DNA of 53,907 bases from Alphaproteobacteria bacterium (lineage in GTDB: Bacteria > Pseudomonadota > Alphaproteobacteria > UBA7985 > JAUIBT01). Below, piece by piece: positions 1 through 53,907 of this stretch; positions within the stretch are counted from its first letter, which is position 1, and each line of letters starts with the position of its first letter. The position numbers and the translations under genes were made by a program. A model generated the notes under the pieces. The model was given only the letters and a program-made list of their open reading frames with translations. It ran no database searches and was not told where the DNA came from. The stretch lies in NCBI GenBank assembly GCA_030432195.1, contig JAUIHE010000005.1, positions 1 to 53,907 of the forward strand, written 5' to 3'.

Positions 1-120
1 AACAGGTCGCCGGGCGAACGACCCTCCATTAGGCGGTCAAGAACGTCTTTATCGATGCTCATACGTGGATCTCCTCTGTGAGCAGTTACCACGTCAGCGC
101 ACAAAATTCAGGATAGTCCC
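1..120 (-). mobile_element. Left-edge fragment of an IS256-like insertion sequence: 5' end of the transposase (1-62) plus putative terminal repeat (~97-120)
   Basis: Minus-strand reading from 62 gives MSIDKDVLDRLMEGRSPGDL, resembling IS256-family transposase N-termini; 'GGGACTATCCTGAATTTTGTGCGC' (complement of 97-120) resembles IS256-family ends. Rest of the element lies outside the window. Confidence 0.65.
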
Positions 121-866
121 TCTTTTTCTTCCTTGAACCAGGCATCAAGACCTTCGGACACTTCGGGTGACGATCGCTTGAGACCGTTTTGGTGGGTCGC
201 ATCTTGAACCAATGATTTCCAACCCGCTCCCATCTGGGTAAAGCGCTCGACCCCCGCGCCATCGCTGTTCAAAAAGAGTTTAAACTCTGAGAGAAGAAAG
301 GCCTGCTCCTTGTCATCGACGGCCATTTGCGCCTGTAAGAGCTCGCATTGCGTCGCAATCCAAGTCCACGACCAATGAAACAAAGACGTCCGTCGCAACA
401 TAGTCCCCGGAATAGAGACCGGCGATTGGTTCGCTTGGGTTACAAATTCGTTCGAGATTGTAATGACCGCATCAATCGCATTATCGCGGGCTAGCTCTAC
501 GTAGCGCTTGACCTGTTCTTGGTCTAAATTGTTGCGTCCAACCTTGGCTTCAATCAGCGCGGTCCAAACCTTGGAGCCGCTGGTGATTTCCACATAACCA
601 TCGGGCTGGTCGCCGCCGCTACCGCCCTGCTGAAAGGTGACTTCTGTCCAGGCCCGGATGCTGGTTCGCTTGCCAATGCGCTGGCCAACACTGCCAAAAA
701 TTGCACTCGCGAGTTCCGGTATTTGCGGCACAAGCGCCAAAAATATGGACGTCATCCGGTTTTCACGATTGCTGACGGCAAGATCAGGAAACAAGCGCGC
801 TGGGCGCCCCGACTTGAGTGTAGCGGGTAGTTGCATCAATGTTGGCCTTCTGACACTTGGCGCCAA
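108..866 (-). CDS. PD-(D/E)XK nuclease-like hypothetical protein, 3' end interrupted by the IS terminal repeat
   Basis: 252-aa ORF with 'QPDGYVEI...WTALIEAKVG' (D-xn-ExK-like) motif; the stop codon lies inside the putative IS end. Start may be internal (Met at ~836). Confidence 0.55.
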   Translation of the reverse strand: MAPSVRRPTLMQLPATLKSGRPARLFPDLAVSNRENRMTSIFLALVPQIPELASAIFGSVGQRIGKRTSIRAWTEVTFQQGGSGGDQPDGYVEITSGSKVWTALIEAKVGRNNLDQEQVKRYVELARDNAIDAVITISNEFVTQANQSPVSIPGTMLRRTSLFHWSWTWIATQCELLQAQMAVDDKEQAFLLSEFKLFLNSDGAGVERFTQMGAGWKSLVQDATHQNGLKRSSPEVSEGLDAWFKEEKEGLS

Positions 867-985
867 CAGTTAGGCGCGCAGAAAGGCTAGCCCCCGGCAC
901 ACAAGCGATGCAACTAGTTGTCTACATATTTCATGAAACTGGCTATGCGAGTAGCGCCTGCCCCCTGCGTCCGGCTAGTCCGCCC

Positions 986-2317
986 TTACAGGCGGCGCCG
1001 GTCCAAGACGGGTTGCAAGGCGATTGGCTGCGGTCCGCCGGTGGCCCAGTCCAGCAGTTCGGCAGTATGGATGATCGGCGCGCCCTCGCCAGCTTCTTTC
1101 AAACCACGGCCAATTTGCGAGATACAGCCGATGTTGCCCGTAGCCAGGATGTCCGGAGCGGTCTCCTGAATGGTGGCGACCTTGGCATCCAACAGCTTGC
1201 CAGCGATCTCGGGCTGCAAAATGTTATAGGTGCCTGCCGATCCACAGCACAAATGCGCGTTGCGCGGCTGGCGCACCTCAAACCCAGCCGCCGCCAGCAG
1301 CGCCACCGGTTGCAGCTTGATTTGTTGGCCGTGCTGCATAGAGCAAGCCGAATGGTAGGTGAGCCGCATGCCCCGCGCTTCGGGCCGGGCTTCTTTCAAG
1401 CCGATCCTATCCAGCCACTCGGTAATATCTTTGGCCAGGCCAGCTACGACAGCCGCTTTTTCAGCATAGGCCGGATCGCCCGCCAGCATGTGGCCGTAGT
1501 CCTTCACGGTCGTCCCGCAGCCCGAAGCATTGATGACAAAAGCGTCCAGACCCGCTCCGCCGCCCGCCTCGGTCAGAGCCCAGATTGCATCCACCATGGC
1601 CCGCGCGTCATCCAGCGCGTCTTTGCCCATGTGGTGCGCTAGCGAACCACAACAGCCCACGTCGGGGTAGATCACCTGGCAGTCGTGACGTTGCAGCAGG
1701 CGCAGCGTCGCCGCATTGATTGACGGCGCTAGCGCACGTTGCGCACAGCCCGGCAGCATGGCGACGCGATAGGTTTGCTGGCTCTGGGCCTCGTAGGTTC
1801 CGGGGCGATCGCTGGGCTCGGGGGTAGGTAGGTGCTCAGGCACTAAGTCCAGCATAGCGCGCATGACCGGTGTCGGGGCCAAAGCGCGGAAGGGGCGCGC
1901 CAGCCAACCCAACTTCATCGCAAGACCAAAACGACGATGATAGGGGATCAATGCCGCCAACAGGGCGCGTGTCCAGCGATCCACTAAGGGGCGCTTATAG
2001 GTGGCCTCGACATGCTGGCGGCCCAGATCGACTAGATGCATATAGTCCACCGACGACGGGCAAGTCGTCATGCACGACAAACAGGACAAGCAACGATCCA
2101 GATGCTGCACCACTTCGCGGGTCGCTGGCCGATCGTTCTCGAACATGTCCTTCATCAAATAGATGCGTCCGCGCGGGCTATCCAGCTCGTCGCCAAGCGT
2201 CACATAGGTCGGACAGGTCGAGGTACACATGCCGCAATGAACACAGGTGCGTAAGATGGCATCGGCAGCGGCCAAGCGCTCATCTTTGAGCTGATCGGGG
2301 CTGAAGTGGGTCTGCAT
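986..2317 (-). CDS. glcF: Glycolate oxidase iron-sulfur subunit GlcF
   Basis: Two CxxCxxCxxxCP ferredoxin motifs (CVHCGMCTSTCP, CLSCLSCMTTCP) and two CCG-domain motifs (CCGSLAHHMG, CCGSAGTYN); adjacent to glcE/glcD. Confidence 0.9.
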   Translation of the reverse strand: MQTHFSPDQLKDERLAAADAILRTCVHCGMCTSTCPTYVTLGDELDSPRGRIYLMKDMFENDRPATREVVQHLDRCLSCLSCMTTCPSSVDYMHLVDLGRQHVEATYKRPLVDRWTRALLAALIPYHRRFGLAMKLGWLARPFRALAPTPVMRAMLDLVPEHLPTPEPSDRPGTYEAQSQQTYRVAMLPGCAQRALAPSINAATLRLLQRHDCQVIYPDVGCCGSLAHHMGKDALDDARAMVDAIWALTEAGGGAGLDAFVINASGCGTTVKDYGHMLAGDPAYAEKAAVVAGLAKDITEWLDRIGLKEARPEARGMRLTYHSACSMQHGQQIKLQPVALLAAAGFEVRQPRNAHLCCGSAGTYNILQPEIAGKLLDAKVATIQETAPDILATGNIGCISQIGRGLKEAGEGAPIIHTAELLDWATGGPQPIALQPVLDRRRL

Positions 2318-2328
2318 ATCAAAGGCCC

Positions 2329-3525
2329 TTAGAAATCAGAGTAGAGGCGCAAAGGATTGAGGCGACCTTCGGGATCGAACGCGCGCTTGATGCCGCCCTG
2401 CAGCTCGGCTTGCAGCGGGCCCAGCGGCTCAAAGGGCTGGTCATCCGAGCCGATAAGTTGGGTCTTTTGCCCCGGCAGTCCTTCCAGGTCAGCGCGGGTG
2501 ATGGCTTGATCGCTCGCTAACCACACCAGGTTGCCGCCCCAGTCCGCCAGCATTTTCAAGCCGCAGCCCTCATAGCGAGCGCGAAGCTGCGCCATAAGCG
2601 CGGCAGCCTCGCTTGGCTTCGGCTTGATGCGCCACAAGCATTCCGGCTGTCCAAGCACGGGCGCAAGGTTCTTAATCGACCGCCAGATAGCGGCCGATTG
2701 CTCCTGGTCCAAATGGCTCCAACTTAGCCCCTGGCCTGGAACCTGTTTGGCCAACAGTTCGGCAATTTTCTCGCTGCGGTAGGCCACCGAAGGCTCAAGA
2801 CCTTCAATTTCAATCAGGCTTACAGCGTCGTCAAAACCAAGCCTGGCCGCGGCTGACGTTGGCAGATAGGCCGCCGCCACTGGGTCGTAGGGCGAACGGC
2901 TCACCGCGATCAGCGCGGCCAAGTGCTGTGCTTCGCTCAATCCCTGAACTACGACCGTGCGGCGCAGCTCCATCAAAGGCGCGGTCTTCAGCGTAACCTG
3001 GCTCAATACGCCCAGGGTTCCCCACGAGCCTGTCATGAGCTTGCAAAGGTCATAACCGGACACGTTCTTCATGACCCGGCCACCGGACTTGATGGCCTCG
3101 CCTTGACCATTGACGAAGTGAACGCCCAGTAAGTGGTCGCGGGGACCGCCGCGATAGGCGCGCCGCGAGCCCGCCAAGTTGGCCGCAATCGCCCCGCCCA
3201 CGGTGGCGCTAGCCTCGGGCTTGCCGAATAGGCCCGCATAGTCAGGGGGATCAAAAGCCAGGCGGTGGCCGCCAGCGGCAAGCTCGCTTTCCAGATCGGC
3301 CAGCTTGGTGCCCGGCCCACATTGCACCACCATTTCAGCGGGATAGAAAAAGTCGATCCCCGCCAGGCCCGCCGTCGTCAGGATCTGAGCGCCCGCCGCC
3401 GGAGCCCGGCCCCAGGCAGCCTTACTGCCGCCACCTTCAATGGTCAGCGGACCGTCGGCAGCCGCCACCATTGCCTGAAGCTCTTCCGCAGAACTGGGCC
3501 GCAATACATGGTTGGTCTGGGTCAT
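2329..3525 (-). CDS. glcE: Glycolate oxidase FAD-binding subunit GlcE
   Basis: FAD_binding_4-type sequence (LTIEGGGSKAAWGR, GPGTKLADLESELAAGGHRLAFDPPDY, GGAIAANLAGSRR); start moved from 3600 to Met at 3525 to fit glcD. Confidence 0.88.
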   Translation of the reverse strand: MTQTNHVLRPSSAEELQAMVAAADGPLTIEGGGSKAAWGRAPAAGAQILTTAGLAGIDFFYPAEMVVQCGPGTKLADLESELAAGGHRLAFDPPDYAGLFGKPEASATVGGAIAANLAGSRRAYRGGPRDHLLGVHFVNGQGEAIKSGGRVMKNVSGYDLCKLMTGSWGTLGVLSQVTLKTAPLMELRRTVVVQGLSEAQHLAALIAVSRSPYDPVAAAYLPTSAAARLGFDDAVSLIEIEGLEPSVAYRSEKIAELLAKQVPGQGLSWSHLDQEQSAAIWRSIKNLAPVLGQPECLWRIKPKPSEAAALMAQLRARYEGCGLKMLADWGGNLVWLASDQAITRADLEGLPGQKTQLIGSDDQPFEPLGPLQAELQGGIKRAFDPEGRLNPLRLYSDF

Positions 3526-4982
3526 GCAGCGATCCTCTGGCCTTTGGTGTCGGCAGGGTTGATATCCAACGGGAAGACCTTGGCGCCGTTGAGCAACCAC
3601 AGCGGATCGAAGACCCGCTTGATCCGCATTTGCTGTTGCAAGTCGGTCTCGTTGAACATCAACATCATGGCATCGCGCTTTTCGATGCCGACGCCATGCT
3701 CTCCGGTGATGCAGCCGCCCACTTCGACGCAGATCTTAAGAATGTCTTCGCCCGCAGCTTCAACGCGGTCGATTTCGCCGGGCGCGTTGGCATCGTAAAG
3801 GATCAGGGGATGCAGATTGCCGTCGCCTGCGTGAAAAATATTGGCGATCTGGAAGCCATAGGCTTCACCCACTTGCTTGATGCGCGACAAGACCTCGGGC
3901 AACTTTCCGGTCGGAATGGTGCCGTCCATACACAGGTAGTCCGGGCTAATCTGCCCCATAGCCCCAAAGGCGGACTTGCGGCCGCGCCAGATGGCTTCGG
4001 CCTGCGTGGCGTTTTCCGCCAATTTGATGCTGACCGGATCGTAATGGCCCGCGATCTCCTGGATCCGCGCTTCTTGCGCCTCGATTTCCAGCTCCGAGCC
4101 CTCGACCTCAATGATCAACAGCGCCTGAGCATCGGTAGGATAGCCCGCTTTTGCGAAGGCCTCGGAAGCCAAAATGGCGGGCTTGTCCATAAACTCGATT
4201 GCCACAGGCACGATACCTTGACCGATGATCTCGGCCACACAAGCGCCTGCTAACTCCTCGGACTTGAAGCCAACCAGCATGGGACGCGCGCCCTCGGGCT
4301 TGGGCAAGATGCGCACCAACACCTCGGTCACAACACCCAGCATGCCTTCTGAACCGGTGAAGAGGCCCAACAGGTCATAGCCGTCGCCGTCCATCGCCTC
4401 TGAGCCAATGGTCGTGATGCGTCCATCCATCAACACAACGGTCAGGCCCAACAGGTTGTTGGTGGTGACCCCGTATTTCAGGCAGTGGGCGCCGCCAGAA
4501 TTCATGGCAACGTTACCCGCGATTGTGCAAGCAAGCTGGCTGGAAGGGTCGGGCGCATAAAAGAAATTCTCCAGCTCGACAGCGTTGGAGACGTTGATAT
4601 TGGTCACGCCGGCCTGCACCCGCGCACAACGGTTGTCATAGTCGATATCCAAGACCTGGTTCATCTTGGACACACCCAGAATAACCGCGTCTTGCGTCGG
4701 CAGCGCGCCACCGGCTAGCGAGGTGCCCGAACCGCGCGCGATGACCTTGATGCCTTGGTCATGGCAATAGGCCAACAGGCGGGCAACTTCTGTGGTGCTC
4801 CGTGGCAGAACCACCGCCAGCGGGACTTGGCGATAGGCGGACAGGCCATCGGTCTCATAGACCTTGAGCGCCAAGCCTTCACAAATCAAATCGCCAGGAT
4901 TATCGAGCAGCGCGCGCAAGGCGTCTTGGATTTCTGCACGGCGCGCCATAATGGCAGGATCGGGGGCGGGCATGGGAATCAT
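3522..4982 (-). CDS. glcD: Glycolate oxidase subunit GlcD (FAD-linked oxidase)
   Basis: 486 aa, 'VIARGSGTSLAGGALP', 'GGCITGEHGVGIEKR' C-terminal FAD oxidase motif; operon order D-E-F. Confidence 0.9.
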   Translation of the reverse strand: MIPMPAPDPAIMARRAEIQDALRALLDNPGDLICEGLALKVYETDGLSAYRQVPLAVVLPRSTTEVARLLAYCHDQGIKVIARGSGTSLAGGALPTQDAVILGVSKMNQVLDIDYDNRCARVQAGVTNINVSNAVELENFFYAPDPSSQLACTIAGNVAMNSGGAHCLKYGVTTNNLLGLTVVLMDGRITTIGSEAMDGDGYDLLGLFTGSEGMLGVVTEVLVRILPKPEGARPMLVGFKSEELAGACVAEIIGQGIVPVAIEFMDKPAILASEAFAKAGYPTDAQALLIIEVEGSELEIEAQEARIQEIAGHYDPVSIKLAENATQAEAIWRGRKSAFGAMGQISPDYLCMDGTIPTGKLPEVLSRIKQVGEAYGFQIANIFHAGDGNLHPLILYDANAPGEIDRVEAAGEDILKICVEVGGCITGEHGVGIEKRDAMMLMFNETDLQQQMRIKRVFDPLWLLNGAKVFPLDINPADTKGQRIAA

Positions 4983-5028
4983 GGCAACGGCCTCTACTTG
5001 CTGACAGAGGCCCGTGTCGGCCTCAAAA

Positions 5029-5051
5029 CTTGGTAAACTTTTTTTACCAAG
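5029..5051. promoter_or_regulatory. Perfect 9-bp inverted repeat (CTTGGTAAA-cTTTT-TTTACCAAG) upstream of glcD: candidate operator
   Basis: Read directly; lies ~47 bp upstream of the glcD start codon. Confidence 0.5.
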
Positions 5052-5155
5052 CGAGCATAAGGCAATTTTTCAAGCCTGCCAAATTGATTCCGTACCCTCT
5101 CTCATAACATAAGTCACGATTCCGAAATATGGGACACTTTGCCGGGCTCTTTGCA

Positions 5156-6055
5156 TCAAGCCGGGCGAGAAGCGAGCTCTAGCACCGCGTCGGCAAAGGC
5201 TTTTGGCGCTTCTTGCGGCGCATTGTGCCCGACTCCCGCCAAGACGCGCCGCTGGTATGCGGCAGCAAAGTGGTGACTTTCTTTGTCCGCCTGGCTGGGT
5301 GGGTCCACGCCGTCATCTGCGCCCAACACAACGATGGTTGGCACCGATATCACGGGTTGAGCCTCCAGGCGGTCCTCAATGGCCTGATAGGCAGGATCAC
5401 CGGCCACAACGCCATAGCGATGCTGGTAGGAGTGCAACACCACATCAACAAAATCGGGATTGTCAAAAGCGGCAGCGCTGCGGGCGTAAGTGGCTTCATC
5501 AAAAGCCCAGCTGGGCGACCAAAGCGCCCAGATATGCCGACAAAGCTCAAAGCGATTTTGCGTCAAACCATCCCGGCCGCGCGCGGTATGAAAATAGTAC
5601 TGATACCAAAACCGCGTCTCTTCTTCGGGTGAGCCGGGACGCCCCGCGTTGGGGATGTCTTGCAGGTTATAGCCGTGCCCGGCGCTCACCAAGCCGACGA
5701 CGCGCTCGGGCCACAAAGCGGCAACGATACAGGCTGCGCGACCGCCCCAATCATAGCCGCCCAGCACAGCCTTTTCGATGCCCAGCGCATCCATAAAGGC
5801 CAACAGATCAGCGGCCAGGGCTGCTTGCTGGCCCGAACGCATGGTCTCGGGGCTCAAGAACCGGGTGGGACCATAGCCGCGCAAATAGGGCACGAAACAG
5901 CGATAGCCCTGTGCCGCAAGCTGGTCACAGACCTCATCAAAACAATGCACATCATAAGGAAAGCCGTGCAGCAAGATCACCGGCAGGCCGTTTGCCGGGC
6001 CGCGCTCGACATAGCCAATGTCCAAAACACCGGCGACAACCTGCTTGATATCCAT
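5156..6055 (-). CDS. Alpha/beta hydrolase (epoxide hydrolase/haloalkane dehalogenase-like)
   Basis: 'VILLHGFPYDVHCFDEV', nucleophile elbow 'GGYDWGG', C-terminal His 'GVGHNAPQEAP'. Confidence 0.85.
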   Translation of the reverse strand: MDIKQVVAGVLDIGYVERGPANGLPVILLHGFPYDVHCFDEVCDQLAAQGYRCFVPYLRGYGPTRFLSPETMRSGQQAALAADLLAFMDALGIEKAVLGGYDWGGRAACIVAALWPERVVGLVSAGHGYNLQDIPNAGRPGSPEEETRFWYQYYFHTARGRDGLTQNRFELCRHIWALWSPSWAFDEATYARSAAAFDNPDFVDVVLHSYQHRYGVVAGDPAYQAIEDRLEAQPVISVPTIVVLGADDGVDPPSQADKESHHFAAAYQRRVLAGVGHNAPQEAPKAFADAVLELASRPA

Positions 6056-6060
6056 ACCTC

Positions 6061-6483
6061 CTAGGCGCGCATATAGCGGGCGCGCGCGCCGCGTTCGATA
6101 GCCGCCGCAGCCAAGCGATCGACGCCAATCCCCTGACGCAGCGCCATGAGCAACTCGGACTCTTCGACCGAGACCACACTGTCCGCCGCCGCGACATCAC
6201 AGGCCAAAGCGTAGGCCGTTTCGCGCAGGTGGCTGGGCAGCATCTCGCCAATGAGCGTCAAGATCGTGTCCAGTCCGTCCTCGTCGGCCGCCAAAATCGC
6301 GGCGTATTGGTTCGCTGCATGGTGCAAATCTTCCAGGCGATAGCCCTCAAACACCGGCAAGCGCTCCAAGAGCTGCGCCATGCGGTTGATTTCGACCTCG
6401 GCGACTTCACCGTCGGCGGCCGCCACCAGGCGCATCGTATAAATCAGGGCGTCGTGATAGTCAGCCATCGGGGATTCTTTCAT
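6061..6483 (-). CDS. TerB-like (tellurite resistance TerB family) helical protein
   Basis: 'LIYTMRLVAAADGEVAEVEINRM...CDVAAADSVVSVEESELL' paired acidic TerB-like motifs. Confidence 0.65.
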   Translation of the reverse strand: MKESPMADYHDALIYTMRLVAAADGEVAEVEINRMAQLLERLPVFEGYRLEDLHHAANQYAAILAADEDGLDTILTLIGEMLPSHLRETAYALACDVAAADSVVSVEESELLMALRQGIGVDRLAAAAIERGARARYMRA

Positions 6484-6654
6484 TCTTGTTGCTTTGCTGT
6501 GGGCCAGGCCAGCGCCGCGCAGTTGCGGCGGCGGCGGTCATACCCAACCTGCCTACCAATCTAGGCGTTCTGGCTGCTATCAGCAAGACGACTGCACCGA
6601 TTACGCTTATTCTTGACGGCAGAAAATTTATAGCGTACACATAGGGAACATAGC

Positions 6655-7296
6655 ATGTACATCGTGGTGCGTGCGATTTTGGAGTGTTGCATGCGCAAGT
6701 GGAGCATCTGGCGGACTATATGGCTAAGTTTGTTCATCGTCTTTTGTAGCCTAGAGGCCGTCTATCAGGCCAACAATGCCTACATGTGGCACAAGACCAG
6801 CCAGCTCTACAAAGAATTTGAGCCTCAGCTGGAGGTGCCCAGTGTAGCTCGATTCAATTTGTTCGATATATATTATTACTGCAAACAACCTCTTGATAAT
6901 TGCCTCGAAAGGCGACTCCGAGAAGGAGTAGCGCCTGCTAGCAACCTGTCTACTGCTCAAAATGATTGTTCAGATGTAAATGGGCGATATTGCCCGGTAT
7001 ACAAAGAAATGAAATTTTCTACCAAATGCGAAACATTGGAGCGTTATGGAATATTTAGAAAAATGATATCTTTTTGTTTCATTTTTAATGAATCATCTAC
7101 GTCAGAAATGATTGTTACTTACGAGACAATTTTGCCAATTTGGCGTAGACCATTTTTCATTATCGGTTCTCTTTTATTCGGCATGCCAGATTGGACACAT
7201 GAAAGAATTTGTTACGGGAGGTATCATAAAGCATTCAAACCCGAACTTATGAGGGAAGAATGTTATGTCACTAAAATTGGAGTTAGACATGGGTAA
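6655..7296 (+). CDS. Hypothetical Cys-rich membrane protein (N-terminal TM, second hydrophobic segment near C-terminus)
   Basis: 213-aa ORF in AT-richer DNA; 32-bp overlap with the following lipase ORF. No family recognised. Confidence 0.5.
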   Translation: MYIVVRAILECCMRKWSIWRTIWLSLFIVFCSLEAVYQANNAYMWHKTSQLYKEFEPQLEVPSVARFNLFDIYYYCKQPLDNCLERRLREGVAPASNLSTAQNDCSDVNGRYCPVYKEMKFSTKCETLERYGIFRKMISFCFIFNESSTSEMIVTYETILPIWRRPFFIIGSLLFGMPDWTHERICYGRYHKAFKPELMREECYVTKIGVRHG

Positions 7297-8215
7297 TGTA
7301 TTTACTGCAGCACAGGCCTCGCGTGTTGCTTATTTTGGGGCCTACGAAGATCCTGAAGGAGCAGGTCGTAGAAGTTTGATCAATGGAGAACTGATTGGCA
7401 ATTTGCATGATAAAAGGAGTGGCTTTTCGGCAGCGGCCTGGAAAGTTGGCAAGAACTATTACATCGCCTTCGCGGGCACCAGCTTGCGCGACATGGGCGA
7501 CTTGAAGACCGATTTCAGACTTGGAGCTGGTTATGTACCTGAGAGTATCCATACGGGCCACAGGCACGCCTCGCGCCATCTAGGCGATTTCATCACCGGC
7601 GCTAGCATGCGATTGGGTCCAAAAAAGCTAACTCAGTGGGGATTGGCTCGCCAATTTGTTCGCAGAATGGCAAAAGAACACCCTGAAGCCAGCTTCACTG
7701 TTGCTGGTCATTCGCTGGGCGGCGCTTTGGCCCAGCACGTCGCGGATGAAGGCAGCGTCTCGCAAGTCTTTGCATTTAATGCCCCCGGATTTGTTGGCGG
7801 CGGCGGCGTCGAAAAAAAGGTTCGCCATTACGATTCCAAAGATAATCCCTTTGCGGTGCTGCAAAACTCGATCAATGGCTTGGGAACGCGCTGGGCATCG
7901 GATAATCCAAACCACTCCAAAAGGGTTACAGCGGCCATAGGCCACGGCGGCGGGGACACCTTTCCCGTGGCTTTTGGCCAGGATGTGCGCTGGCCACTTA
8001 TCCATGCAACCCAGATGCAGGACGACGGCGTCATTTCATATTCAAACCATCAATACGATCACATAGCCGAGCGAAAAAAGGCCGCCCGCCGTGGCCGTAC
8101 CATGGAAGATGCCGCCAAAGTCAACGGGACCTACTACAGCAAAGCTGGCGTTCGAAAATACATGCAAACGATTGCTGAGCCCTCTGATCCACACACCTTC
8201 CAGCTTGGTGGCTAG
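7265..8215 (+). CDS. Class 3 lipase-like alpha/beta hydrolase
   Basis: 'FTVAGHSLGGALAQHVA' lipase elbow and 'YYIAFAGTSLRDMGDLKTDF' oxyanion-region motif. Start may be Met at 7292 (MGNVFTAAQ). Confidence 0.8.
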   Translation: MSLKLELDMGNVFTAAQASRVAYFGAYEDPEGAGRRSLINGELIGNLHDKRSGFSAAAWKVGKNYYIAFAGTSLRDMGDLKTDFRLGAGYVPESIHTGHRHASRHLGDFITGASMRLGPKKLTQWGLARQFVRRMAKEHPEASFTVAGHSLGGALAQHVADEGSVSQVFAFNAPGFVGGGGVEKKVRHYDSKDNPFAVLQNSINGLGTRWASDNPNHSKRVTAAIGHGGGDTFPVAFGQDVRWPLIHATQMQDDGVISYSNHQYDHIAERKKAARRGRTMEDAAKVNGTYYSKAGVRKYMQTIAEPSDPHTFQLGG

Positions 8216-8317
8216 GGGAATGCCGAGAGACAGTAGGCGCCTTCGAGACCGTTTTGCCTCGAAGGCCGTGGGCTAGAGCGTCCGGTTTGTTGCCATATTG
8301 GCACCGGTCGCCGGGAT

Positions 8318-11158
8318 TCAATCACCGGTGCCAGAGAAGAACTCTTTGACCTGGGACAGGGCGTCTTGAAGACCAAGGCGTTCGATCTCCATGCCTTCGG
8401 GGAAGGCGCTGGTTAGCCGGGTCGGCAGGCCACCATCGAGCATGACAAAGACCCCGCGATCATCTTGGCGGCGAATGAGACGTCCAAAGGCCTGGCGCAA
8501 TTTGAAACGGACCAACTGCTCATCATAGGCGCGCCCGCCAAAGGCCTGACGGCGCGCCTTATGAATGATGGTCGGCCGCGGCCACGGCACCCGATCCATA
8601 ATGACCATGCGAAGCGCTAGACCCGGTACGTCGATCCCGTCGCGCAGCGCATCGGTACCCATGAGACAGGCGTGGGTATCGCTGCGAAACATCTCGATCA
8701 GCGAGCCCGGGTCGCTGGCGTCGATGTGCTGAGCCAGCAAGCTCAAGCCCGCCTGTTCCAGATCTTCGGCCATAAGTCCGTGAACCTGACGCATGCGGGC
8801 GATCGAGGTGAACAGGCCCAAGGCCCCGCCGCCGCTGGCCTGCATCAGCGCCCGCATGGCCCCTGCCAATTGGGCCGGATCTTGCTTGTTGAGATCGGTG
8901 ACCACCAAAACCCGTGCCGCCTTGCCATAGTCAAAGGGCGAAGGATGGCGTGTCATCACCGGTGGTTGCGGCAGGTGGCAAGCCCCGGTGCGCTGCTCGG
9001 CCAGGCGCCAATCGGCCTCGACATCGCCGCTGGTATCCCCCAAAGTCGCAGACGTTATTAGAAGGCCGTGGCTTTGAAATCGCAGGGTCTGCATCAGTGG
9101 TTGGGTCGGGTCGATGAAATGGCGAAACGCGCCAAGATCGCGGTCCTGGCCATCAATGCGCACCACTTCCAGCCAATCGACTTGACCGTCGAGCGGCTCG
9201 TCAGACAAAAGGCTGGCGGTCATGTCCCGCCAAGAGCGCAGCGGCTCGATCGCGCGTAGTGTCAGACTGCGAATGAGGCCTTCCAGGCGGCGGCGTTGAT
9301 CGCTGTCGAACTGGTCGGGCTGGTTGGCTAGCAGTTCGCCCAACAGGCGTTCCAGCTCGACCAGCGGTTTTTCCAACTTGCCCAGCGCCTCATTCAGGGC
9401 CGCCGCTGCCTCGGCCAACTCCGGCAGGACCGGGCGCACGTCGCATTCCAACGTATAGGGGTCTTGCGGCTTGGCGGTTCGCGCATAGACCTGGCGGCCC
9501 ACGGCCAGCAAAAAGGCCTCGACGGCGCCTTGGGGTTCCTGAGCGGCCAGGCGTTTGGCCCAGAAGGGCGCCGGCAGACAGGTCGCGCCGAAAATCGCCT
9601 GCTGGGTTGCCCGGTCGATCGCATCGTTTTCCAGCAGCAAATCGTCCAAGCGTGATTGCAGCCCTCGGCGGCGACCCGGCCGCGCGCGCCCGTCCTCACG
9701 CCCCAACAGCCAACGCCGCGTCTCTTGCGTCTCGCGCCCGGTCAAACGCGCACAAAACACCGAGTCCGCCGCATCGAACAGGTGGTGGCCCTCATCGAAG
9801 ACATAGCGCGTCGGCAGGCCGCTCTCGCTGGCTTGGGCCGCTTGCAGGCTGGGCCCCACCGCCTGGGTCGCGGCCTGATGCAATACCAGCGCATGATTGG
9901 CGATGACCAGCTTGGCCTGGCGCGCCTTGCGGATCGAGCGCTCCACATAGCAGCGCCGATAGTGGGTGCAGGCGGAGAACAAGCATTCCCCGCGATGGTC
10001 AGCAAGCTCAGCCAAAGCAGCGCCGGAGAAAAGCTCGCCCATCCAGACCGGCAAATCCCCGCCAACCAGCTCACCGGACCGGCTGGCCTGAACCCAACGT
10101 GCCATCAGCGCCAAGAACACCAGATCGCGCGGTCGCAATGTCATCGACTGGCTGGCTTCTTCAAAGTTCATCAAGCAGAGGTAGTTCTCGCGCCCCTTGC
10201 GCACGACAACCTGGCGCTGCTTTTGCGCCGGTTCGGGATAGAGGCGGTCCAGTTCTTGGTCCAGCTGACCTTGCAGGACGCGGGTAAAGGTAGACAGCCA
10301 GACGCTGCCCTTGTTCTTGTCGGCCCAAATACTGGCCGGGGCCAAATAACCCAACGTCTTGCCAGTGCCGGTGCCCGCTTCTGCCAACACAGTTTGCGGC
10401 TCCCCAAAGGCCTGGGCGGGGGCAAAGGCTTCGGCGACGGCTTGCGCATAGGCCGCTTGCTGGGGGCGAATTTCCGCCTGTGTGCCCGCCGCGATCAGAT
10501 CGGCCAGGCGCCCGCGCACTTCATCAGCGCGCAAGGGCTGGGTGCCTGGGGGATCAATTGGGCCGCTGTCTTCCCATTCAGGCAGATCACGCCAGACCGC
10601 TAAGTTACGCTGAGCGTTGGCTTGTCCACCCAGGCCCTTGGCGCGCAAGATGGCATTGACATAGGGCGACCAAGCCCAATCGGCCTCGCTGAGCACCTGT
10701 GCCAGGCCGACAATGGCGGCTTGCTTCAAGGGTAGACTAGCATCCAATTCGCGGAGCAGCAGATTTGCCGCTTCAAGCAAGGTCTGGGCTTGCTGGGCGT
10801 CATCATTGGGCACCGGTAGATCCAGGGCCAGCGCCAAACCCTGAGCAGAGGGGGCACAGCTCTGCGCAGGCCGCACAAAGGCGAACAGCTCCAAGACATC
10901 CAGACCTTTGAGCGCGGACAAACCGAGGCGGCGTTTTGTCAATCCCGCATGGCAGAAGATCACGGCTCCGGCTTGTCCTAGGCGCGAGACCTCGCTAGGC
11001 TCTACCCTTCGCAGCCTTGTCGGGCCGCTTTCGACTTCATCCAACAGACCAGGGCCCGCGTTGGCCGTATAGATCCAGGCATAGCCCGTTCTTGCCAGAA
11101 CCACGGCCGCGCTTGGCGAAAGCTGTTTGGGGTCAAAGTCTGGGGTCACGGCAACCAA
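8318..11158 (-). CDS. ATP-dependent DNA helicase, DinG/XPD-like
   Basis: Walker A 'AEAGTGTGKTLGYLAPA', 'DEGHHLFD' Walker B, Fe-S-type cysteines (CLFSACTHYRRCYVERS), 'LRQAFGRLIRRQDDRG' motif VI. Confidence 0.88.
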   Translation of the reverse strand: MVAVTPDFDPKQLSPSAAVVLARTGYAWIYTANAGPGLLDEVESGPTRLRRVEPSEVSRLGQAGAVIFCHAGLTKRRLGLSALKGLDVLELFAFVRPAQSCAPSAQGLALALDLPVPNDDAQQAQTLLEAANLLLRELDASLPLKQAAIVGLAQVLSEADWAWSPYVNAILRAKGLGGQANAQRNLAVWRDLPEWEDSGPIDPPGTQPLRADEVRGRLADLIAAGTQAEIRPQQAAYAQAVAEAFAPAQAFGEPQTVLAEAGTGTGKTLGYLAPASIWADKNKGSVWLSTFTRVLQGQLDQELDRLYPEPAQKQRQVVVRKGRENYLCLMNFEEASQSMTLRPRDLVFLALMARWVQASRSGELVGGDLPVWMGELFSGAALAELADHRGECLFSACTHYRRCYVERSIRKARQAKLVIANHALVLHQAATQAVGPSLQAAQASESGLPTRYVFDEGHHLFDAADSVFCARLTGRETQETRRWLLGREDGRARPGRRRGLQSRLDDLLLENDAIDRATQQAIFGATCLPAPFWAKRLAAQEPQGAVEAFLLAVGRQVYARTAKPQDPYTLECDVRPVLPELAEAAAALNEALGKLEKPLVELERLLGELLANQPDQFDSDQRRRLEGLIRSLTLRAIEPLRSWRDMTASLLSDEPLDGQVDWLEVVRIDGQDRDLGAFRHFIDPTQPLMQTLRFQSHGLLITSATLGDTSGDVEADWRLAEQRTGACHLPQPPVMTRHPSPFDYGKAARVLVVTDLNKQDPAQLAGAMRALMQASGGGALGLFTSIARMRQVHGLMAEDLEQAGLSLLAQHIDASDPGSLIEMFRSDTHACLMGTDALRDGIDVPGLALRMVIMDRVPWPRPTIIHKARRQAFGGRAYDEQLVRFKLRQAFGRLIRRQDDRGVFVMLDGGLPTRLTSAFPEGMEIERLGLQDALSQVKEFFSGTGD

Positions 11159-11255
11159 AAGCGGATAGATACCAAAAGTGAGGAGAAGCCGGGCGCAACC
11201 CTTGCCCGCTACACCGCCCTTGGGGCGGCCTCAAGTCAGAGAGTAATGAGCGATC

Positions 11256-12260
11256 ATGCCTAGCCATCCGAATGAAGCCCATGTTCGCAGCCTGTTCAAG
11301 CCCGTCGCTTGGGCAAATCGCGTGCTAAGCCCGGCAATGCAAGCTGTCGTGTTGGTTGTTCTGTCTGCGTTCTTCTTTTCGATCATGAACGTCACGATCC
11401 GAATAGTCACCCAAGGCGACATTCCGGTGCTTGAGGTTGTAGCCTTTCGCAACCTGTTTGGGTGGATGGTGTTGTGGCCTTGGTGGTTGCGTGTCGGTCG
11501 TTATGCCTTTCAAACACCTGCCCCGCGCTTTTACATCTTTCGCTCCAGCGTCGGAATGTTGGGGATGATCCTCATGTTTTGGTCGGTCAAGCTGCTGCAC
11601 CCTGCCGAGGCGGTGGCGCTCAACTTCACGCTGCCTTTGTTTGCGGTGATCGGCGCCTATTTCTTCTTGGGCGAGAAGGTCGGGGCGCGGCGCTGGGGCG
11701 CGACCGCCGTAGGTTTTCTGGGTGTTCTGATCATGCTACAACCGGGTGCTGGCACCTTCAAGCTGGCCGCCATCGTGCCGATCGCTGCTGCGGTCGCTAT
11801 GGCCGCGGCCATCTTGAGCGTCAAACACCTCACGCGGCTCGGCGAAGATCCGGTGCGCGCGGTCTTCCTCAACGGCATGATTGCCACACCGCTGACCTTT
11901 GCCATGGCCGCAACGGTTTGGGTCACGCCCAGCTGGACCCAGTTGGCCATTTTGTTCTTGATCGGCATCATGGGCACGCTGGCGCACATTACTTTTACCA
12001 TGGCTTTCAAGCTGGCGGACGCCTCCTACCTGATCGGCTTTGACTATTTACGCCTGCCCTTCGTCGCTGTCTTAGCCTATTTCTGGCTGGGCGAGGTGCC
12101 GACGGTCTGGATTTGGCCCGGCGCTGGTCTGATCGCATTGTCGTCGGTCTACATCGCCCAGCGCGAACGCAAGCGCGCCCTGGAAGCTATGGCAAAAGAT
12201 CCGCAATCTCGGCCCGCAACGCCGGTAGCAAAGTCTCATGAAACCAAGGATGCTTTTTGA
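11256..12260 (+). CDS. DMT superfamily (EamA) transporter
   Basis: Multi-TM protein with two EamA-type repeats ('LPLFAVIGAYFFLGEKVGARRWGATAVGFLGVLIML', 'LPFVAVLAYFWLGEVPTVWIWPGAGLIALSSVYI'). Confidence 0.85.
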   Translation: MPSHPNEAHVRSLFKPVAWANRVLSPAMQAVVLVVLSAFFFSIMNVTIRIVTQGDIPVLEVVAFRNLFGWMVLWPWWLRVGRYAFQTPAPRFYIFRSSVGMLGMILMFWSVKLLHPAEAVALNFTLPLFAVIGAYFFLGEKVGARRWGATAVGFLGVLIMLQPGAGTFKLAAIVPIAAAVAMAAAILSVKHLTRLGEDPVRAVFLNGMIATPLTFAMAATVWVTPSWTQLAILFLIGIMGTLAHITFTMAFKLADASYLIGFDYLRLPFVAVLAYFWLGEVPTVWIWPGAGLIALSSVYIAQRERKRALEAMAKDPQSRPATPVAKSHETKDAF

Positions 12261-12816
12261 GCCAAGCGGTGCTGCGCCACGACGGGTGCGGCAAAGGCCA
12301 GAGCCTTGGCGCGCTGTCCTGCCAGGCTTCGACCCTTTGGGTTAGGCTCCAAGTTTTGCGTTCAGGCATGTAGGCGCGCTGAGCGTACTGGCCAACCAGC
12401 AGGGTCATACGAAGTTCGAGCATGCAGTCGAGCAAAGCTTGATGCCACAGCGGCGCGCACTCTGGCCGTGGCGGTGCATCGCCACCAGCTGCCAGGCGGC
12501 CAGGATAGCAAAAGCCCATCGGCATAAGTGCGACTTTGCTTTCATCATAGAAAACCTCTGGGCTCAGCCCCAACCAGTCGCGCAGCCGTTGGCCGCTGGC
12601 ATCGTTCCAGGGAATCGAGGTTTCGTGCACGCGCGTGCCGGGGGCTTGGCCAATGATAAGCAAGGCCGCGCTGGCACTGGCGCGCACAACCGGATTCGCA
12701 CCCAGAGGCAGGTGATCTTGGCAGTGCCGACAAGCGCCGATCTGCCGCAACAAGGCGTCAAGGCTGGTCATATCATCCGCAAACAGCGCCGCCGGACCAC
12801 CCCTAGCGCCAGGCAT
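12187..12816 (-). CDS. Uracil-DNA glycosylase superfamily protein
   Basis: 'LLIIGQAPGTRVHETSIPWNDASGQRLRDWLG' and 'PLPHPSWRSTAWLKKHPWF'. Confidence 0.8.
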   Translation of the reverse strand: MPGARGGPAALFADDMTSLDALLRQIGACRHCQDHLPLGANPVVRASASAALLIIGQAPGTRVHETSIPWNDASGQRLRDWLGLSPEVFYDESKVALMPMGFCYPGRLAAGGDAPPRPECAPLWHQALLDCMLELRMTLLVGQYAQRAYMPERKTWSLTQRVEAWQDSAPRLWPLPHPSWRSTAWLKKHPWFHETLLPALRAEIADLLP

Positions 12817-12845
12817 GGAGTCCGCGCCTCAGGGCCCTGGCCGCG

Positions 12846-14045
12846 CTAGTTGGTGTTGGTCGCTGCGCTGTCCGCGGCCTTGCCAGAATCGGCCTGCTGA
12901 TCGGGCTCGGCGGTCTCGCGCTGGCACAAACGGCAGGCATCGTCGATTTGCACCAAGAGCTGTTCCAGCTCCAAGGCACGATTGCGCGTAAACATGAGCT
13001 GACAGGTCTCACGGTGACTCTTGAGGACCGGCGGCGCGTTTTCATCGGCAAAATCGTTGCAGGTTCCTTGCGCGTAAGACCGCCAGGCGGCTTGATTGCG
13101 CTCCAGATCCTTGTTGCTGGACGAGTTGGTGATCTGGCGATGGCGCTCCAGAGCCTCACCCATCGCCTGCTGCCACGAGCTCAAGGAGGCTTGCACACAA
13201 ATCGCTTCACTGCTCGGATCTTGCTCGGCTTCGTAGATGCATTCCAAATAGGGGTCTTGGCTGGGCGCTTGTCCCATGCGACGCCCTGAACTGGTCAAAC
13301 GAATCGGTAGGTCAAATTCATCGGTGGCAATTCTTGTCAGCTCGGCATTGCTGAAAGCAGGCAGTAATCCTGCCGTCAAGCCAGGGGTTGCCCCCACCAG
13401 GCTGCCGTCGCTGCCTTGCGCCGCTGGGTCGGCATTGAGCCCCAAGGGTCCAACCGTGCGGCAGGCGTGAACCGGGCTCTCATTCGCCAACATAGGCGCG
13501 GTGAAGGAAGCCGAAACCCAGCCTTCAAAGCCACAGTAGGTGATTTTGGTCCAGCGGCCAAAAGCGTCAACGGGCAAAATGCCAACGGTATCCCCTGGCA
13601 ACAACGTGATGCGGCTGTATTCTGTACCCGGCCCTTCGCGCAAGCTAAGAGAGCCCGACGGCCCCAAACGGATTATCTTAAGAAAACCTTGCCCAACGGG
13701 CGGGGCACTACCCGGATCAGCCGGCAGCGTCGGGCGGCGACCGCGCGTGGAGCCACCCGAACTTGCGGGCTTCTTCTTGGCCGTCTTCTTGGTAGATGAA
13801 CTGGCAGGCTCTGGAGTGGCCAAATCAATGGCGTTGGTGCGCGGAATGACCGTTCCGCTTTGCGCCTGCGCGCCGCTGGCCCACGCCCAACTAGACAGGC
13901 TCAAGACCAGGGCAAGGGCCAAGGGCGCTAGGCCGCCCAAGCCAAGGGGGTGGCGCGCTCTTGCTGTCGTCGCCTGAGGCTCGCCCGCTGCAAAGCAAGG
14001 GCGTTCCAGGGTGTCGGGGCACGATGCGAGCGTCGCGCTAGGCAT
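12846..14045 (-). CDS. SH3b + LprI/DUF1311-like envelope protein (short paralog)
   Basis: 'LKIIRLGPSGSLSLREGPGTEYSRITLLPGDTVGIL...WTKITYCGFEGWVSA' SH3b; C-terminal 'YLECIYEAEQ...RNQAAWRSYAQGTCNDFA...CRLCQRE'. Confidence 0.65.
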   Translation of the reverse strand: MPSATLASCPDTLERPCFAAGEPQATTARARHPLGLGGLAPLALALVLSLSSWAWASGAQAQSGTVIPRTNAIDLATPEPASSSTKKTAKKKPASSGGSTRGRRPTLPADPGSAPPVGQGFLKIIRLGPSGSLSLREGPGTEYSRITLLPGDTVGILPVDAFGRWTKITYCGFEGWVSASFTAPMLANESPVHACRTVGPLGLNADPAAQGSDGSLVGATPGLTAGLLPAFSNAELTRIATDEFDLPIRLTSSGRRMGQAPSQDPYLECIYEAEQDPSSEAICVQASLSSWQQAMGEALERHRQITNSSSNKDLERNQAAWRSYAQGTCNDFADENAPPVLKSHRETCQLMFTRNRALELEQLLVQIDDACRLCQRETAEPDQQADSGKAADSAATNTN

Positions 14046-14240
14046 AGCGCCTCTCCTGTTTTAAATCGGCCAGTCGGGGCACGCAAAACCAAGTTCGCGA
14101 CCGCCCAGGCTGGGTTCGGTATGGATCAAAGGCATATACAAGCTGGGCGTGTGCGCACCAAAATGAAGCCCACCCCCGGGTGTAGCGGATTCGCCGGAAA
14201 ATTCAAACCCTGAAGCAATGACAAGGGCATTAGCATGCGT

Positions 14241-16814
14241 CTAGTCGTTCGCCGCCGTCAATGCTTCCTGACTTTGCTCGCGCTGGCACAGGCGGCACGC
14301 CGTATCCCGCTGAGCGAGCAGCTTTTCCAATTCCAGCGCCCGATCACGCAAGAATTCCAAGCGGCAGTTGTCTTGATTGCTCTTTAAGATGGGGGAAGCG
14401 TCGGGCTTTGCGAAGACTTCACAGGTTCCGCGCACGTATTCCGCCCAAGCGCCCTGCGTCTCGTCCAGCTCCAGATTGTACGCACGGTCGGCGGTGATCA
14501 GCTTCAAGCCTTGGACAGCCAAATCCATAGCCTGCTCCCAGGATCGCAAGGAAGCAGCCAGACAGACTTGAATGTCCTCGATGCGTTCTTCGGCCTGAAC
14601 CAAGCAGTCCAAGTAGGCGTCTCGTTGTGGGCCCTGTCCTAGATGGCGACCGTCGGCAGCAAGACGAATGGGGAAGTCATAATCGTCACGCACAATGTCC
14701 GCATCGGCCGACGCACCCAAGCGCAGGCCTGCGCTGGCAACACCGTTGGACGGTACAAAGCGTAAGCTGGTGGCATTCTCTAGGGCCGCCAAGTCGGTTT
14801 CTAGACCCAAGGGGCCCGCGTTTTCACAAGCGTGCAGCGGATTTTCTGCCTCCGACATGGTGTCGGTGTAGTCGGCTGAGACCCAACCTTCATATCCGCA
14901 AAAGCGAACCTTCACCCACTCGCCCGACCGTTCGATGAACTGCATGCCGACACTCGCACCAGGCAACAGGGCCAAGCGGCGGAAGTCCGTGCTGGGACCC
15001 TCACGGAGACTCAGACGGCCGGTCTCGGTCAGGCGAATAATTTTCAGATAGTCGGGCCCAGGCGCTGCGCTGGGTTGAATCGGCGCGCGGTCGTCTGGCT
15101 TGGCTTGCGGCGGACTTGCAGGTTCCAGGGCTTCAGGGCTCAAGGCCGCCAATTGGACGGCCGGTTCTTCTGCGGGTTCTTCAACCGGAGCAACAACGGC
15201 AACTTGCGGGGCAGGTTCTTCTACCGGCGCTTCAACAGGAGCAACGGCAGCGACCTGAGGCGCGGGCTCTTCCACTGGCTCCTCGACGGGAGCGACAACG
15301 ACGACCTGCGGCGCGGGTTCCTCGACCGGCGCTTCGACGGGCGCAACAACGACGACTTGCGGTGCTGGCTCCTCTACCGGCTCTTCAACCGGTGCTTCGA
15401 CGGGAGCGACAACGACGACCTGCGGCGCTGGCTCCTCTACCGGCTCTTCAACAGGAGCAACTACGGCAACTTGCGAGGCTGGTTCTTCCACCGGCTCCTC
15501 GACCGGCGCAACAACGGCGACCTGAGTCGCGGGTTCTTCCACCGGCTCCTCGACCGGCGCAACAACGGCGACCTGAGTCGCGGGTTCTTCCACCGGCTCT
15601 TCAACAGAAGCAACTACGGCAACTTGCGGTGCAGGTTCTTCAACCGGCGCTTCGACGGGCGCAACAGCGGCGACCTGAGGCGCTGGCTCTTCCACCGGCT
15701 CTTCAACCGGCGCAACTACGGCGACCTGCAGCGCGGGCTCCTCTACCGGCTCTTCAACCGGCGCAACAGCGGCAACTTGCGGTGCTGGCTCTTCGACCGG
15801 CGCTTCGACGGGCGCGACAACAACAACCTGAGGCGCAGGCTCTTCAACCGGCGCTTCGACGGGAGCGACAGCAGCGACCTGCGGCGCGGGCTCTTCAACC
15901 GGTGCTTCGACGGGCGCAACAACGGCGACCTGAGTCGCGGGTTCTTCCACCGGCTCTTCAACAGGAGCAACTACGGCAACTTGCGGTGCAGGTTCTTCAA
16001 CCGGCGCTTCGACGGGCGCAACAGCGGCGACCTGAGGCGCTGGCTCTTCCACCGGCTCTTCGACGGGCGCTTCGACGGGCGCGACAACGACGACCTGCGG
16101 TGCTGGCTCCTCTACCGGCTCTTCGACGGGCGCTTCGACGGGCGCGACAACGACGACCTGCGGTGCTGGCTCCTCTACCGGCACTTCAACCGGCGCAACA
16201 GCGACAACCAAAGGCGCTGGACCGGATGGCGCGCTCGGTTCTTTGGCAATGACAACCTGGGGCTCTTCCGTCGCGTCGCTTGCAGCTGGGACAACCGCCG
16301 CCCTCTTCTTGGTTTTTGGCGTCGAAGGCGCCGCAGCAACGCTTTGTACGGGCTCCTCGATCTTCAAATAGAGGTTCGAATTCGATGATTTCTTCTTTGT
16401 GACAACGGTTGCAGTCTCGGGCGCTTTTTCCTGCGCCGGTGCATTTTTAGCTGCCTTTTCCTCGCGGCGCTCCTCTACACGCGCTTCAACGCGATCTGAT
16501 AAGCGACCAAACAGGGTGAACAAAAAGAAGGGCTTGGGCTTGGGCTTTTCCGCCCGTGCGTTTTCAGGCGTGCGCTTCAAAACAGTGCCAGACTGACTAA
16601 ATCCGTCGCCGGGCACCATGATCGCAGCGCCGATAGACAGAGCGGCAACCAGCGACAGAGTGACCATCCAGGGGCGTTTGCCGAGCAGGCGCTTGGCGCC
16701 AGCAGACAAACCGCGAATGTCAGAAGGAATAAAAATACCGGGCATGCAGCCACTCCTGGTGTAGTCAAATTTGGCGCCAGAGGGTAAGCTGCCCGCGCGG
16801 CATCCATGAAACAA
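14241..16814 (-). CDS. SH3b + LprI/DUF1311-like envelope protein with a ~20-copy Pro/Glu/Val repeat (long paralog)
   Basis: Same C-terminal architecture as the 12846-14045 protein; N-terminal TM (MVTLSLVAALSIGAAIM); likely start Met at 16745 preceded by AGGAGTGG. Confidence 0.7.
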   Translation of the reverse strand: MFHGCRAGSLPSGAKFDYTRSGCMPGIFIPSDIRGLSAGAKRLLGKRPWMVTLSLVAALSIGAAIMVPGDGFSQSGTVLKRTPENARAEKPKPKPFFLFTLFGRLSDRVEARVEERREEKAAKNAPAQEKAPETATVVTKKKSSNSNLYLKIEEPVQSVAAAPSTPKTKKRAAVVPAASDATEEPQVVIAKEPSAPSGPAPLVVAVAPVEVPVEEPAPQVVVVAPVEAPVEEPVEEPAPQVVVVAPVEAPVEEPVEEPAPQVAAVAPVEAPVEEPAPQVAVVAPVEEPVEEPATQVAVVAPVEAPVEEPAPQVAAVAPVEAPVEEPAPQVVVVAPVEAPVEEPAPQVAAVAPVEEPVEEPALQVAVVAPVEEPVEEPAPQVAAVAPVEAPVEEPAPQVAVVASVEEPVEEPATQVAVVAPVEEPVEEPATQVAVVAPVEEPVEEPASQVAVVAPVEEPVEEPAPQVVVVAPVEAPVEEPVEEPAPQVVVVAPVEAPVEEPAPQVVVVAPVEEPVEEPAPQVAAVAPVEAPVEEPAPQVAVVAPVEEPAEEPAVQLAALSPEALEPASPPQAKPDDRAPIQPSAAPGPDYLKIIRLTETGRLSLREGPSTDFRRLALLPGASVGMQFIERSGEWVKVRFCGYEGWVSADYTDTMSEAENPLHACENAGPLGLETDLAALENATSLRFVPSNGVASAGLRLGASADADIVRDDYDFPIRLAADGRHLGQGPQRDAYLDCLVQAEERIEDIQVCLAASLRSWEQAMDLAVQGLKLITADRAYNLELDETQGAWAEYVRGTCEVFAKPDASPILKSNQDNCRLEFLRDRALELEKLLAQRDTACRLCQREQSQEALTAAND
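15156..16215. repeat. Coding tandem repeat, 51-bp (17-aa) or 63-bp units: (A)PQVxVVAPVE(A/E)PVEEP, about 19-20 copies
   Basis: Counted directly in the translation. Confidence 0.95.
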
Positions 16815-17043
16815 AATTAAGGGTTCTCGCCTTGCCTTTGAGGCGGCCAGTCAGGCGTTTGTTATCGCTTTTTTTCGGGGGACCGGCGGCAAAACCACTG
16901 TTCCGCCAGGCCTAAACGATTTCTAAACTCAATCCAATATCACAGCAGCGACAACAGCCTTTCGTATAGGCTGGCTTGCGGTTGGCCCGGCGGAAATCCG
17001 GTGCCCACAACACCCCCTATGTCCGGCGTGCAAGCGGCTCAAA

Positions 17044-17775
17044 TTAGCTGCTGTGTTGCGGTTTTGCGAACAGTGCGACCCAATAAGTAAGGTGGGGATC
17101 TTCGCGCAAACTGACCTTCGAGCGTAGATAGGCGACCCCCAGTTGTTCCGGGTGATCACTCAGCAAAGCGGCACGATGTGGGGGTGAGTCCAGCCAGTCT
17201 TGTACTACTTCTGCGGGGGTAAGCTGCCCGGCGGCCAAATTCTCCGCAACATACTTCCAACGATAGCCGCGTTCTTCGACCCGCGCGTCCGGGCCGCGCC
17301 CTTGCGTGTCTTTGTGATCCAGATGATGGCGTTGAGCCAACTGGCGCGCATAGGCGGCTGCGGTCTGGGTCAAAATCTCGTTGTCAATCAGTTCAGCCTT
17401 GCCGAACTGCCGTCGGATCTTGTTGATTTCCGCGATCAGGGCCGCCTGCTTCAAGATTTCATCGTGCGTGAAATCAACGGTCGGCAGGGCGCGGCGCGTG
17501 AACAGGCGCGGCATCAATGCCGGCTGCGCGCCGGGTCGGGCTGTTTGTGGCCAAGACGGCGACGCCGCAGCAACGGGGGCACCCACCACGCGTTGAGACC
17601 CATTTACCTGATTCGCCGCGGTGGCACTAAATGTCAGCGCTGACGGCTTGAACAACTGCGGCGAGTTCAAAACGCGCCGCGCGGGGTCCGGAATCGGTTT
17701 AACGCAGCCGGTTAGCAAAAACACCACGCCAAGAAAGCCAAGAATCGCAACGCGCCCGCAGGACTGTTGGGTCAT
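17044..17775 (-). CDS. CAP-domain (SCP/YkwD-like) lipoprotein
   Basis: Lipobox 'FLLTGC'; 'HHLDHKD', 'GYRWKYVAENLAAG', 'WLDSPPHRAALLS' CAP motifs. Confidence 0.85.
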   Translation of the reverse strand: MTQQSCGRVAILGFLGVVFLLTGCVKPIPDPARRVLNSPQLFKPSALTFSATAANQVNGSQRVVGAPVAAASPSWPQTARPGAQPALMPRLFTRRALPTVDFTHDEILKQAALIAEINKIRRQFGKAELIDNEILTQTAAAYARQLAQRHHLDHKDTQGRGPDARVEERGYRWKYVAENLAAGQLTPAEVVQDWLDSPPHRAALLSDHPEQLGVAYLRSKVSLREDPHLTYWVALFAKPQHSS

Positions 17776-18161
17776 AAAATATATAAATCCACGGTCTGAA
17801 TAAAATAACTAACCCAGCGCTATACCGCCGATGCATGGCGAGGCCAAGGCACCAATTGGGTCACAATTGCGACGATAGGGCTGGACTATACACAAGAGGC
17901 CGTGAAATTTGGCACTTGGGACTTTTCTTGATCGTTGAATCAGGATAGTCACGCTGTAAAGGTGATTGGTGCAAAAGTTTCAAGCTTGGCAGGCGGGTGC
18001 GCAGAATTCTGGCTATGATTGCCAGGGGACAGCAAGGCCAGCGTTCGGGCGAGAGAAATGACCGGATAAGGCAGAACCAATTCGCCGCCCGTTTGGATTA
18101 CCGCCGCGCCTTGGCTTGTAGATACGATCATCAAGGCTCATTCCGGCAGACAACTAGGAAA

Positions 18162-18404
18162 ATGGATATGATGAAGATTGCTTCTCTGATTTGCGCGCTG
18201 GCGACTGTGTTCGCGCTCTCAGGCTGCTTGAAGACCCTGGACAGCAGTGCGTCAGCGACCCCTGCCGCCACACCGGCTCCCGCGACCAACTCACAAGGCT
18301 ATGCGACCAACCAAGGCGCACCGAAGATGGCCAACGGCTACGACTGTAGCATCGTGCCCCGCAGCAAATCAGAAATCGCTGAATACCGCGAGAAGTGCCT
18401 CTAA
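18162..18404 (+). CDS. Small secreted lipoprotein (80 aa)
   Basis: MKIASLICALATVFALSGC lipobox; followed by an intrinsic terminator. Confidence 0.65.
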   Translation: MDMMKIASLICALATVFALSGCLKTLDSSASATPAATPAPATNSQGYATNQGAPKMANGYDCSIVPRSKSEIAEYREKCL

Positions 18405-18483
18405 GGCATTTCGGTTCGCTTGACCAAACGCTGACGCAAAGGTGTGCAAGGTCCGGGCGATCGCGCAAAACGCAATAAAGAAG

Positions 18484-18516
18484 ACCCCATCGCATTTCCG
18501 CGGTGGGGTTTTTTAA
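18484..18516 (+). terminator. Rho-independent terminator
   Basis: CCCCATCGC-atttcc-GCGGTGGGG followed by TTTTTT. Confidence 0.8.
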
Positions 18517-18616
18517 TTGTGGGTGATGCGACGGCGCCCTTGCACCACAGCGCGACTGCCCAGTCACAAAGGCTACTGCACTGACAAACACCGGAAAACA
18601 TGAGCGCTCAGGCCAC

Positions 18617-20191
18617 TTAAGGGCTCAATTCCTCAGCGACACCTTCGGCGGTCTCAGCAGCTTGCGCAGGCACGAAGGGGTGTTCTGGCGGCGCGCCAAA
18701 ATCGATGCGCTCGCTTAGTTCCTTATCCAAACCATAGACATCCATGCCATAGCGCACCTTGCCTCCCGGCCCCACCCAAGCAGTGAAATAGTTCATAGTC
18801 ACGGGCATGGGACGGCGCAGGGCCTGGATCGTGGTTCGCCCCGACGTCATATGAGCCTGCACTTGCTCGGGCGACCAGCCTTCATCCTTCAGCAGCCAGT
18901 GTGCTAGGCTCGCGGCATCACCGACGCGCACACAGCCCGACGATAGGGCGCGGTTGCGCCGCCGAAACTTCGAGCGGTCGGGCGAATCGTGCAGATAGAT
19001 ATCGTAGGGGTTGGTGAGGGAAAACCGCACCCCGCCCAAAGCGGCGTCAGGTCCCGGCGGCTGGCGGAAGTGGTAGGAATTGTTCACCGGGTCCACTTTT
19101 GACCAATCCACGCTCATCACGTCCACAAACTGGTTACCGCGCAGAGCTTGCAGATTCATCTTCGCGAACAACTCGGGGCGTGCCTGCAGAATAGGAATAA
19201 TGTCTTCGGCTTCAATTGTGGGTGGCACTCCCCAATCTGGCGAAAACTTCAAGTTGACGATGCGATCCTCGGTCAAGATCGGTGTCTTGCGCGCTTCCTT
19301 GCCAATCACTACGGGCATGTGCAATTCGGAGTGACCCAAACGGCGGCACTCCAGATGGAAGGTCGGCAGGTTCACCATAACATCCAGCTCGTGCGAGGCC
19401 GGTTGCAGGCGCCGCCAGCGCTCCATGTTGATGGCAACAAGCGTGCGGCGATTGTCCAAGCGGCGCAGGGTATCCAGCTCGGCGCGCAGGCCCAAATATT
19501 GGGGATTGCGCGGCACCAGCGTATTGATATAGCCGCCGATATCGGGTGCGCGCATCGCCAGATCGAAAAGATGAAGTCCATCACTGCGCGGCAATTGTGG
19601 ATCGCGTCCTTCGCTGAGATCGCGAAGATAGCGCAGCAGGCCGTCGGTCAAGATCACGTCGGTCTGCGCGATCGTCGCGCGATCTCGCCCTGGGCGATCG
19701 GCAATATTCTGCGGCAACTGGGTGAAGCCAATCGGCAGATAGTCCGTGACCAACAAGCCCTCTTTATAGGCATTCACGAGGTAATAGAACACCGCCTGGC
19801 CACGCGGCGTCCATTGGCGCCCATCAAACCACAGCGGCAGGTAGCCTGAACGGGCATAGATTGAACCGACGCTAGCCACCTGCTCTGGACGAATGTGCGG
19901 CGGCTGCAAAAAGGTCTGGATCTGCGCATCCATCGGCAGCGGTGGCAGGCTTGGATCTGCGGGCTCTGGCGTTGCCAAAGGCTCGGCCTGGTTTGTGTCC
20001 GAGACGCAGCCGGTCAGACCCAGCAAGGCAGAGCCAGCGGCCGCGCCGGTCAAAAGGCTGCGGCGGCTTAGGGCAGCAGGGCCCACTGTCGGGGCTACCG
20101 GCTCGCTGGAGGCTTCCAATCCAAGCGGCGCTACCAGAGCGCGGGACGGGCGCCCATCATCCTGGCGGGTGCAGGCGTTGGTTTCGGTCAT
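18617..20191 (-). CDS. L,D-transpeptidase (YcbB/YkuD-type), lipoprotein/Tat-like signal
   Basis: 'IYLHDSPDRSKFRRRNRALSSGCVRV' catalytic motif; 'SRRSLLTGAAAGSALLGLTGC' signal; ORF open to 20317, start set at Met 20191. Confidence 0.85.
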   Translation of the reverse strand: MTETNACTRQDDGRPSRALVAPLGLEASSEPVAPTVGPAALSRRSLLTGAAAGSALLGLTGCVSDTNQAEPLATPEPADPSLPPLPMDAQIQTFLQPPHIRPEQVASVGSIYARSGYLPLWFDGRQWTPRGQAVFYYLVNAYKEGLLVTDYLPIGFTQLPQNIADRPGRDRATIAQTDVILTDGLLRYLRDLSEGRDPQLPRSDGLHLFDLAMRAPDIGGYINTLVPRNPQYLGLRAELDTLRRLDNRRTLVAINMERWRRLQPASHELDVMVNLPTFHLECRRLGHSELHMPVVIGKEARKTPILTEDRIVNLKFSPDWGVPPTIEAEDIIPILQARPELFAKMNLQALRGNQFVDVMSVDWSKVDPVNNSYHFRQPPGPDAALGGVRFSLTNPYDIYLHDSPDRSKFRRRNRALSSGCVRVGDAASLAHWLLKDEGWSPEQVQAHMTSGRTTIQALRRPMPVTMNYFTAWVGPGGKVRYGMDVYGLDKELSERIDFGAPPEHPFVPAQAAETAEGVAEELSP

Positions 20192-20336
20192 ATGAAGGGG
20201 CAAAGAGGCAGGTGTCACCAATGGACTATCGACCCTGTTGTTGAGTAAAGCGGGAAGTGGATCCCGCAGACGGAGTGCTGGCAGCAAGGTTGGCCGCGCA
20301 ACACGGGCGCGGCGCATCGTACAGCGCTAGGCTGCG

Positions 20337-21665
20337 TTGCGCAGACTAAAGCAATACAATCTTGACCAAATCTTGAGAAAATCACTTTCTCCTGATCTTA
20401 TCCCACAAGCCAGAAGCCAAAGAATGATACCACAAGGCCCCAGCAAGGAAAAAGCCGCTCGCGCTGGTGTTTCAAATGGCAATAAAGGATTCGTTTTGCT
20501 CGCGCTCTATGACTTTTGTCGCTCCTATCTGGGCCGCCGCTCGCCGTTCGTTTCGGGGTCACCAACCAGGTTTGGCCGCCGGGCGCCGACTGGCAGCGCG
20601 GCCAAGCAACTGACCCTGGTTCTCATCGCATTTGGGTTGCTCTTGAACCTTAGTGGCTGCTTTGGGTTCTACGGACAAGCCGCGCGGGGTCAAAGCGAGC
20701 TGTTGCTCAAACAGCGGTCCCTGGTCAGCGCCGCAAACGACCCCAAAACCAGCCGGCAGACGCGCGAAAAACTTCGCCAAGTTCAGCGGATTCGCATTTT
20801 TGCGGATCGGCGCCTGGCCCTTCAAGTCGGCGACAACTACGGGTCTTACGTTGATCTAAAGCGCGATTCGGTGGTCTGGAACGTCATGGCCGCGCCCGAG
20901 TTTTCTCTCAAACCCAAGACCTGGTGCTATCCCGTCGCCGGATGCGTGGGCTATCGCGGCTTCTTCGCAGAAGCCGACGCGGACCACTTGGTCGCCCAGC
21001 TGCAAGCCCAAGGCTATGATGTCTATTCAGGCGGAGTTGATGCCTATTCAACGTTGGGATTCTTGAAAGATCCGGTGCTCAACACCTTCTTGGATAAAAG
21101 CGATGTGGAACTGGCCTCGCTTTTGTTCCACGAGCTGGCACACGCGCGCTTTTATCTCAAGGGCGATACGGCGTTCAATGAGAGCTTTGCGACTGCTGTT
21201 GAGTACGCGGGTCTCAAGCTCTGGTTGCAAGAACATGATGATTCCACAACCTTTGACCGCTACTTGCAATACGAAGAGGCCATCGACCGGTTTCGCGCAT
21301 TGGTCGCCCAGACCCGCGGCGAGTTGGCTCAGCTCTATCGCCAGCCCATTGCAGAGGCCGATATGCGGATGCGCAAGCAAGCCATTATTTCCACGCTGCG
21401 CGACCGCTATCAGGCGAGCAAGCCCAGCCTCAATGGCGTCTCCTTCGACAAATGGTTCTTCTCAGACATCAACAATGCCAAGCTGAATTCGGTCGCCACC
21501 TACGAGGATTTGGTGCCCGGTTTCACCACAATTCTTGCGCGCTGTAACCAGGATTTTCCCTGCTTCTATGCCGCTGTCGAACGCCTATCCAAGCGCCCCA
21601 AAGCCGAACGCGACGCGCTGCTACGCAACTTGGGGCAGGCTTCGGGCGAGAAAAGCGCCTTATAG
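20337..21665 (+). CDS. Predicted aminopeptidase (PF10023-type), zinc metallopeptidase
   Basis: 'FHELAHARFYLKGDTAFNESFATAVE' HExxH-like motif, 'LNLSGCFGFYGQAARGQ' lipobox; probable internal start. Confidence 0.75.
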   Translation: MRRLKQYNLDQILRKSLSPDLIPQARSQRMIPQGPSKEKAARAGVSNGNKGFVLLALYDFCRSYLGRRSPFVSGSPTRFGRRAPTGSAAKQLTLVLIAFGLLLNLSGCFGFYGQAARGQSELLLKQRSLVSAANDPKTSRQTREKLRQVQRIRIFADRRLALQVGDNYGSYVDLKRDSVVWNVMAAPEFSLKPKTWCYPVAGCVGYRGFFAEADADHLVAQLQAQGYDVYSGGVDAYSTLGFLKDPVLNTFLDKSDVELASLLFHELAHARFYLKGDTAFNESFATAVEYAGLKLWLQEHDDSTTFDRYLQYEEAIDRFRALVAQTRGELAQLYRQPIAEADMRMRKQAIISTLRDRYQASKPSLNGVSFDKWFFSDINNAKLNSVATYEDLVPGFTTILARCNQDFPCFYAAVERLSKRPKAERDALLRNLGQASGEKSAL

Positions 21666-21702
21666 CGCCCTTGGTTGCGCCCATATTCGAGCGGTGCGCG
21701 TC

Positions 21703-23163
21703 TCAGCGCGCCACCGCCAACAAGCCGTCTAGGTCCATGTGCGCCTCCAAGTGGTCGGCGAGCGCGTCCAAGCTGGCCTCCACTTGGGCGTCATAGTTGA
21801 AGAGACTAGCCTTGAGGCCAAGACCGCTTAGGTAGGCCGCGCGGAAACCATCGTCACTGAATAGGCCGTGCAAATAGCAGCCCGCAACCTGGCCGCCGGC
21901 ATCCTGCGCACCGTCGGGCCCGCTTTCCATCGTCAGGAAGGGGCGGGCGCAATCCGGGCCCTGGCTCCGGCCGATGTGGATTTCGTAGCCGGTGACGTTT
22001 TGCCCGCTCGGCGGGTGGCGACCTTGCAGGCGCACCAACCGCTTTTCCGGTGTCAATTCGGTCTCGATATTCAACAGACCCAGGCCGTCAACGCTGCCAG
22101 CCTGGCCCTCGATCCCCAAGGGATCGCTGATCCGGCGCCCAAGCATTTGATAGCCGCCACAGATGCCCAGCACGCGCCCGCCACGCCGCAGGTAGGCCGC
22201 CAAATCGCTCTGCCAACCGGCTTCCCTCAAGGCCTGTAAGTCGGCAATGGAAGTCTTGCTGCCTGGCAAAATCACCAGCGCAGCGTCGAGCGGCAGCGGC
22301 TGATCGAGGCCAACGAAAGCCAAGCGCACGTTGGGGTCTTGGGCCAGAGGATCGAAATCATCGAAGTTGGCGATATGGGGCAGTTTGGCAACGACGATCA
22401 GCGGCTTGTCGCTGGTCTCATGGGAGGCATTGTCCAGAGCGACCGCATCTTCCGCCGGCAGCTTGGCCGCGCCGGTAAAAAAGGGCACCAGACCCCAGGA
22501 CGGCATCCCGGTTGCTTGGCTAATGATCTCAAAACCGCTGTCAAACAAGCGCGCGTCACCGCGGAATTTGTTGATGATATAGCCTGCCAGCAAGGCCCGC
22601 TCTTTATCGGCCAACAGCGCGTGCGTTCCCACCAACGAGGCAATAACCCCGCCGCGATCAATGTCTCCGATCAGTATAACCGGGGTCTGGCTGGCCACCG
22701 CAAAGCCCATATTGGCGATATCGCCTGCGCGCAAATTGACCTCGGCGGCCGAGCCTGCGCCCTCGACCAAGACCAAATCGGCCTTGGACTTGAGACGCTC
22801 ATAGCTCTCGAGCACCTTGGGCATCAACTGGGGCTTGAGGCCTTGATAGTCGCGCGCGGCCGCACTGCGCCAAACCTTGCCCTGCACCACGACCTGCGAA
22901 CCCACCAATGACTGAGGTTTCAGCAAGACCGGGTTCATATCGCTATGCGGCTCCAGGCCTGCCGCGCGGGCTTGCAGCGCCTGCGCGCGCCCGATTTCGC
23001 CGCCGTCGGCAGTCACCGCCGCGTTGTTGGACATATTCTGCGGCTTGAAGGGCGCGACCTTGAGGCCCCGCCGCCGATAGGCCCGCGCGAGCCCGGCCAC
23101 CAGCAAAGACTTGCCGACGTCCGAGCCGGTGCCTTGAAACATGAGCGCTTTGGCTGGCTTCAC
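21703..23163 (-). CDS. cobQ: Cobyric acid synthase CobQ
   Basis: '[41 protein letters not shown]', '[10 protein letters not shown]' class I GATase. Confidence 0.93.
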
Positions 23164-23220
23164 CTGGGGCCTCTAAGATTTGCGAGCATGGGAATGACGC
23201 GCGGTATCGTAGAACCGGCG

Positions 23221-24033
23221 CTAGCTCATGGTCTGCTGAATGGCCATGTAGGGCAAGCCCAGTTCGACCAGCGCGGTCGGCGCGATAGGCTTGGTGCGCG
23301 CGGGATCTGTGAACAGCATCCAGTGTTGTCCGCGCTCAACCCGGCGAACGTTTATGGTATTGCGGCCCAACAGCTGTGCGGCGCGGCGGGCAATGGCCTC
23401 ACCAGAATCAATCCAATGCAAGGTTGGGGCCATGGCTATCAGCTCTGGGCGAAGGATTGGGAAGTGCGTGCAACCCAACACCGCCACATCCATCTTGTCA
23501 CCATTGGGGCGATCAAACAAAGGCTGTACTGTCGCGAGCAGGGCTTCTGGACTGGGCTGGCTGCCACGCAGCTTTTGCTCGGCCAGGGCCACCAGCTCAA
23601 CGGTGCCGTGCAACAGCACCTCCACGTCGCCAGCATGCTCTTTCATGTAGTCGTGGAAGAAGGCGCCTTGCACCGTGGCGGGTGTCGCCAGGACGCCCAC
23701 AACGCCGGTCAGACTGGCGCGGGCGGCGGGCTTGACCGACGGAATGGTGCCGATAACCGGCAAATCCAACGCCTGACGCACGGCTTGCAGGGCATAGACC
23801 GTGGCGGTGTTGCACGCCAAGATCAAGACATCGGGCTTGTGCTCTGCCACCAAGGTGGTCGCCAAGTGGGTGACGCGCTCGCGGATTTGCTCGGCCGTCT
23901 TGTTGCCATAGGGAAAGAAGGCGCTGTCCGCCACCATGATAAGGTCAGCATCGGGCAGGCGGCGAGAAATCGACGCACAGATAGTCAACCCACCAACGCC
24001 AGAATCGATCAACAGAATTTTTGGAGCCGCCAC
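23221..24033 (-). CDS. murI: Glutamate racemase MurI
   Basis: 'ILLIDSGVGGLTI', 'LACNTATVYALQ', 'VLGCTHFPIL'. Confidence 0.92.
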   Translation of the reverse strand: MAAPKILLIDSGVGGLTICASISRRLPDADLIMVADSAFFPYGNKTAEQIRERVTHLATTLVAEHKPDVLILACNTATVYALQAVRQALDLPVIGTIPSVKPAARASLTGVVGVLATPATVQGAFFHDYMKEHAGDVEVLLHGTVELVALAEQKLRGSQPSPEALLATVQPLFDRPNGDKMDVAVLGCTHFPILRPELIAMAPTLHWIDSGEAIARRAAQLLGRNTINVRRVERGQHWMLFTDPARTKPIAPTALVELGLPYMAIQQTMS

Positions 24034-24103
24034 AGCAGCCTTCCTTTGCGTCTAAATCAAACCCGAGGGCCCGAAACCATCGCGCCAAACGGGTGAACCT
24101 CAG

Positions 24104-25756
24104 CTATTGGCCCATCTGGGGATGGCTGCGAGCATTAAGGGCAAATGCCGCGTCTAACAGAGCTTTGGTATAATCAGTCTTGGGTGCAGAGAACAAGGTG
24201 TCAGCATCGCCCATTTCAACGATTTTCGAGTTTTGCATGACCATCACACGGTGCGACAGGGCTTTGACCACCCGCAGATCGTGCGAGACGAACAGATAGG
24301 ACAGATTGAGCCGGGCCTGCAGATCGCGCAGCAGATCGACGATTTGCGCCTGAACCGAGACATCCAGCGCTGAGGTGGGCTCATCCAGCACCAGCAGCTT
24401 AGGATTGAGAATCAGCGCCCGCGCGATCGCGATGCGCTGACGTTGTCCGCCAGAAAATTCGTGCGGGTAGCGGTAGCGATCGGCCGGGTTGAGCTGAACC
24501 AGTTCCAACATGTCGATGATGCGTTGTTCGCGCTGCTCGGGCGATAAATTGCGATGGTGCGCGCCCAAGCCCTCGCCAATGATCTCGCTGATCGACAGAC
24601 GGGGGGACAAGGAGCCGTAAGGATCTTGAAAGACAATCTGCATGCGCGCGCGCAACGGCTTCAAGCGGCGCTGGTCCAAAGCCTGCACCTCTTGGCCGTC
24701 GAAACGAATTGGTCCGCGCGATTCGATCAAGCGCAACAGGCCAAGAGCAAGCGTCGTTTTGCCCGAACCCGACTCGCCAACCACTCCCAAGGTCTCACCC
24801 TGGCGCAGGGTCAGATCGACACCATCAACCGCTTTGACGTGGCCCACAACGCGCTTGAGCAGGCCTTTCTTGATGGGAAAATAGACCTTGAAGTCGTCCG
24901 CGCTCAACAGCTCCGGCGCGTTGTCAGGCACCGGCCGCGGCGCCCCCTGCGGTTCGGCATCCAGCAGCATACGGGTATAGTCGTGCTGCGGATTGTCGAA
25001 CACCTGTGACGTTGGCCCGGCCTCGACGATTTTGCCCTGGGTCATGACGTTGACCCGGTCGGCCATTTTGCGCACCACCCCCAAATCGTGGCTGATGAAC
25101 AAGATCGACATGCCTATGTCGCGTTGCAACTCTTGCAGCAGCTCCAAAATCTGCGCCTGAATCGTGACATCCAGCGCTGTGGTCGGTTCATCGGCGATCA
25201 ACATGTCCGGCTTATTGGCCAGCGCCATGGCAATCATCACCCGCTGGCGTTGGCCGCCGGATAGCTCGTGCGGGAAGACATCCAGCTTGGCGCGGGCGTC
25301 GCGAATGCCCACCTGATCCAGCAATTCTAACGCACGCACGCGCGCCTTGAGCGTGCTCATGCCTTGGTGGACCTTCAAGACCTCGGTGATCTGCTTGGAG
25401 ACCCGGTGAAGGGGATTGAGCGAGGTCATGGGCTCTTGGAAAATCATCGACACGCGATTGCCGCGCAATTGGCGCAGCTTGCGGTCGCTCAGGTCTAGAA
25501 CGTCCTGCTCGAATAGGCGAACCTTGCCCGTTGGATAGCGCGTACCGATCTCTGGCAAAAGCTTGAGCGCGGTTAGGGCGGAAATCGACTTGCCCGAGCC
25601 CGACTCGCCCACCAAGGCGACGGTCTCGCCGCACTTGATGTCAAAACTAATGCTATCGACGGCGCGCTGCCAGCCGCGCGGGGTGTTAAACTCGATCGAC
25701 AGATCCTGGACCGACAGGATGGTCTCGCGCGCGGCGCCGGTGTCTTGACTGCTCAT
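24104..25756 (-). CDS. yejF: Microcin C/peptide-type ABC transporter, double ATP-binding subunit YejF
   Basis: Two ABC NBDs ([48 protein letters not shown]). Confidence 0.9.
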
Positions 25757-25765
25757 GTCCGCCCC

Positions 25766-26851
25766 CTAACGCAGCTGTTTGCGCGGATCAAAGGCATCGC
25801 GGATGCCCTCGCCGACAAAAATCAGCAACAACAGCAGTCCGCCCAGGACGCCGAAGGCGGTGAAAGCCAGCCAATAGGCGTCCAGGTTCTGGCGCGCTTG
25901 CAAAGAAAGCTCGCCCAAAGAAGCCGAGGTCGGCGGCAGGCCAAAGCCCAAATAGTCCAACGAGGACAACGCCGTGACCGAGCCCGCCAAACTAAAGGGC
26001 AAGAAGGTCATGGTCGCAACCAAGGCGTTGGGTAATACATGCTTAAAAATGATCGTGGGCTCGCGCAGACCCAGCGCGCGGGCCGCGCGCACATAGTCCA
26101 GGTTTCGGGCCCGGAAAAACTCGATCCGCACCACGCCCATGCCGCCATACCAGCTGAAGACGATGAACAACAGCAGCAGCATCCAAAAGCCCGGCGTGCG
26201 GATCGAGGCCAAGATAATCAGCACATAGAGCGTCGGAATCGAGCTGTAGATTTCCAGCACACGTTGGAAAATTAGGTCCGTCCAACCGCCATAGTAGCCC
26301 GAAATGGCACCCGCGATGATCGAGGTAAAGGTGGTGACAACGGTCAGAATAAAGCCAAAAGCCAAGCTGACCCGCAGACCATAAATGACCCGCGCCAGCA
26401 CGTCGCGCGCTTTGGCATCGACACCCAAGGGGTGCTCAAGACTAGGCGGATAGGGCGCGAAAGGCACGCCGTCGCCCGCATCCAGCGGCGTATCAAAGGA
26501 GTAGGGGATCAGCAGCGGATCCAAGATCCAGCCCTTTTCGTTGATCAGGGCGCGGATTTCTTCGGACCGATAGTCAACTTGGATCGGCAAGAAGCCGCCA
26601 AAATCAATTTCCAGGTAGGTATTGAACAGCGGGAAGAACGCCTGTCCGTCGTACCAGATGAAGATCGGTTGATGATTGGCCAGCAGTTCGGCGGGCATGG
26701 TCAACATGGCAATCAACAGCAAAAGCAGCGCTGAGCCCAGCGCCAGGCGATTTTGCTTGAAAATCTGCCAGCGTCGCCAATTCATCGGCGAAACGCGCAA
26801 AAAGCCCCAGATTTTGTAGGACGGCAGGGCCAAATTCGTTGGCTCAATCAT
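25766..26851 (-). CDS. yejE: ABC transporter permease YejE
   Basis: Opp/Dpp-type permease C with 'HPLGVDAKARDVLARVIYGLRVSLAFG'; operon context. Confidence 0.9.
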   Translation of the reverse strand: MIEPTNLALPSYKIWGFLRVSPMNWRRWQIFKQNRLALGSALLLLLIAMLTMPAELLANHQPIFIWYDGQAFFPLFNTYLEIDFGGFLPIQVDYRSEEIRALINEKGWILDPLLIPYSFDTPLDAGDGVPFAPYPPSLEHPLGVDAKARDVLARVIYGLRVSLAFGFILTVVTTFTSIIAGAISGYYGGWTDLIFQRVLEIYSSIPTLYVLIILASIRTPGFWMLLLLFIVFSWYGGMGVVRIEFFRARNLDYVRAARALGLREPTIIFKHVLPNALVATMTFLPFSLAGSVTALSSLDYLGFGLPPTSASLGELSLQARQNLDAYWLAFTAFGVLGGLLLLLIFVGEGIRDAFDPRKQLR

Positions 26852-26853
26852 GC

Positions 26854-27984
26854 TCAGACCTCCCGGCTCTCAAAGTCGATCCGCGGGTCCACCACGGTCA
26901 GCATAAAGTCAGAGAAAATGCCCATCAAAAGCCCGAACAAGGTGAAGAAGTAGAGCGTTGAGAAAATGATGCCGTAGTCGCGTTTGATCACCGCCTCGTA
27001 GCCCAGCTTGCCCAAACCATCCAGGCCAAAAATCACCTCAATCAGCAAGGAGCTGGAAAACAGGATGCCAATCAGCGCAGCCGGAAAGCCGGAGATAATC
27101 AGGATCATCGCGTTGCGGAATACGTGCCCATACAAAATGCGGGTATTGCTGAGGCCCTTGGCTCTGGCCGTCAGCACGTATTGCTGGCGGATTTGGTCCA
27201 AAAAGGAGTTCTTCGTCAGCAAAGTAAGGGTCGCAAAGGCGCCCAGCATCATTGAGACCAGCGGCAGGGCCAAGTGCCAGAAATAGTCCAAGACCTTTTG
27301 TAGCGCTGTCAGCTCATCGAAATTGACCGACACAAGCCCGCGGTTGGGGAAGATATTCCAAAACTGCCCGCCCGCGAACAGGGTCAAGAGCAAGATGGCC
27401 ACCAAGAAACTGGGCAGAGCATAGCCGACGATAATCACAAAGCTGGTCGCCAGATCGAAACTCGTGCCATCGTACAGGGCTTTTCGGATGCCCAAGGGTA
27501 TGGAAATAAGGTAGGTCAGCAAAGTCGTCCATATGCCGAGCGAGATTGAGACCGGCATCTTTTCCAAAATGATGTTCAGGACCAGCTCGTCCCGAAAGGT
27601 GGCCTCGCCAAAGTCGAAGGTGGCATAGCGCGCTAGCATGGCCCCCAAGCGCTCGTACCACGGCTTGTCGAAGCCAAAGCGCTCGCGAATAATTTCGACC
27701 TGGTATTCACTGAGCCCCAGGCGCGTCGCGGTCTCGCTGACATTGGCGTTGCCGCCGCTGCCAAGTTGGCCGCTACTGGTCTGCCCGCCGCCGGCTTGAC
27801 TGCCGGCATCTTCGCCGCCGCTCTGCAAGCGGGTCAGCGCCGCGTTGTGCGCACCAAAGGTTTGACTCAAGATTTGATCGATCGGGCCGCCGGGTGCCGA
27901 TTCAATGATGATAAAATTGATCAACATGACGCCCAGCAAAGTGGGCACCACCAGAAGCAATCGGCGTATCAGGTAGGTCAGCAT
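26854..27984 (-). CDS. yejB: ABC transporter permease YejB
   Basis: 'MLTYLIRRLLLVVPTLLGVMLINFIIIESAPGGPIDQ' plus operon context. Confidence 0.9.
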   Translation of the reverse strand: MLTYLIRRLLLVVPTLLGVMLINFIIIESAPGGPIDQILSQTFGAHNAALTRLQSGGEDAGSQAGGGQTSSGQLGSGGNANVSETATRLGLSEYQVEIIRERFGFDKPWYERLGAMLARYATFDFGEATFRDELVLNIILEKMPVSISLGIWTTLLTYLISIPLGIRKALYDGTSFDLATSFVIIVGYALPSFLVAILLLTLFAGGQFWNIFPNRGLVSVNFDELTALQKVLDYFWHLALPLVSMMLGAFATLTLLTKNSFLDQIRQQYVLTARAKGLSNTRILYGHVFRNAMILIISGFPAALIGILFSSSLLIEVIFGLDGLGKLGYEAVIKRDYGIIFSTLYFFTLFGLLMGIFSDFMLTVVDPRIDFESREV

Positions 27985-28179
27985 GAGCGGGACTTAAGTT
28001 GGTCAAAAAGGGAAGCATAACGGGCGTGAAGGCTTTGGCCCCCAAGATTTGGGACTCCAGGATCTTGTGCGCCAAGAGAGGCCGGGACGCAGCGCTGGCA
28101 GGGGCCCACCGGCGCGTCGAAGCGGTTCATGAAAGAACCATCCCCGCGCGCCGCCGGATAGCCACAGACGGCAAGGCGG

Positions 28180-30132
28180 CTACTTATAGTAACCTGCCTC
28201 TTGAACGCGCGCATGGCGTTCAGGATCCAACCACCAAGACCCAAGACCGAGGCCGTAGGTCGGCTTGGTGTCTGGCTTGCCGAAGCGATCCCAGAACAAG
28301 AAACGATCGATATCAATGTACCATTCGAACAGACCCGGATAGTCCCACTTCAGGATATAGTCCAAAGCGCGCGCATGGGCGGTCAGCTCTTCATAAGTCT
28401 CGGCTTTCAACAAGTCTTCAATGATGCCGTCCACCACCGGGTTCTTCATCGCGGTCAGGTTCCAAGACAAGGGCACGTCAGCGAACTCGCTGCCCCAGCG
28501 CCGCCGCTGCTCCTCACCAGGGTAGAAGGAGTTTGAATAGGAAATCGAGGTGATATCAAAGTTGCGATCGCGCACCCGCGACAGCCAAGATTGGGTGTCG
28601 ATCCGCTTCAAGTTGGCGTCCACGCCCAAGCGCTGCAGGTCTTGCACCAGCGGGCCCAGAATGGAATCGAAGTTGTCGGAATAGAAGACAAACTCCATGG
28701 CCAGGCGCTCACCGGTTTCCTTGTGAATGAGCTGTCCGCGCTTATCGCCGCTGCGCGCGATTTCATAGCCCGCAGCTTGGAAGTCCTCCAACGCCAGTTT
28801 CAGGCTCGCCGCGTTGTTCTGACTACCGTCGGTCTTGGGCAGCGCCCATTCTTCTGTGAAGATCAGCGGATTAATCTGGTCCTTGTATTGGTTCAAGATT
28901 TCTAAAGTGCGTCCGCTCGGCAGACCGTCCGCCCGCAGGTCGCTGGTGTTGGTGAACAGAGAATCCGCGCGGGTATAGGCGTCAAAGAACAGGGTCTTGT
29001 TGGTCCACTCGAAATTGAATAGACGGTTGACCGCCCGGCGCACCCGCCAGTCCTGTAGCTGCGGACGGTTGTAGTTGAAGACCATGGTTTGGAAAGTCTG
29101 CGGTTCATTGTCGGGCGAGGGCGCCTTGATCATATAGCCTTCATCCAGGGGCTTGAGCTGACCAGGCTCGTATTCGGTGGCCCAAGCTTTAGAGCGGTTT
29201 TCAACCCAATAATCGAACTCGCCCGCCTTAAAGGCGATGCGCATGACGGTTGCGTCGCTGTAATATTCGTCGCGCTGAACATCGAAGTTGTTCAAGCCGA
29301 CATTGATCGGCAGGTCTTTGCCCCAATAGTTGGGATCGCGCTGCCATTCTACATAGCGGTTGGCTTCAAAGTCGGTCACCAGATAGGGGCCTGAACCCAA
29401 GGGCACGTCCAATGAGGTCTCCAGGAAGTCCCGGCCTTCCCACCAGTGCGCGGGCAAGATGGGCAAGCTGGCGGCGACCAACGGGAATTCGCGGTTGGTT
29501 TCACCTTCCTTGATGCGGAAGGTCACCGTGTGATCGTCGATTTTTTCAACCGAACCCACCTGCTCATAGGACGAAGCGTAGATCGGCGCCGCCTTGCTGG
29601 TCATGGCTTCATAGCTGAAGATCACATCATCGGCGGTGATGGGGGTGCCATCGGAAAACTTGGCCTCTGGGCGCATATAGAAGGTGATCCAGGTCCGATC
29701 TTCTGGCCATTCCATGGTATGCGCGATCAAGCCGTAGTAGGTGCCCTTCTCGTCCGAAGAGCCCGACATCAAAGTTTCGGTGATGCCCGACATGCCAGCA
29801 GCGGTATCGCCCTTGTCGGTCCAAGGATTGAGGTTATCAAAGCCGCCCAAGCGAGAAATGCGCAGCGTGCCGCCTTTGGGCGCATCGGGATTGACCCAAT
29901 CAAAATGCTGGAAGTCCACCGGGTACTTGGGCTCTTCAAACAAAGTGAAGGCGTGGCTCTTGTGAATGACCTGATCTTGAGCAAAGGCTTGCGAGCCCGT
30001 TGCCATCGGGAAGACCAGGGCCGTCAAAACGAGAGTCATTGCTATGGCGGGCAACGCGGCAAGCCCTGGGGCTTTGGCCAGCTGTCGGTTTCCTCGCCGT
30101 GATCGCGTGAGCGCGCCAAATGAAGTCAGCAT
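28180..30132 (-). CDS. yejA: ABC transporter periplasmic solute-binding protein YejA
   Basis: SBP_bac_5-type sequence; ORF open to 30489, start set at Met 30132 with GGAGCC upstream and signal peptide. Confidence 0.88.
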   Translation of the reverse strand: MLTSFGALTRSRRGNRQLAKAPGLAALPAIAMTLVLTALVFPMATGSQAFAQDQVIHKSHAFTLFEEPKYPVDFQHFDWVNPDAPKGGTLRISRLGGFDNLNPWTDKGDTAAGMSGITETLMSGSSDEKGTYYGLIAHTMEWPEDRTWITFYMRPEAKFSDGTPITADDVIFSYEAMTSKAAPIYASSYEQVGSVEKIDDHTVTFRIKEGETNREFPLVAASLPILPAHWWEGRDFLETSLDVPLGSGPYLVTDFEANRYVEWQRDPNYWGKDLPINVGLNNFDVQRDEYYSDATVMRIAFKAGEFDYWVENRSKAWATEYEPGQLKPLDEGYMIKAPSPDNEPQTFQTMVFNYNRPQLQDWRVRRAVNRLFNFEWTNKTLFFDAYTRADSLFTNTSDLRADGLPSGRTLEILNQYKDQINPLIFTEEWALPKTDGSQNNAASLKLALEDFQAAGYEIARSGDKRGQLIHKETGERLAMEFVFYSDNFDSILGPLVQDLQRLGVDANLKRIDTQSWLSRVRDRNFDITSISYSNSFYPGEEQRRRWGSEFADVPLSWNLTAMKNPVVDGIIEDLLKAETYEELTAHARALDYILKWDYPGLFEWYIDIDRFLFWDRFGKPDTKPTYGLGLGSWWLDPERHARVQEAGYYK

Positions 30133-30204
30133 TGCAGGCTCCTTTCCTTTTTGTTTGATTAATATTGAAGGAATGCGGAGCCATGACAACACGTCAATCG
30201 TGGC

Positions 30205-30242
30205 AAAAATAAAAAAGCGCCGCCCCGATAAGGGCAGCGCCT
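30205..30242 (-). terminator. Intrinsic terminator of the cytochrome c gene
   Basis: Minus strand GGCGCTGCCC-ttatc-GGGGCGGCGC followed by TTTTTT. Confidence 0.8.
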
Positions 30243-30307
30243 TTAGATGTGAGAGATCGCGAGCGGTCCAAAGACGGGCGAATCGCGATCGATTGCTCGT
30301 GAAATTG

Positions 30308-30931
30308 CTAGTTGGTGCTAGTCTCAGCCGCGCTGGCATCACCGCCTTCAGCGGCAGTTTCTTCCATTGCTGGCGCTTCAGCAGCGGGCAAGGGCAGCGG
30401 GGCATCCGACAGGGTGCGCAAGTAGGCAATGACGTTCGCGCGATCCTTATCCTTGATGCCAGCAAAGGCCATGCTGGTGCCAGAGACATAAGCCTTGGGT
30501 TTGGTCAAGAAGAGGTTCAGCTCTTCATAGCTCCACGCAACATCGGCGCGGTCCTTAAAGGCCTTGGAGTACTTGCCGAAGTCGGTTGATGCAGCGTTGC
30601 GACCGACGACGCCCCAAAGGTTGGGGGCCGACTTCAGCTTGGCACCGGGCTCGTTGACGTGGCAGTTGGTACACTTCTTGCTGAAGTAAGCTTCACCGGC
30701 GGCGACATCTGCGCTGGCCAGCAAGGGACCAATTGGCTCGGGGCCTTTGTCTACTTCTGCGACTTGCTCGCCGCCTTCTGCTCCGCCTTCAGCGACGGGG
30801 TAGTGTGCTGCTGCCTCGAAATGTCCGTGCTCGCCGAACAGGAAATCACTGGTGACAATGTTGGCGGTGACAAATACGGTGCCGCCAAGCAACAGGGCGG
30901 CTAGAATCTTGTTGCCTTCTAATGAAGCCAT
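30308..30931 (-). CDS. Membrane-anchored c-type cytochrome
   Basis: 'CTNCHVNEPGAKLKSAPNLWGVVGR' heme motif, N-terminal TM anchor, Met ligand region 'GTSMAFAGIKD'. Confidence 0.88.
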   Translation of the reverse strand: MASLEGNKILAALLLGGTVFVTANIVTSDFLFGEHGHFEAAAHYPVAEGGAEGGEQVAEVDKGPEPIGPLLASADVAAGEAYFSKKCTNCHVNEPGAKLKSAPNLWGVVGRNAASTDFGKYSKAFKDRADVAWSYEELNLFLTKPKAYVSGTSMAFAGIKDKDRANVIAYLRTLSDAPLPLPAAEAPAMEETAAEGGDASAAETSTN

Positions 30932-31115
30932 TGTGCATCTCTCTCTTTTATCCGTTTGCGATGGTTCTGGTTGCCGTGCAAACCCGGCCCCTCAACATAA
31001 AAGTTGTTCGGATGGGACATAGGCCTTGTAATAAGTTGATGACTTGTGGCTTTACAAGCCTTGAATGGCCACAGGCCGCCGCCTGAAGAATTTGCCGCAG
31101 GAGTAACCCCTTTAA

Positions 31116-31997
31116 ATGAACCCCTTTGCACGATCTGACGGAAAAATCGCCTTCCAAGGCCGCCCTGGAGCCAACTCTGACATGGCGTGTCGGCGATTCT
31201 TGCCCGATTGGGAGCCCGTCCCTTGCCAGTATTTTGAGGACGCTTTTGAGGCCCTAAAGTCTGGAAAGACCGATCTGGCGATGATTCCCATCGACAATTC
31301 CACCGCTGGCCGGGTCGCGGGCATCCATTCGTTACTGCCCGACTCGGGCTTTCAGATCGTCGGCGAATATTTTCTGCCCATTGAACACCAGTTGTTGGGC
31401 CTGAAGGGCGCGCGTGTCGATCAAGTCAAGCTGGTGCTGAGCCACGAGCAAGCCTTGTCCCAGTGCAAAAAGACCATGAACCGCCTGGGCTTGGAGACCC
31501 AAATCTTTTCAGATACCGCAGCGGCCGCCGAGGAAGTAGCCCGGCGCGGCGATCCCTCCTATGCCGCGGTTGCCCCTGCCCTAGCCGCTGAACTCTATGA
31601 TCTCGACATCATCGAAAGGGATGTCTTTGACCGGCGGGGCAACACCACCCGTTTCATCGTCTTGAGCCGCGAACACTTCATCCCGGACCGCGACGGGCGC
31701 GCCACCATGAGCAGCTTTGTCTTCCGCACCCACTCGACCCCGGCCTCGCTCTATAAAGCGCTGGGCGGCTTTGCGACCAACGGCATCAATATCACCAAGC
31801 TGGAGTCCTACATCTTGGACGAACGCTTTACTCAGGCGCAGTTCTACATTGATGTTGAGGGGCATTTGGAAGACAGCTCGATGCGCAACGCGCTGCTGGA
31901 GCTGGGCTATTTTTCCAGCGTCACCTTCTTGGGCACCTATGTCGCCGACCCCTTCCGCCTCAGCGGATCGCGGTCCAGCGAGCACAAAGCGCGCTAG
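31116..31997 (+). CDS. pheA: Prephenate dehydratase
   Basis: 'KIAFQGRPGANSDMAC', 'MIPIDNSTAGRVAGIHSLL', ACT domain 'GGFATNGINITKLESY'. Confidence 0.9.
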   Translation: MNPFARSDGKIAFQGRPGANSDMACRRFLPDWEPVPCQYFEDAFEALKSGKTDLAMIPIDNSTAGRVAGIHSLLPDSGFQIVGEYFLPIEHQLLGLKGARVDQVKLVLSHEQALSQCKKTMNRLGLETQIFSDTAAAAEEVARRGDPSYAAVAPALAAELYDLDIIERDVFDRRGNTTRFIVLSREHFIPDRDGRATMSSFVFRTHSTPASLYKALGGFATNGINITKLESYILDERFTQAQFYIDVEGHLEDSSMRNALLELGYFSSVTFLGTYVADPFRLSGSRSSEHKAR

Positions 31998-32124
31998 GGC
32001 GAGATCCGCCCGGCTCGATACCCGCAAACAGCCATGAACAGAGCTTGCGCGGTGCCAGACTAGCCAGCGCCAAAACTCAGCGCCGTTTGGGCTTGCAATC
32101 TGCGCCGCTGAGCGCGATATAGGG

Positions 32125-32223
32125 GGCGGAAGGCTGGAGCGGACGGCTCCCTCGCCAACCCGGTCAGGTCCGAAAGGAAGCAGCCGTAACGAGTTCGATC
32201 CGGGTCGAGCCAGTCTTCCACCT
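32125..32223 (+). ncRNA. ffs: Bacterial small signal recognition particle RNA (4.5S)
   Basis: Hallmark loop 'GGTCAGGTCCGAAAGGAAGCAGCC' with terminal helix GGAAGGCTGG/CCAGTCTTCC; located upstream of dnaX. Confidence 0.93.
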
Positions 32224-32530
32224 TTGTAAGTCACCCGACAATTTGCGCCCGAGGTCGCCCTGTGCCTTTGTCGCCCTGTGCCTTTGTCGCGATCTGGGGC
32301 GGCAGCGCTGCGCCCTGGTGGCGCCGTAATCAGGCCAGCACAATGCCTGTGGCCGTAATCGTGTGCCAGAATCGTGTGCCAGAGGGGCGCCGCCTTCGGT
32401 CCCGGCGTTCCTGGCCGCAACCCGAGGTCGCGCGCTGTTTCACCAAAACCTGTCAAAAGTTGTTCGCGCGGCTCGCCAGGTCCATGCCTTGATGCTTGCC
32501 CAAGCGCCTCAGGCGTTTTAGACCGAGCAC

Positions 32531-34597
32531 ATGTCCGATGCATCCCCTACCGATTCGATGACGCTCGATAGCCAAACCACAGGTCTATTTGGCGATAGTC
32601 TGCCCGAGGCCGCGCGCGCGCCAGCCTTCCAGGTCTCAGCACGCAAATACCGCCCGCAAGGCTTTGACGAAATGATCGGCCAGGATGTGCTGGTGCGCAC
32701 CCTGCAAAACGCCATCCGTTCGGGACGCATCGCGCACGCTTTCATCATGACCGGCGAGCGCGGCACAGGGAAAACCACCACCGCCCGCATCATCGCGCGC
32801 GCGCTGAATTGCTTGGCGGGGGATGGGCCTCAGCTCAATCCTTGCGGCAGCTGCGAAAACTGCCAGGCCATCGCCCAGTCCTCGCATGTTGATGTGCTGG
32901 AGATCGACGCGGCCTCGCGCACGGGTGTGGACGATATGCGCGAAGTCATCGATTCGGTGCCCTATCGACCGGTGCAAGCGCGGTATAAGGTCTATATCAT
33001 TGACGAAGTGCACATGCTGTCCAAGAGCGCCTTCAACGCGCTGCTCAAGACGCTGGAAGAGCCGCCCGAGCATGTGAAATTCATCTTCGCGACCACCGAA
33101 ATCAACAAGGTGCCGATCACGGTGCTGTCACGCTGCCAGCGCTTTGACCTGCGTCGGGTCTCAAGCGACCTTTTGGCCCAACACTTTGCCAAGATCTGTA
33201 GCGCCGAGGCCCTCAGCGCCGATCCTGAGGCGTTGGCTTTGATCGCGCGGGCAGCAGATGGCTCGGTTCGCGATGGGCTGTCGCTGCTGGACCAGGCCAT
33301 CGCACAGAGCGAGCCCGAGGCGCAGCCGCGTTTGCAGACGCAAGCGGTCACTTTGATGCTGGGCAGCGCCGATAGTGCGGCGGTGATCGACCTGGCCGAA
33401 CTGGTCTTGGGTGGACAGGTTGCCGCCGGTCTGGATCGTTTTGACGATCTGTATGCAAAGGGCGCGCAACCCAAGCTCATTTTACGCGATTTAGCGAGCC
33501 GACTGCACTTGGCAACACGGATCAAAGTCGCCCCAGAAGCAGGGCGAGATCCAAGTCTGAGCAGCGAAGCGCAAGGCCGGGTGGCTGATTTGGCCGCGCG
33601 CCTGAGCCTACCGGCTTTGATGCGCGCTTGGCAGATTGTCAGCCAAGGCCTGGAAGCCTTTGGCAGCCGTGGCGATGCCAAGCAGCTTGGCGACATGGTG
33701 TTGATAAAGCTTGGGTATGCCGCCGATCTACCCGACCCGAAGGCGTTGGTTAAGAGCTTGACCGCTAGCGGTGGGACCGCCGGTTCAAGCCCCGGCCAGG
33801 GCGCGAGTGCCAGCCCCAGCGCCGCTAGCAGCGCGGCCCAAACTCCGGCAGGCCAAACTCCGGCGCACCAAGCGCCAACCGCCAGGTCAACCGCCGACCA
33901 GACCCCAGCATCACCTGCGCTCCCGCTAGCAAGTGCGGCGATCGCGCCAGGAAGCAGCAGCGTAGTGCAAGCTGCTGATACCGCTCAAGCGCCCGGAGCA
34001 GCGCCGTTCCCTGACCAGGCAGCAGGCGATTGGACCCAGCAGGTCGAGAGTCAGGAAATTGAAGGCCGGGAGATAGACAGCGCGGCTATTGAGAGTCAGG
34101 CGAGCGACGAACCGCCAGCGCCGCACCAGGAATCTGTGCCGCGCCAGGAATCTGTGCCGCGCCAGGAATCTGTGCCGCGCCAGGAATCTGTGCCGCGCTT
34201 TGAACCCGTGCCAGAGACCTTCGGCGCTCTGGTTGCGCTGTTCGAGAGCAAACGAAAAGCGCGCGAGACCTCGGATCTGCGCCGCAAGGTGGCCTTGGCA
34301 AACATGCAGGGCTGCCAGCTCGATTTGATTGCCAAGGCAGAGTTGCCCCGCGATTTCGCCCGCAAGCTCGCCCAACAGCTGCAAGAATGGACGGGCCAGG
34401 CTTGGGAGATTAGCATCCGACAACCAGCGCCAGGCCCAGACCTGCCGCTCAGCATTACCGAACAAGAACATGTGCGGCGTGAACAGGATCGTCAAACCGC
34501 GCTGACCCACCCCGATGTTCAAAAGGTGATGGCGGCATTTCCCAACGCAACCCTGGCCGAGGTGACGCGCTTGGCCACAAAGCCGCTTGCCCCTTGA
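32531..34597 (+). CDS. dnaX: DNA polymerase III subunit gamma/tau
   Basis: 'KYRPQGFDEMIGQDVLVRTLQNAI', 'TGERGTGKTTTARIIARALNC', Zn-binding Cys cluster. Confidence 0.95.
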   Translation: MSDASPTDSMTLDSQTTGLFGDSLPEAARAPAFQVSARKYRPQGFDEMIGQDVLVRTLQNAIRSGRIAHAFIMTGERGTGKTTTARIIARALNCLAGDGPQLNPCGSCENCQAIAQSSHVDVLEIDAASRTGVDDMREVIDSVPYRPVQARYKVYIIDEVHMLSKSAFNALLKTLEEPPEHVKFIFATTEINKVPITVLSRCQRFDLRRVSSDLLAQHFAKICSAEALSADPEALALIARAADGSVRDGLSLLDQAIAQSEPEAQPRLQTQAVTLMLGSADSAAVIDLAELVLGGQVAAGLDRFDDLYAKGAQPKLILRDLASRLHLATRIKVAPEAGRDPSLSSEAQGRVADLAARLSLPALMRAWQIVSQGLEAFGSRGDAKQLGDMVLIKLGYAADLPDPKALVKSLTASGGTAGSSPGQGASASPSAASSAAQTPAGQTPAHQAPTARSTADQTPASPALPLASAAIAPGSSSVVQAADTAQAPGAAPFPDQAAGDWTQQVESQEIEGREIDSAAIESQASDEPPAPHQESVPRQESVPRQESVPRQESVPRFEPVPETFGALVALFESKRKARETSDLRRKVALANMQGCQLDLIAKAELPRDFARKLAQQLQEWTGQAWEISIRQPAPGPDLPLSITEQEHVRREQDRQTALTHPDVQKVMAAFPNATLAEVTRLATKPLAP
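34125..34200. repeat. 18-bp coding tandem repeat (QESVPR)x4 in the dnaX linker
   Basis: 'GCGCCAGGAATCTGTGCC' repeated near-perfectly four times. Confidence 0.9.
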
Positions 34598-34691
34598 GGC
34601 GCCTGTGCTTAAGTAAGGGCAAATCCGCCGTTGGCTTTTGAGGTTCTCAGGCATTTCGGCGCGCTCCCGTCAGCAAAGGAAACGCACATCC

Positions 34692-35015
34692 ATGAAAAAT
34701 ATCGCCGGTCTGATGAAGCAGGCCCAGCAAATGCAGCAGAAAATGCAAGACCTGCAAGCCGAAGTCGAGGCCACCGAAGTTGAAGGCCAAGCCGGTGGCG
34801 GCTTGGTCAAGGCCGTGCTGACAGGCAAAGGCACCGCTGTATCCCTGTCGATTGATGCCTCGATCATGGAAGACGGTGATCTTGAGATGGTCGAAGATCT
34901 AGCTGTTGCGGCCTTCAATGACGCCAAAGCCAAGGCCGACGCTCTGATGCAGGACAAAATGAAGGACGTGACAGGCGGACTGAATTTGCCAGCGGGCATG
35001 AAGTTGCCCTTCTAA
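34692..35015 (+). CDS. ybaB: YbaB/EbfC family nucleoid-associated protein
   Basis: 'MKNIAGLMKQAQQMQQKMQDLQAEV'; between dnaX and recR. Confidence 0.92.
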   Translation: MKNIAGLMKQAQQMQQKMQDLQAEVEATEVEGQAGGGLVKAVLTGKGTAVSLSIDASIMEDGDLEMVEDLAVAAFNDAKAKADALMQDKMKDVTGGLNLPAGMKLPF

Positions 35016-35127
35016 GCGTGGCTTCTCGCAACGGCTGCCTTAATAACGCTTGTGATATCAATAGCTTAGCCTTCGAGCGAGCTCAGCAAGCACTCGTCGA
35101 TTAACGCCGAAAGCAGGCTATCAGCTC

Positions 35128-35733
35128 ATGATTAGCGATGTCGAACGCCTTATACAGTTGATGGCCAAACTGCCGGGCTTGGGTCCCCGCTCTGCCCGGC
35201 GAGCGGTGCTGGACATGATTAAAAGGCCCGAAGCCAATATGCGTCCCTTGGCGCGCGCTTTGTTGGATGTCGCCGACCGCATCAAACCTTGCGAAATCTG
35301 CAATAATATCGACACCCATAGCCCCTGTAGCCTTTGCCAGGACCCGCGTCGGCAGGCCGACGCTCTTTGCGTTGTCGCCGATGTGGCAGACCTTTGGGCG
35401 CTGGAGCGCGCGCGCGCCTTTCGCGGGCAGTATCACGTGCTCGGCGGCACCTTGTCCGCCATGGAAGGACGCGGTCCTGAGCAGTTGCATGTTGAGGGGC
35501 TTATGAAGCGCCTACAGACCGCCTCGCCAGACCGCCCCATTCGCGAAGTTATCTTGGCGTTGGGCGCGACCGTAGACGGCCAAACAACCGTCCACTATTT
35601 GCAAGATCGGCTAAAATCTTTCGACCTTGAGGTGACCGTCTTAGCGCAAGGTCTACCCGTTGGCGGTGAACTGGATTATCTAGATGATGGCACCTTGACC
35701 TTGGCTTTGCAGGCGCGTCGCCGCTACGAGTGA
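35128..35733 (+). CDS. recR: Recombination protein RecR
   Basis: 'LAKLPGLGPRSARRAVLDMI', CEICNNIDTHSPCSLC zinc finger, Toprim. Confidence 0.95.
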   Translation: MISDVERLIQLMAKLPGLGPRSARRAVLDMIKRPEANMRPLARALLDVADRIKPCEICNNIDTHSPCSLCQDPRRQADALCVVADVADLWALERARAFRGQYHVLGGTLSAMEGRGPEQLHVEGLMKRLQTASPDRPIREVILALGATVDGQTTVHYLQDRLKSFDLEVTVLAQGLPVGGELDYLDDGTLTLALQARRRYE

Positions 35734-35769
35734 ACTGGCGCCTTTGGCCTGGGCTTTTGCCGGGTCAAC

Positions 35770-35853
35770 CCCTACGAGCTAATCCCTACTAGCCAATCCC
35801 TACGAGCCAATCCCTACGAGCCAATCCCTACGAGCCAATCCCTACGAGCCGAC
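35770..35853. repeat. 14-bp intergenic tandem repeat (CCCTACGAGCCAAT) x6
   Basis: Six contiguous copies read directly; copies 3-5 identical, others with 1-2 changes. Confidence 0.97.
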
Positions 35854-35902
35854 CCATGCTGGCTGGCCGTACTGACCCGCAGCTATGCCAAGCAATCAGG
35901 CG

Positions 35903-36787
35903 TCAAGAGCCGAGTTTTGCCAGCAGCGCCTGAAACTGGTCGCCATCATTGAACAGGATGCTGACTTTGCCACGGCCGTTTTTGTGGCGCAGCTCGACCT
36001 TTAGACCCAAATAGTCCTCCAATGAGCGGCGGACCGCCTCGGTGTCCGGATCGAGCGGTCTACTGACCTTTTCTTTATTATCCGCGCCTTGCCCAGCCTT
36101 GCGTGCCGCTATGAGCGCCTCGGTCTGCCGGACGCTCAGACCCTGCTCAATCACCTGTTCGGCGAGCGCTAAAGCGTCGGGTTGACCAATCAGCGCCCGC
36201 GCGTGGCCCGCCGACAGGCTGCCGCCCGCCACCAGCTGTTGCACCGCGCTTGGCAGGTCCAAAAGGCGCAGCGTATTCGCAATGTGCGGTCGGCTCTTGC
36301 CCAGTTGTTCAGCTAGACTGGAGGCGCTGTAGCCAAAGTCGCGGACGAGCTGCCCATAGGCAGTGGCTTCGTCCATGGCGTTGAGATCTTCACGTTGGGT
36401 ATTCTCAATCAGGCCAGCTTCCAAGCACTCTTGATCGCTCAGCGCCAGGATGCGCACCGGCAGGCTGTGAACAGCAACCCGCTGTGCGGCGCGCCATCGG
36501 CGTTCACCGGCGATAATTTGAAAGCGTTCCGGGTCGTTTGGATTTGGCCGGACGACCAGCGGCTGAATGATACCAGAACTCTGGATTGATTGTGCCAGCT
36601 CCTGCAGACTGCCTTCTGGAAAATCCCGCCGAGCCTGAAAAGGCGAGGGCTCCAGGCGATCTATTGCAATCTCGGAGTGCTTTTCACCCGTATTCTTCGA
36701 TGCCGAGCTGGCTGGTTGCTCTGCTGCAAAGTCCTCGGAGAGCAGGGAAGCAAGACCGCGCCCAAGGCGTTTTTTTGAACTAGACAT
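35903..36787 (-). CDS. parB: Chromosome partitioning protein ParB
   Basis: 'RLGRGLASLLSED', 'PFQARRDFPEGSLQELAQSIQSSGIIQPLVVRP', 'GERRWRAAQ', HTH. Confidence 0.95.
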   Translation of the reverse strand: MSSSKKRLGRGLASLLSEDFAAEQPASSASKNTGEKHSEIAIDRLEPSPFQARRDFPEGSLQELAQSIQSSGIIQPLVVRPNPNDPERFQIIAGERRWRAAQRVAVHSLPVRILALSDQECLEAGLIENTQREDLNAMDEATAYGQLVRDFGYSASSLAEQLGKSRPHIANTLRLLDLPSAVQQLVAGGSLSAGHARALIGQPDALALAEQVIEQGLSVRQTEALIAARKAGQGADNKEKVSRPLDPDTEAVRRSLEDYLGLKVELRHKNGRGKVSILFNDGDQFQALLAKLGS

Positions 36788-36898
36788 GCTGCAAAGACCT
36801 TACTTAAGGGTTGCTGGAAGGGAGGAGCCCGACGCCAGGCTGGTCGGCCGTTGGCAAAAGCCACGCAAGCAGCGCCCAGATCGCCGAAACCGCTATGG

Positions 36899-37735
36899 CT
36901 AAGCCTTGTCCCTTGGTCGCGGGCTGAGGCCTTCCTTTGAAAGAATCTCGGCCGCTAGGGCCAGATAAGCTTTGGCGCCACTCGCCGTGCGATCGTACAT
37001 AATGATGGGTTTTCCGTGGGACGGAGCCTCGGCAAGCTTGATATTGCGCGGTATTTCCGTCTTAAAAACCGCCGCGCCGAAGGTCTGCCGAACATCATCG
37101 CATACTTGCTTCGACAGATTTGTATGATCGACCATAGTCAGCAGAATACCATAGAGGCTGAGATCTGGATTGCGGCTGCGCTTGATGTCCAACATGAAGT
37201 CATACATGCGCGACAGGCCTTCCAGCGCAAAGTACTCCGTCTGCAAGGGCACCAGAACGCCATCCGCTGCAACCAAAGCGTTGAGCGGCAGCAAAGACAA
37301 GGAAGGCTGGCAGTCGATCAAAATAAAGTCGTAGTCGCCCTTAACGCTCTGCAAAACGCGGCGCAAACGATCGATCGAGTCTTTTTCGCTCGACAAGTCG
37401 ATCTGTGATGAGGCCAAAGCCGAACGCGAGGGCGCCAGCCGCAAGCCCGGCACCGCGGTTTCGACGATGCAGTCCGCCAGATCCGCTTCGCCTTGCAACA
37501 CTTCGTACAAGGACAAGCCAACAGCGCGAGGATCAACGCCAAGGCCAGAGGTTGCATTGGCCTGTGGGTCCAAGTCGACCAACAAGCATTCCAGACCGCA
37601 GGCGGCAAAGGCGGTGGCCAAATTGACGGCGGTCGTGGTTTTTGCAACGCCCCCTTTTTGGTTGGCAATGGCCAAGGTGCGCGACAAGCGAGACGGAGCG
37701 GACATAGAGGCAAGCAATCCTGGTTTTGAGGGCAA
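36899..37735 (-). CDS. parA: Chromosome partitioning ATPase ParA
   Basis: 'IANQKGGVAKTTTAVNLATAFA' deviant Walker A. Confidence 0.95.
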   Translation of the reverse strand: MPSKPGLLASMSAPSRLSRTLAIANQKGGVAKTTTAVNLATAFAACGLECLLVDLDPQANATSGLGVDPRAVGLSLYEVLQGEADLADCIVETAVPGLRLAPSRSALASSQIDLSSEKDSIDRLRRVLQSVKGDYDFILIDCQPSLSLLPLNALVAADGVLVPLQTEYFALEGLSRMYDFMLDIKRSRNPDLSLYGILLTMVDHTNLSKQVCDDVRQTFGAAVFKTEIPRNIKLAEAPSHGKPIIMYDRTASGAKAYLALAAEILSKEGLSPRPRDKA

Positions 37736-37765
37736 ATATTGATGGCTTGGCGGCCAAAGACAGCA

Positions 37766-38356
37766 TTAATGGCGCAGGCTTACGCCCGTTATTTCAAGGA
37801 TAGCCGCGTCTTCATGCGTGCTACTCTGATATGCGCGATATGAAAAGCGGTAATCCAGAAGCGCTTGATCGATTTCTTGGCGCCACTGGGCACCTTTTAG
37901 CAAAACGAATCGCGTGCGAGGCGTGCAAAGCCCTTGGGCCCAGTCGAAAAGACGCGGCAAAGGCGCGAAGGCGCGGGCGGTTATGGTACTGGCTTTGGGG
38001 GCCGTTAGCCCTTCCAGGCGTTGGCTCACGACGCTGAGCTTGAGATCGAGTTTTCGCGACACTTCGCGAAGAAAGGCCGCCTTGCGCCGGTCGGACTCGA
38101 TGAGTGTGAGCTCATGGCGCCATCCTTGCAGCTTGAAGGCGATCGCCAAGGGAACAGACGGCATGCCGCCGCCCGAGCCCAGATCGACCAGGCGCTCGGT
38201 TGGTTCTGCCGCGAAAAGGCCCAGCAGTTGCAGCGAATCGCTGATATGGCGCTCCAGCGCGATGGCTTCCGTGGAACGGGCAATCAAGTTCATGCGAACC
38301 TGCCATTTGAGGAGCAGGTCGAGGTAGGTTTGCACCTCCGCACAACCGGACATCAA
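37766..38356 (-). CDS. rsmG: 16S rRNA m7G527 methyltransferase RsmG (GidB)
   Basis: 'RLVDLGSGGGMPSVPLAIAF'; between parA and mnmG. ATG start likely at 38353. Confidence 0.92.
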   Translation of the reverse strand: MMSGCAEVQTYLDLLLKWQVRMNLIARSTEAIALERHISDSLQLLGLFAAEPTERLVDLGSGGGMPSVPLAIAFKLQGWRHELTLIESDRRKAAFLREVSRKLDLKLSVVSQRLEGLTAPKASTITARAFAPLPRLFDWAQGLCTPRTRFVLLKGAQWRQEIDQALLDYRFSYRAYQSSTHEDAAILEITGVSLRH

Positions 38357-38362
38357 TGCTTG

Positions 38363-38378
38363 TGTTTCACGTGAAACA
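38363..38378. promoter_or_regulatory. parS: parS site 1: TGTTTCACGTGAAACA
   Basis: Perfect 16-bp match to the canonical ParB-binding palindrome. Confidence 0.95.
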
Positions 38379-38518
38379 CTCGGGATATGATCGAGCAGCT
38401 TGGCCTCCGGTGTGGTTTTGTTGGCGAATGATTTTATAAAAGATCTGATGCAAAGACTGTTCGGCCCAGCGGGACGACACCCGACAAGGCCAAGATCCCG
38501 TGCAGACTTGTTAGCCGG

Positions 38519-40429
38519 CTAGGCGCGTTTTAGATGGCGCACGATTGCGATCAGCGCATGCGGGGTCACCCCGGGAATCCGCGAAGCTTGGCTCAGATTT
38601 TGCGGACGAACGCGGTTGAGTAATTCCAGCTCCTCGCCCGAGAGTGAGCCAACATCACCATAAGGGAAATCGGCGTGAAGCTTAATCTTTGCCTCGCTCT
38701 CCAGCACGCGAATATCGCTAGATTGCCGCTTGATATAGCCGGCATAGAGCGCGTCGGTTTTGATTTGCGCCAAAATCTTGTCGCCAAACCGCGACAGCTC
38801 GGGAATCGCCTGCTTCAATTGGTCGATCGAGTGGGCGTCCACGCTGGCCATATCTGCTATAGAACGACGCTGGCCATCCGACTTGGCTTCGAACCCGAGC
38901 GACTGCCATTCTTGCGGCGTTAGTTGGTGAGTTTGGCAATAGTCCCGCGCGGCTGTCAACGCGGCCTGTTTGTTCTGCCAAGCCGCTTTGCGATCTTGGC
39001 TGGCCAGCCCGAGGGCAACGGCCATGCCGGTCAAGCGCTGATCCGCATTGTCTGGTCGCAAATTCAATCGAAATTCGGCGCGCGAGGTAAACATACGATA
39101 GGGCTCCGGGGCGCCGCGGGTTACCAAATCATCGATCATCACCCCGATGTAGGCTTCGTGTCGCGCGAGCGAAAAGCGCCGACCTTGGCCCTCAGCACAC
39201 AGAGCCGCACTGCATCCTGCCAGCAGGCCTTGCCCCGCCGCTTCCTCATACCCCGTTGTACCGTTGATCTGTCCGGCCAAGTACAAACCCGGACAGGCCT
39301 TGAGGCTAAGATCATCGTTGAGCGCCCGCGGGTCGATATAATCGTACTCCACCGCATAGCCGAATTCTTCGATGGTGACACGCTCCAGACCCTCAATCGA
39401 GCGAATATAGTCGGTCTGCACGTCCCGCGGCAGAGAGGTCGAAATGCCGTTAGGATAGACCGTATCAACATCCAGGCCCTCGGGCTCCAAGAACACTTGG
39501 TGGCGGTCTTTATCAGCAAAACGGGTAACCTTATCTTCAATGGACGGGCAGTAGCGCGGTCCCTTGGAATCGATTTGACCCGAGTAAATAGCCGATAAGT
39601 GTTTGTTATCGCGAATGATTTGGTGCGTTCTAGCATTTGTATAGGTAATTCCGCATGCAATTTGCGGCACCTGGATCGCTTCGGTTAGGTAGGAAAATGG
39701 GAGTGGCTCGGCATCGGCTTGCTGCATCTCCAAGCGCGCCCAATCTATGGTTTTGCCATCCAGCCTCGCCGGGGTGCCCGTCTTCAAGCGCTCGATGGGC
39801 AGACCCAGCCCGCGCAAAAACCGTGCGAGGTCATTGGACGCCGCCTCGCCAACGCGCCCCGCCTGACGCACTTCTTGGCCAATGTGAATGGCGCCGCCCA
39901 GGAATGTCCCTGTTGTCAGCACCACAGCCTTGCCAGCGATCTGACGCCCGTCGGCCAGCACGACTCCACCGACCCTTTGACCGGCTTTAATCCAAGCCCC
40001 TCCCGCATCGCCGATGCCATTGTCCAGCCGCGGGCTGTCCTGAAAAACGAGTCCAATAACCTCGCCTGCAAGGCAGGTCAAATTCTCTTGCTCTGCCAGA
40101 AGGCCTTGCACCGCAGAGCGATAGAGTTTGCGATCGGCTTGGGCACGCGGCCCGCGCACCGCTGGCCCCTTGCTGGCGTTTAGGACGCGAAACTGAATGC
40201 CGGATTGGTCAATGGCACGCCCCATAATACCGTCGAGCGCATCAATCTCCCGCACCAAATGACCTTTGCCAACGCCCCCGATAGCCGGATTGCAGGACAT
40301 GACTCCAATTTTGTTCAGATCAAAGGTGACAAGCGCGGTGTCGGCGCCAAGGCGGGCCGCCGCCGCTGCGGCCTCAACGCCAGCATGACCGCCACCAATG
40401 ACAATCACATCAAATTCCAATGCGTTCAC
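38519..40429 (-). CDS. mnmG: tRNA uridine 5-carboxymethylaminomethyl modification enzyme MnmG (GidA)
   Basis: '[30 protein letters not shown]', '[22 protein letters not shown]'. Confidence 0.96.
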
Positions 40430-40517
40430 AGCTTAGCCCTTTTTCGATAGACGCCAGGGCGCTTCATATCCCCGAGCCCCCTAAGACGATCGTTGGTGCC
40501 TCGACACCCGGTAGCCG

Positions 40518-40533
40518 CGTTTCACGTGAAACG
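40518..40533. promoter_or_regulatory. parS: parS site 2: CGTTTCACGTGAAACG
   Basis: Perfect palindrome containing the TTTCACGTGAAA core; abuts the mnmE stop codon. Confidence 0.93.
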
Positions 40534-41847
40534 CTATTTGCCGATACAAAAGTTTTCAAACAGCGCGTCGAGCATCTCCTCAACGTCATAATCGCCAAGC
40601 AGCAAGGATAAAGCATTGATCCCGCGGGTCAAATGCAGCGCTTGCAATTCTATTGCGGTATCCGGCTTGATCGCCTCGAGCGCCGCTAAGCACCCCTCCG
40701 CCAAGCGATTTTGTCGCTGACTGGTTAGCGCCTCCCCTAGCCCTTGCTGTCGTATAATGCTCAAGGACAGCGATTCCAACATGGCGCGGATGTCTGCCAG
40801 CCCCGCGCCTGTTTGGTTATCTATGCAAACCAGCGGGACGCCGCCAAGCACCGACGCACCAGCCCCGCCGCTCTCACTGAAGGTTTGCACGACAAGGTCC
40901 GCCCCAGGCAGACTATCCCCGCCCGGTCTAATCGCACAGATCTTTATGTCCGCTTCTTGCCAGAGCTTCTGAGCGCGGGCCACGCCCATGGCCTCAACAG
41001 CGCCGGTCTGATGGCGTAGACCGGCCGTGTCAACCAGGGTCAGCGGCACTCCCGCCACCATCATTGAAGCTTCAATCGCATCGCGAGTGGTGCCTTCACT
41101 GTCGTGCACCAAAGCAATTTCACGACCGACTAGATTGTTGATTAAGCTTGATTTGCCAACGTTAGGCGGTCCAGCAATGACACACAGAAGCCCATTGCTA
41201 TGCTGTTCCAGCCAATGGCTGGCCGACAGAGATTGTCTCAGCACCCGGGTGAGGCGATTCAAGGGCCCCAACCAAGGTTGGTTCGCTAGCTCGCTCAAGT
41301 CTTCATCGGCAAAATCAATGCTGGCTTCGACATCCGCCAAGATCGCGATCATCTGCTGTCGCCACCCGCGCACCATCGCCTCTTGGGCAGTGACGCGCGT
41401 TCGAGTCGCGAACTCTTTTTGCCAAGGTGACTGCGCCTCCAACAGGGCGCCCAAGGCTTCGACCTCCAAGACCGACATCTTGCCGTTTAGCAGGGCTCTA
41501 CGGCTGAACTCCCCGGCCTTAGCTGGTCTCAACCCCGGCAAAAACTCCAAGCAGTCCAAGATCTCGCCCACTATCAACGGACTGCCGTGACATTGGATTT
41601 CCGCGACGGCTTCGCCGGTGAAAGAACGCTGCTCTTCGAATAAAAGCACCAAAGCTTCATCGAGCAAGGCGTCCGTCTTCGGGTGATGCAGCGCGCGCAG
41701 GGCCGCCTCGCGCGGTCTGGGCAGCGGTGCCTTCAGCAAGGCCGCGACCGCTGACCAAGCCTGCGGGCCCGAAATCCTTATCACCGCGACACCTGCGCGA
41801 CCCGCGCCTGAGGCCAAGGCCGCAATTGTAGCGCGCTCTTCCGACAT
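40534..41847 (-). CDS. mnmE: tRNA modification GTPase MnmE (TrmE)
   Basis: 'GPPNVGKSSLINNLVGREIALVHDSEGTTRDAIE', C-terminal 'CIGK'. Confidence 0.96.
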   Translation of the reverse strand: MSEERATIAALASGAGRAGVAVIRISGPQAWSAVAALLKAPLPRPREAALRALHHPKTDALLDEALVLLFEEQRSFTGEAVAEIQCHGSPLIVGEILDCLEFLPGLRPAKAGEFSRRALLNGKMSVLEVEALGALLEAQSPWQKEFATRTRVTAQEAMVRGWRQQMIAILADVEASIDFADEDLSELANQPWLGPLNRLTRVLRQSLSASHWLEQHSNGLLCVIAGPPNVGKSSLINNLVGREIALVHDSEGTTRDAIEASMMVAGVPLTLVDTAGLRHQTGAVEAMGVARAQKLWQEADIKICAIRPGGDSLPGADLVVQTFSESGGAGASVLGGVPLVCIDNQTGAGLADIRAMLESLSLSIIRQQGLGEALTSQRQNRLAEGCLAALEAIKPDTAIELQALHLTRGINALSLLLGDYDVEEMLDALFENFCIGK

Positions 41848-41862
41848 AGCCCGCTTCAGCCC

Positions 41863-43119
41863 TTACTGGTTCATAGACTGGAAAAAGTCGGCATTTGATT
41901 TGGTCTCGCGCAACTTGCCCAGCAAGAATTCCATTGCCTCGGTCGCGCCCATCGGCATCAGCACCCGTCGCAACACCCACATCTTTTGCAGCACGTCTTT
42001 GGCAACCAGCAGCTCTTCCTTACGGGTGCCGGACTTGCCGATATCGATCGCAGGGAAGGTTCGCTTGTCGGCAAGTTTTCTATCCAAGACCAGTTCCGAG
42101 TTACCGGTGCCCTTAAACTCCTCGAAGATCACTTCGTCCATCTTGGAGCCGGTATCAACCAGGGCGGTACCGATAATCGTCAACGAGCCGCCCTCTTCAA
42201 TGTTTCGGGCCGCACCAAAGAAGCGCTTCGGGCGCTGCAGGGCATTGGCGTCAACACCACCGGTCAGGACCTTGCCTGACGAGGGAACGACTGTGTTGTA
42301 GGCACGGGCCAGACGCGTGATCGAGTCCAGCAAAATGATGACATCGTGCTTATGCTCGACCAATCGCTTGGCCTTTTCGATCACCATTTCGGCAACCTGC
42401 ACGTGGCGCGAAGCCGGCTCGTCGAAAGTCGAGCTCACCACCTCGCCGCGCACCGAGCGCTGCATGTCTGTCACTTCTTCCGGGCGTTCATCGATCAACA
42501 AAACCAGCAAGTAGGCTTCGGGGTGATTGGCGGCGACAGACTTAGCAATATTCTGCAAAATCATTGTCTTACCAGAACGCGGAGGCGCCACGACCAGCGC
42601 GCGTTGGCCTTTACCCACGGGCGCGACCAGGTCGATAATCCGGCCGGTATAGTCCTTTTTGGTCGGATCTTCGATTTCGAGATTCAGACGCTCATCGGGG
42701 TATAGCGGTGTCAAGTTGTCGAAATTGACACGAAGGCGCGCCTGCTCAGGGTCCGAGTGGTTGACCTTGGTAACTTTGGTCAAAGAGAAATAGCGCTCAT
42801 TTTCTTTAGGCGCTTTGATTTCACCTTCAACGGTATCGCCCGTTCGGAGCGAAAATCGACGGATCAAATTGGGGCTGATATAGATGTCATCGGGGCCTGG
42901 AAGGTAATTTTCTTCCTTCGAGCGCAGATAGCCAAAGCCATCTTGCAGCACTTCTAGGGTACCATCGCCGTAAAGCGCTTCGTCGTTTTCTGCCGTTTGC
43001 TTCAAAATAGCAAACATCAGCTCCTGACGACGAAGATTTCCGGGATCTTCGAGCTCGAGCTCTTCGGCCAAATCCAGAAGGTCGGCAGGACTCTTCTGCT
43101 TGAGTTCAGATAAATGCAT
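41863..43119 (-). CDS. rho: Transcription termination factor Rho
   Basis: '[24 protein letters not shown]', '[14 protein letters not shown]', '[13 protein letters not shown]'; start set at Met 43119. Confidence 0.96.
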
Positions 43120-43480
43120 GGACCAACAATGTTTAGGGGAGAAAAAGGAGGCCGCCGTTATTCGGGCCAGCTCGCGCGCTCTGCTATAACGACTCGCACA
43201 CCAGCTCCGATCAAAGGGCGCCATACCCTTTCAATAGGAGCCCCGTTTCTACGCGGTTATGATCCGCGCGTCAATCATCATGATGCCCTGCGACCAAGGC
43301 GCAGCGCCACCGGCTCGCGCCAGCCGAGACAGGCCCCTATCCTCTGATAATTCTTCGAAGCAAAAGGCTGCACGCACTTTGTGCACATTTGAGAAAATGA
43401 CCGCTCAAACGAGGCAATCAGCGTTGCGCTTTTGGCGCAGACCGGCAACCAAAGTCGCGCCAGACGATCAAAACGGACGA

Positions 43481-43930
43481 TCAAAACGGGCGCACCACCA
43501 CCAGCACGACGATCACGATCATGGCCAACGTCGGCACTTCGTTCATGAAGCGGTAGAAGCGGGCCGAATGTTGATTTTCATCGCGCGAAAAGGCTTTCAG
43601 CCACCGCGTGCAATAGCCATGAAATCCAAGTAAAACGCCTAAAAACAACACCTTACCCCAAAACCAAAGCGAGCCCCAGACTGCTTGACCGCCCAGAACC
43701 GCCAAAACAACGCCAGCGGCCAGGGCCGCCAACATGGCGGGGTTCATTATGAGGCGATAGAGGCGAACTTCCATGCCCTTCAAAAGCTCTGAAGCTTGCG
43801 AGCCAACTTCTAGGCCAGCGTGGTTGACGAACAAGCGCGGCAGATAAAGCATAGCCGCCATCCATGAGATGACCGCCAAAATGTGAAAGGCCTTGATCCA
43901 AGGCTGCGCCATCAATAGCACGTCACCCAT
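43481..43930 (-). CDS. hemJ: Protoporphyrinogen oxidase HemJ
   Basis: 'WIKAFHILAVISWMAAMLYLPRLFVNH'; adjacent to hemH/hemE. Confidence 0.9.
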   Translation of the reverse strand: MGDVLLMAQPWIKAFHILAVISWMAAMLYLPRLFVNHAGLEVGSQASELLKGMEVRLYRLIMNPAMLAALAAGVVLAVLGGQAVWGSLWFWGKVLFLGVLLGFHGYCTRWLKAFSRDENQHSARFYRFMNEVPTLAMIVIVVLVVVRPF

Positions 43931-44110
43931 GCCACTCCTCCTTATTCATCGGTTTGGGCCACAACGCTGCCCCTTTATCTTCTTGGCAGAAGCGGCGACA
44001 AGCAGCGTTGCGCTCGATCAAAATCGACACTTCTGCCAGCTGCGCTGCCGCGTCGCGCCCTTTTTGGGCCTCGCGCTGGGGCACCCCTAGCTCCTGACAC
44101 CAACGGCTGA

Positions 44111-45310
44111 CTACTGCAAACGATCGCCCCAACCCTGTTCAGCAGGCGCCATTGAACCAGCGGGCTCCAACTGGCAAGGACACCGGCTGCGATCACCACT
44201 ACAAATGCGCGTTCCTTTGTAGGAGGAAATGCCGGTGCCGCGGTTGAGACTGGCACGGACCTGCTCGGCTAAAGCGTCAATATAAGTCATACGCGCATTG
44301 ATGGTTGGAACTCGTTCATAGGCCGGAACTCCGGCTTCTTGCGCGACTTCGCCGTATTCTTCGTCCAGTTCCACCAGCGTTTCCGAGTGCTCGGACACAA
44401 AGGCGATGGGCACCAAGACAATCGGTACGCCATCGTGTCCGGCCTGTTCGATTTCTTTTTCGGTATCCGGTTCAAGCCACTTCAAGGGACCCACTTTGGA
44501 CTGAAAACAAATCCGCCAATCGGCATCGGGCAGCCCCGTTGCCTTCATCACCAAATGGCAGGACTGCTCGACTTGGGCCTGATAGGGATCGCCTTTGCGG
44601 ATCATCCGCACCGGCAGGCCGTGAGCGGAAAACAAAATCCGGGGCTTACCGGCCTTTGATGCACGTTCATAGGCTTCGGCGGTCAAGCGCGCCATGCCCT
44701 GAACGAAACCAGGCTCATCGGGATAACAGCAAATCAGGTGGGTCGGGACATCCAATCCCATCTTTTCAGCGGCCATCTGCCAAACCCGATAAGACGAGCC
44801 CGTCGTCGCGCGTGCGTATTGCGGATACAGCGGCAACAAGACGATTCGATCGGGCTTCCACGCGTGGACCTGCCGTACCGCTTCATCGCTCATCGGGTGC
44901 CAATAGCGCATCGAGATAAAGGTTTTGACCTCACCCAAACCAAACTGATCCGACGACAACACGTCTTGCAGCTCCTCAGCCTGGCTTTTTGTGTAGCCCA
45001 AAATCGTCGATCCACCGCCCATTTCTGCATAGATTTTTTTGGCGGTCGGCGCGCGCCAGCGCGACAAAACGTGTGCCAGCGCATAGCGAACGGGTCCGGG
45101 TGCCTCGATGATGAACGGATCGTTGAACAGATTGAACAAAAAGGGCTGAACAGAGTCCTGGTCATCCGGCCCGCCGTACTGCAACAAGACGACCGCAATG
45201 CGCTCTTGCGAAAAATCGGCTTCCTGTGCCGCGTCTTGATCGAGTGGCGAAGCAGGATTTATTTGCTCTTGGGTCACGCGGGCCTCTTTGTTTCGGCGCC
45301 CTATTTGCAA
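44111..45310 (-). CDS. hemH: Ferrochelatase HemH
   Basis: 'AVVLLQYGGPDDQDSVQPFLFNLFNDPFII', 'ILFSAHGLPVRMIRKGDPY'; C-terminal Cys-containing extension. Confidence 0.93.
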   Translation of the reverse strand: MQIGRRNKEARVTQEQINPASPLDQDAAQEADFSQERIAVVLLQYGGPDDQDSVQPFLFNLFNDPFIIEAPGPVRYALAHVLSRWRAPTAKKIYAEMGGGSTILGYTKSQAEELQDVLSSDQFGLGEVKTFISMRYWHPMSDEAVRQVHAWKPDRIVLLPLYPQYARATTGSSYRVWQMAAEKMGLDVPTHLICCYPDEPGFVQGMARLTAEAYERASKAGKPRILFSAHGLPVRMIRKGDPYQAQVEQSCHLVMKATGLPDADWRICFQSKVGPLKWLEPDTEKEIEQAGHDGVPIVLVPIAFVSEHSETLVELDEEYGEVAQEAGVPAYERVPTINARMTYIDALAEQVRASLNRGTGISSYKGTRICSGDRSRCPCQLEPAGSMAPAEQGWGDRLQ

Positions 45311-45393
45311 AGCGCTGGCTAGGGTTTTGGCTCATGAGCATGGAACGGGCAGCAAGGCCGCCCATTTGTGCATCGTTTTAAAGATACAGCGGC

Positions 45394-46431
45394 TTAGACT
45401 TGACGCAAGCGACGCGACAATTCGTCAACGTGCGCTACCGGCGTTGGCGGAATGAGGCCATGCGATAGGTTGAAAATAAAAGGCCCATCGCACCAAGCTT
45501 GCCTGATTTCATCCGCCGCGCGCACCATGGCATCACCACCTGTGACGACCATCAGCGGATCAAGATTGCCTTGCAGGCAGACATGCGGCTGTAGCTGATC
45601 GCGAGCAAAGGCCAAACTGACCGTATGATCCAAGGACAAAGCATCGAAACAGCCCATCTTCGCCAGCTTCAAGGTGTTGCAACCAACCTGGCGGGCAAAA
45701 GCAATAACCGGCACATGCGGGTAGCGCTGCTTCAAGCTCTGCGCAATCTCAGCCATCGGCGCGAAGGACCAGCGCTCTTGTCCAGCTTCGTCGAGCGCGC
45801 CGGCCCAAGAATCAAACAATTGCACCACTTCAGCGCCCGCCTCGATCTGGGCGGACAAATAGTCGATGGTCGATTCAACCAAACGATCTATCAGGCGCCC
45901 GAAACTGGCCGGATCGCCGTAAGCCCATTGCTTGACGTTCTCGTAATTACGCGAAGAGCGGCCCTCGACCATGTAGGTTGCCACCGTCCAAGGCGCACCG
46001 GCAAATCCGATCAACGCGGTCTGCTCAAATTCCTCAGCCAATTCCTTCGAGAGCCTAGAGACCACCTCAAAGACCGGCGATAGTCGCTGCTTGAGCGCCG
46101 TTGGATCATAAGCTTCCAGATCATCGACGCTAGCGATGGGCTCAAGCCGTGGTCCTTCGCCCTCTTCGAACCAAACCTTTTGTCCAAGCCCCAAGGGCAC
46201 GACCAAAATGTCTGAAAACAAGATGGCGGCATCCATGCCAAAAGCGCGCAGTGGTTGCTTGGTGACTTCAACGGCCTTATCGACGTTGAAGCACAGATCC
46301 AAGAAGCCGCCTGCATCAGCTCTTACCGCACGATATTCAGGCATATAGCGGCCCGCCTGGCGCATAAACCAGAAAGGAGGCCGTTCGACAGTTTGGCGCT
46401 TTAGGGCGCGAAGCAAAGGTTTATCGGTCAT
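45394..46431 (-). CDS. hemE: Uroporphyrinogen decarboxylase HemE
   Basis: 'RPPFWFMRQAGRYMPEYR', 'GFAGAPWTVATYMVEG'. Confidence 0.95.
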   Translation of the reverse strand: MTDKPLLRALKRQTVERPPFWFMRQAGRYMPEYRAVRADAGGFLDLCFNVDKAVEVTKQPLRAFGMDAAILFSDILVVPLGLGQKVWFEEGEGPRLEPIASVDDLEAYDPTALKQRLSPVFEVVSRLSKELAEEFEQTALIGFAGAPWTVATYMVEGRSSRNYENVKQWAYGDPASFGRLIDRLVESTIDYLSAQIEAGAEVVQLFDSWAGALDEAGQERWSFAPMAEIAQSLKQRYPHVPVIAFARQVGCNTLKLAKMGCFDALSLDHTVSLAFARDQLQPHVCLQGNLDPLMVVTGGDAMVRAADEIRQAWCDGPFIFNLSHGLIPPTPVAHVDELSRRLRQV

Positions 46432-46975
46432 GCCTAACCAACTAGAAAGATTCTAAAAAATAAGAAAGGGTTGATGTGAAGGGGCGGCAACATAACTTGA
46501 ATAACTTGCCTTATCCCGAGCGCATTCGTTTTTCGCTTTTCGGCGCAAATTCCGCTTGGATTATGATTCTTCACTAAATTTCTTTGGTTGATTCGCGTTT
46601 CGCTTGGGGGCCGATGACGTCGCTTGGCTTTGTGCACATCGGTATGAAATGTGTGGGACTCGAGGGGGTTGCCCTTGCTTGCACACAGGCCGACACAAGC
46701 CAGGCCCCGCGCGGGTATGAACTGTGAATAAAACCAGCACTTGCACACAGGCGGGCTGCGTTTTACCCTGAGTTTTCCGCACTGCCCCATGGCTTTTTTT
46801 CCAGGTTTTTTTCTGGCTAGAGGCCTTGACATCCAACCCTCGCGCCCTTCGGGTCCAGTGACCACGACTTAAGATAAGCCTTGCCGCGTTTTGTCCGCTG
46901 CTGTGGCCCTGCGTCAGGTCGAATCGCTGGTAGCTCTCGGAGGCCGTCCGACCCCTCAGTCCTTGCGATAGCTTC
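46432..46975. other. Candidate chromosomal replication origin (oriC), hemE/PPSR intergenic region
   Basis: Divergent hemE/PPSR synteny; DnaA-box match TTATTCACA (complement of 46723-46731); five GANTC sites; AT-rich segment next to hemE; duplicated TTGCACACAGGC. Confidence 0.65.
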
Positions 46976-47920
46976 ATGACGCTGCCTTTCCATATGCACC
47001 TGGTCTCCGATTCCACCGGCGAGACCATCAACACCGTCGCGCGGGCTTGTTTGGCGCAGTTTGAGGGGGTTCAGGTCGAATTGCACGTCTGGTCGCTCAT
47101 TAAGTCACCGACACAGCTCAATGCCGTGATCGAGGCCATTCGCGTGTTGCCGGGACCGGTTCTTTATACAGTCGTTGACGAAGCGCTGCGTCGGGATTTG
47201 GAGCGCGCTTGCCGGGCCATGGGAACACCCTCCGTGCCGATCTTGGATCGCCCCATCGCGATGTTGTCCGCCTTTTTTGGCGTTGAGACGGTCGGCAAAC
47301 CCGGCCGTCAACACGAGCTGAGCCCAGAATACTTTAAGCGCATTGCCGCCATGGACTTTGCCATGCGCTGCGACGATGGCCAAAGCGAAGAGTACTACCG
47401 CGAGGCTGATATCATTCTTGTCGGCGTGTCGCGCACCTCTAAGACGCCCACGTCGGTCATCTTGGCTCAAAGAGGCATTAAAGCAGCCAACATTCCGCTG
47501 GTTCCCGGTCGTCCTTTCAACGAAAGCTTGGTCGCTTTGAAAAAGCCGCTGTTTGTCGGTCTGATCAATGATCCACGCAAGCTATCCGAGGTCCGGCGCT
47601 CGCGCCTGGAGCATTTGGGGCAAATCCCTTCCACCGACTATGTTGATGTCGATGCGATCCGCGAGGAAATTAGGAACGCGCGTCGGCTCTATACCAAGCA
47701 TCGTTGGCCAGTGATTGATGTCTCGCGCCGTTCGATCGAGGAGACCGCCGCCCAGGTTATGATCTTGTACAACAAGCGGCAAGCAGAGCTCACGGCAGGC
47801 GAGCCAGCGCCCGCGGCCCCAGAAGCAGCTCCAGGAGCAGCTCCAGGAGCGGCCCCAGGAGAAGCCCCTGGAGAAGCCCCTAGAACGCAGAACAGCGACA
47901 CCACGCCCAATGCGGGCTAG
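46976..47920 (+). CDS. Pyruvate, water dikinase regulatory protein (PPSR/DUF299)
   Basis: 'FHMHLVSDSTGETINTVARACLAQF', 'ILVGVSRTSKTPTSVILAQRGIKAANIPLVPG'. Confidence 0.93.
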   Translation: MTLPFHMHLVSDSTGETINTVARACLAQFEGVQVELHVWSLIKSPTQLNAVIEAIRVLPGPVLYTVVDEALRRDLERACRAMGTPSVPILDRPIAMLSAFFGVETVGKPGRQHELSPEYFKRIAAMDFAMRCDDGQSEEYYREADIILVGVSRTSKTPTSVILAQRGIKAANIPLVPGRPFNESLVALKKPLFVGLINDPRKLSEVRRSRLEHLGQIPSTDYVDVDAIREEIRNARRLYTKHRWPVIDVSRRSIEETAAQVMILYNKRQAELTAGEPAPAAPEAAPGAAPGAAPGEAPGEAPRTQNSDTTPNAG

Positions 47921-48050
47921 CAACCGGCCCAAACCCCAAGCTTGCCTAAATCTTAAGCAAATTTGGGGCCAAGCAAATTTGGGGCCAAGCAGGACTAGGA
48001 CCGAGCCAGAAAACCAATCGGGTTGACCAAAAACAGAAAGCTTTGATCCC

Positions 48051-48716
48051 GTGAAGACGGACCATTCCAAAATTGCTTTGTCGAAATTTTCAAGCACAGG
48101 CCTGACGCTGACAGACGACAGCCCGCCGCTCGTCTTGGCCTCCGGATCGGCAATTCGCCGACAGTTGTTGGTCAACGCCGGCCTAAGTTTTGTCGTCGAG
48201 CCTGCCCACGTCGATGAAGCCCAGGTCAAGCAGGACCTGGCGCGCGAAGGGGCAAGCGCGGAATCTCTGGCCGAGACGCTTGCAGAATTGAAGGCCCGGC
48301 AAGTTGCTTTGCGCCACCCCGAGGCGCTGGTGTTGGGCTGCGATCAGGTTCTGGCCTGCGGCTCGGTCTTGTTTGATAAACCCGCCGACCTGGATCATGT
48401 GGCCGGGCATCTGCGCGCTCTGTCGGGCAAGACCCACAGCCTTCACGTCTCTGCCGTTATTCAGCAGGGCGAGCAGCGGATTTGGCACGTCAATCGTCGC
48501 GCCGACTTGACTATGCGCGCGCTAAGCGATGCCTATATTGCCCGCTATGTTGAGGCGGTTGGCCAAGAGGTCATGTCGTCGGTCGGGGCCTATCAGCTCG
48601 AAGGTCTGGGCGCGCAGCTGTTTTCCCGCATCGAGGGTGACTATTTCACTATCCTAGGCTTGCCCCTGCTGGACATCCTGGGCTTCTTGCGCTTGAGGGG
48701 GGATCTTCCAGCATGA
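48051..48716 (+). CDS. maf: Maf-family nucleotide pyrophosphatase
   Basis: 'LVLASGSAIRRQLLVNAGL', 'VLGCDQVLACG', 'GAYQLEGLGAQLFSRIEGDYFTILGLPLLDIL'. Confidence 0.93.
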   Translation: MKTDHSKIALSKFSSTGLTLTDDSPPLVLASGSAIRRQLLVNAGLSFVVEPAHVDEAQVKQDLAREGASAESLAETLAELKARQVALRHPEALVLGCDQVLACGSVLFDKPADLDHVAGHLRALSGKTHSLHVSAVIQQGEQRIWHVNRRADLTMRALSDAYIARYVEAVGQEVMSSVGAYQLEGLGAQLFSRIEGDYFTILGLPLLDILGFLRLRGDLPA

Positions 48717-49573
48717 TGACGGGCAAAGCCGAACGCGCGGGGGTCATGGGCTGGCCCATAGCGCACTCCAAATCCCCGCAACTGCACGGCCATTGGCTGG
48801 AGCGATACGGCGTTGATGGGGCCTATATTCCCTTGCCGGTCGCTCCAGAAGACCTGAGCACCGCCGTCGCTGGCCTGAAGGCGTTGGGGTTTGCGGGCTG
48901 GAATGTGACCATCCCGCACAAGCAAGACATGCTGAAGCACGTTGACATGCTGAGCCCCGAGGCCAAGGCCATCGGTGCGGTCAATACGGTCATTCGACAA
49001 GACGACGGCCGCTACCTGGGGCACAACACCGATGCTTACGGTTTTATGGAAAATTTGCGCCAGGTACAGCCTGATTTTGATTTTCAAGGAAAAACCGCGT
49101 TGTTGCTGGGTGCGGGTGGCGCGAGCCGGGCGGTTGTTCAAGGCCTATTGGCCGCAGGTGTGCGCCATCTTAGCATCGCCAATCGCAGCCTTGATCGGGC
49201 CGAAGCACTGGCGGGCGACTTTCGTCAGACCTTTCAAAAGGTGCCCGGCCTGGTTTGCCAAGCGATCGCCTGGAACGATGCCAGCCAGGCTGCCGCAAGC
49301 GCTCAGATTTTGGTCAACGCGACCAGTCTTGGCATGGAGGGAAAATCCAGCCTCAACCTTGAGTTGGACGCGCTGCCGACTAGCGCGCTGGTCACAGATT
49401 TGGTTTATACCCCCCTTGAAACACCGCTGTTGGCTTGGGCGCGCGCCCGCGGCAACCCGACGGTCGATGGCTTGGGCATGCTGTTGCACCAAGCCCGCGC
49501 GGGCTTTGAAGCTTGGTTCAAGACCAGCGTCATGGTGGACGAGGCGCTCCGCCAAGCCGTGCTGTCGAGCTAG
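48713..49573 (+). CDS. aroE: Shikimate dehydrogenase AroE
   Basis: 'GVMGWPIAHSKSPQLHGHWLERYGVDGAYIPL', 'NVTIPHKQ', 'LLLGAGGASRAV'. Confidence 0.94.
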   Translation: MMTGKAERAGVMGWPIAHSKSPQLHGHWLERYGVDGAYIPLPVAPEDLSTAVAGLKALGFAGWNVTIPHKQDMLKHVDMLSPEAKAIGAVNTVIRQDDGRYLGHNTDAYGFMENLRQVQPDFDFQGKTALLLGAGGASRAVVQGLLAAGVRHLSIANRSLDRAEALAGDFRQTFQKVPGLVCQAIAWNDASQAAASAQILVNATSLGMEGKSSLNLELDALPTSALVTDLVYTPLETPLLAWARARGNPTVDGLGMLLHQARAGFEAWFKTSVMVDEALRQAVLSS

Positions 49574-49588
49574 GCTTCTGGAGGGCGC

Positions 49589-50269
49589 ATGAAGATCATC
49601 GGCGTTACCGGCTCTATCGCAATGGGCAAGTCCACCGCTTCGGCCATGTTGGCGTGCATGGGCTGCCCGGTTCACAACGCCGATCAGGTCGTGCATCAGC
49701 TGATGGCGCGCGGCGGCGCGGCTGTCGAGCCCGTGGCGGCGCTGTTTCCGGATGCGTTGCGTCAGGGGGCTATTCACCGTCCGACCTTGGGCCAAGCCGT
49801 GTTTGGCCAGCCCGAACGCTTGGCGCAGCTAGAGGCGGTGCTGCACCCTATGGTTCACCGTGCCCTAAAGCGCTTTTTGTTGGATCACCAGCGCGTTGGC
49901 CGCCCTGCTGTGGTGATTGATGTGCCTCTGCTGTTCGAGGTCAAGGCCGATCGCCGCTGTGATATGGTGCTGGTGGTGGATTGTTCGCCAGCCCTGCAAC
50001 AACAGCGCTTTTTGCAGCGCCCGGGTGCCAAGCTGGAAAAATTGCGGGCCATTCGCGCGCATCAAATGCCGCAAGCCGAAAAGCGCCGCCGTGCAGATCG
50101 CATCATTCCCACCGGTGCGGGCAAGGCCGCCACCTGGCAGGCGCTGGCCGCGGCACACCGGCGCGTCTTGTCGGCGGACTGGTCTCGGCCCCCGGTCTGG
50201 CCGATTGATGCCTATCAGAACCCCTCGTTTCGTGGGGCCTTGCATACCCCCCGTCTTAAGGGGCTATAA
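49589..50269 (+). CDS. coaE: Dephospho-CoA kinase CoaE
   Basis: '[19 protein letters not shown]', '[10 protein letters not shown]'. Confidence 0.93.
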
Positions 50270-50306
50270 CAGGGGCTCCCCGACGCGCAGTAAGGATGCC
50301 CGCCGT

Positions 50307-51062
50307 ATGATCCGTGAAATCGTCCTAGATACTGAGACCACTGGTTTTGAGCCCAGCGAAGGGCATCGCATCGTTGAGATCGGCTGTATCGAGCTGATCA
50401 ATCACGTATCCACCCGCGAAACCTTCCATGTCTACCTGGACCCGGAGCGTGACATGCCCGAAGACGCCGCGCGGGTGCACGGCCTGACGATGGATTTTCT
50501 GGCCGGCAAGCCCAAGTTCCGAGACAAGGCCCAGGCGTTCCTGGATTTCATTCAAGATTCGCGCCTGATTATCCACAATGCCAAGTTCGACATGCGCTTT
50601 TTGAACGCCGAACTGATCGCTGCTGACTATGAGCCGCTGCCCGTGGAGCGCGCGCTGGACACATTAGATTTGGCGCGTCGGAAATTTCCTGGAGCGCAAG
50701 CCAGCCTAGACGCTTTGTGTCGCCGTTTTGAGGTCGATAATTCGGGCCGTGATCTGCACGGCGCTTTGCTGGATTCCGAACTGCTGGCCGAGGTCTATTT
50801 GCACCTGATCGGCGGTCGCCAGCCTGAGCTGATGGGCGGGTTCAATCCGGCTCCAGATGCCACCACCACGACCAGCGCAGGGACCAAGACCCCCGGCGCA
50901 GCGGACTTTTCCAGCCTTGTCGGCCAAAGGGCCTCCGGCGAAAAGCGGCCGCCGCGCGCGTTCCCAGCGAGCGCCGAAGAGCGGGCCGCGCACCGTGCTT
51001 TCCTTGATGAAATCAAAGACCCTGTTTGGCACAAGATCTGGGAAGAGAGCGGCAAGGGATAG
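50307..51062 (+). CDS. dnaQ: DNA polymerase III subunit epsilon
   Basis: '[30 protein letters not shown]', '[16 protein letters not shown]', '[15 protein letters not shown]'; start set at ATG 50307. Confidence 0.94.
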
Positions 51063-51270
51063 CGCGCGAAAAGTCGCCTGTTGGACGCAAGCGCTTCGCC
51101 CTAGACCGCTGACAAGGCGCGCGCGCCGTTGGTTGCGCGCCATCGCCTGTGAGGGTGGCCTCCAGGCCAAAATCAGGGGCGGGTACCACGAACAATACAT
51201 AAACAACCAACAAGCGATAAAAGAAATTGCCATTATATTGCGCATATCATAGAACTAATCACGAACAAAA

Positions 51271-51290
51271 AGCTTGGCAATCGCCGAGCT
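51271..51290 (+). promoter_or_regulatory. 5'UTR hairpin (AGCTTGGC-aatc-GCCGAGCT) ahead of the first MANTF gene
   Basis: 8-bp stem with one G-U, AATC loop, followed by GATAGGAGT SD; homologous hairpin at 53047-53064. Confidence 0.7.
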
Positions 51291-51309
51291 TCCTGATAGG
51301 AGTAACTCT

Positions 51310-51855
51310 ATGGCAAACACCTTTTACCCCAATCCGCTATTGGCGAGCGCTGCAGTCTCAACCTATGGACCCAATCGCCAGTTGAGAATGCGGCCGCGCA
51401 ACGCGGTCCTGCGCGGCGAAGCCGTCGCGCGGATTTTGTACCCACCCGTCGAGGTAAAACCCCACAGCTGGCGTTCAAAACACTTTGAGCAGCCCAATGC
51501 ACCGCCTGTAAAGCCGGGCAAGATCACCTACGTTGACCGCAGGGATGACGGCATCAGGCCGCTACCTGGATACTTGGTTCACCGAAAACGTGGTGAACCA
51601 AGAGCTCTTGAAGGCAGAATAGCCAAGCAAGTATGCGCTCTTACAATTGGAGGTTTGGGCGCGATGCATGGATCAAAAGCTGGCCCATGGGGCACCCTTG
51701 CAGGCGGCGTCCTCGGCGGCGTCCTCGGCGGGGTCTTGGGTGAGATTGGCTGTGATCAGGCTGGCGAATTCAATCTTCCCAGTATTCAGCCAGGCATTCC
51801 AAGTCCAAATGGCAGGATAGACCACAACGGCAATACGATTAACCCTCACCTCTAA
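51310..51855 (+). CDS. MANTF-module protein A: conserved N-terminal module + Gly-zipper segment (candidate bacteriocin-like toxin)
   Basis: 181 aa; paralog of 53085-53636; 'GGLGAMHGSKAGPWGTLAGGVLGGVLGGVLGEIG' glycine-zipper; SD GATAGGAGT. Confidence 0.7.
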   Translation: MANTFYPNPLLASAAVSTYGPNRQLRMRPRNAVLRGEAVARILYPPVEVKPHSWRSKHFEQPNAPPVKPGKITYVDRRDDGIRPLPGYLVHRKRGEPRALEGRIAKQVCALTIGGLGAMHGSKAGPWGTLAGGVLGGVLGGVLGEIGCDQAGEFNLPSIQPGIPSPNGRIDHNGNTINPHL

Positions 51856-51922
51856 ATAAGGCTTACGCAATGGGAGTGACTTAGCAATCACTCCCTTCTT
51901 GCTATATGCGGATAGAATCCAT

Positions 51923-52081
51923 ATGTCAAAAACCACTCATTTTGCTATTATATTTGCTATAATGCTTGTAGCAAATATAATAAGAGAAGCTCATGACATC
52001 AGCTTTTCTTTATATCTTGTTGCAATTGGAGCTTCCGCCTTTATGATAGGAGAGATATATAAACAAACAAATGAAAATTAA
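51923..52081 (+). CDS. Small (52 aa) two-helix membrane protein, candidate immunity for protein A
   Basis: MSKTTHFAIIFAIMLVANIIREAHDISFSLYLVAIGASAFMIGEIYKQTNEN; 67 bp downstream of protein A. Confidence 0.5.
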   Translation: MSKTTHFAIIFAIMLVANIIREAHDISFSLYLVAIGASAFMIGEIYKQTNEN

Positions 52082-52399
52082 GTCGAGAAAATTTTGCAAA
52101 TAATTACTATGTAATATGAACTATTAAACTATCACACACTTGTAAACATAAAAATAATTTTGCTATGTATTACACCTAAATGTGTATAGCAATTACAGCC
52201 GTTGTTATACCTACTTTTCGTGAATATATGCGTACCGTTGCATGCGTTTAATATAATTGTTTGTAAGATCACTTCGTACATGCGGCTGTCAATACCTTGA
52301 GTTAATTACATATATGATGTTGTTATTTACTATAAATTGATTTCATCAAATTTGGTAAGTTAATAGTATATAAATTACACTTAGTTGGCGATATATATT

Positions 52400-52630
52400 A
52401 TGAATAAAAGCAATCTAAAAATAAGTCTAATATATGCAATCTTGACAACTGTAATGTGGGAAGTTGTAATGTCTATTATAGCTTGGAAGGAATATAAGCT
52501 ATATTTGGTGTCATTTACCGCCCCTATCATGATTTTGGTTCTTACATATATCACTTATAGGCGACTAAATAAAAAAAATCCAAAACAATCATATTTGGAA
52601 GCAATAAGTGTGACTTATCTGCAAGGATGA
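52400..52630 (+). CDS. Small (76 aa) two-helix membrane protein
   Basis: MNKSNLKISLIYAILTTVMWEVVMSIIAWKEYKLYLVSFTAPIMILVLTYITYRRLNKKNPKQ...; ATG start at 52400. Confidence 0.5.
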   Translation: MNKSNLKISLIYAILTTVMWEVVMSIIAWKEYKLYLVSFTAPIMILVLTYITYRRLNKKNPKQSYLEAISVTYLQG

Positions 52631-52779
52631 ATGCAATTATGGTTCACTTTTATAAAACACAATTTAGATGCCAGCTATCAAAACTCCGCCATGAGTTCCG
52701 TTTAACCCTGTGATCATGAGTTCTTGTACAGGTACCTGTGCACTTGCATTTGATGCTGTTACAGCCGAAATGACGGAAT

Positions 52780-52959
52780 ATGAAACCAATCCTTAAGATA
52801 ATTTTCGGTCTTACTACAATTACGAGCTTTATATTTATTGCTGATAGCCTGTCTCTGGGCGTGCCAGGTGTGATAGGAGCGTCAATTTTATATGCGGTTG
52901 TAGACTATGTTCTCTTTGGCGGGGCCCGCCGTCGCCGCCGACCGCCTGAGCGCCACTGA
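52780..52959 (+). CDS. Small (59 aa) hydrophobic protein with Arg-rich tail; absent from the supplied ORF track
   Basis: Manual translation: MKPILKIIFGLTTITSFIFIADSLSLGVPGVIGASILYAVVDYVLFGGARRRRRPPERH*. Confidence 0.45.
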   Translation: MKPILKIIFGLTTITSFIFIADSLSLGVPGVIGASILYAVVDYVLFGGARRRRRPPERH

Positions 52960-53046
52960 GGCAGTGCCAATCCCGAACTATTAACAGGCGAAAACAAATA
53001 ATTGCACTATCGGCTAATTTGCGATCGAACATATATAGAACAAACC

Positions 53047-53064
53047 TCTTGGCAATCGCCAAGA
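53047..53064 (+). promoter_or_regulatory. 5'UTR hairpin (TCTTGGC-aatc-GCCAAGA) ahead of the second MANTF gene
   Basis: 7-bp perfect stem, same AATC loop and position as 51271-51290. Confidence 0.7.
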
Positions 53065-53084
53065 TCTCTGATAGGAGTGTCTCT

Positions 53085-53636
53085 ATGGCAAACACCTTTG
53101 ACCCTAATCTGCTTTTGGCGCGCGCCTCGGACTCGCCCTACGGTGCGAAGCCCTCGTTGCGCCCGCAACCTTTCAACCCAGCCTTGCGAGGCGAAGCTCT
53201 GAAACGGTTCTTGTATCCACCTGTCAAGGTGCGGTCACACACCTGGCGTTCAAAGCACGACGAACAGCCCATCACAACGCCTGCGCACCGACGTACAGGT
53301 CCACAAGCCTCTGGGCCCAAGATAACCTACCCACACGCTTATGTTCGGCGCGGACCAGGTTATCCGGAAAACGGCCCAACACCTGCAACGGCTTACTCAA
53401 GACAAGCGATTGCAAAGAAATCTTCCCCTACGCCGGTGAATTGGAAAAGATTCTCCCGGTGTGGCTTGGACATCTTCAACGGCGCTCGTACTGGGGCCTG
53501 GGCCTTCGGAGCGCCGGGAGCAGCTATTGGAGCGATTTCACCTGATCCTGCCACGACGATAGCTGGCGCTGGAATAGGCGCAGGTATTGGCTCGGTTGTT
53601 GGCGGCCTGGCGGGCTATGCAGGCTCGGACGCCTGA
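53085..53636 (+). CDS. MANTF-module protein B: conserved N-terminal module + Gly-zipper C-terminus (candidate bacteriocin-like toxin)
   Basis: 183 aa; 'CGLDIFNGARTGAWAFGAPGAAIGAI...AGAGIGAGIGSVVGGLAGYAG'; SD GATAGGAGT. Confidence 0.7.
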   Translation: MANTFDPNLLLARASDSPYGAKPSLRPQPFNPALRGEALKRFLYPPVKVRSHTWRSKHDEQPITTPAHRRTGPQASGPKITYPHAYVRRGPGYPENGPTPATAYSRQAIAKKSSPTPVNWKRFSRCGLDIFNGARTGAWAFGAPGAAIGAISPDPATTIAGAGIGAGIGSVVGGLAGYAGSDA

Positions 53637-53705
53637 CGACAAGGCTCGATGTCTCCGAAATAGAGCCACACACCGGCTGGTCCTGTCATAAGAAAGAAAC
53701 GCTCT

Positions 53706-53906
53706 GTGGTCTTCTTGCTGCTCGCAATCGTTGGAATTTATGTGCTGGTAAGCTTCGTGACTATAACGGTTGCTTATCACTTGCTGAAAGCCAAGGACGT
53801 CAAAGACCCCAAGAAGGATTCCCGCATCTATGGTTCTTTGGCGGCGCTGGCGATCGTGCTCTACTATGTGCCAGAATACATTAAGCTCGTTATGAAAATC
53901 TGCTGA
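53706..53906 (+). CDS. Small (66 aa) two-helix membrane protein, candidate immunity for protein B
   Basis: GTG start; VVFLLLAIVGIYVLVSFVTITVAYHLL...IYGSLAALAIVLYYVPEYIKLVMKIC; 69 bp after protein B. Confidence 0.5.
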   Translation: MVFLLLAIVGIYVLVSFVTITVAYHLLKAKDVKDPKKDSRIYGSLAALAIVLYYVPEYIKLVMKIC

Positions 53907-53907
53907 T

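Follow-up and report, generated by a model that had tools for sequence, protein, structure and literature searches.

What is the function of two neighboring genes whose products share an N-terminal module, end in different Gly-zipper sequences and are each followed by a small hydrophobic open reading frame? The genes, encoding proteins A and B, were found in a window of 53,907 nucleotides that makes up all of contig C142 in G000, an alphaproteobacterial genome assembled from a metagenome and 86% complete. The genes aroE, coaE and dnaQ lie upstream of A. Elsewhere in the window, positions 32128-32222 encode a bacterial small SRP RNA (RF00169). An earlier note on this DNA had correctly listed A, B and their small ORFs while missing 52400-52630 and 52780-52959, which lie in the AT-rich DNA between A and B, both LexA-type boxes and the stem at 51872-51895. 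The features of the locus are as follows.

51252..51266, + strand: LexA (SOS) box GAACTAATCACGAAC, 58 nt 5' of the A ATG; the motif is also found upstream of lexA in three genomes
51310..51855, + strand: protein A, putative toxin; N-module (about residues 1-60), linker and Gly-zipper C-terminus
51872..51895, + strand: terminator-like stem-loop (8 bp stem) separating A from its small ORF
51923..52081, + strand: putative immunity protein of A, hydrophobic, 52 aa; conserved in G001
52400..52630, + strand: possible orphan immunity gene, 76 aa, two-helix, without a toxin of its own
52780..52959, + strand: possible orphan immunity gene, 59 aa, two-helix, without a toxin of its own; conserved upstream of B in G001
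53027..53041, + strand: LexA (SOS) box GAACATATATAGAAC, 58 nt 5' of the B ATG
53085..53636, + strand: protein B, putative toxin; N-module, linker and Gly-zipper hairpin C-terminus
53706..53906, + strand: putative immunity protein of B, 66 aa, two-helix, GTG start; the G001 copy differs by one residue and shows no synonymous change

Proteins A and B share an N-module and diverge thereafter. Both genes start with ATG and carry an AGGAG Shine-Dalgarno sequence upstream. The two N-modules are 59-60% identical over 67-68 aa (E 4.8e-14 and 1e-15), confirming the shared module of about 60 aa described earlier. The match stops before the C-termini and the remainder is unrelated except for its Gly-zipper composition. 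The last 75 residues of A contain 8 GxxxG motifs compared with 3.9 expected from same-residue shuffles (P 0.011), those of B 7 compared with 2.6 (P 0.001), in agreement with the proposal of divergent C-termini with GxxxG spacing. Toxin proteins of this family are 180-205 aa long and possess neither a signal peptide nor a lipobox, and a double-glycine leader is absent from their MANTF.., MKYP.. and MSYTT.. N-termini. Searches of Pfam and NCBIfam returned no family above curated cut-offs for the toxins or small ORFs, and no similarity to known bacteriocins, colicins, pyocins or immunity proteins was found. PHROGs and PADLOC likewise gave no family above cut-off and a PDB sequence search gave no chain. 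Judging from these searches, the N-module, for which the earlier note had recognized no family, and the small ORFs fall in no known family. An AlphaFold2 model of B built from eight sequences was uninformative (pLDDT 44.7, pTM 0.13) and was set aside. The 5' leaders of A and B (window 51275-51310 and 53050-53085) contain the hairpin CUUGGC-AAUC-GCCAAG or a close variant just before the Shine-Dalgarno sequence, which is poorly preserved in G001.

Thirteen related cassettes or remnants are present in three genomes of the uncultured genus (G000 and two other species, G001 and G002). G000 encodes a third full copy, C, on contig C71, with a 55-aa membrane ORF behind it. A degraded copy on contig C179 retains a B-like Gly-zipper end out of frame with its start; the 102-aa membrane ORF downstream of this remnant is intact and is a relative of B's small ORF (z 6.0). 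In G001, the N-module of A is B-like, and both B and C are frameshifted; the small ORFs are intact in all three cassettes. The G001 frameshifts could be assembly errors; one G001 contig has about 5x stated coverage. G002 carries two tandem full cassettes and a headless Gly-zipper fragment behind dnaQ, the same position as in G000. The tandem cassettes are separated by a duplicated dnaQ 3' end (L026:8201-8446), probably left behind by an insertion or duplication driven by homology. Elsewhere in the order, other families have secB or a permease gene immediately after dnaQ, indicating that the cassette site is empty there. G002 encodes a further cassette on contig C13 as well as C-type copies beside mutY at the end of C33 and on C24, the latter truncated. 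A very long, repeat-rich autotransporter-like protein is encoded near the C13 toxin cassette (L028:1774-6999). Among 387 genomes of the class, other genera, phages, plasmids and IMG/VR viral contigs, no relatives were accepted. N-module matches outside the genus in the 387 genomes had E values of 0.001-0.007, occurred in about the number expected by chance and several contained stops; they were rejected.

The N-module recurs with unrelated C-termini, the pattern for which the earlier note had proposed to search. Three MSYTT-type copies in G002 have different ends but a near-identical N-module, and at least 110 bases upstream of it are near-identical as well. In addition, G001 A matches G000 B at 90-98% from the start codon to about residue 56, a stretch over which it matches G000 A at only 76-88%, while its upstream region and everything from about residue 57 onward match G000 A, indicating that the front module was replaced. 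Synonymous divergence between G000 and G001 is 0.11 for A outside the swapped module, 0.07 for A's small ORF and 0 for B's small ORF, compared with 0.5, 1.0 and 1.4 for the backbone genes dnaQ, coaE and aroE, respectively. Transfer of the cassettes between species is thus more recent than the divergence of the backbone. Overall, one constant N-terminal part is joined to ends that can be exchanged, and candidate immunity genes are linked to them, the combination by which polymorphic toxins are recognized.

The toxin genes are preceded by LexA-type boxes. In G000, A, B, C and the C179 remnant each have a perfect GAAC-N7-GAAC 34-63 nt 5' of their start (joint chance about 2e-11), and perfect sites are also found upstream of the G001 orthologs and of the G002 cassettes G2_C33e and G2_C24. 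The three MSYTT copies of G002 carry AAACATAACGCGAAC at -83 with one mismatch. The lexA gene itself has the upstream box GAACTAAGATAGAAC in all three genomes, and the published alphaproteobacterial LexA motif GTTC-N7-GTTC is the same sequence read on the other strand (PMC8565304, PMC3323433). Only one-mismatch LexA sites were found upstream of recA; lexA and the published motif are consequently the basis on which the box was identified. A LexA-controlled promoter, as is characteristic of colicin-like bacteriocins, is thus predicted for the toxin genes. Two further GAAC-N7-GAAC sites are present in the window on the minus strand (11283-11297 and 11358-11372). They lie 125-215 nt upstream of the gene for a DinG-like helicase (8318-11158, minus strand) but within an EamA-type gene that is divergent from it; in E. 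coli, dinG belongs to the SOS genes. Orthologous membrane/PH-like proteins of about 173 aa in G001 and G000 (G001:C69 and G000:C191; L071, L075) have GAACATA-N4-GAAC 170-190 nt upstream of their genes.

Every intact toxin gene in the three genomes is followed by its own small hydrophobic ORF. The earlier note had named co-linear full-length homologs without linked small ORFs as the pattern that would speak against a toxin/immunity layout; this is not what the copies, with their varying C-termini, display. It had also placed a two-helix membrane ORF about 70 bp after each toxin. The placement is accurate, with gaps of 67 bp for A and 69 bp for B, but hydropathy shows only one clear transmembrane helix and a weak second one in A's small ORF. 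In three cassettes the toxin gene is broken and the small ORF intact, as is the case for frameshifted B in G001. Toxins with similar ends tend to have small ORFs that are also alike (Mantel r 0.45, P 0.017), a correlation based on only eight pairs and driven by few of them. Five cassettes (A, C, G2_C33e, G2_1 and G2_2) have strong stem-loops of unrelated sequence separating the toxin from the small ORF, consistent with separate transcription as constitutive immunity would require. We infer from this linkage and pattern of decay that each small membrane ORF likely encodes the cognate immunity protein of the adjoining toxin.

A candidate route for toxin release is offered by an unlinked lysis-type cassette. 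Scanning the genomes with the narrower box GAACATA-N4-GAAC, whose matches also included toxin genes, we identified, in G000 (C4:306-1657; L066/L076) and G002 (C28:89911 on; L070), the two genomes checked for it, a cassette of three genes immediately preceded by a LexA-type box. The first gene encodes a CHAP endolysin (TIGR02594, 128 bits compared with a cut-off of 70.55), followed by a staphylococcal-nuclease (SNase) homolog and a 113-114-aa membrane protein without a family that is possibly a holin. The cassette neighbors are not phage genes and no prophage is evident. The cassette is unlinked to the toxin loci and tied to them by shared control only; it may provide an SOS-timed lysis route for the toxin. 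No exporter genes were seen beside the copies in the neighborhoods we read. Delivery by T6SS or a VirB4-type T4SS was considered and rejected: TssB/VipA (PF05591) and the VirB4 ATPase (PF03135) are absent from G000, G001 and G002. Contractile-tail gp25 is found only in G002.

Taken together, A and B are probably SOS-controlled, colicin-like bacteriocin toxins, a reading against which several alternatives can be weighed. Caulobacter, a member of the same bacterial class, produces the contact-dependent Gly-zipper toxins CdzC/D, which leave the cell through a type I system, stay on the surface of the producer and are paired with a small transmembrane immunity protein, CdzI (PMC5380434). A and B could by analogy be surface-displayed, with the small ORFs being CdzI-like. 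However, CdzC/D are 84-86 aa long, carry N-terminal leader-type signals and are encoded beside the cdzAB exporter, whereas the proteins described here are more than twice that length, lack adjacent exporter genes and are preceded by SOS boxes instead of being under stationary-phase control, making a Cdz-like mode of action unlikely. Non-toxic Gly-zipper envelope proteins, the alternative already considered in the earlier note, are suggested by weak sub-threshold matches to the Gly-zipper_Omp and Rick_17kDa families. The missing signal peptide and lipobox, the LexA boxes, the diversified C-termini with linked small ORFs and the frequent decay of the genes all argue against such a role, which we regard as very improbable.

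Two further alternatives keep the toxins and reassign the role of the small ORFs or the target. The small ORFs could act as holins or lysis proteins in toxin release instead of conferring immunity: at 52-72 aa, with two hydrophobic helices and in many cases a basic tail, they share a layout with class II holins, and a lysis gene ends some bacteriocin operons (PMC9517006). Yet they diverge along with the toxin C-terminus, survive toxin breakage and in some cases stand without a toxin (52400-52630 and 52780-52959), a pattern of decay that fits lysis proteins less well, and the endolysin/holin-like cassette with its own SOS box is present separately. A lysis function of the small ORFs is therefore quite doubtful. 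Alternatively, the pairs could be intracellular toxin-antitoxin systems whose TisB-like toxins depolarize the membrane of the producer for dormancy and are not weapons. LexA boxes and predicted membrane-active ends would suit SOS persistence toxins, but an intracellular membrane toxin has no need for a conserved, swappable front of 60-100 aa, and diversified ends, toxin-less small ORFs and interspecies exchange typify weapons, so that this explanation also appears improbable. Anatomy, control and evolution of the cassettes fit an SOS-controlled modular bacteriocin family better than any of these rivals, and the bacteriocin or polymorphic toxin/immunity layout originally suggested gains support from LexA boxes, broken toxins with intact small ORFs and exchange between species.

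The cassettes resemble several known systems in part. Like pore-forming colicins, they combine LexA/SOS control and the lack of a signal peptide with an N-terminal entry part, a C-terminal membrane-acting part and a membrane immunity protein (PMC9517006), these roles being predicted here. In contrast to colicins of several hundred amino acids with a ten-helix pore domain, the proteins are short, end in a Gly-zipper and are encoded in chromosomal arrays. The small ORF lies downstream on the same strand, whereas the immunity genes of pore-forming colicins usually lie on the opposite strand (PMC9517006); there is no adjacent lysis lipoprotein gene and sequence similarity was not found. The Cdz system shares with them alphaproteobacterial Gly-zipper proteins and a small transmembrane immunity protein but, beyond the differences discussed above, lacks a common front module joined to swapped ends. 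Class IIb bacteriocins and class II microcins such as MccV have Gly-rich, membrane-active GxxxG segments and a small hydrophobic immunity protein, and the class IIb/Blp likeness drawn in the earlier note holds to that extent; it does not extend to the double-glycine leader and dedicated exporter of those peptides, in place of which we find the N-module, a greater length and SOS-type control. EsxX and TelE (T7SS), Tse4 (T6SS) and CDI ionophores similarly join a constant delivery part to a variable depolarizing C-terminus with cognate immunity (PMC12744356, PMC10434224, PMC12169545, PMC11630599), and EsxX is also accompanied by toxin-less immunity genes. These toxins depend on T7SS, T6SS or CdiA, whereas TssB is absent here and the proteins stand alone.

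In the bacteriocin model that we favor, LexA would repress each toxin gene until DNA damage induces it. Toxin without a signal peptide would accumulate in the cytoplasm and probably be released by lysis of a fraction of cells, perhaps through the unlinked CHAP/SNase/holin-like cassette. The shared N-module would target the toxin to closely related cells or serve for import into them, and the variable Gly-zipper C-terminus would insert into the inner membrane and depolarize it, matching the delivery and pore-forming roles proposed for the two parts in the earlier note. The adjoining small membrane ORF, probably transcribed separately behind the terminator-like stem, would provide cognate immunity, while recombination within the shared N-module and the sequence upstream would swap heads and spread cassettes between species. 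We tentatively extend this to a genus-specific platform, a reading in which we have somewhat less than even confidence: an N-module of about 60 aa (core PHSWR, followed a few residues later by E) would import interchangeable Gly-zipper toxins into related cells, recombination through the module would spread the cassettes, and SOS control would couple toxin production with a dedicated lysis cassette.

The previously undescribed gene set is, on the sequence evidence, best read as a new bacteriocin family. If this is true, it would add an SOS-controlled modular family to the Alphaproteobacteria and join colicin-type regulation and release with the Gly-zipper depolarizing ends of Cdz, T7SS and T6SS toxins, so far seen apart. 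The N-module would represent a new import domain with a searchable receptor, and the array behind dnaQ would show how such cassettes multiply and swap heads.

What the first reader, a model, noticed from the sequence alone, without database searches (positions are those of the whole stretch)
51271..51290. Conserved 5'UTR hairpin with compensatory change ahead of both MANTF genes
A: AGCTTGGC-AATC-GCCGAGCT; B: TCTTGGC-AATC-GCCAAGA (53047-53064). Counting from the loop, pair 4 is T-G in A and T-A in B, and pair 7 is G-C in A and T-A in B (a compensatory double change). The AATC loop, the distance to the SD (GATAGGAGT) and the first codons (ATGGCAAACACCTTT) are conserved, while flanking DNA is less similar. 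This suggests selection on RNA structure: a regulatory leader that controls translation or stability, or binds a protein or sRNA.
Basis: seen in the sequence. Interest (0 to 1): 0.72.

Follow-up and report, generated by a model that had tools for sequence, protein, structure and literature searches.

The report
Hairpin leader on SOS-induced toxin-like genes
Two toxin-like genes that are probably switched on by DNA damage share a small RNA hairpin near the predicted start of their messages; relatives keep the hairpin while changing its letters, so the shape itself seems to be kept by selection, probably to tune message lifetime or translation.

Summary
The hairpins are real and at the stated places. 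The AATC loop is not general, one close copy has a T·T mismatch, and four relatives lack the hairpin. Each hairpin lies just downstream of an alphaproteobacterial LexA (SOS) box, GAAC-N7-GAAC, which overlaps the -10 of a TTGNNN-N17-TAGAAC promoter; lexA and ssb of the same genome carry the same box. The hairpin therefore starts about 8-10 nt from the predicted mRNA start. The genes encode a genus-restricted family with shared N-termini and swapped, often glycine-rich C-termini, usually followed by a small membrane-protein ORF, as in SOS-induced bacteriocin/immunity pairs. Similar hairpins follow LexA boxes of unrelated SOS genes here: ssb, and an orthologous pair whose stems share little sequence. 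Best reading: a 5'-proximal hairpin on short SOS-induced mRNAs, most likely setting message stability or acting as an insulator. SD hiding (in silico) and CsrA binding (csrA not found) are not supported. Mechanism is inferred; nothing was measured.

The parts
51227..51255 (+). Promoter of gene A: -35 TTGCCA (51227-51232), 17-nt spacer, -10 TAGAAC (51250-51255)
   Evidence: same -35/17-nt/-10 layout, with TTG at -35, in 11 of 12 family leaders tabulated
51252..51266 (+). LexA/SOS box A, GAACTAATCACGAAC
   Evidence: same motif ahead of lexA and ssb; literature motif GTTC-N7-GTTC for alphaproteobacteria (PMC3323433)
51270..51291 (+).
51295..51303 (+). Shine-Dalgarno sequence GATAGGAGT of gene A
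51310..51855 (+). Gene A, 181 aa, MANTF N-terminus, glycine-zipper-like C-terminal stretch, ends GNTINPHL
51923..52081 (+). Small hydrophobic ORF (52 aa), candidate immunity gene of A; also follows orthologue L014
52400..52630 (+). 76-aa ORF with two TM-like segments, possible orphan immunity gene
52780..52959 (+). 59-aa ORF with two TM-like segments; nearly identical DNA lies upstream of the B orthologue in a sister genome
53002..53030 (+). Promoter of gene B: -35 TTGCAC, 17-nt spacer, -10 TCGAAC
53027..53041 (+). LexA/SOS box B, GAACATATATAGAAC
53047..53064 (+). Leader hairpin B (7 bp, loop AATC)
53070..53078 (+). Shine-Dalgarno sequence GATAGGAGT of gene B
53085..53636 (+). Gene B, 183 aa, MANTF N-terminus, RRGPGYPENGPTPATAY motif, glycine-zipper-like C-terminus
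53706..53906 (+). 66-aa ORF with two TM-like segments, candidate immunity gene of B

Best explanation
Each hairpin is a 5'-proximal RNA stem-loop in the short leader of a LexA-repressed mRNA for a bacteriocin-like protein. On DNA damage LexA leaves the GAAC-N7-GAAC box over the -10 element, transcription starts at about the second half-site, and the message begins with 3-9 unpaired bases, a 6-9 bp hairpin with a 4-nt loop (4-6 nt in other SOS genes), then the SD and the gene. The hairpin most likely slows 5'-end-dependent decay of this short-leader mRNA and/or insulates the ribosome site from upstream pairing. Supported by computation: hairpin, covariation, LexA box and promoter layout, gene family. 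Inferred: transcription start, SOS induction, effect on stability or translation, toxin and immunity function.
For: Covariation over 7 distinct leaders: 95.9% of cells paired, 5 of 7 pairs changed on both sides, covariation score 0.646 against 0.246 shuffled (0/500 reach it), best at slide 0. A covariance model run on the three genus genomes gives hits below E=1 only ahead of this gene family, and these are the six seeds. LexA box and promoter at a nearly fixed offset from the hairpin; lexA and ssb carry the same box. Hairpins at about the same offset after the box in ssb of three genomes and in the orthologues L127/L128 with largely different stems. 6 of 13 SOS leader types carry a hairpin against a 6.6% background. 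Precedents: 5' UTR stem-loops stabilise ompA-type mRNAs and Acinetobacter recA mRNA (PMC7509114).
Against: Not every SOS leader or family member has it: L063, L067, L003, L071, lexA, the CHAP lysin, L093, L124 and L126 lack it. L014 has a mismatch in the stem. With the start predicted here, up to 9 nt are unpaired before the stem, more than classical ompA-type protection tolerates (own knowledge). No transcript, half-life or induction data exist. The 6-of-13 test was framed after seeing the data and its leaders are not all independent.
Confidence: 0.55

Rival explanations
1. Translational control element: the hairpin takes part in a structured leader whose ribosome access depends on refolding, a standby site or an antisense sRNA, as in the SOS-induced toxin mRNA tisB.
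For: SOS toxin precedent with a structured leader and standby site (PMC7708055). Short complementarity around the SD is predicted in several leaders.
Against: Computed SD accessibility does not change consistently when the hairpin is masked. Loop and stem sequences are not conserved between types. No csrA found. Leaders are short (about 46 nt), unlike tisB.
Confidence: 0.2
2. DNA-level palindrome: a second operator next to the LexA box rather than an RNA element.
For: Inverted repeat next to a promoter; A, B and their orthologues share the sequence.
Against: Stem sequences differ between types (GCTTGGC, TTCGGC, GCTTGGG, GATCGCT, AAGCGG, ATCAGA) and G-U pairs are tolerated, which suits RNA better than a sequence-specific site.
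Confidence: 0.08
3. Inheritance and chance: A and B are duplicates and simply share an ancestral palindrome; other hairpins are background.
For: A and B share leader and N-terminus; 6 bp hairpins at this spacing have a 6.6% background rate; some members lack it.
Against: Covariation over seven leaders exceeds all shuffles; re-paired stems in L059 and in L127 against L128; flanking DNA has diverged.
Confidence: 0.12
4. Nascent-RNA hairpin acting on RNA polymerase (early pausing or timing of the SOS promoter) rather than on the finished mRNA.
For: Stem starts only 3-9 nt from the predicted start and depends on geometry more than sequence.
Against: No U-tract after the stems and no data on transcription; nothing points to pausing specifically.
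Confidence: 0.05

Closest known systems
5' UTR mRNA-stabilising stem-loops (E. coli ompA; Acinetobacter baumannii recA; reviewed in PMC7509114)
   Same: Hairpin near the 5' end of an mRNA, ahead of a strong SD; the recA case is also a DNA-damage gene
   Different: More unpaired 5' bases if the predicted start is right; stabilisation not measured; recurs across several genes of one regulon here
tisB/istR-1, SOS-induced toxin mRNA of E. coli (PMC7708055)
   Same: LexA-type control plus leader RNA structure on a toxin-like gene
   Different: Here the leader is about 46 nt, the product is about 180 aa, and no antisense RNA or standby site was seen
LexA-regulated bacteriocins (colicins and relatives; general knowledge)
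   Same: SOS promoter, N-terminal part conserved with swapped C-terminal part, small membrane ORF downstream
   Different: No sequence relation to any known bacteriocin family found in Pfam, NCBIfam or PHROGs
Caulobacter Cdz glycine-zipper bacteriocins (PMC5380434)
   Same: Alphaproteobacterial glycine-zipper proteins with a small membrane immunity protein
   Different: Cdz toxins are about 85 aa, paired with a type I secretion operon and induced in stationary phase; the paper does not mention SOS or LexA

Membership tests
Alphaproteobacterial LexA regulon | GTTC-N7-GTTC (GAAC-N7-GAAC) box overlapping the promoter | tested here: met
   also ahead of lexA and ssb
Alphaproteobacterial LexA regulon | LexA binding and induction by DNA damage | not testable with these tools
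   needs gel shift and mitomycin C RNA-seq
Covarying cis-acting RNA element | base pairs kept through two-sided changes beyond controls | tested here: met
Covarying cis-acting RNA element | match to a described Rfam family | tested here: not met
   only SRP RNA elsewhere in the window
ompA-type 5' mRNA stabiliser | stem at or within a few nt of the transcript 5' end | tested here: inconclusive
   predicted start leaves 3-9 unpaired nt; start not mapped
ompA-type 5' mRNA stabiliser | longer mRNA half-life dependent on the stem | not testable with these tools
   needs rifampicin chase with stem mutants
CsrA-controlled leader | csrA present in the genome | tested here: not met
   0 of 3 genomes, positive controls found
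SOS-regulated bacteriocin with immunity partner | shared N-terminal part with swapped C-terminal part | tested here: met
   L066 and L013 share about their first 65 residues, then diverge
SOS-regulated bacteriocin with immunity partner | small membrane protein encoded next to the toxin | tested here: met
   hydropathy only, some ORFs show one segment above the threshold
SOS-regulated bacteriocin with immunity partner | killing and immunity activity | not testable with these tools
   needs expression and competition assays
Cdz glycine-zipper bacteriocins | type I secretion genes next to the toxin | tested here: not met
   none recognised among the ORFs at 47000-53907; elsewhere in the genome not searched

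The most novel reading that the evidence does not exclude
In this alphaproteobacterial genus a set of LexA-repressed genes, both bacteriocin-like genes and ssb, share a sequence-independent 5'-proximal hairpin placed at a nearly fixed distance from the LexA box, giving the SOS regulon a common post-transcriptional layer, such as joint stabilisation or timed decay of SOS mRNAs, on top of LexA control.
Probability: 0.3. Interest if true: 0.72.

Novelty: new variant of a known kind. Interest (0 to 1): 0.5.

Why it matters
If right, it links DNA-damage control of bacteriocin-like genes to a conserved RNA structure at the start of their messages, and it points to a new genus-restricted family of probable SOS-induced toxin/immunity modules. 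A hairpin kept by geometry, in unrelated genes of one regulon, would be a simple testable case of an RNA layer shared across the SOS response.

Tried and rejected
Coding extension from an upstream TTG: rejected, since L014 has an in-frame TAG in the stem and L017 an in-frame TAG at the SD. Rfam: no match. CsrA control: csrA not found. SD sequestration by the hairpin: no consistent change on masking. Phage or plasmid origin: no relatives of B in viral contigs or plasmids, none of A in phage records. Wider family search over 385 class genomes: only the genus plus one weak hit. AlphaFold of protein B: mean pLDDT 47, not used. Pfam and NCBIfam: only weak sub-threshold glycine-zipper matches. Colicin M relation of the second SOS toxin-like family (L093): no Pfam or PDB match, not claimed.

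Full report
What is there. The two hairpins are at the stated coordinates. In A the stem can be extended to 9 bp (51270-51291). Relative to dinucleotide shuffles the stems are unusual but not overwhelming on their own, and a single compensatory double change between two paralogues is weak evidence. Related sequences were therefore sought.

Relatives. The window lies in a fragmented alphaproteobacterial genome (3.14 Mb, 224 contigs). The family was found only in this genome and two others of the same genus, represented in public records by MAGs JAUIDR01 and JAUIBT01; a few distant class genomes gave only marginal hits. Leaders of the relatives were read directly. Hairpins: A GCTTGGC-AATC-GCCGAGC; its G001 orthologue L014 GCTTGGC-AATC-GCCTAGC (T·T mismatch at pair 4); B TCTTGGC-AATC-GCCAAGA; its G001 orthologue L008 TCTTGGC-AGTC-GCTAAGG (that gene is frameshifted); L017 TTCGGC-GACT-GCCGAA; L065 in G002 GCTTGGG-CTTT-CCCAAGC; L059 in G002 GATCGCT-GTCA-GGTGATC (identical in L061 and L066). 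Leaders L063, L067, L003 and L071 have none.

Is it structure? On the seven distinct hairpins 95.9% of pair cells are standard pairs, five of seven pairs have changes on both sides, there are ten further pair types, and the covariation score is 0.646 against a shuffled mean of 0.246 (0 of 500 shuffles reach it); sliding the partners by 1-3 columns destroys it. Without L059 the result is similar. The sequences are related, so the shuffle count is not a probability. Only geometry (6-9 bp, 4-nt loop, starting a few nt after the LexA box) and a strong SD in most are common; the AATC loop is confined to A, B and L014. In L014 the in-frame upstream reading has a TAG, so the conservation is not coding. 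A covariance model searched in the three genomes returns only its six seeds below E=1, all ahead of this gene family.

The promoter. Every family leader tabulated has GAAC-N7-GAAC, or one half-site with a single change, overlapping the -10 of a promoter with a 17-nt spacer; 11 of 12 have TTG at -35. GTTC-N7-GTTC is the LexA motif reported for alphaproteobacteria (PMC3323433). In this genome the motif occurs 42 times against 369 for its reversed control, and it lies ahead of lexA (C194) and ssb (C25). So these are very probably SOS genes. Transcription should start about at the second half-site, which puts the stem at +8 to +10. The hairpin does not consistently change computed SD accessibility, and csrA was not found.

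A wider pattern. ssb in all three genomes has LexA box, hairpin and SD in the same order: GGCGC-TTGCTT-GCGCT, TTGGCGC-GATTGA-GCGCTGG, GGCGTG-TCAC-CGCGCC. In a second toxin-like family, homologues L127 and L128 have hairpins directly after a GAAC-N7-AAAC box whose stems share little sequence: CAAGCGG-ATTCCA-CCGCTTG and ATCAGA-CTGT-TCTGAT. lexA, a CHAP lysin and several others lack it. By a uniform rule (at least 6 contiguous pairs, loop 4-6, stem starting 3-10 nt after the start of the second half-site) 6 of 13 SOS leader types have it against a background of 6.6%; the strict rule misses L014 and the G000 ssb leader. The rule was framed after seeing the data, so this is suggestive only.

The genes. 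The proteins share N-terminal motifs (PHSWRS; RRGPGYPxGGPTPATAY in many) and differ in their C-termini; L013 and L066 share leader and about the first 65 residues and then diverge; A and its orthologue L014 share the C-terminus while L014's N-terminal part resembles B. The C-termini are glycine-rich with sub-threshold glycine-zipper matches. Most are followed by a 52-78 aa hydrophobic ORF with one or two TM-like segments. A CHAP/TIGR02594 lysin gene with a LexA box is present in all three genomes. Together this looks like an SOS-induced bacteriocin arsenal with immunity genes and perhaps a release lysin; no activity has been shown.

Mechanism. The likeliest role is a 5'-proximal stabiliser or insulator on short SOS mRNAs, in line with 5' UTR stem-loops that stabilise ompA-type mRNAs and Acinetobacter recA mRNA (PMC7509114). 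The number of unpaired bases before the stem speaks against a strict ompA mechanism unless the start lies a few bases further downstream. A tisB-like translational role (PMC7708055) remains possible.

Verdict. Observation confirmed; structural selection well supported; interpretation sharpened to an SOS-linked 5' hairpin; mechanism inferred.

Noticed in passing
L093:1549-2445, L123, L124, L126, L127, L128: Second genus-restricted family (about 300 aa in L093, MGQNG-type and related N-termini) with LexA-type boxes upstream of L093, L124, L126, L127 and L128; no Pfam match for L093; possibly another SOS-induced toxin family.
   Followed up: partly
L116 (G000 C4), L117 (G001 C88), L115 (G002 C28): CHAP/TIGR02594 lysin with a LexA box in all three genomes; in L099 (G002) it is followed by a nuclease-like and a hydrophobic ORF; candidate bacteriocin release cassette.
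   Followed up: partly
window 52400-52630 and 52780-52959: Small membrane-protein ORFs between genes A and B that are not directly behind a toxin gene; possible orphan immunity genes.
   Followed up: partly
L008/L072: The G001 orthologue of gene B is frameshifted, yet its leader hairpin is still pairable with two G-U pairs.
   Followed up: partly
L055/L043 (G000 C146:651-665): LexA-like box GAACATATCATGAAC overlapping the start of a gene for an unknown protein of up to 188 aa.
   Followed up: no
window 32128-32222: Bacterial small SRP RNA (Rfam RF00169).
   Followed up: no
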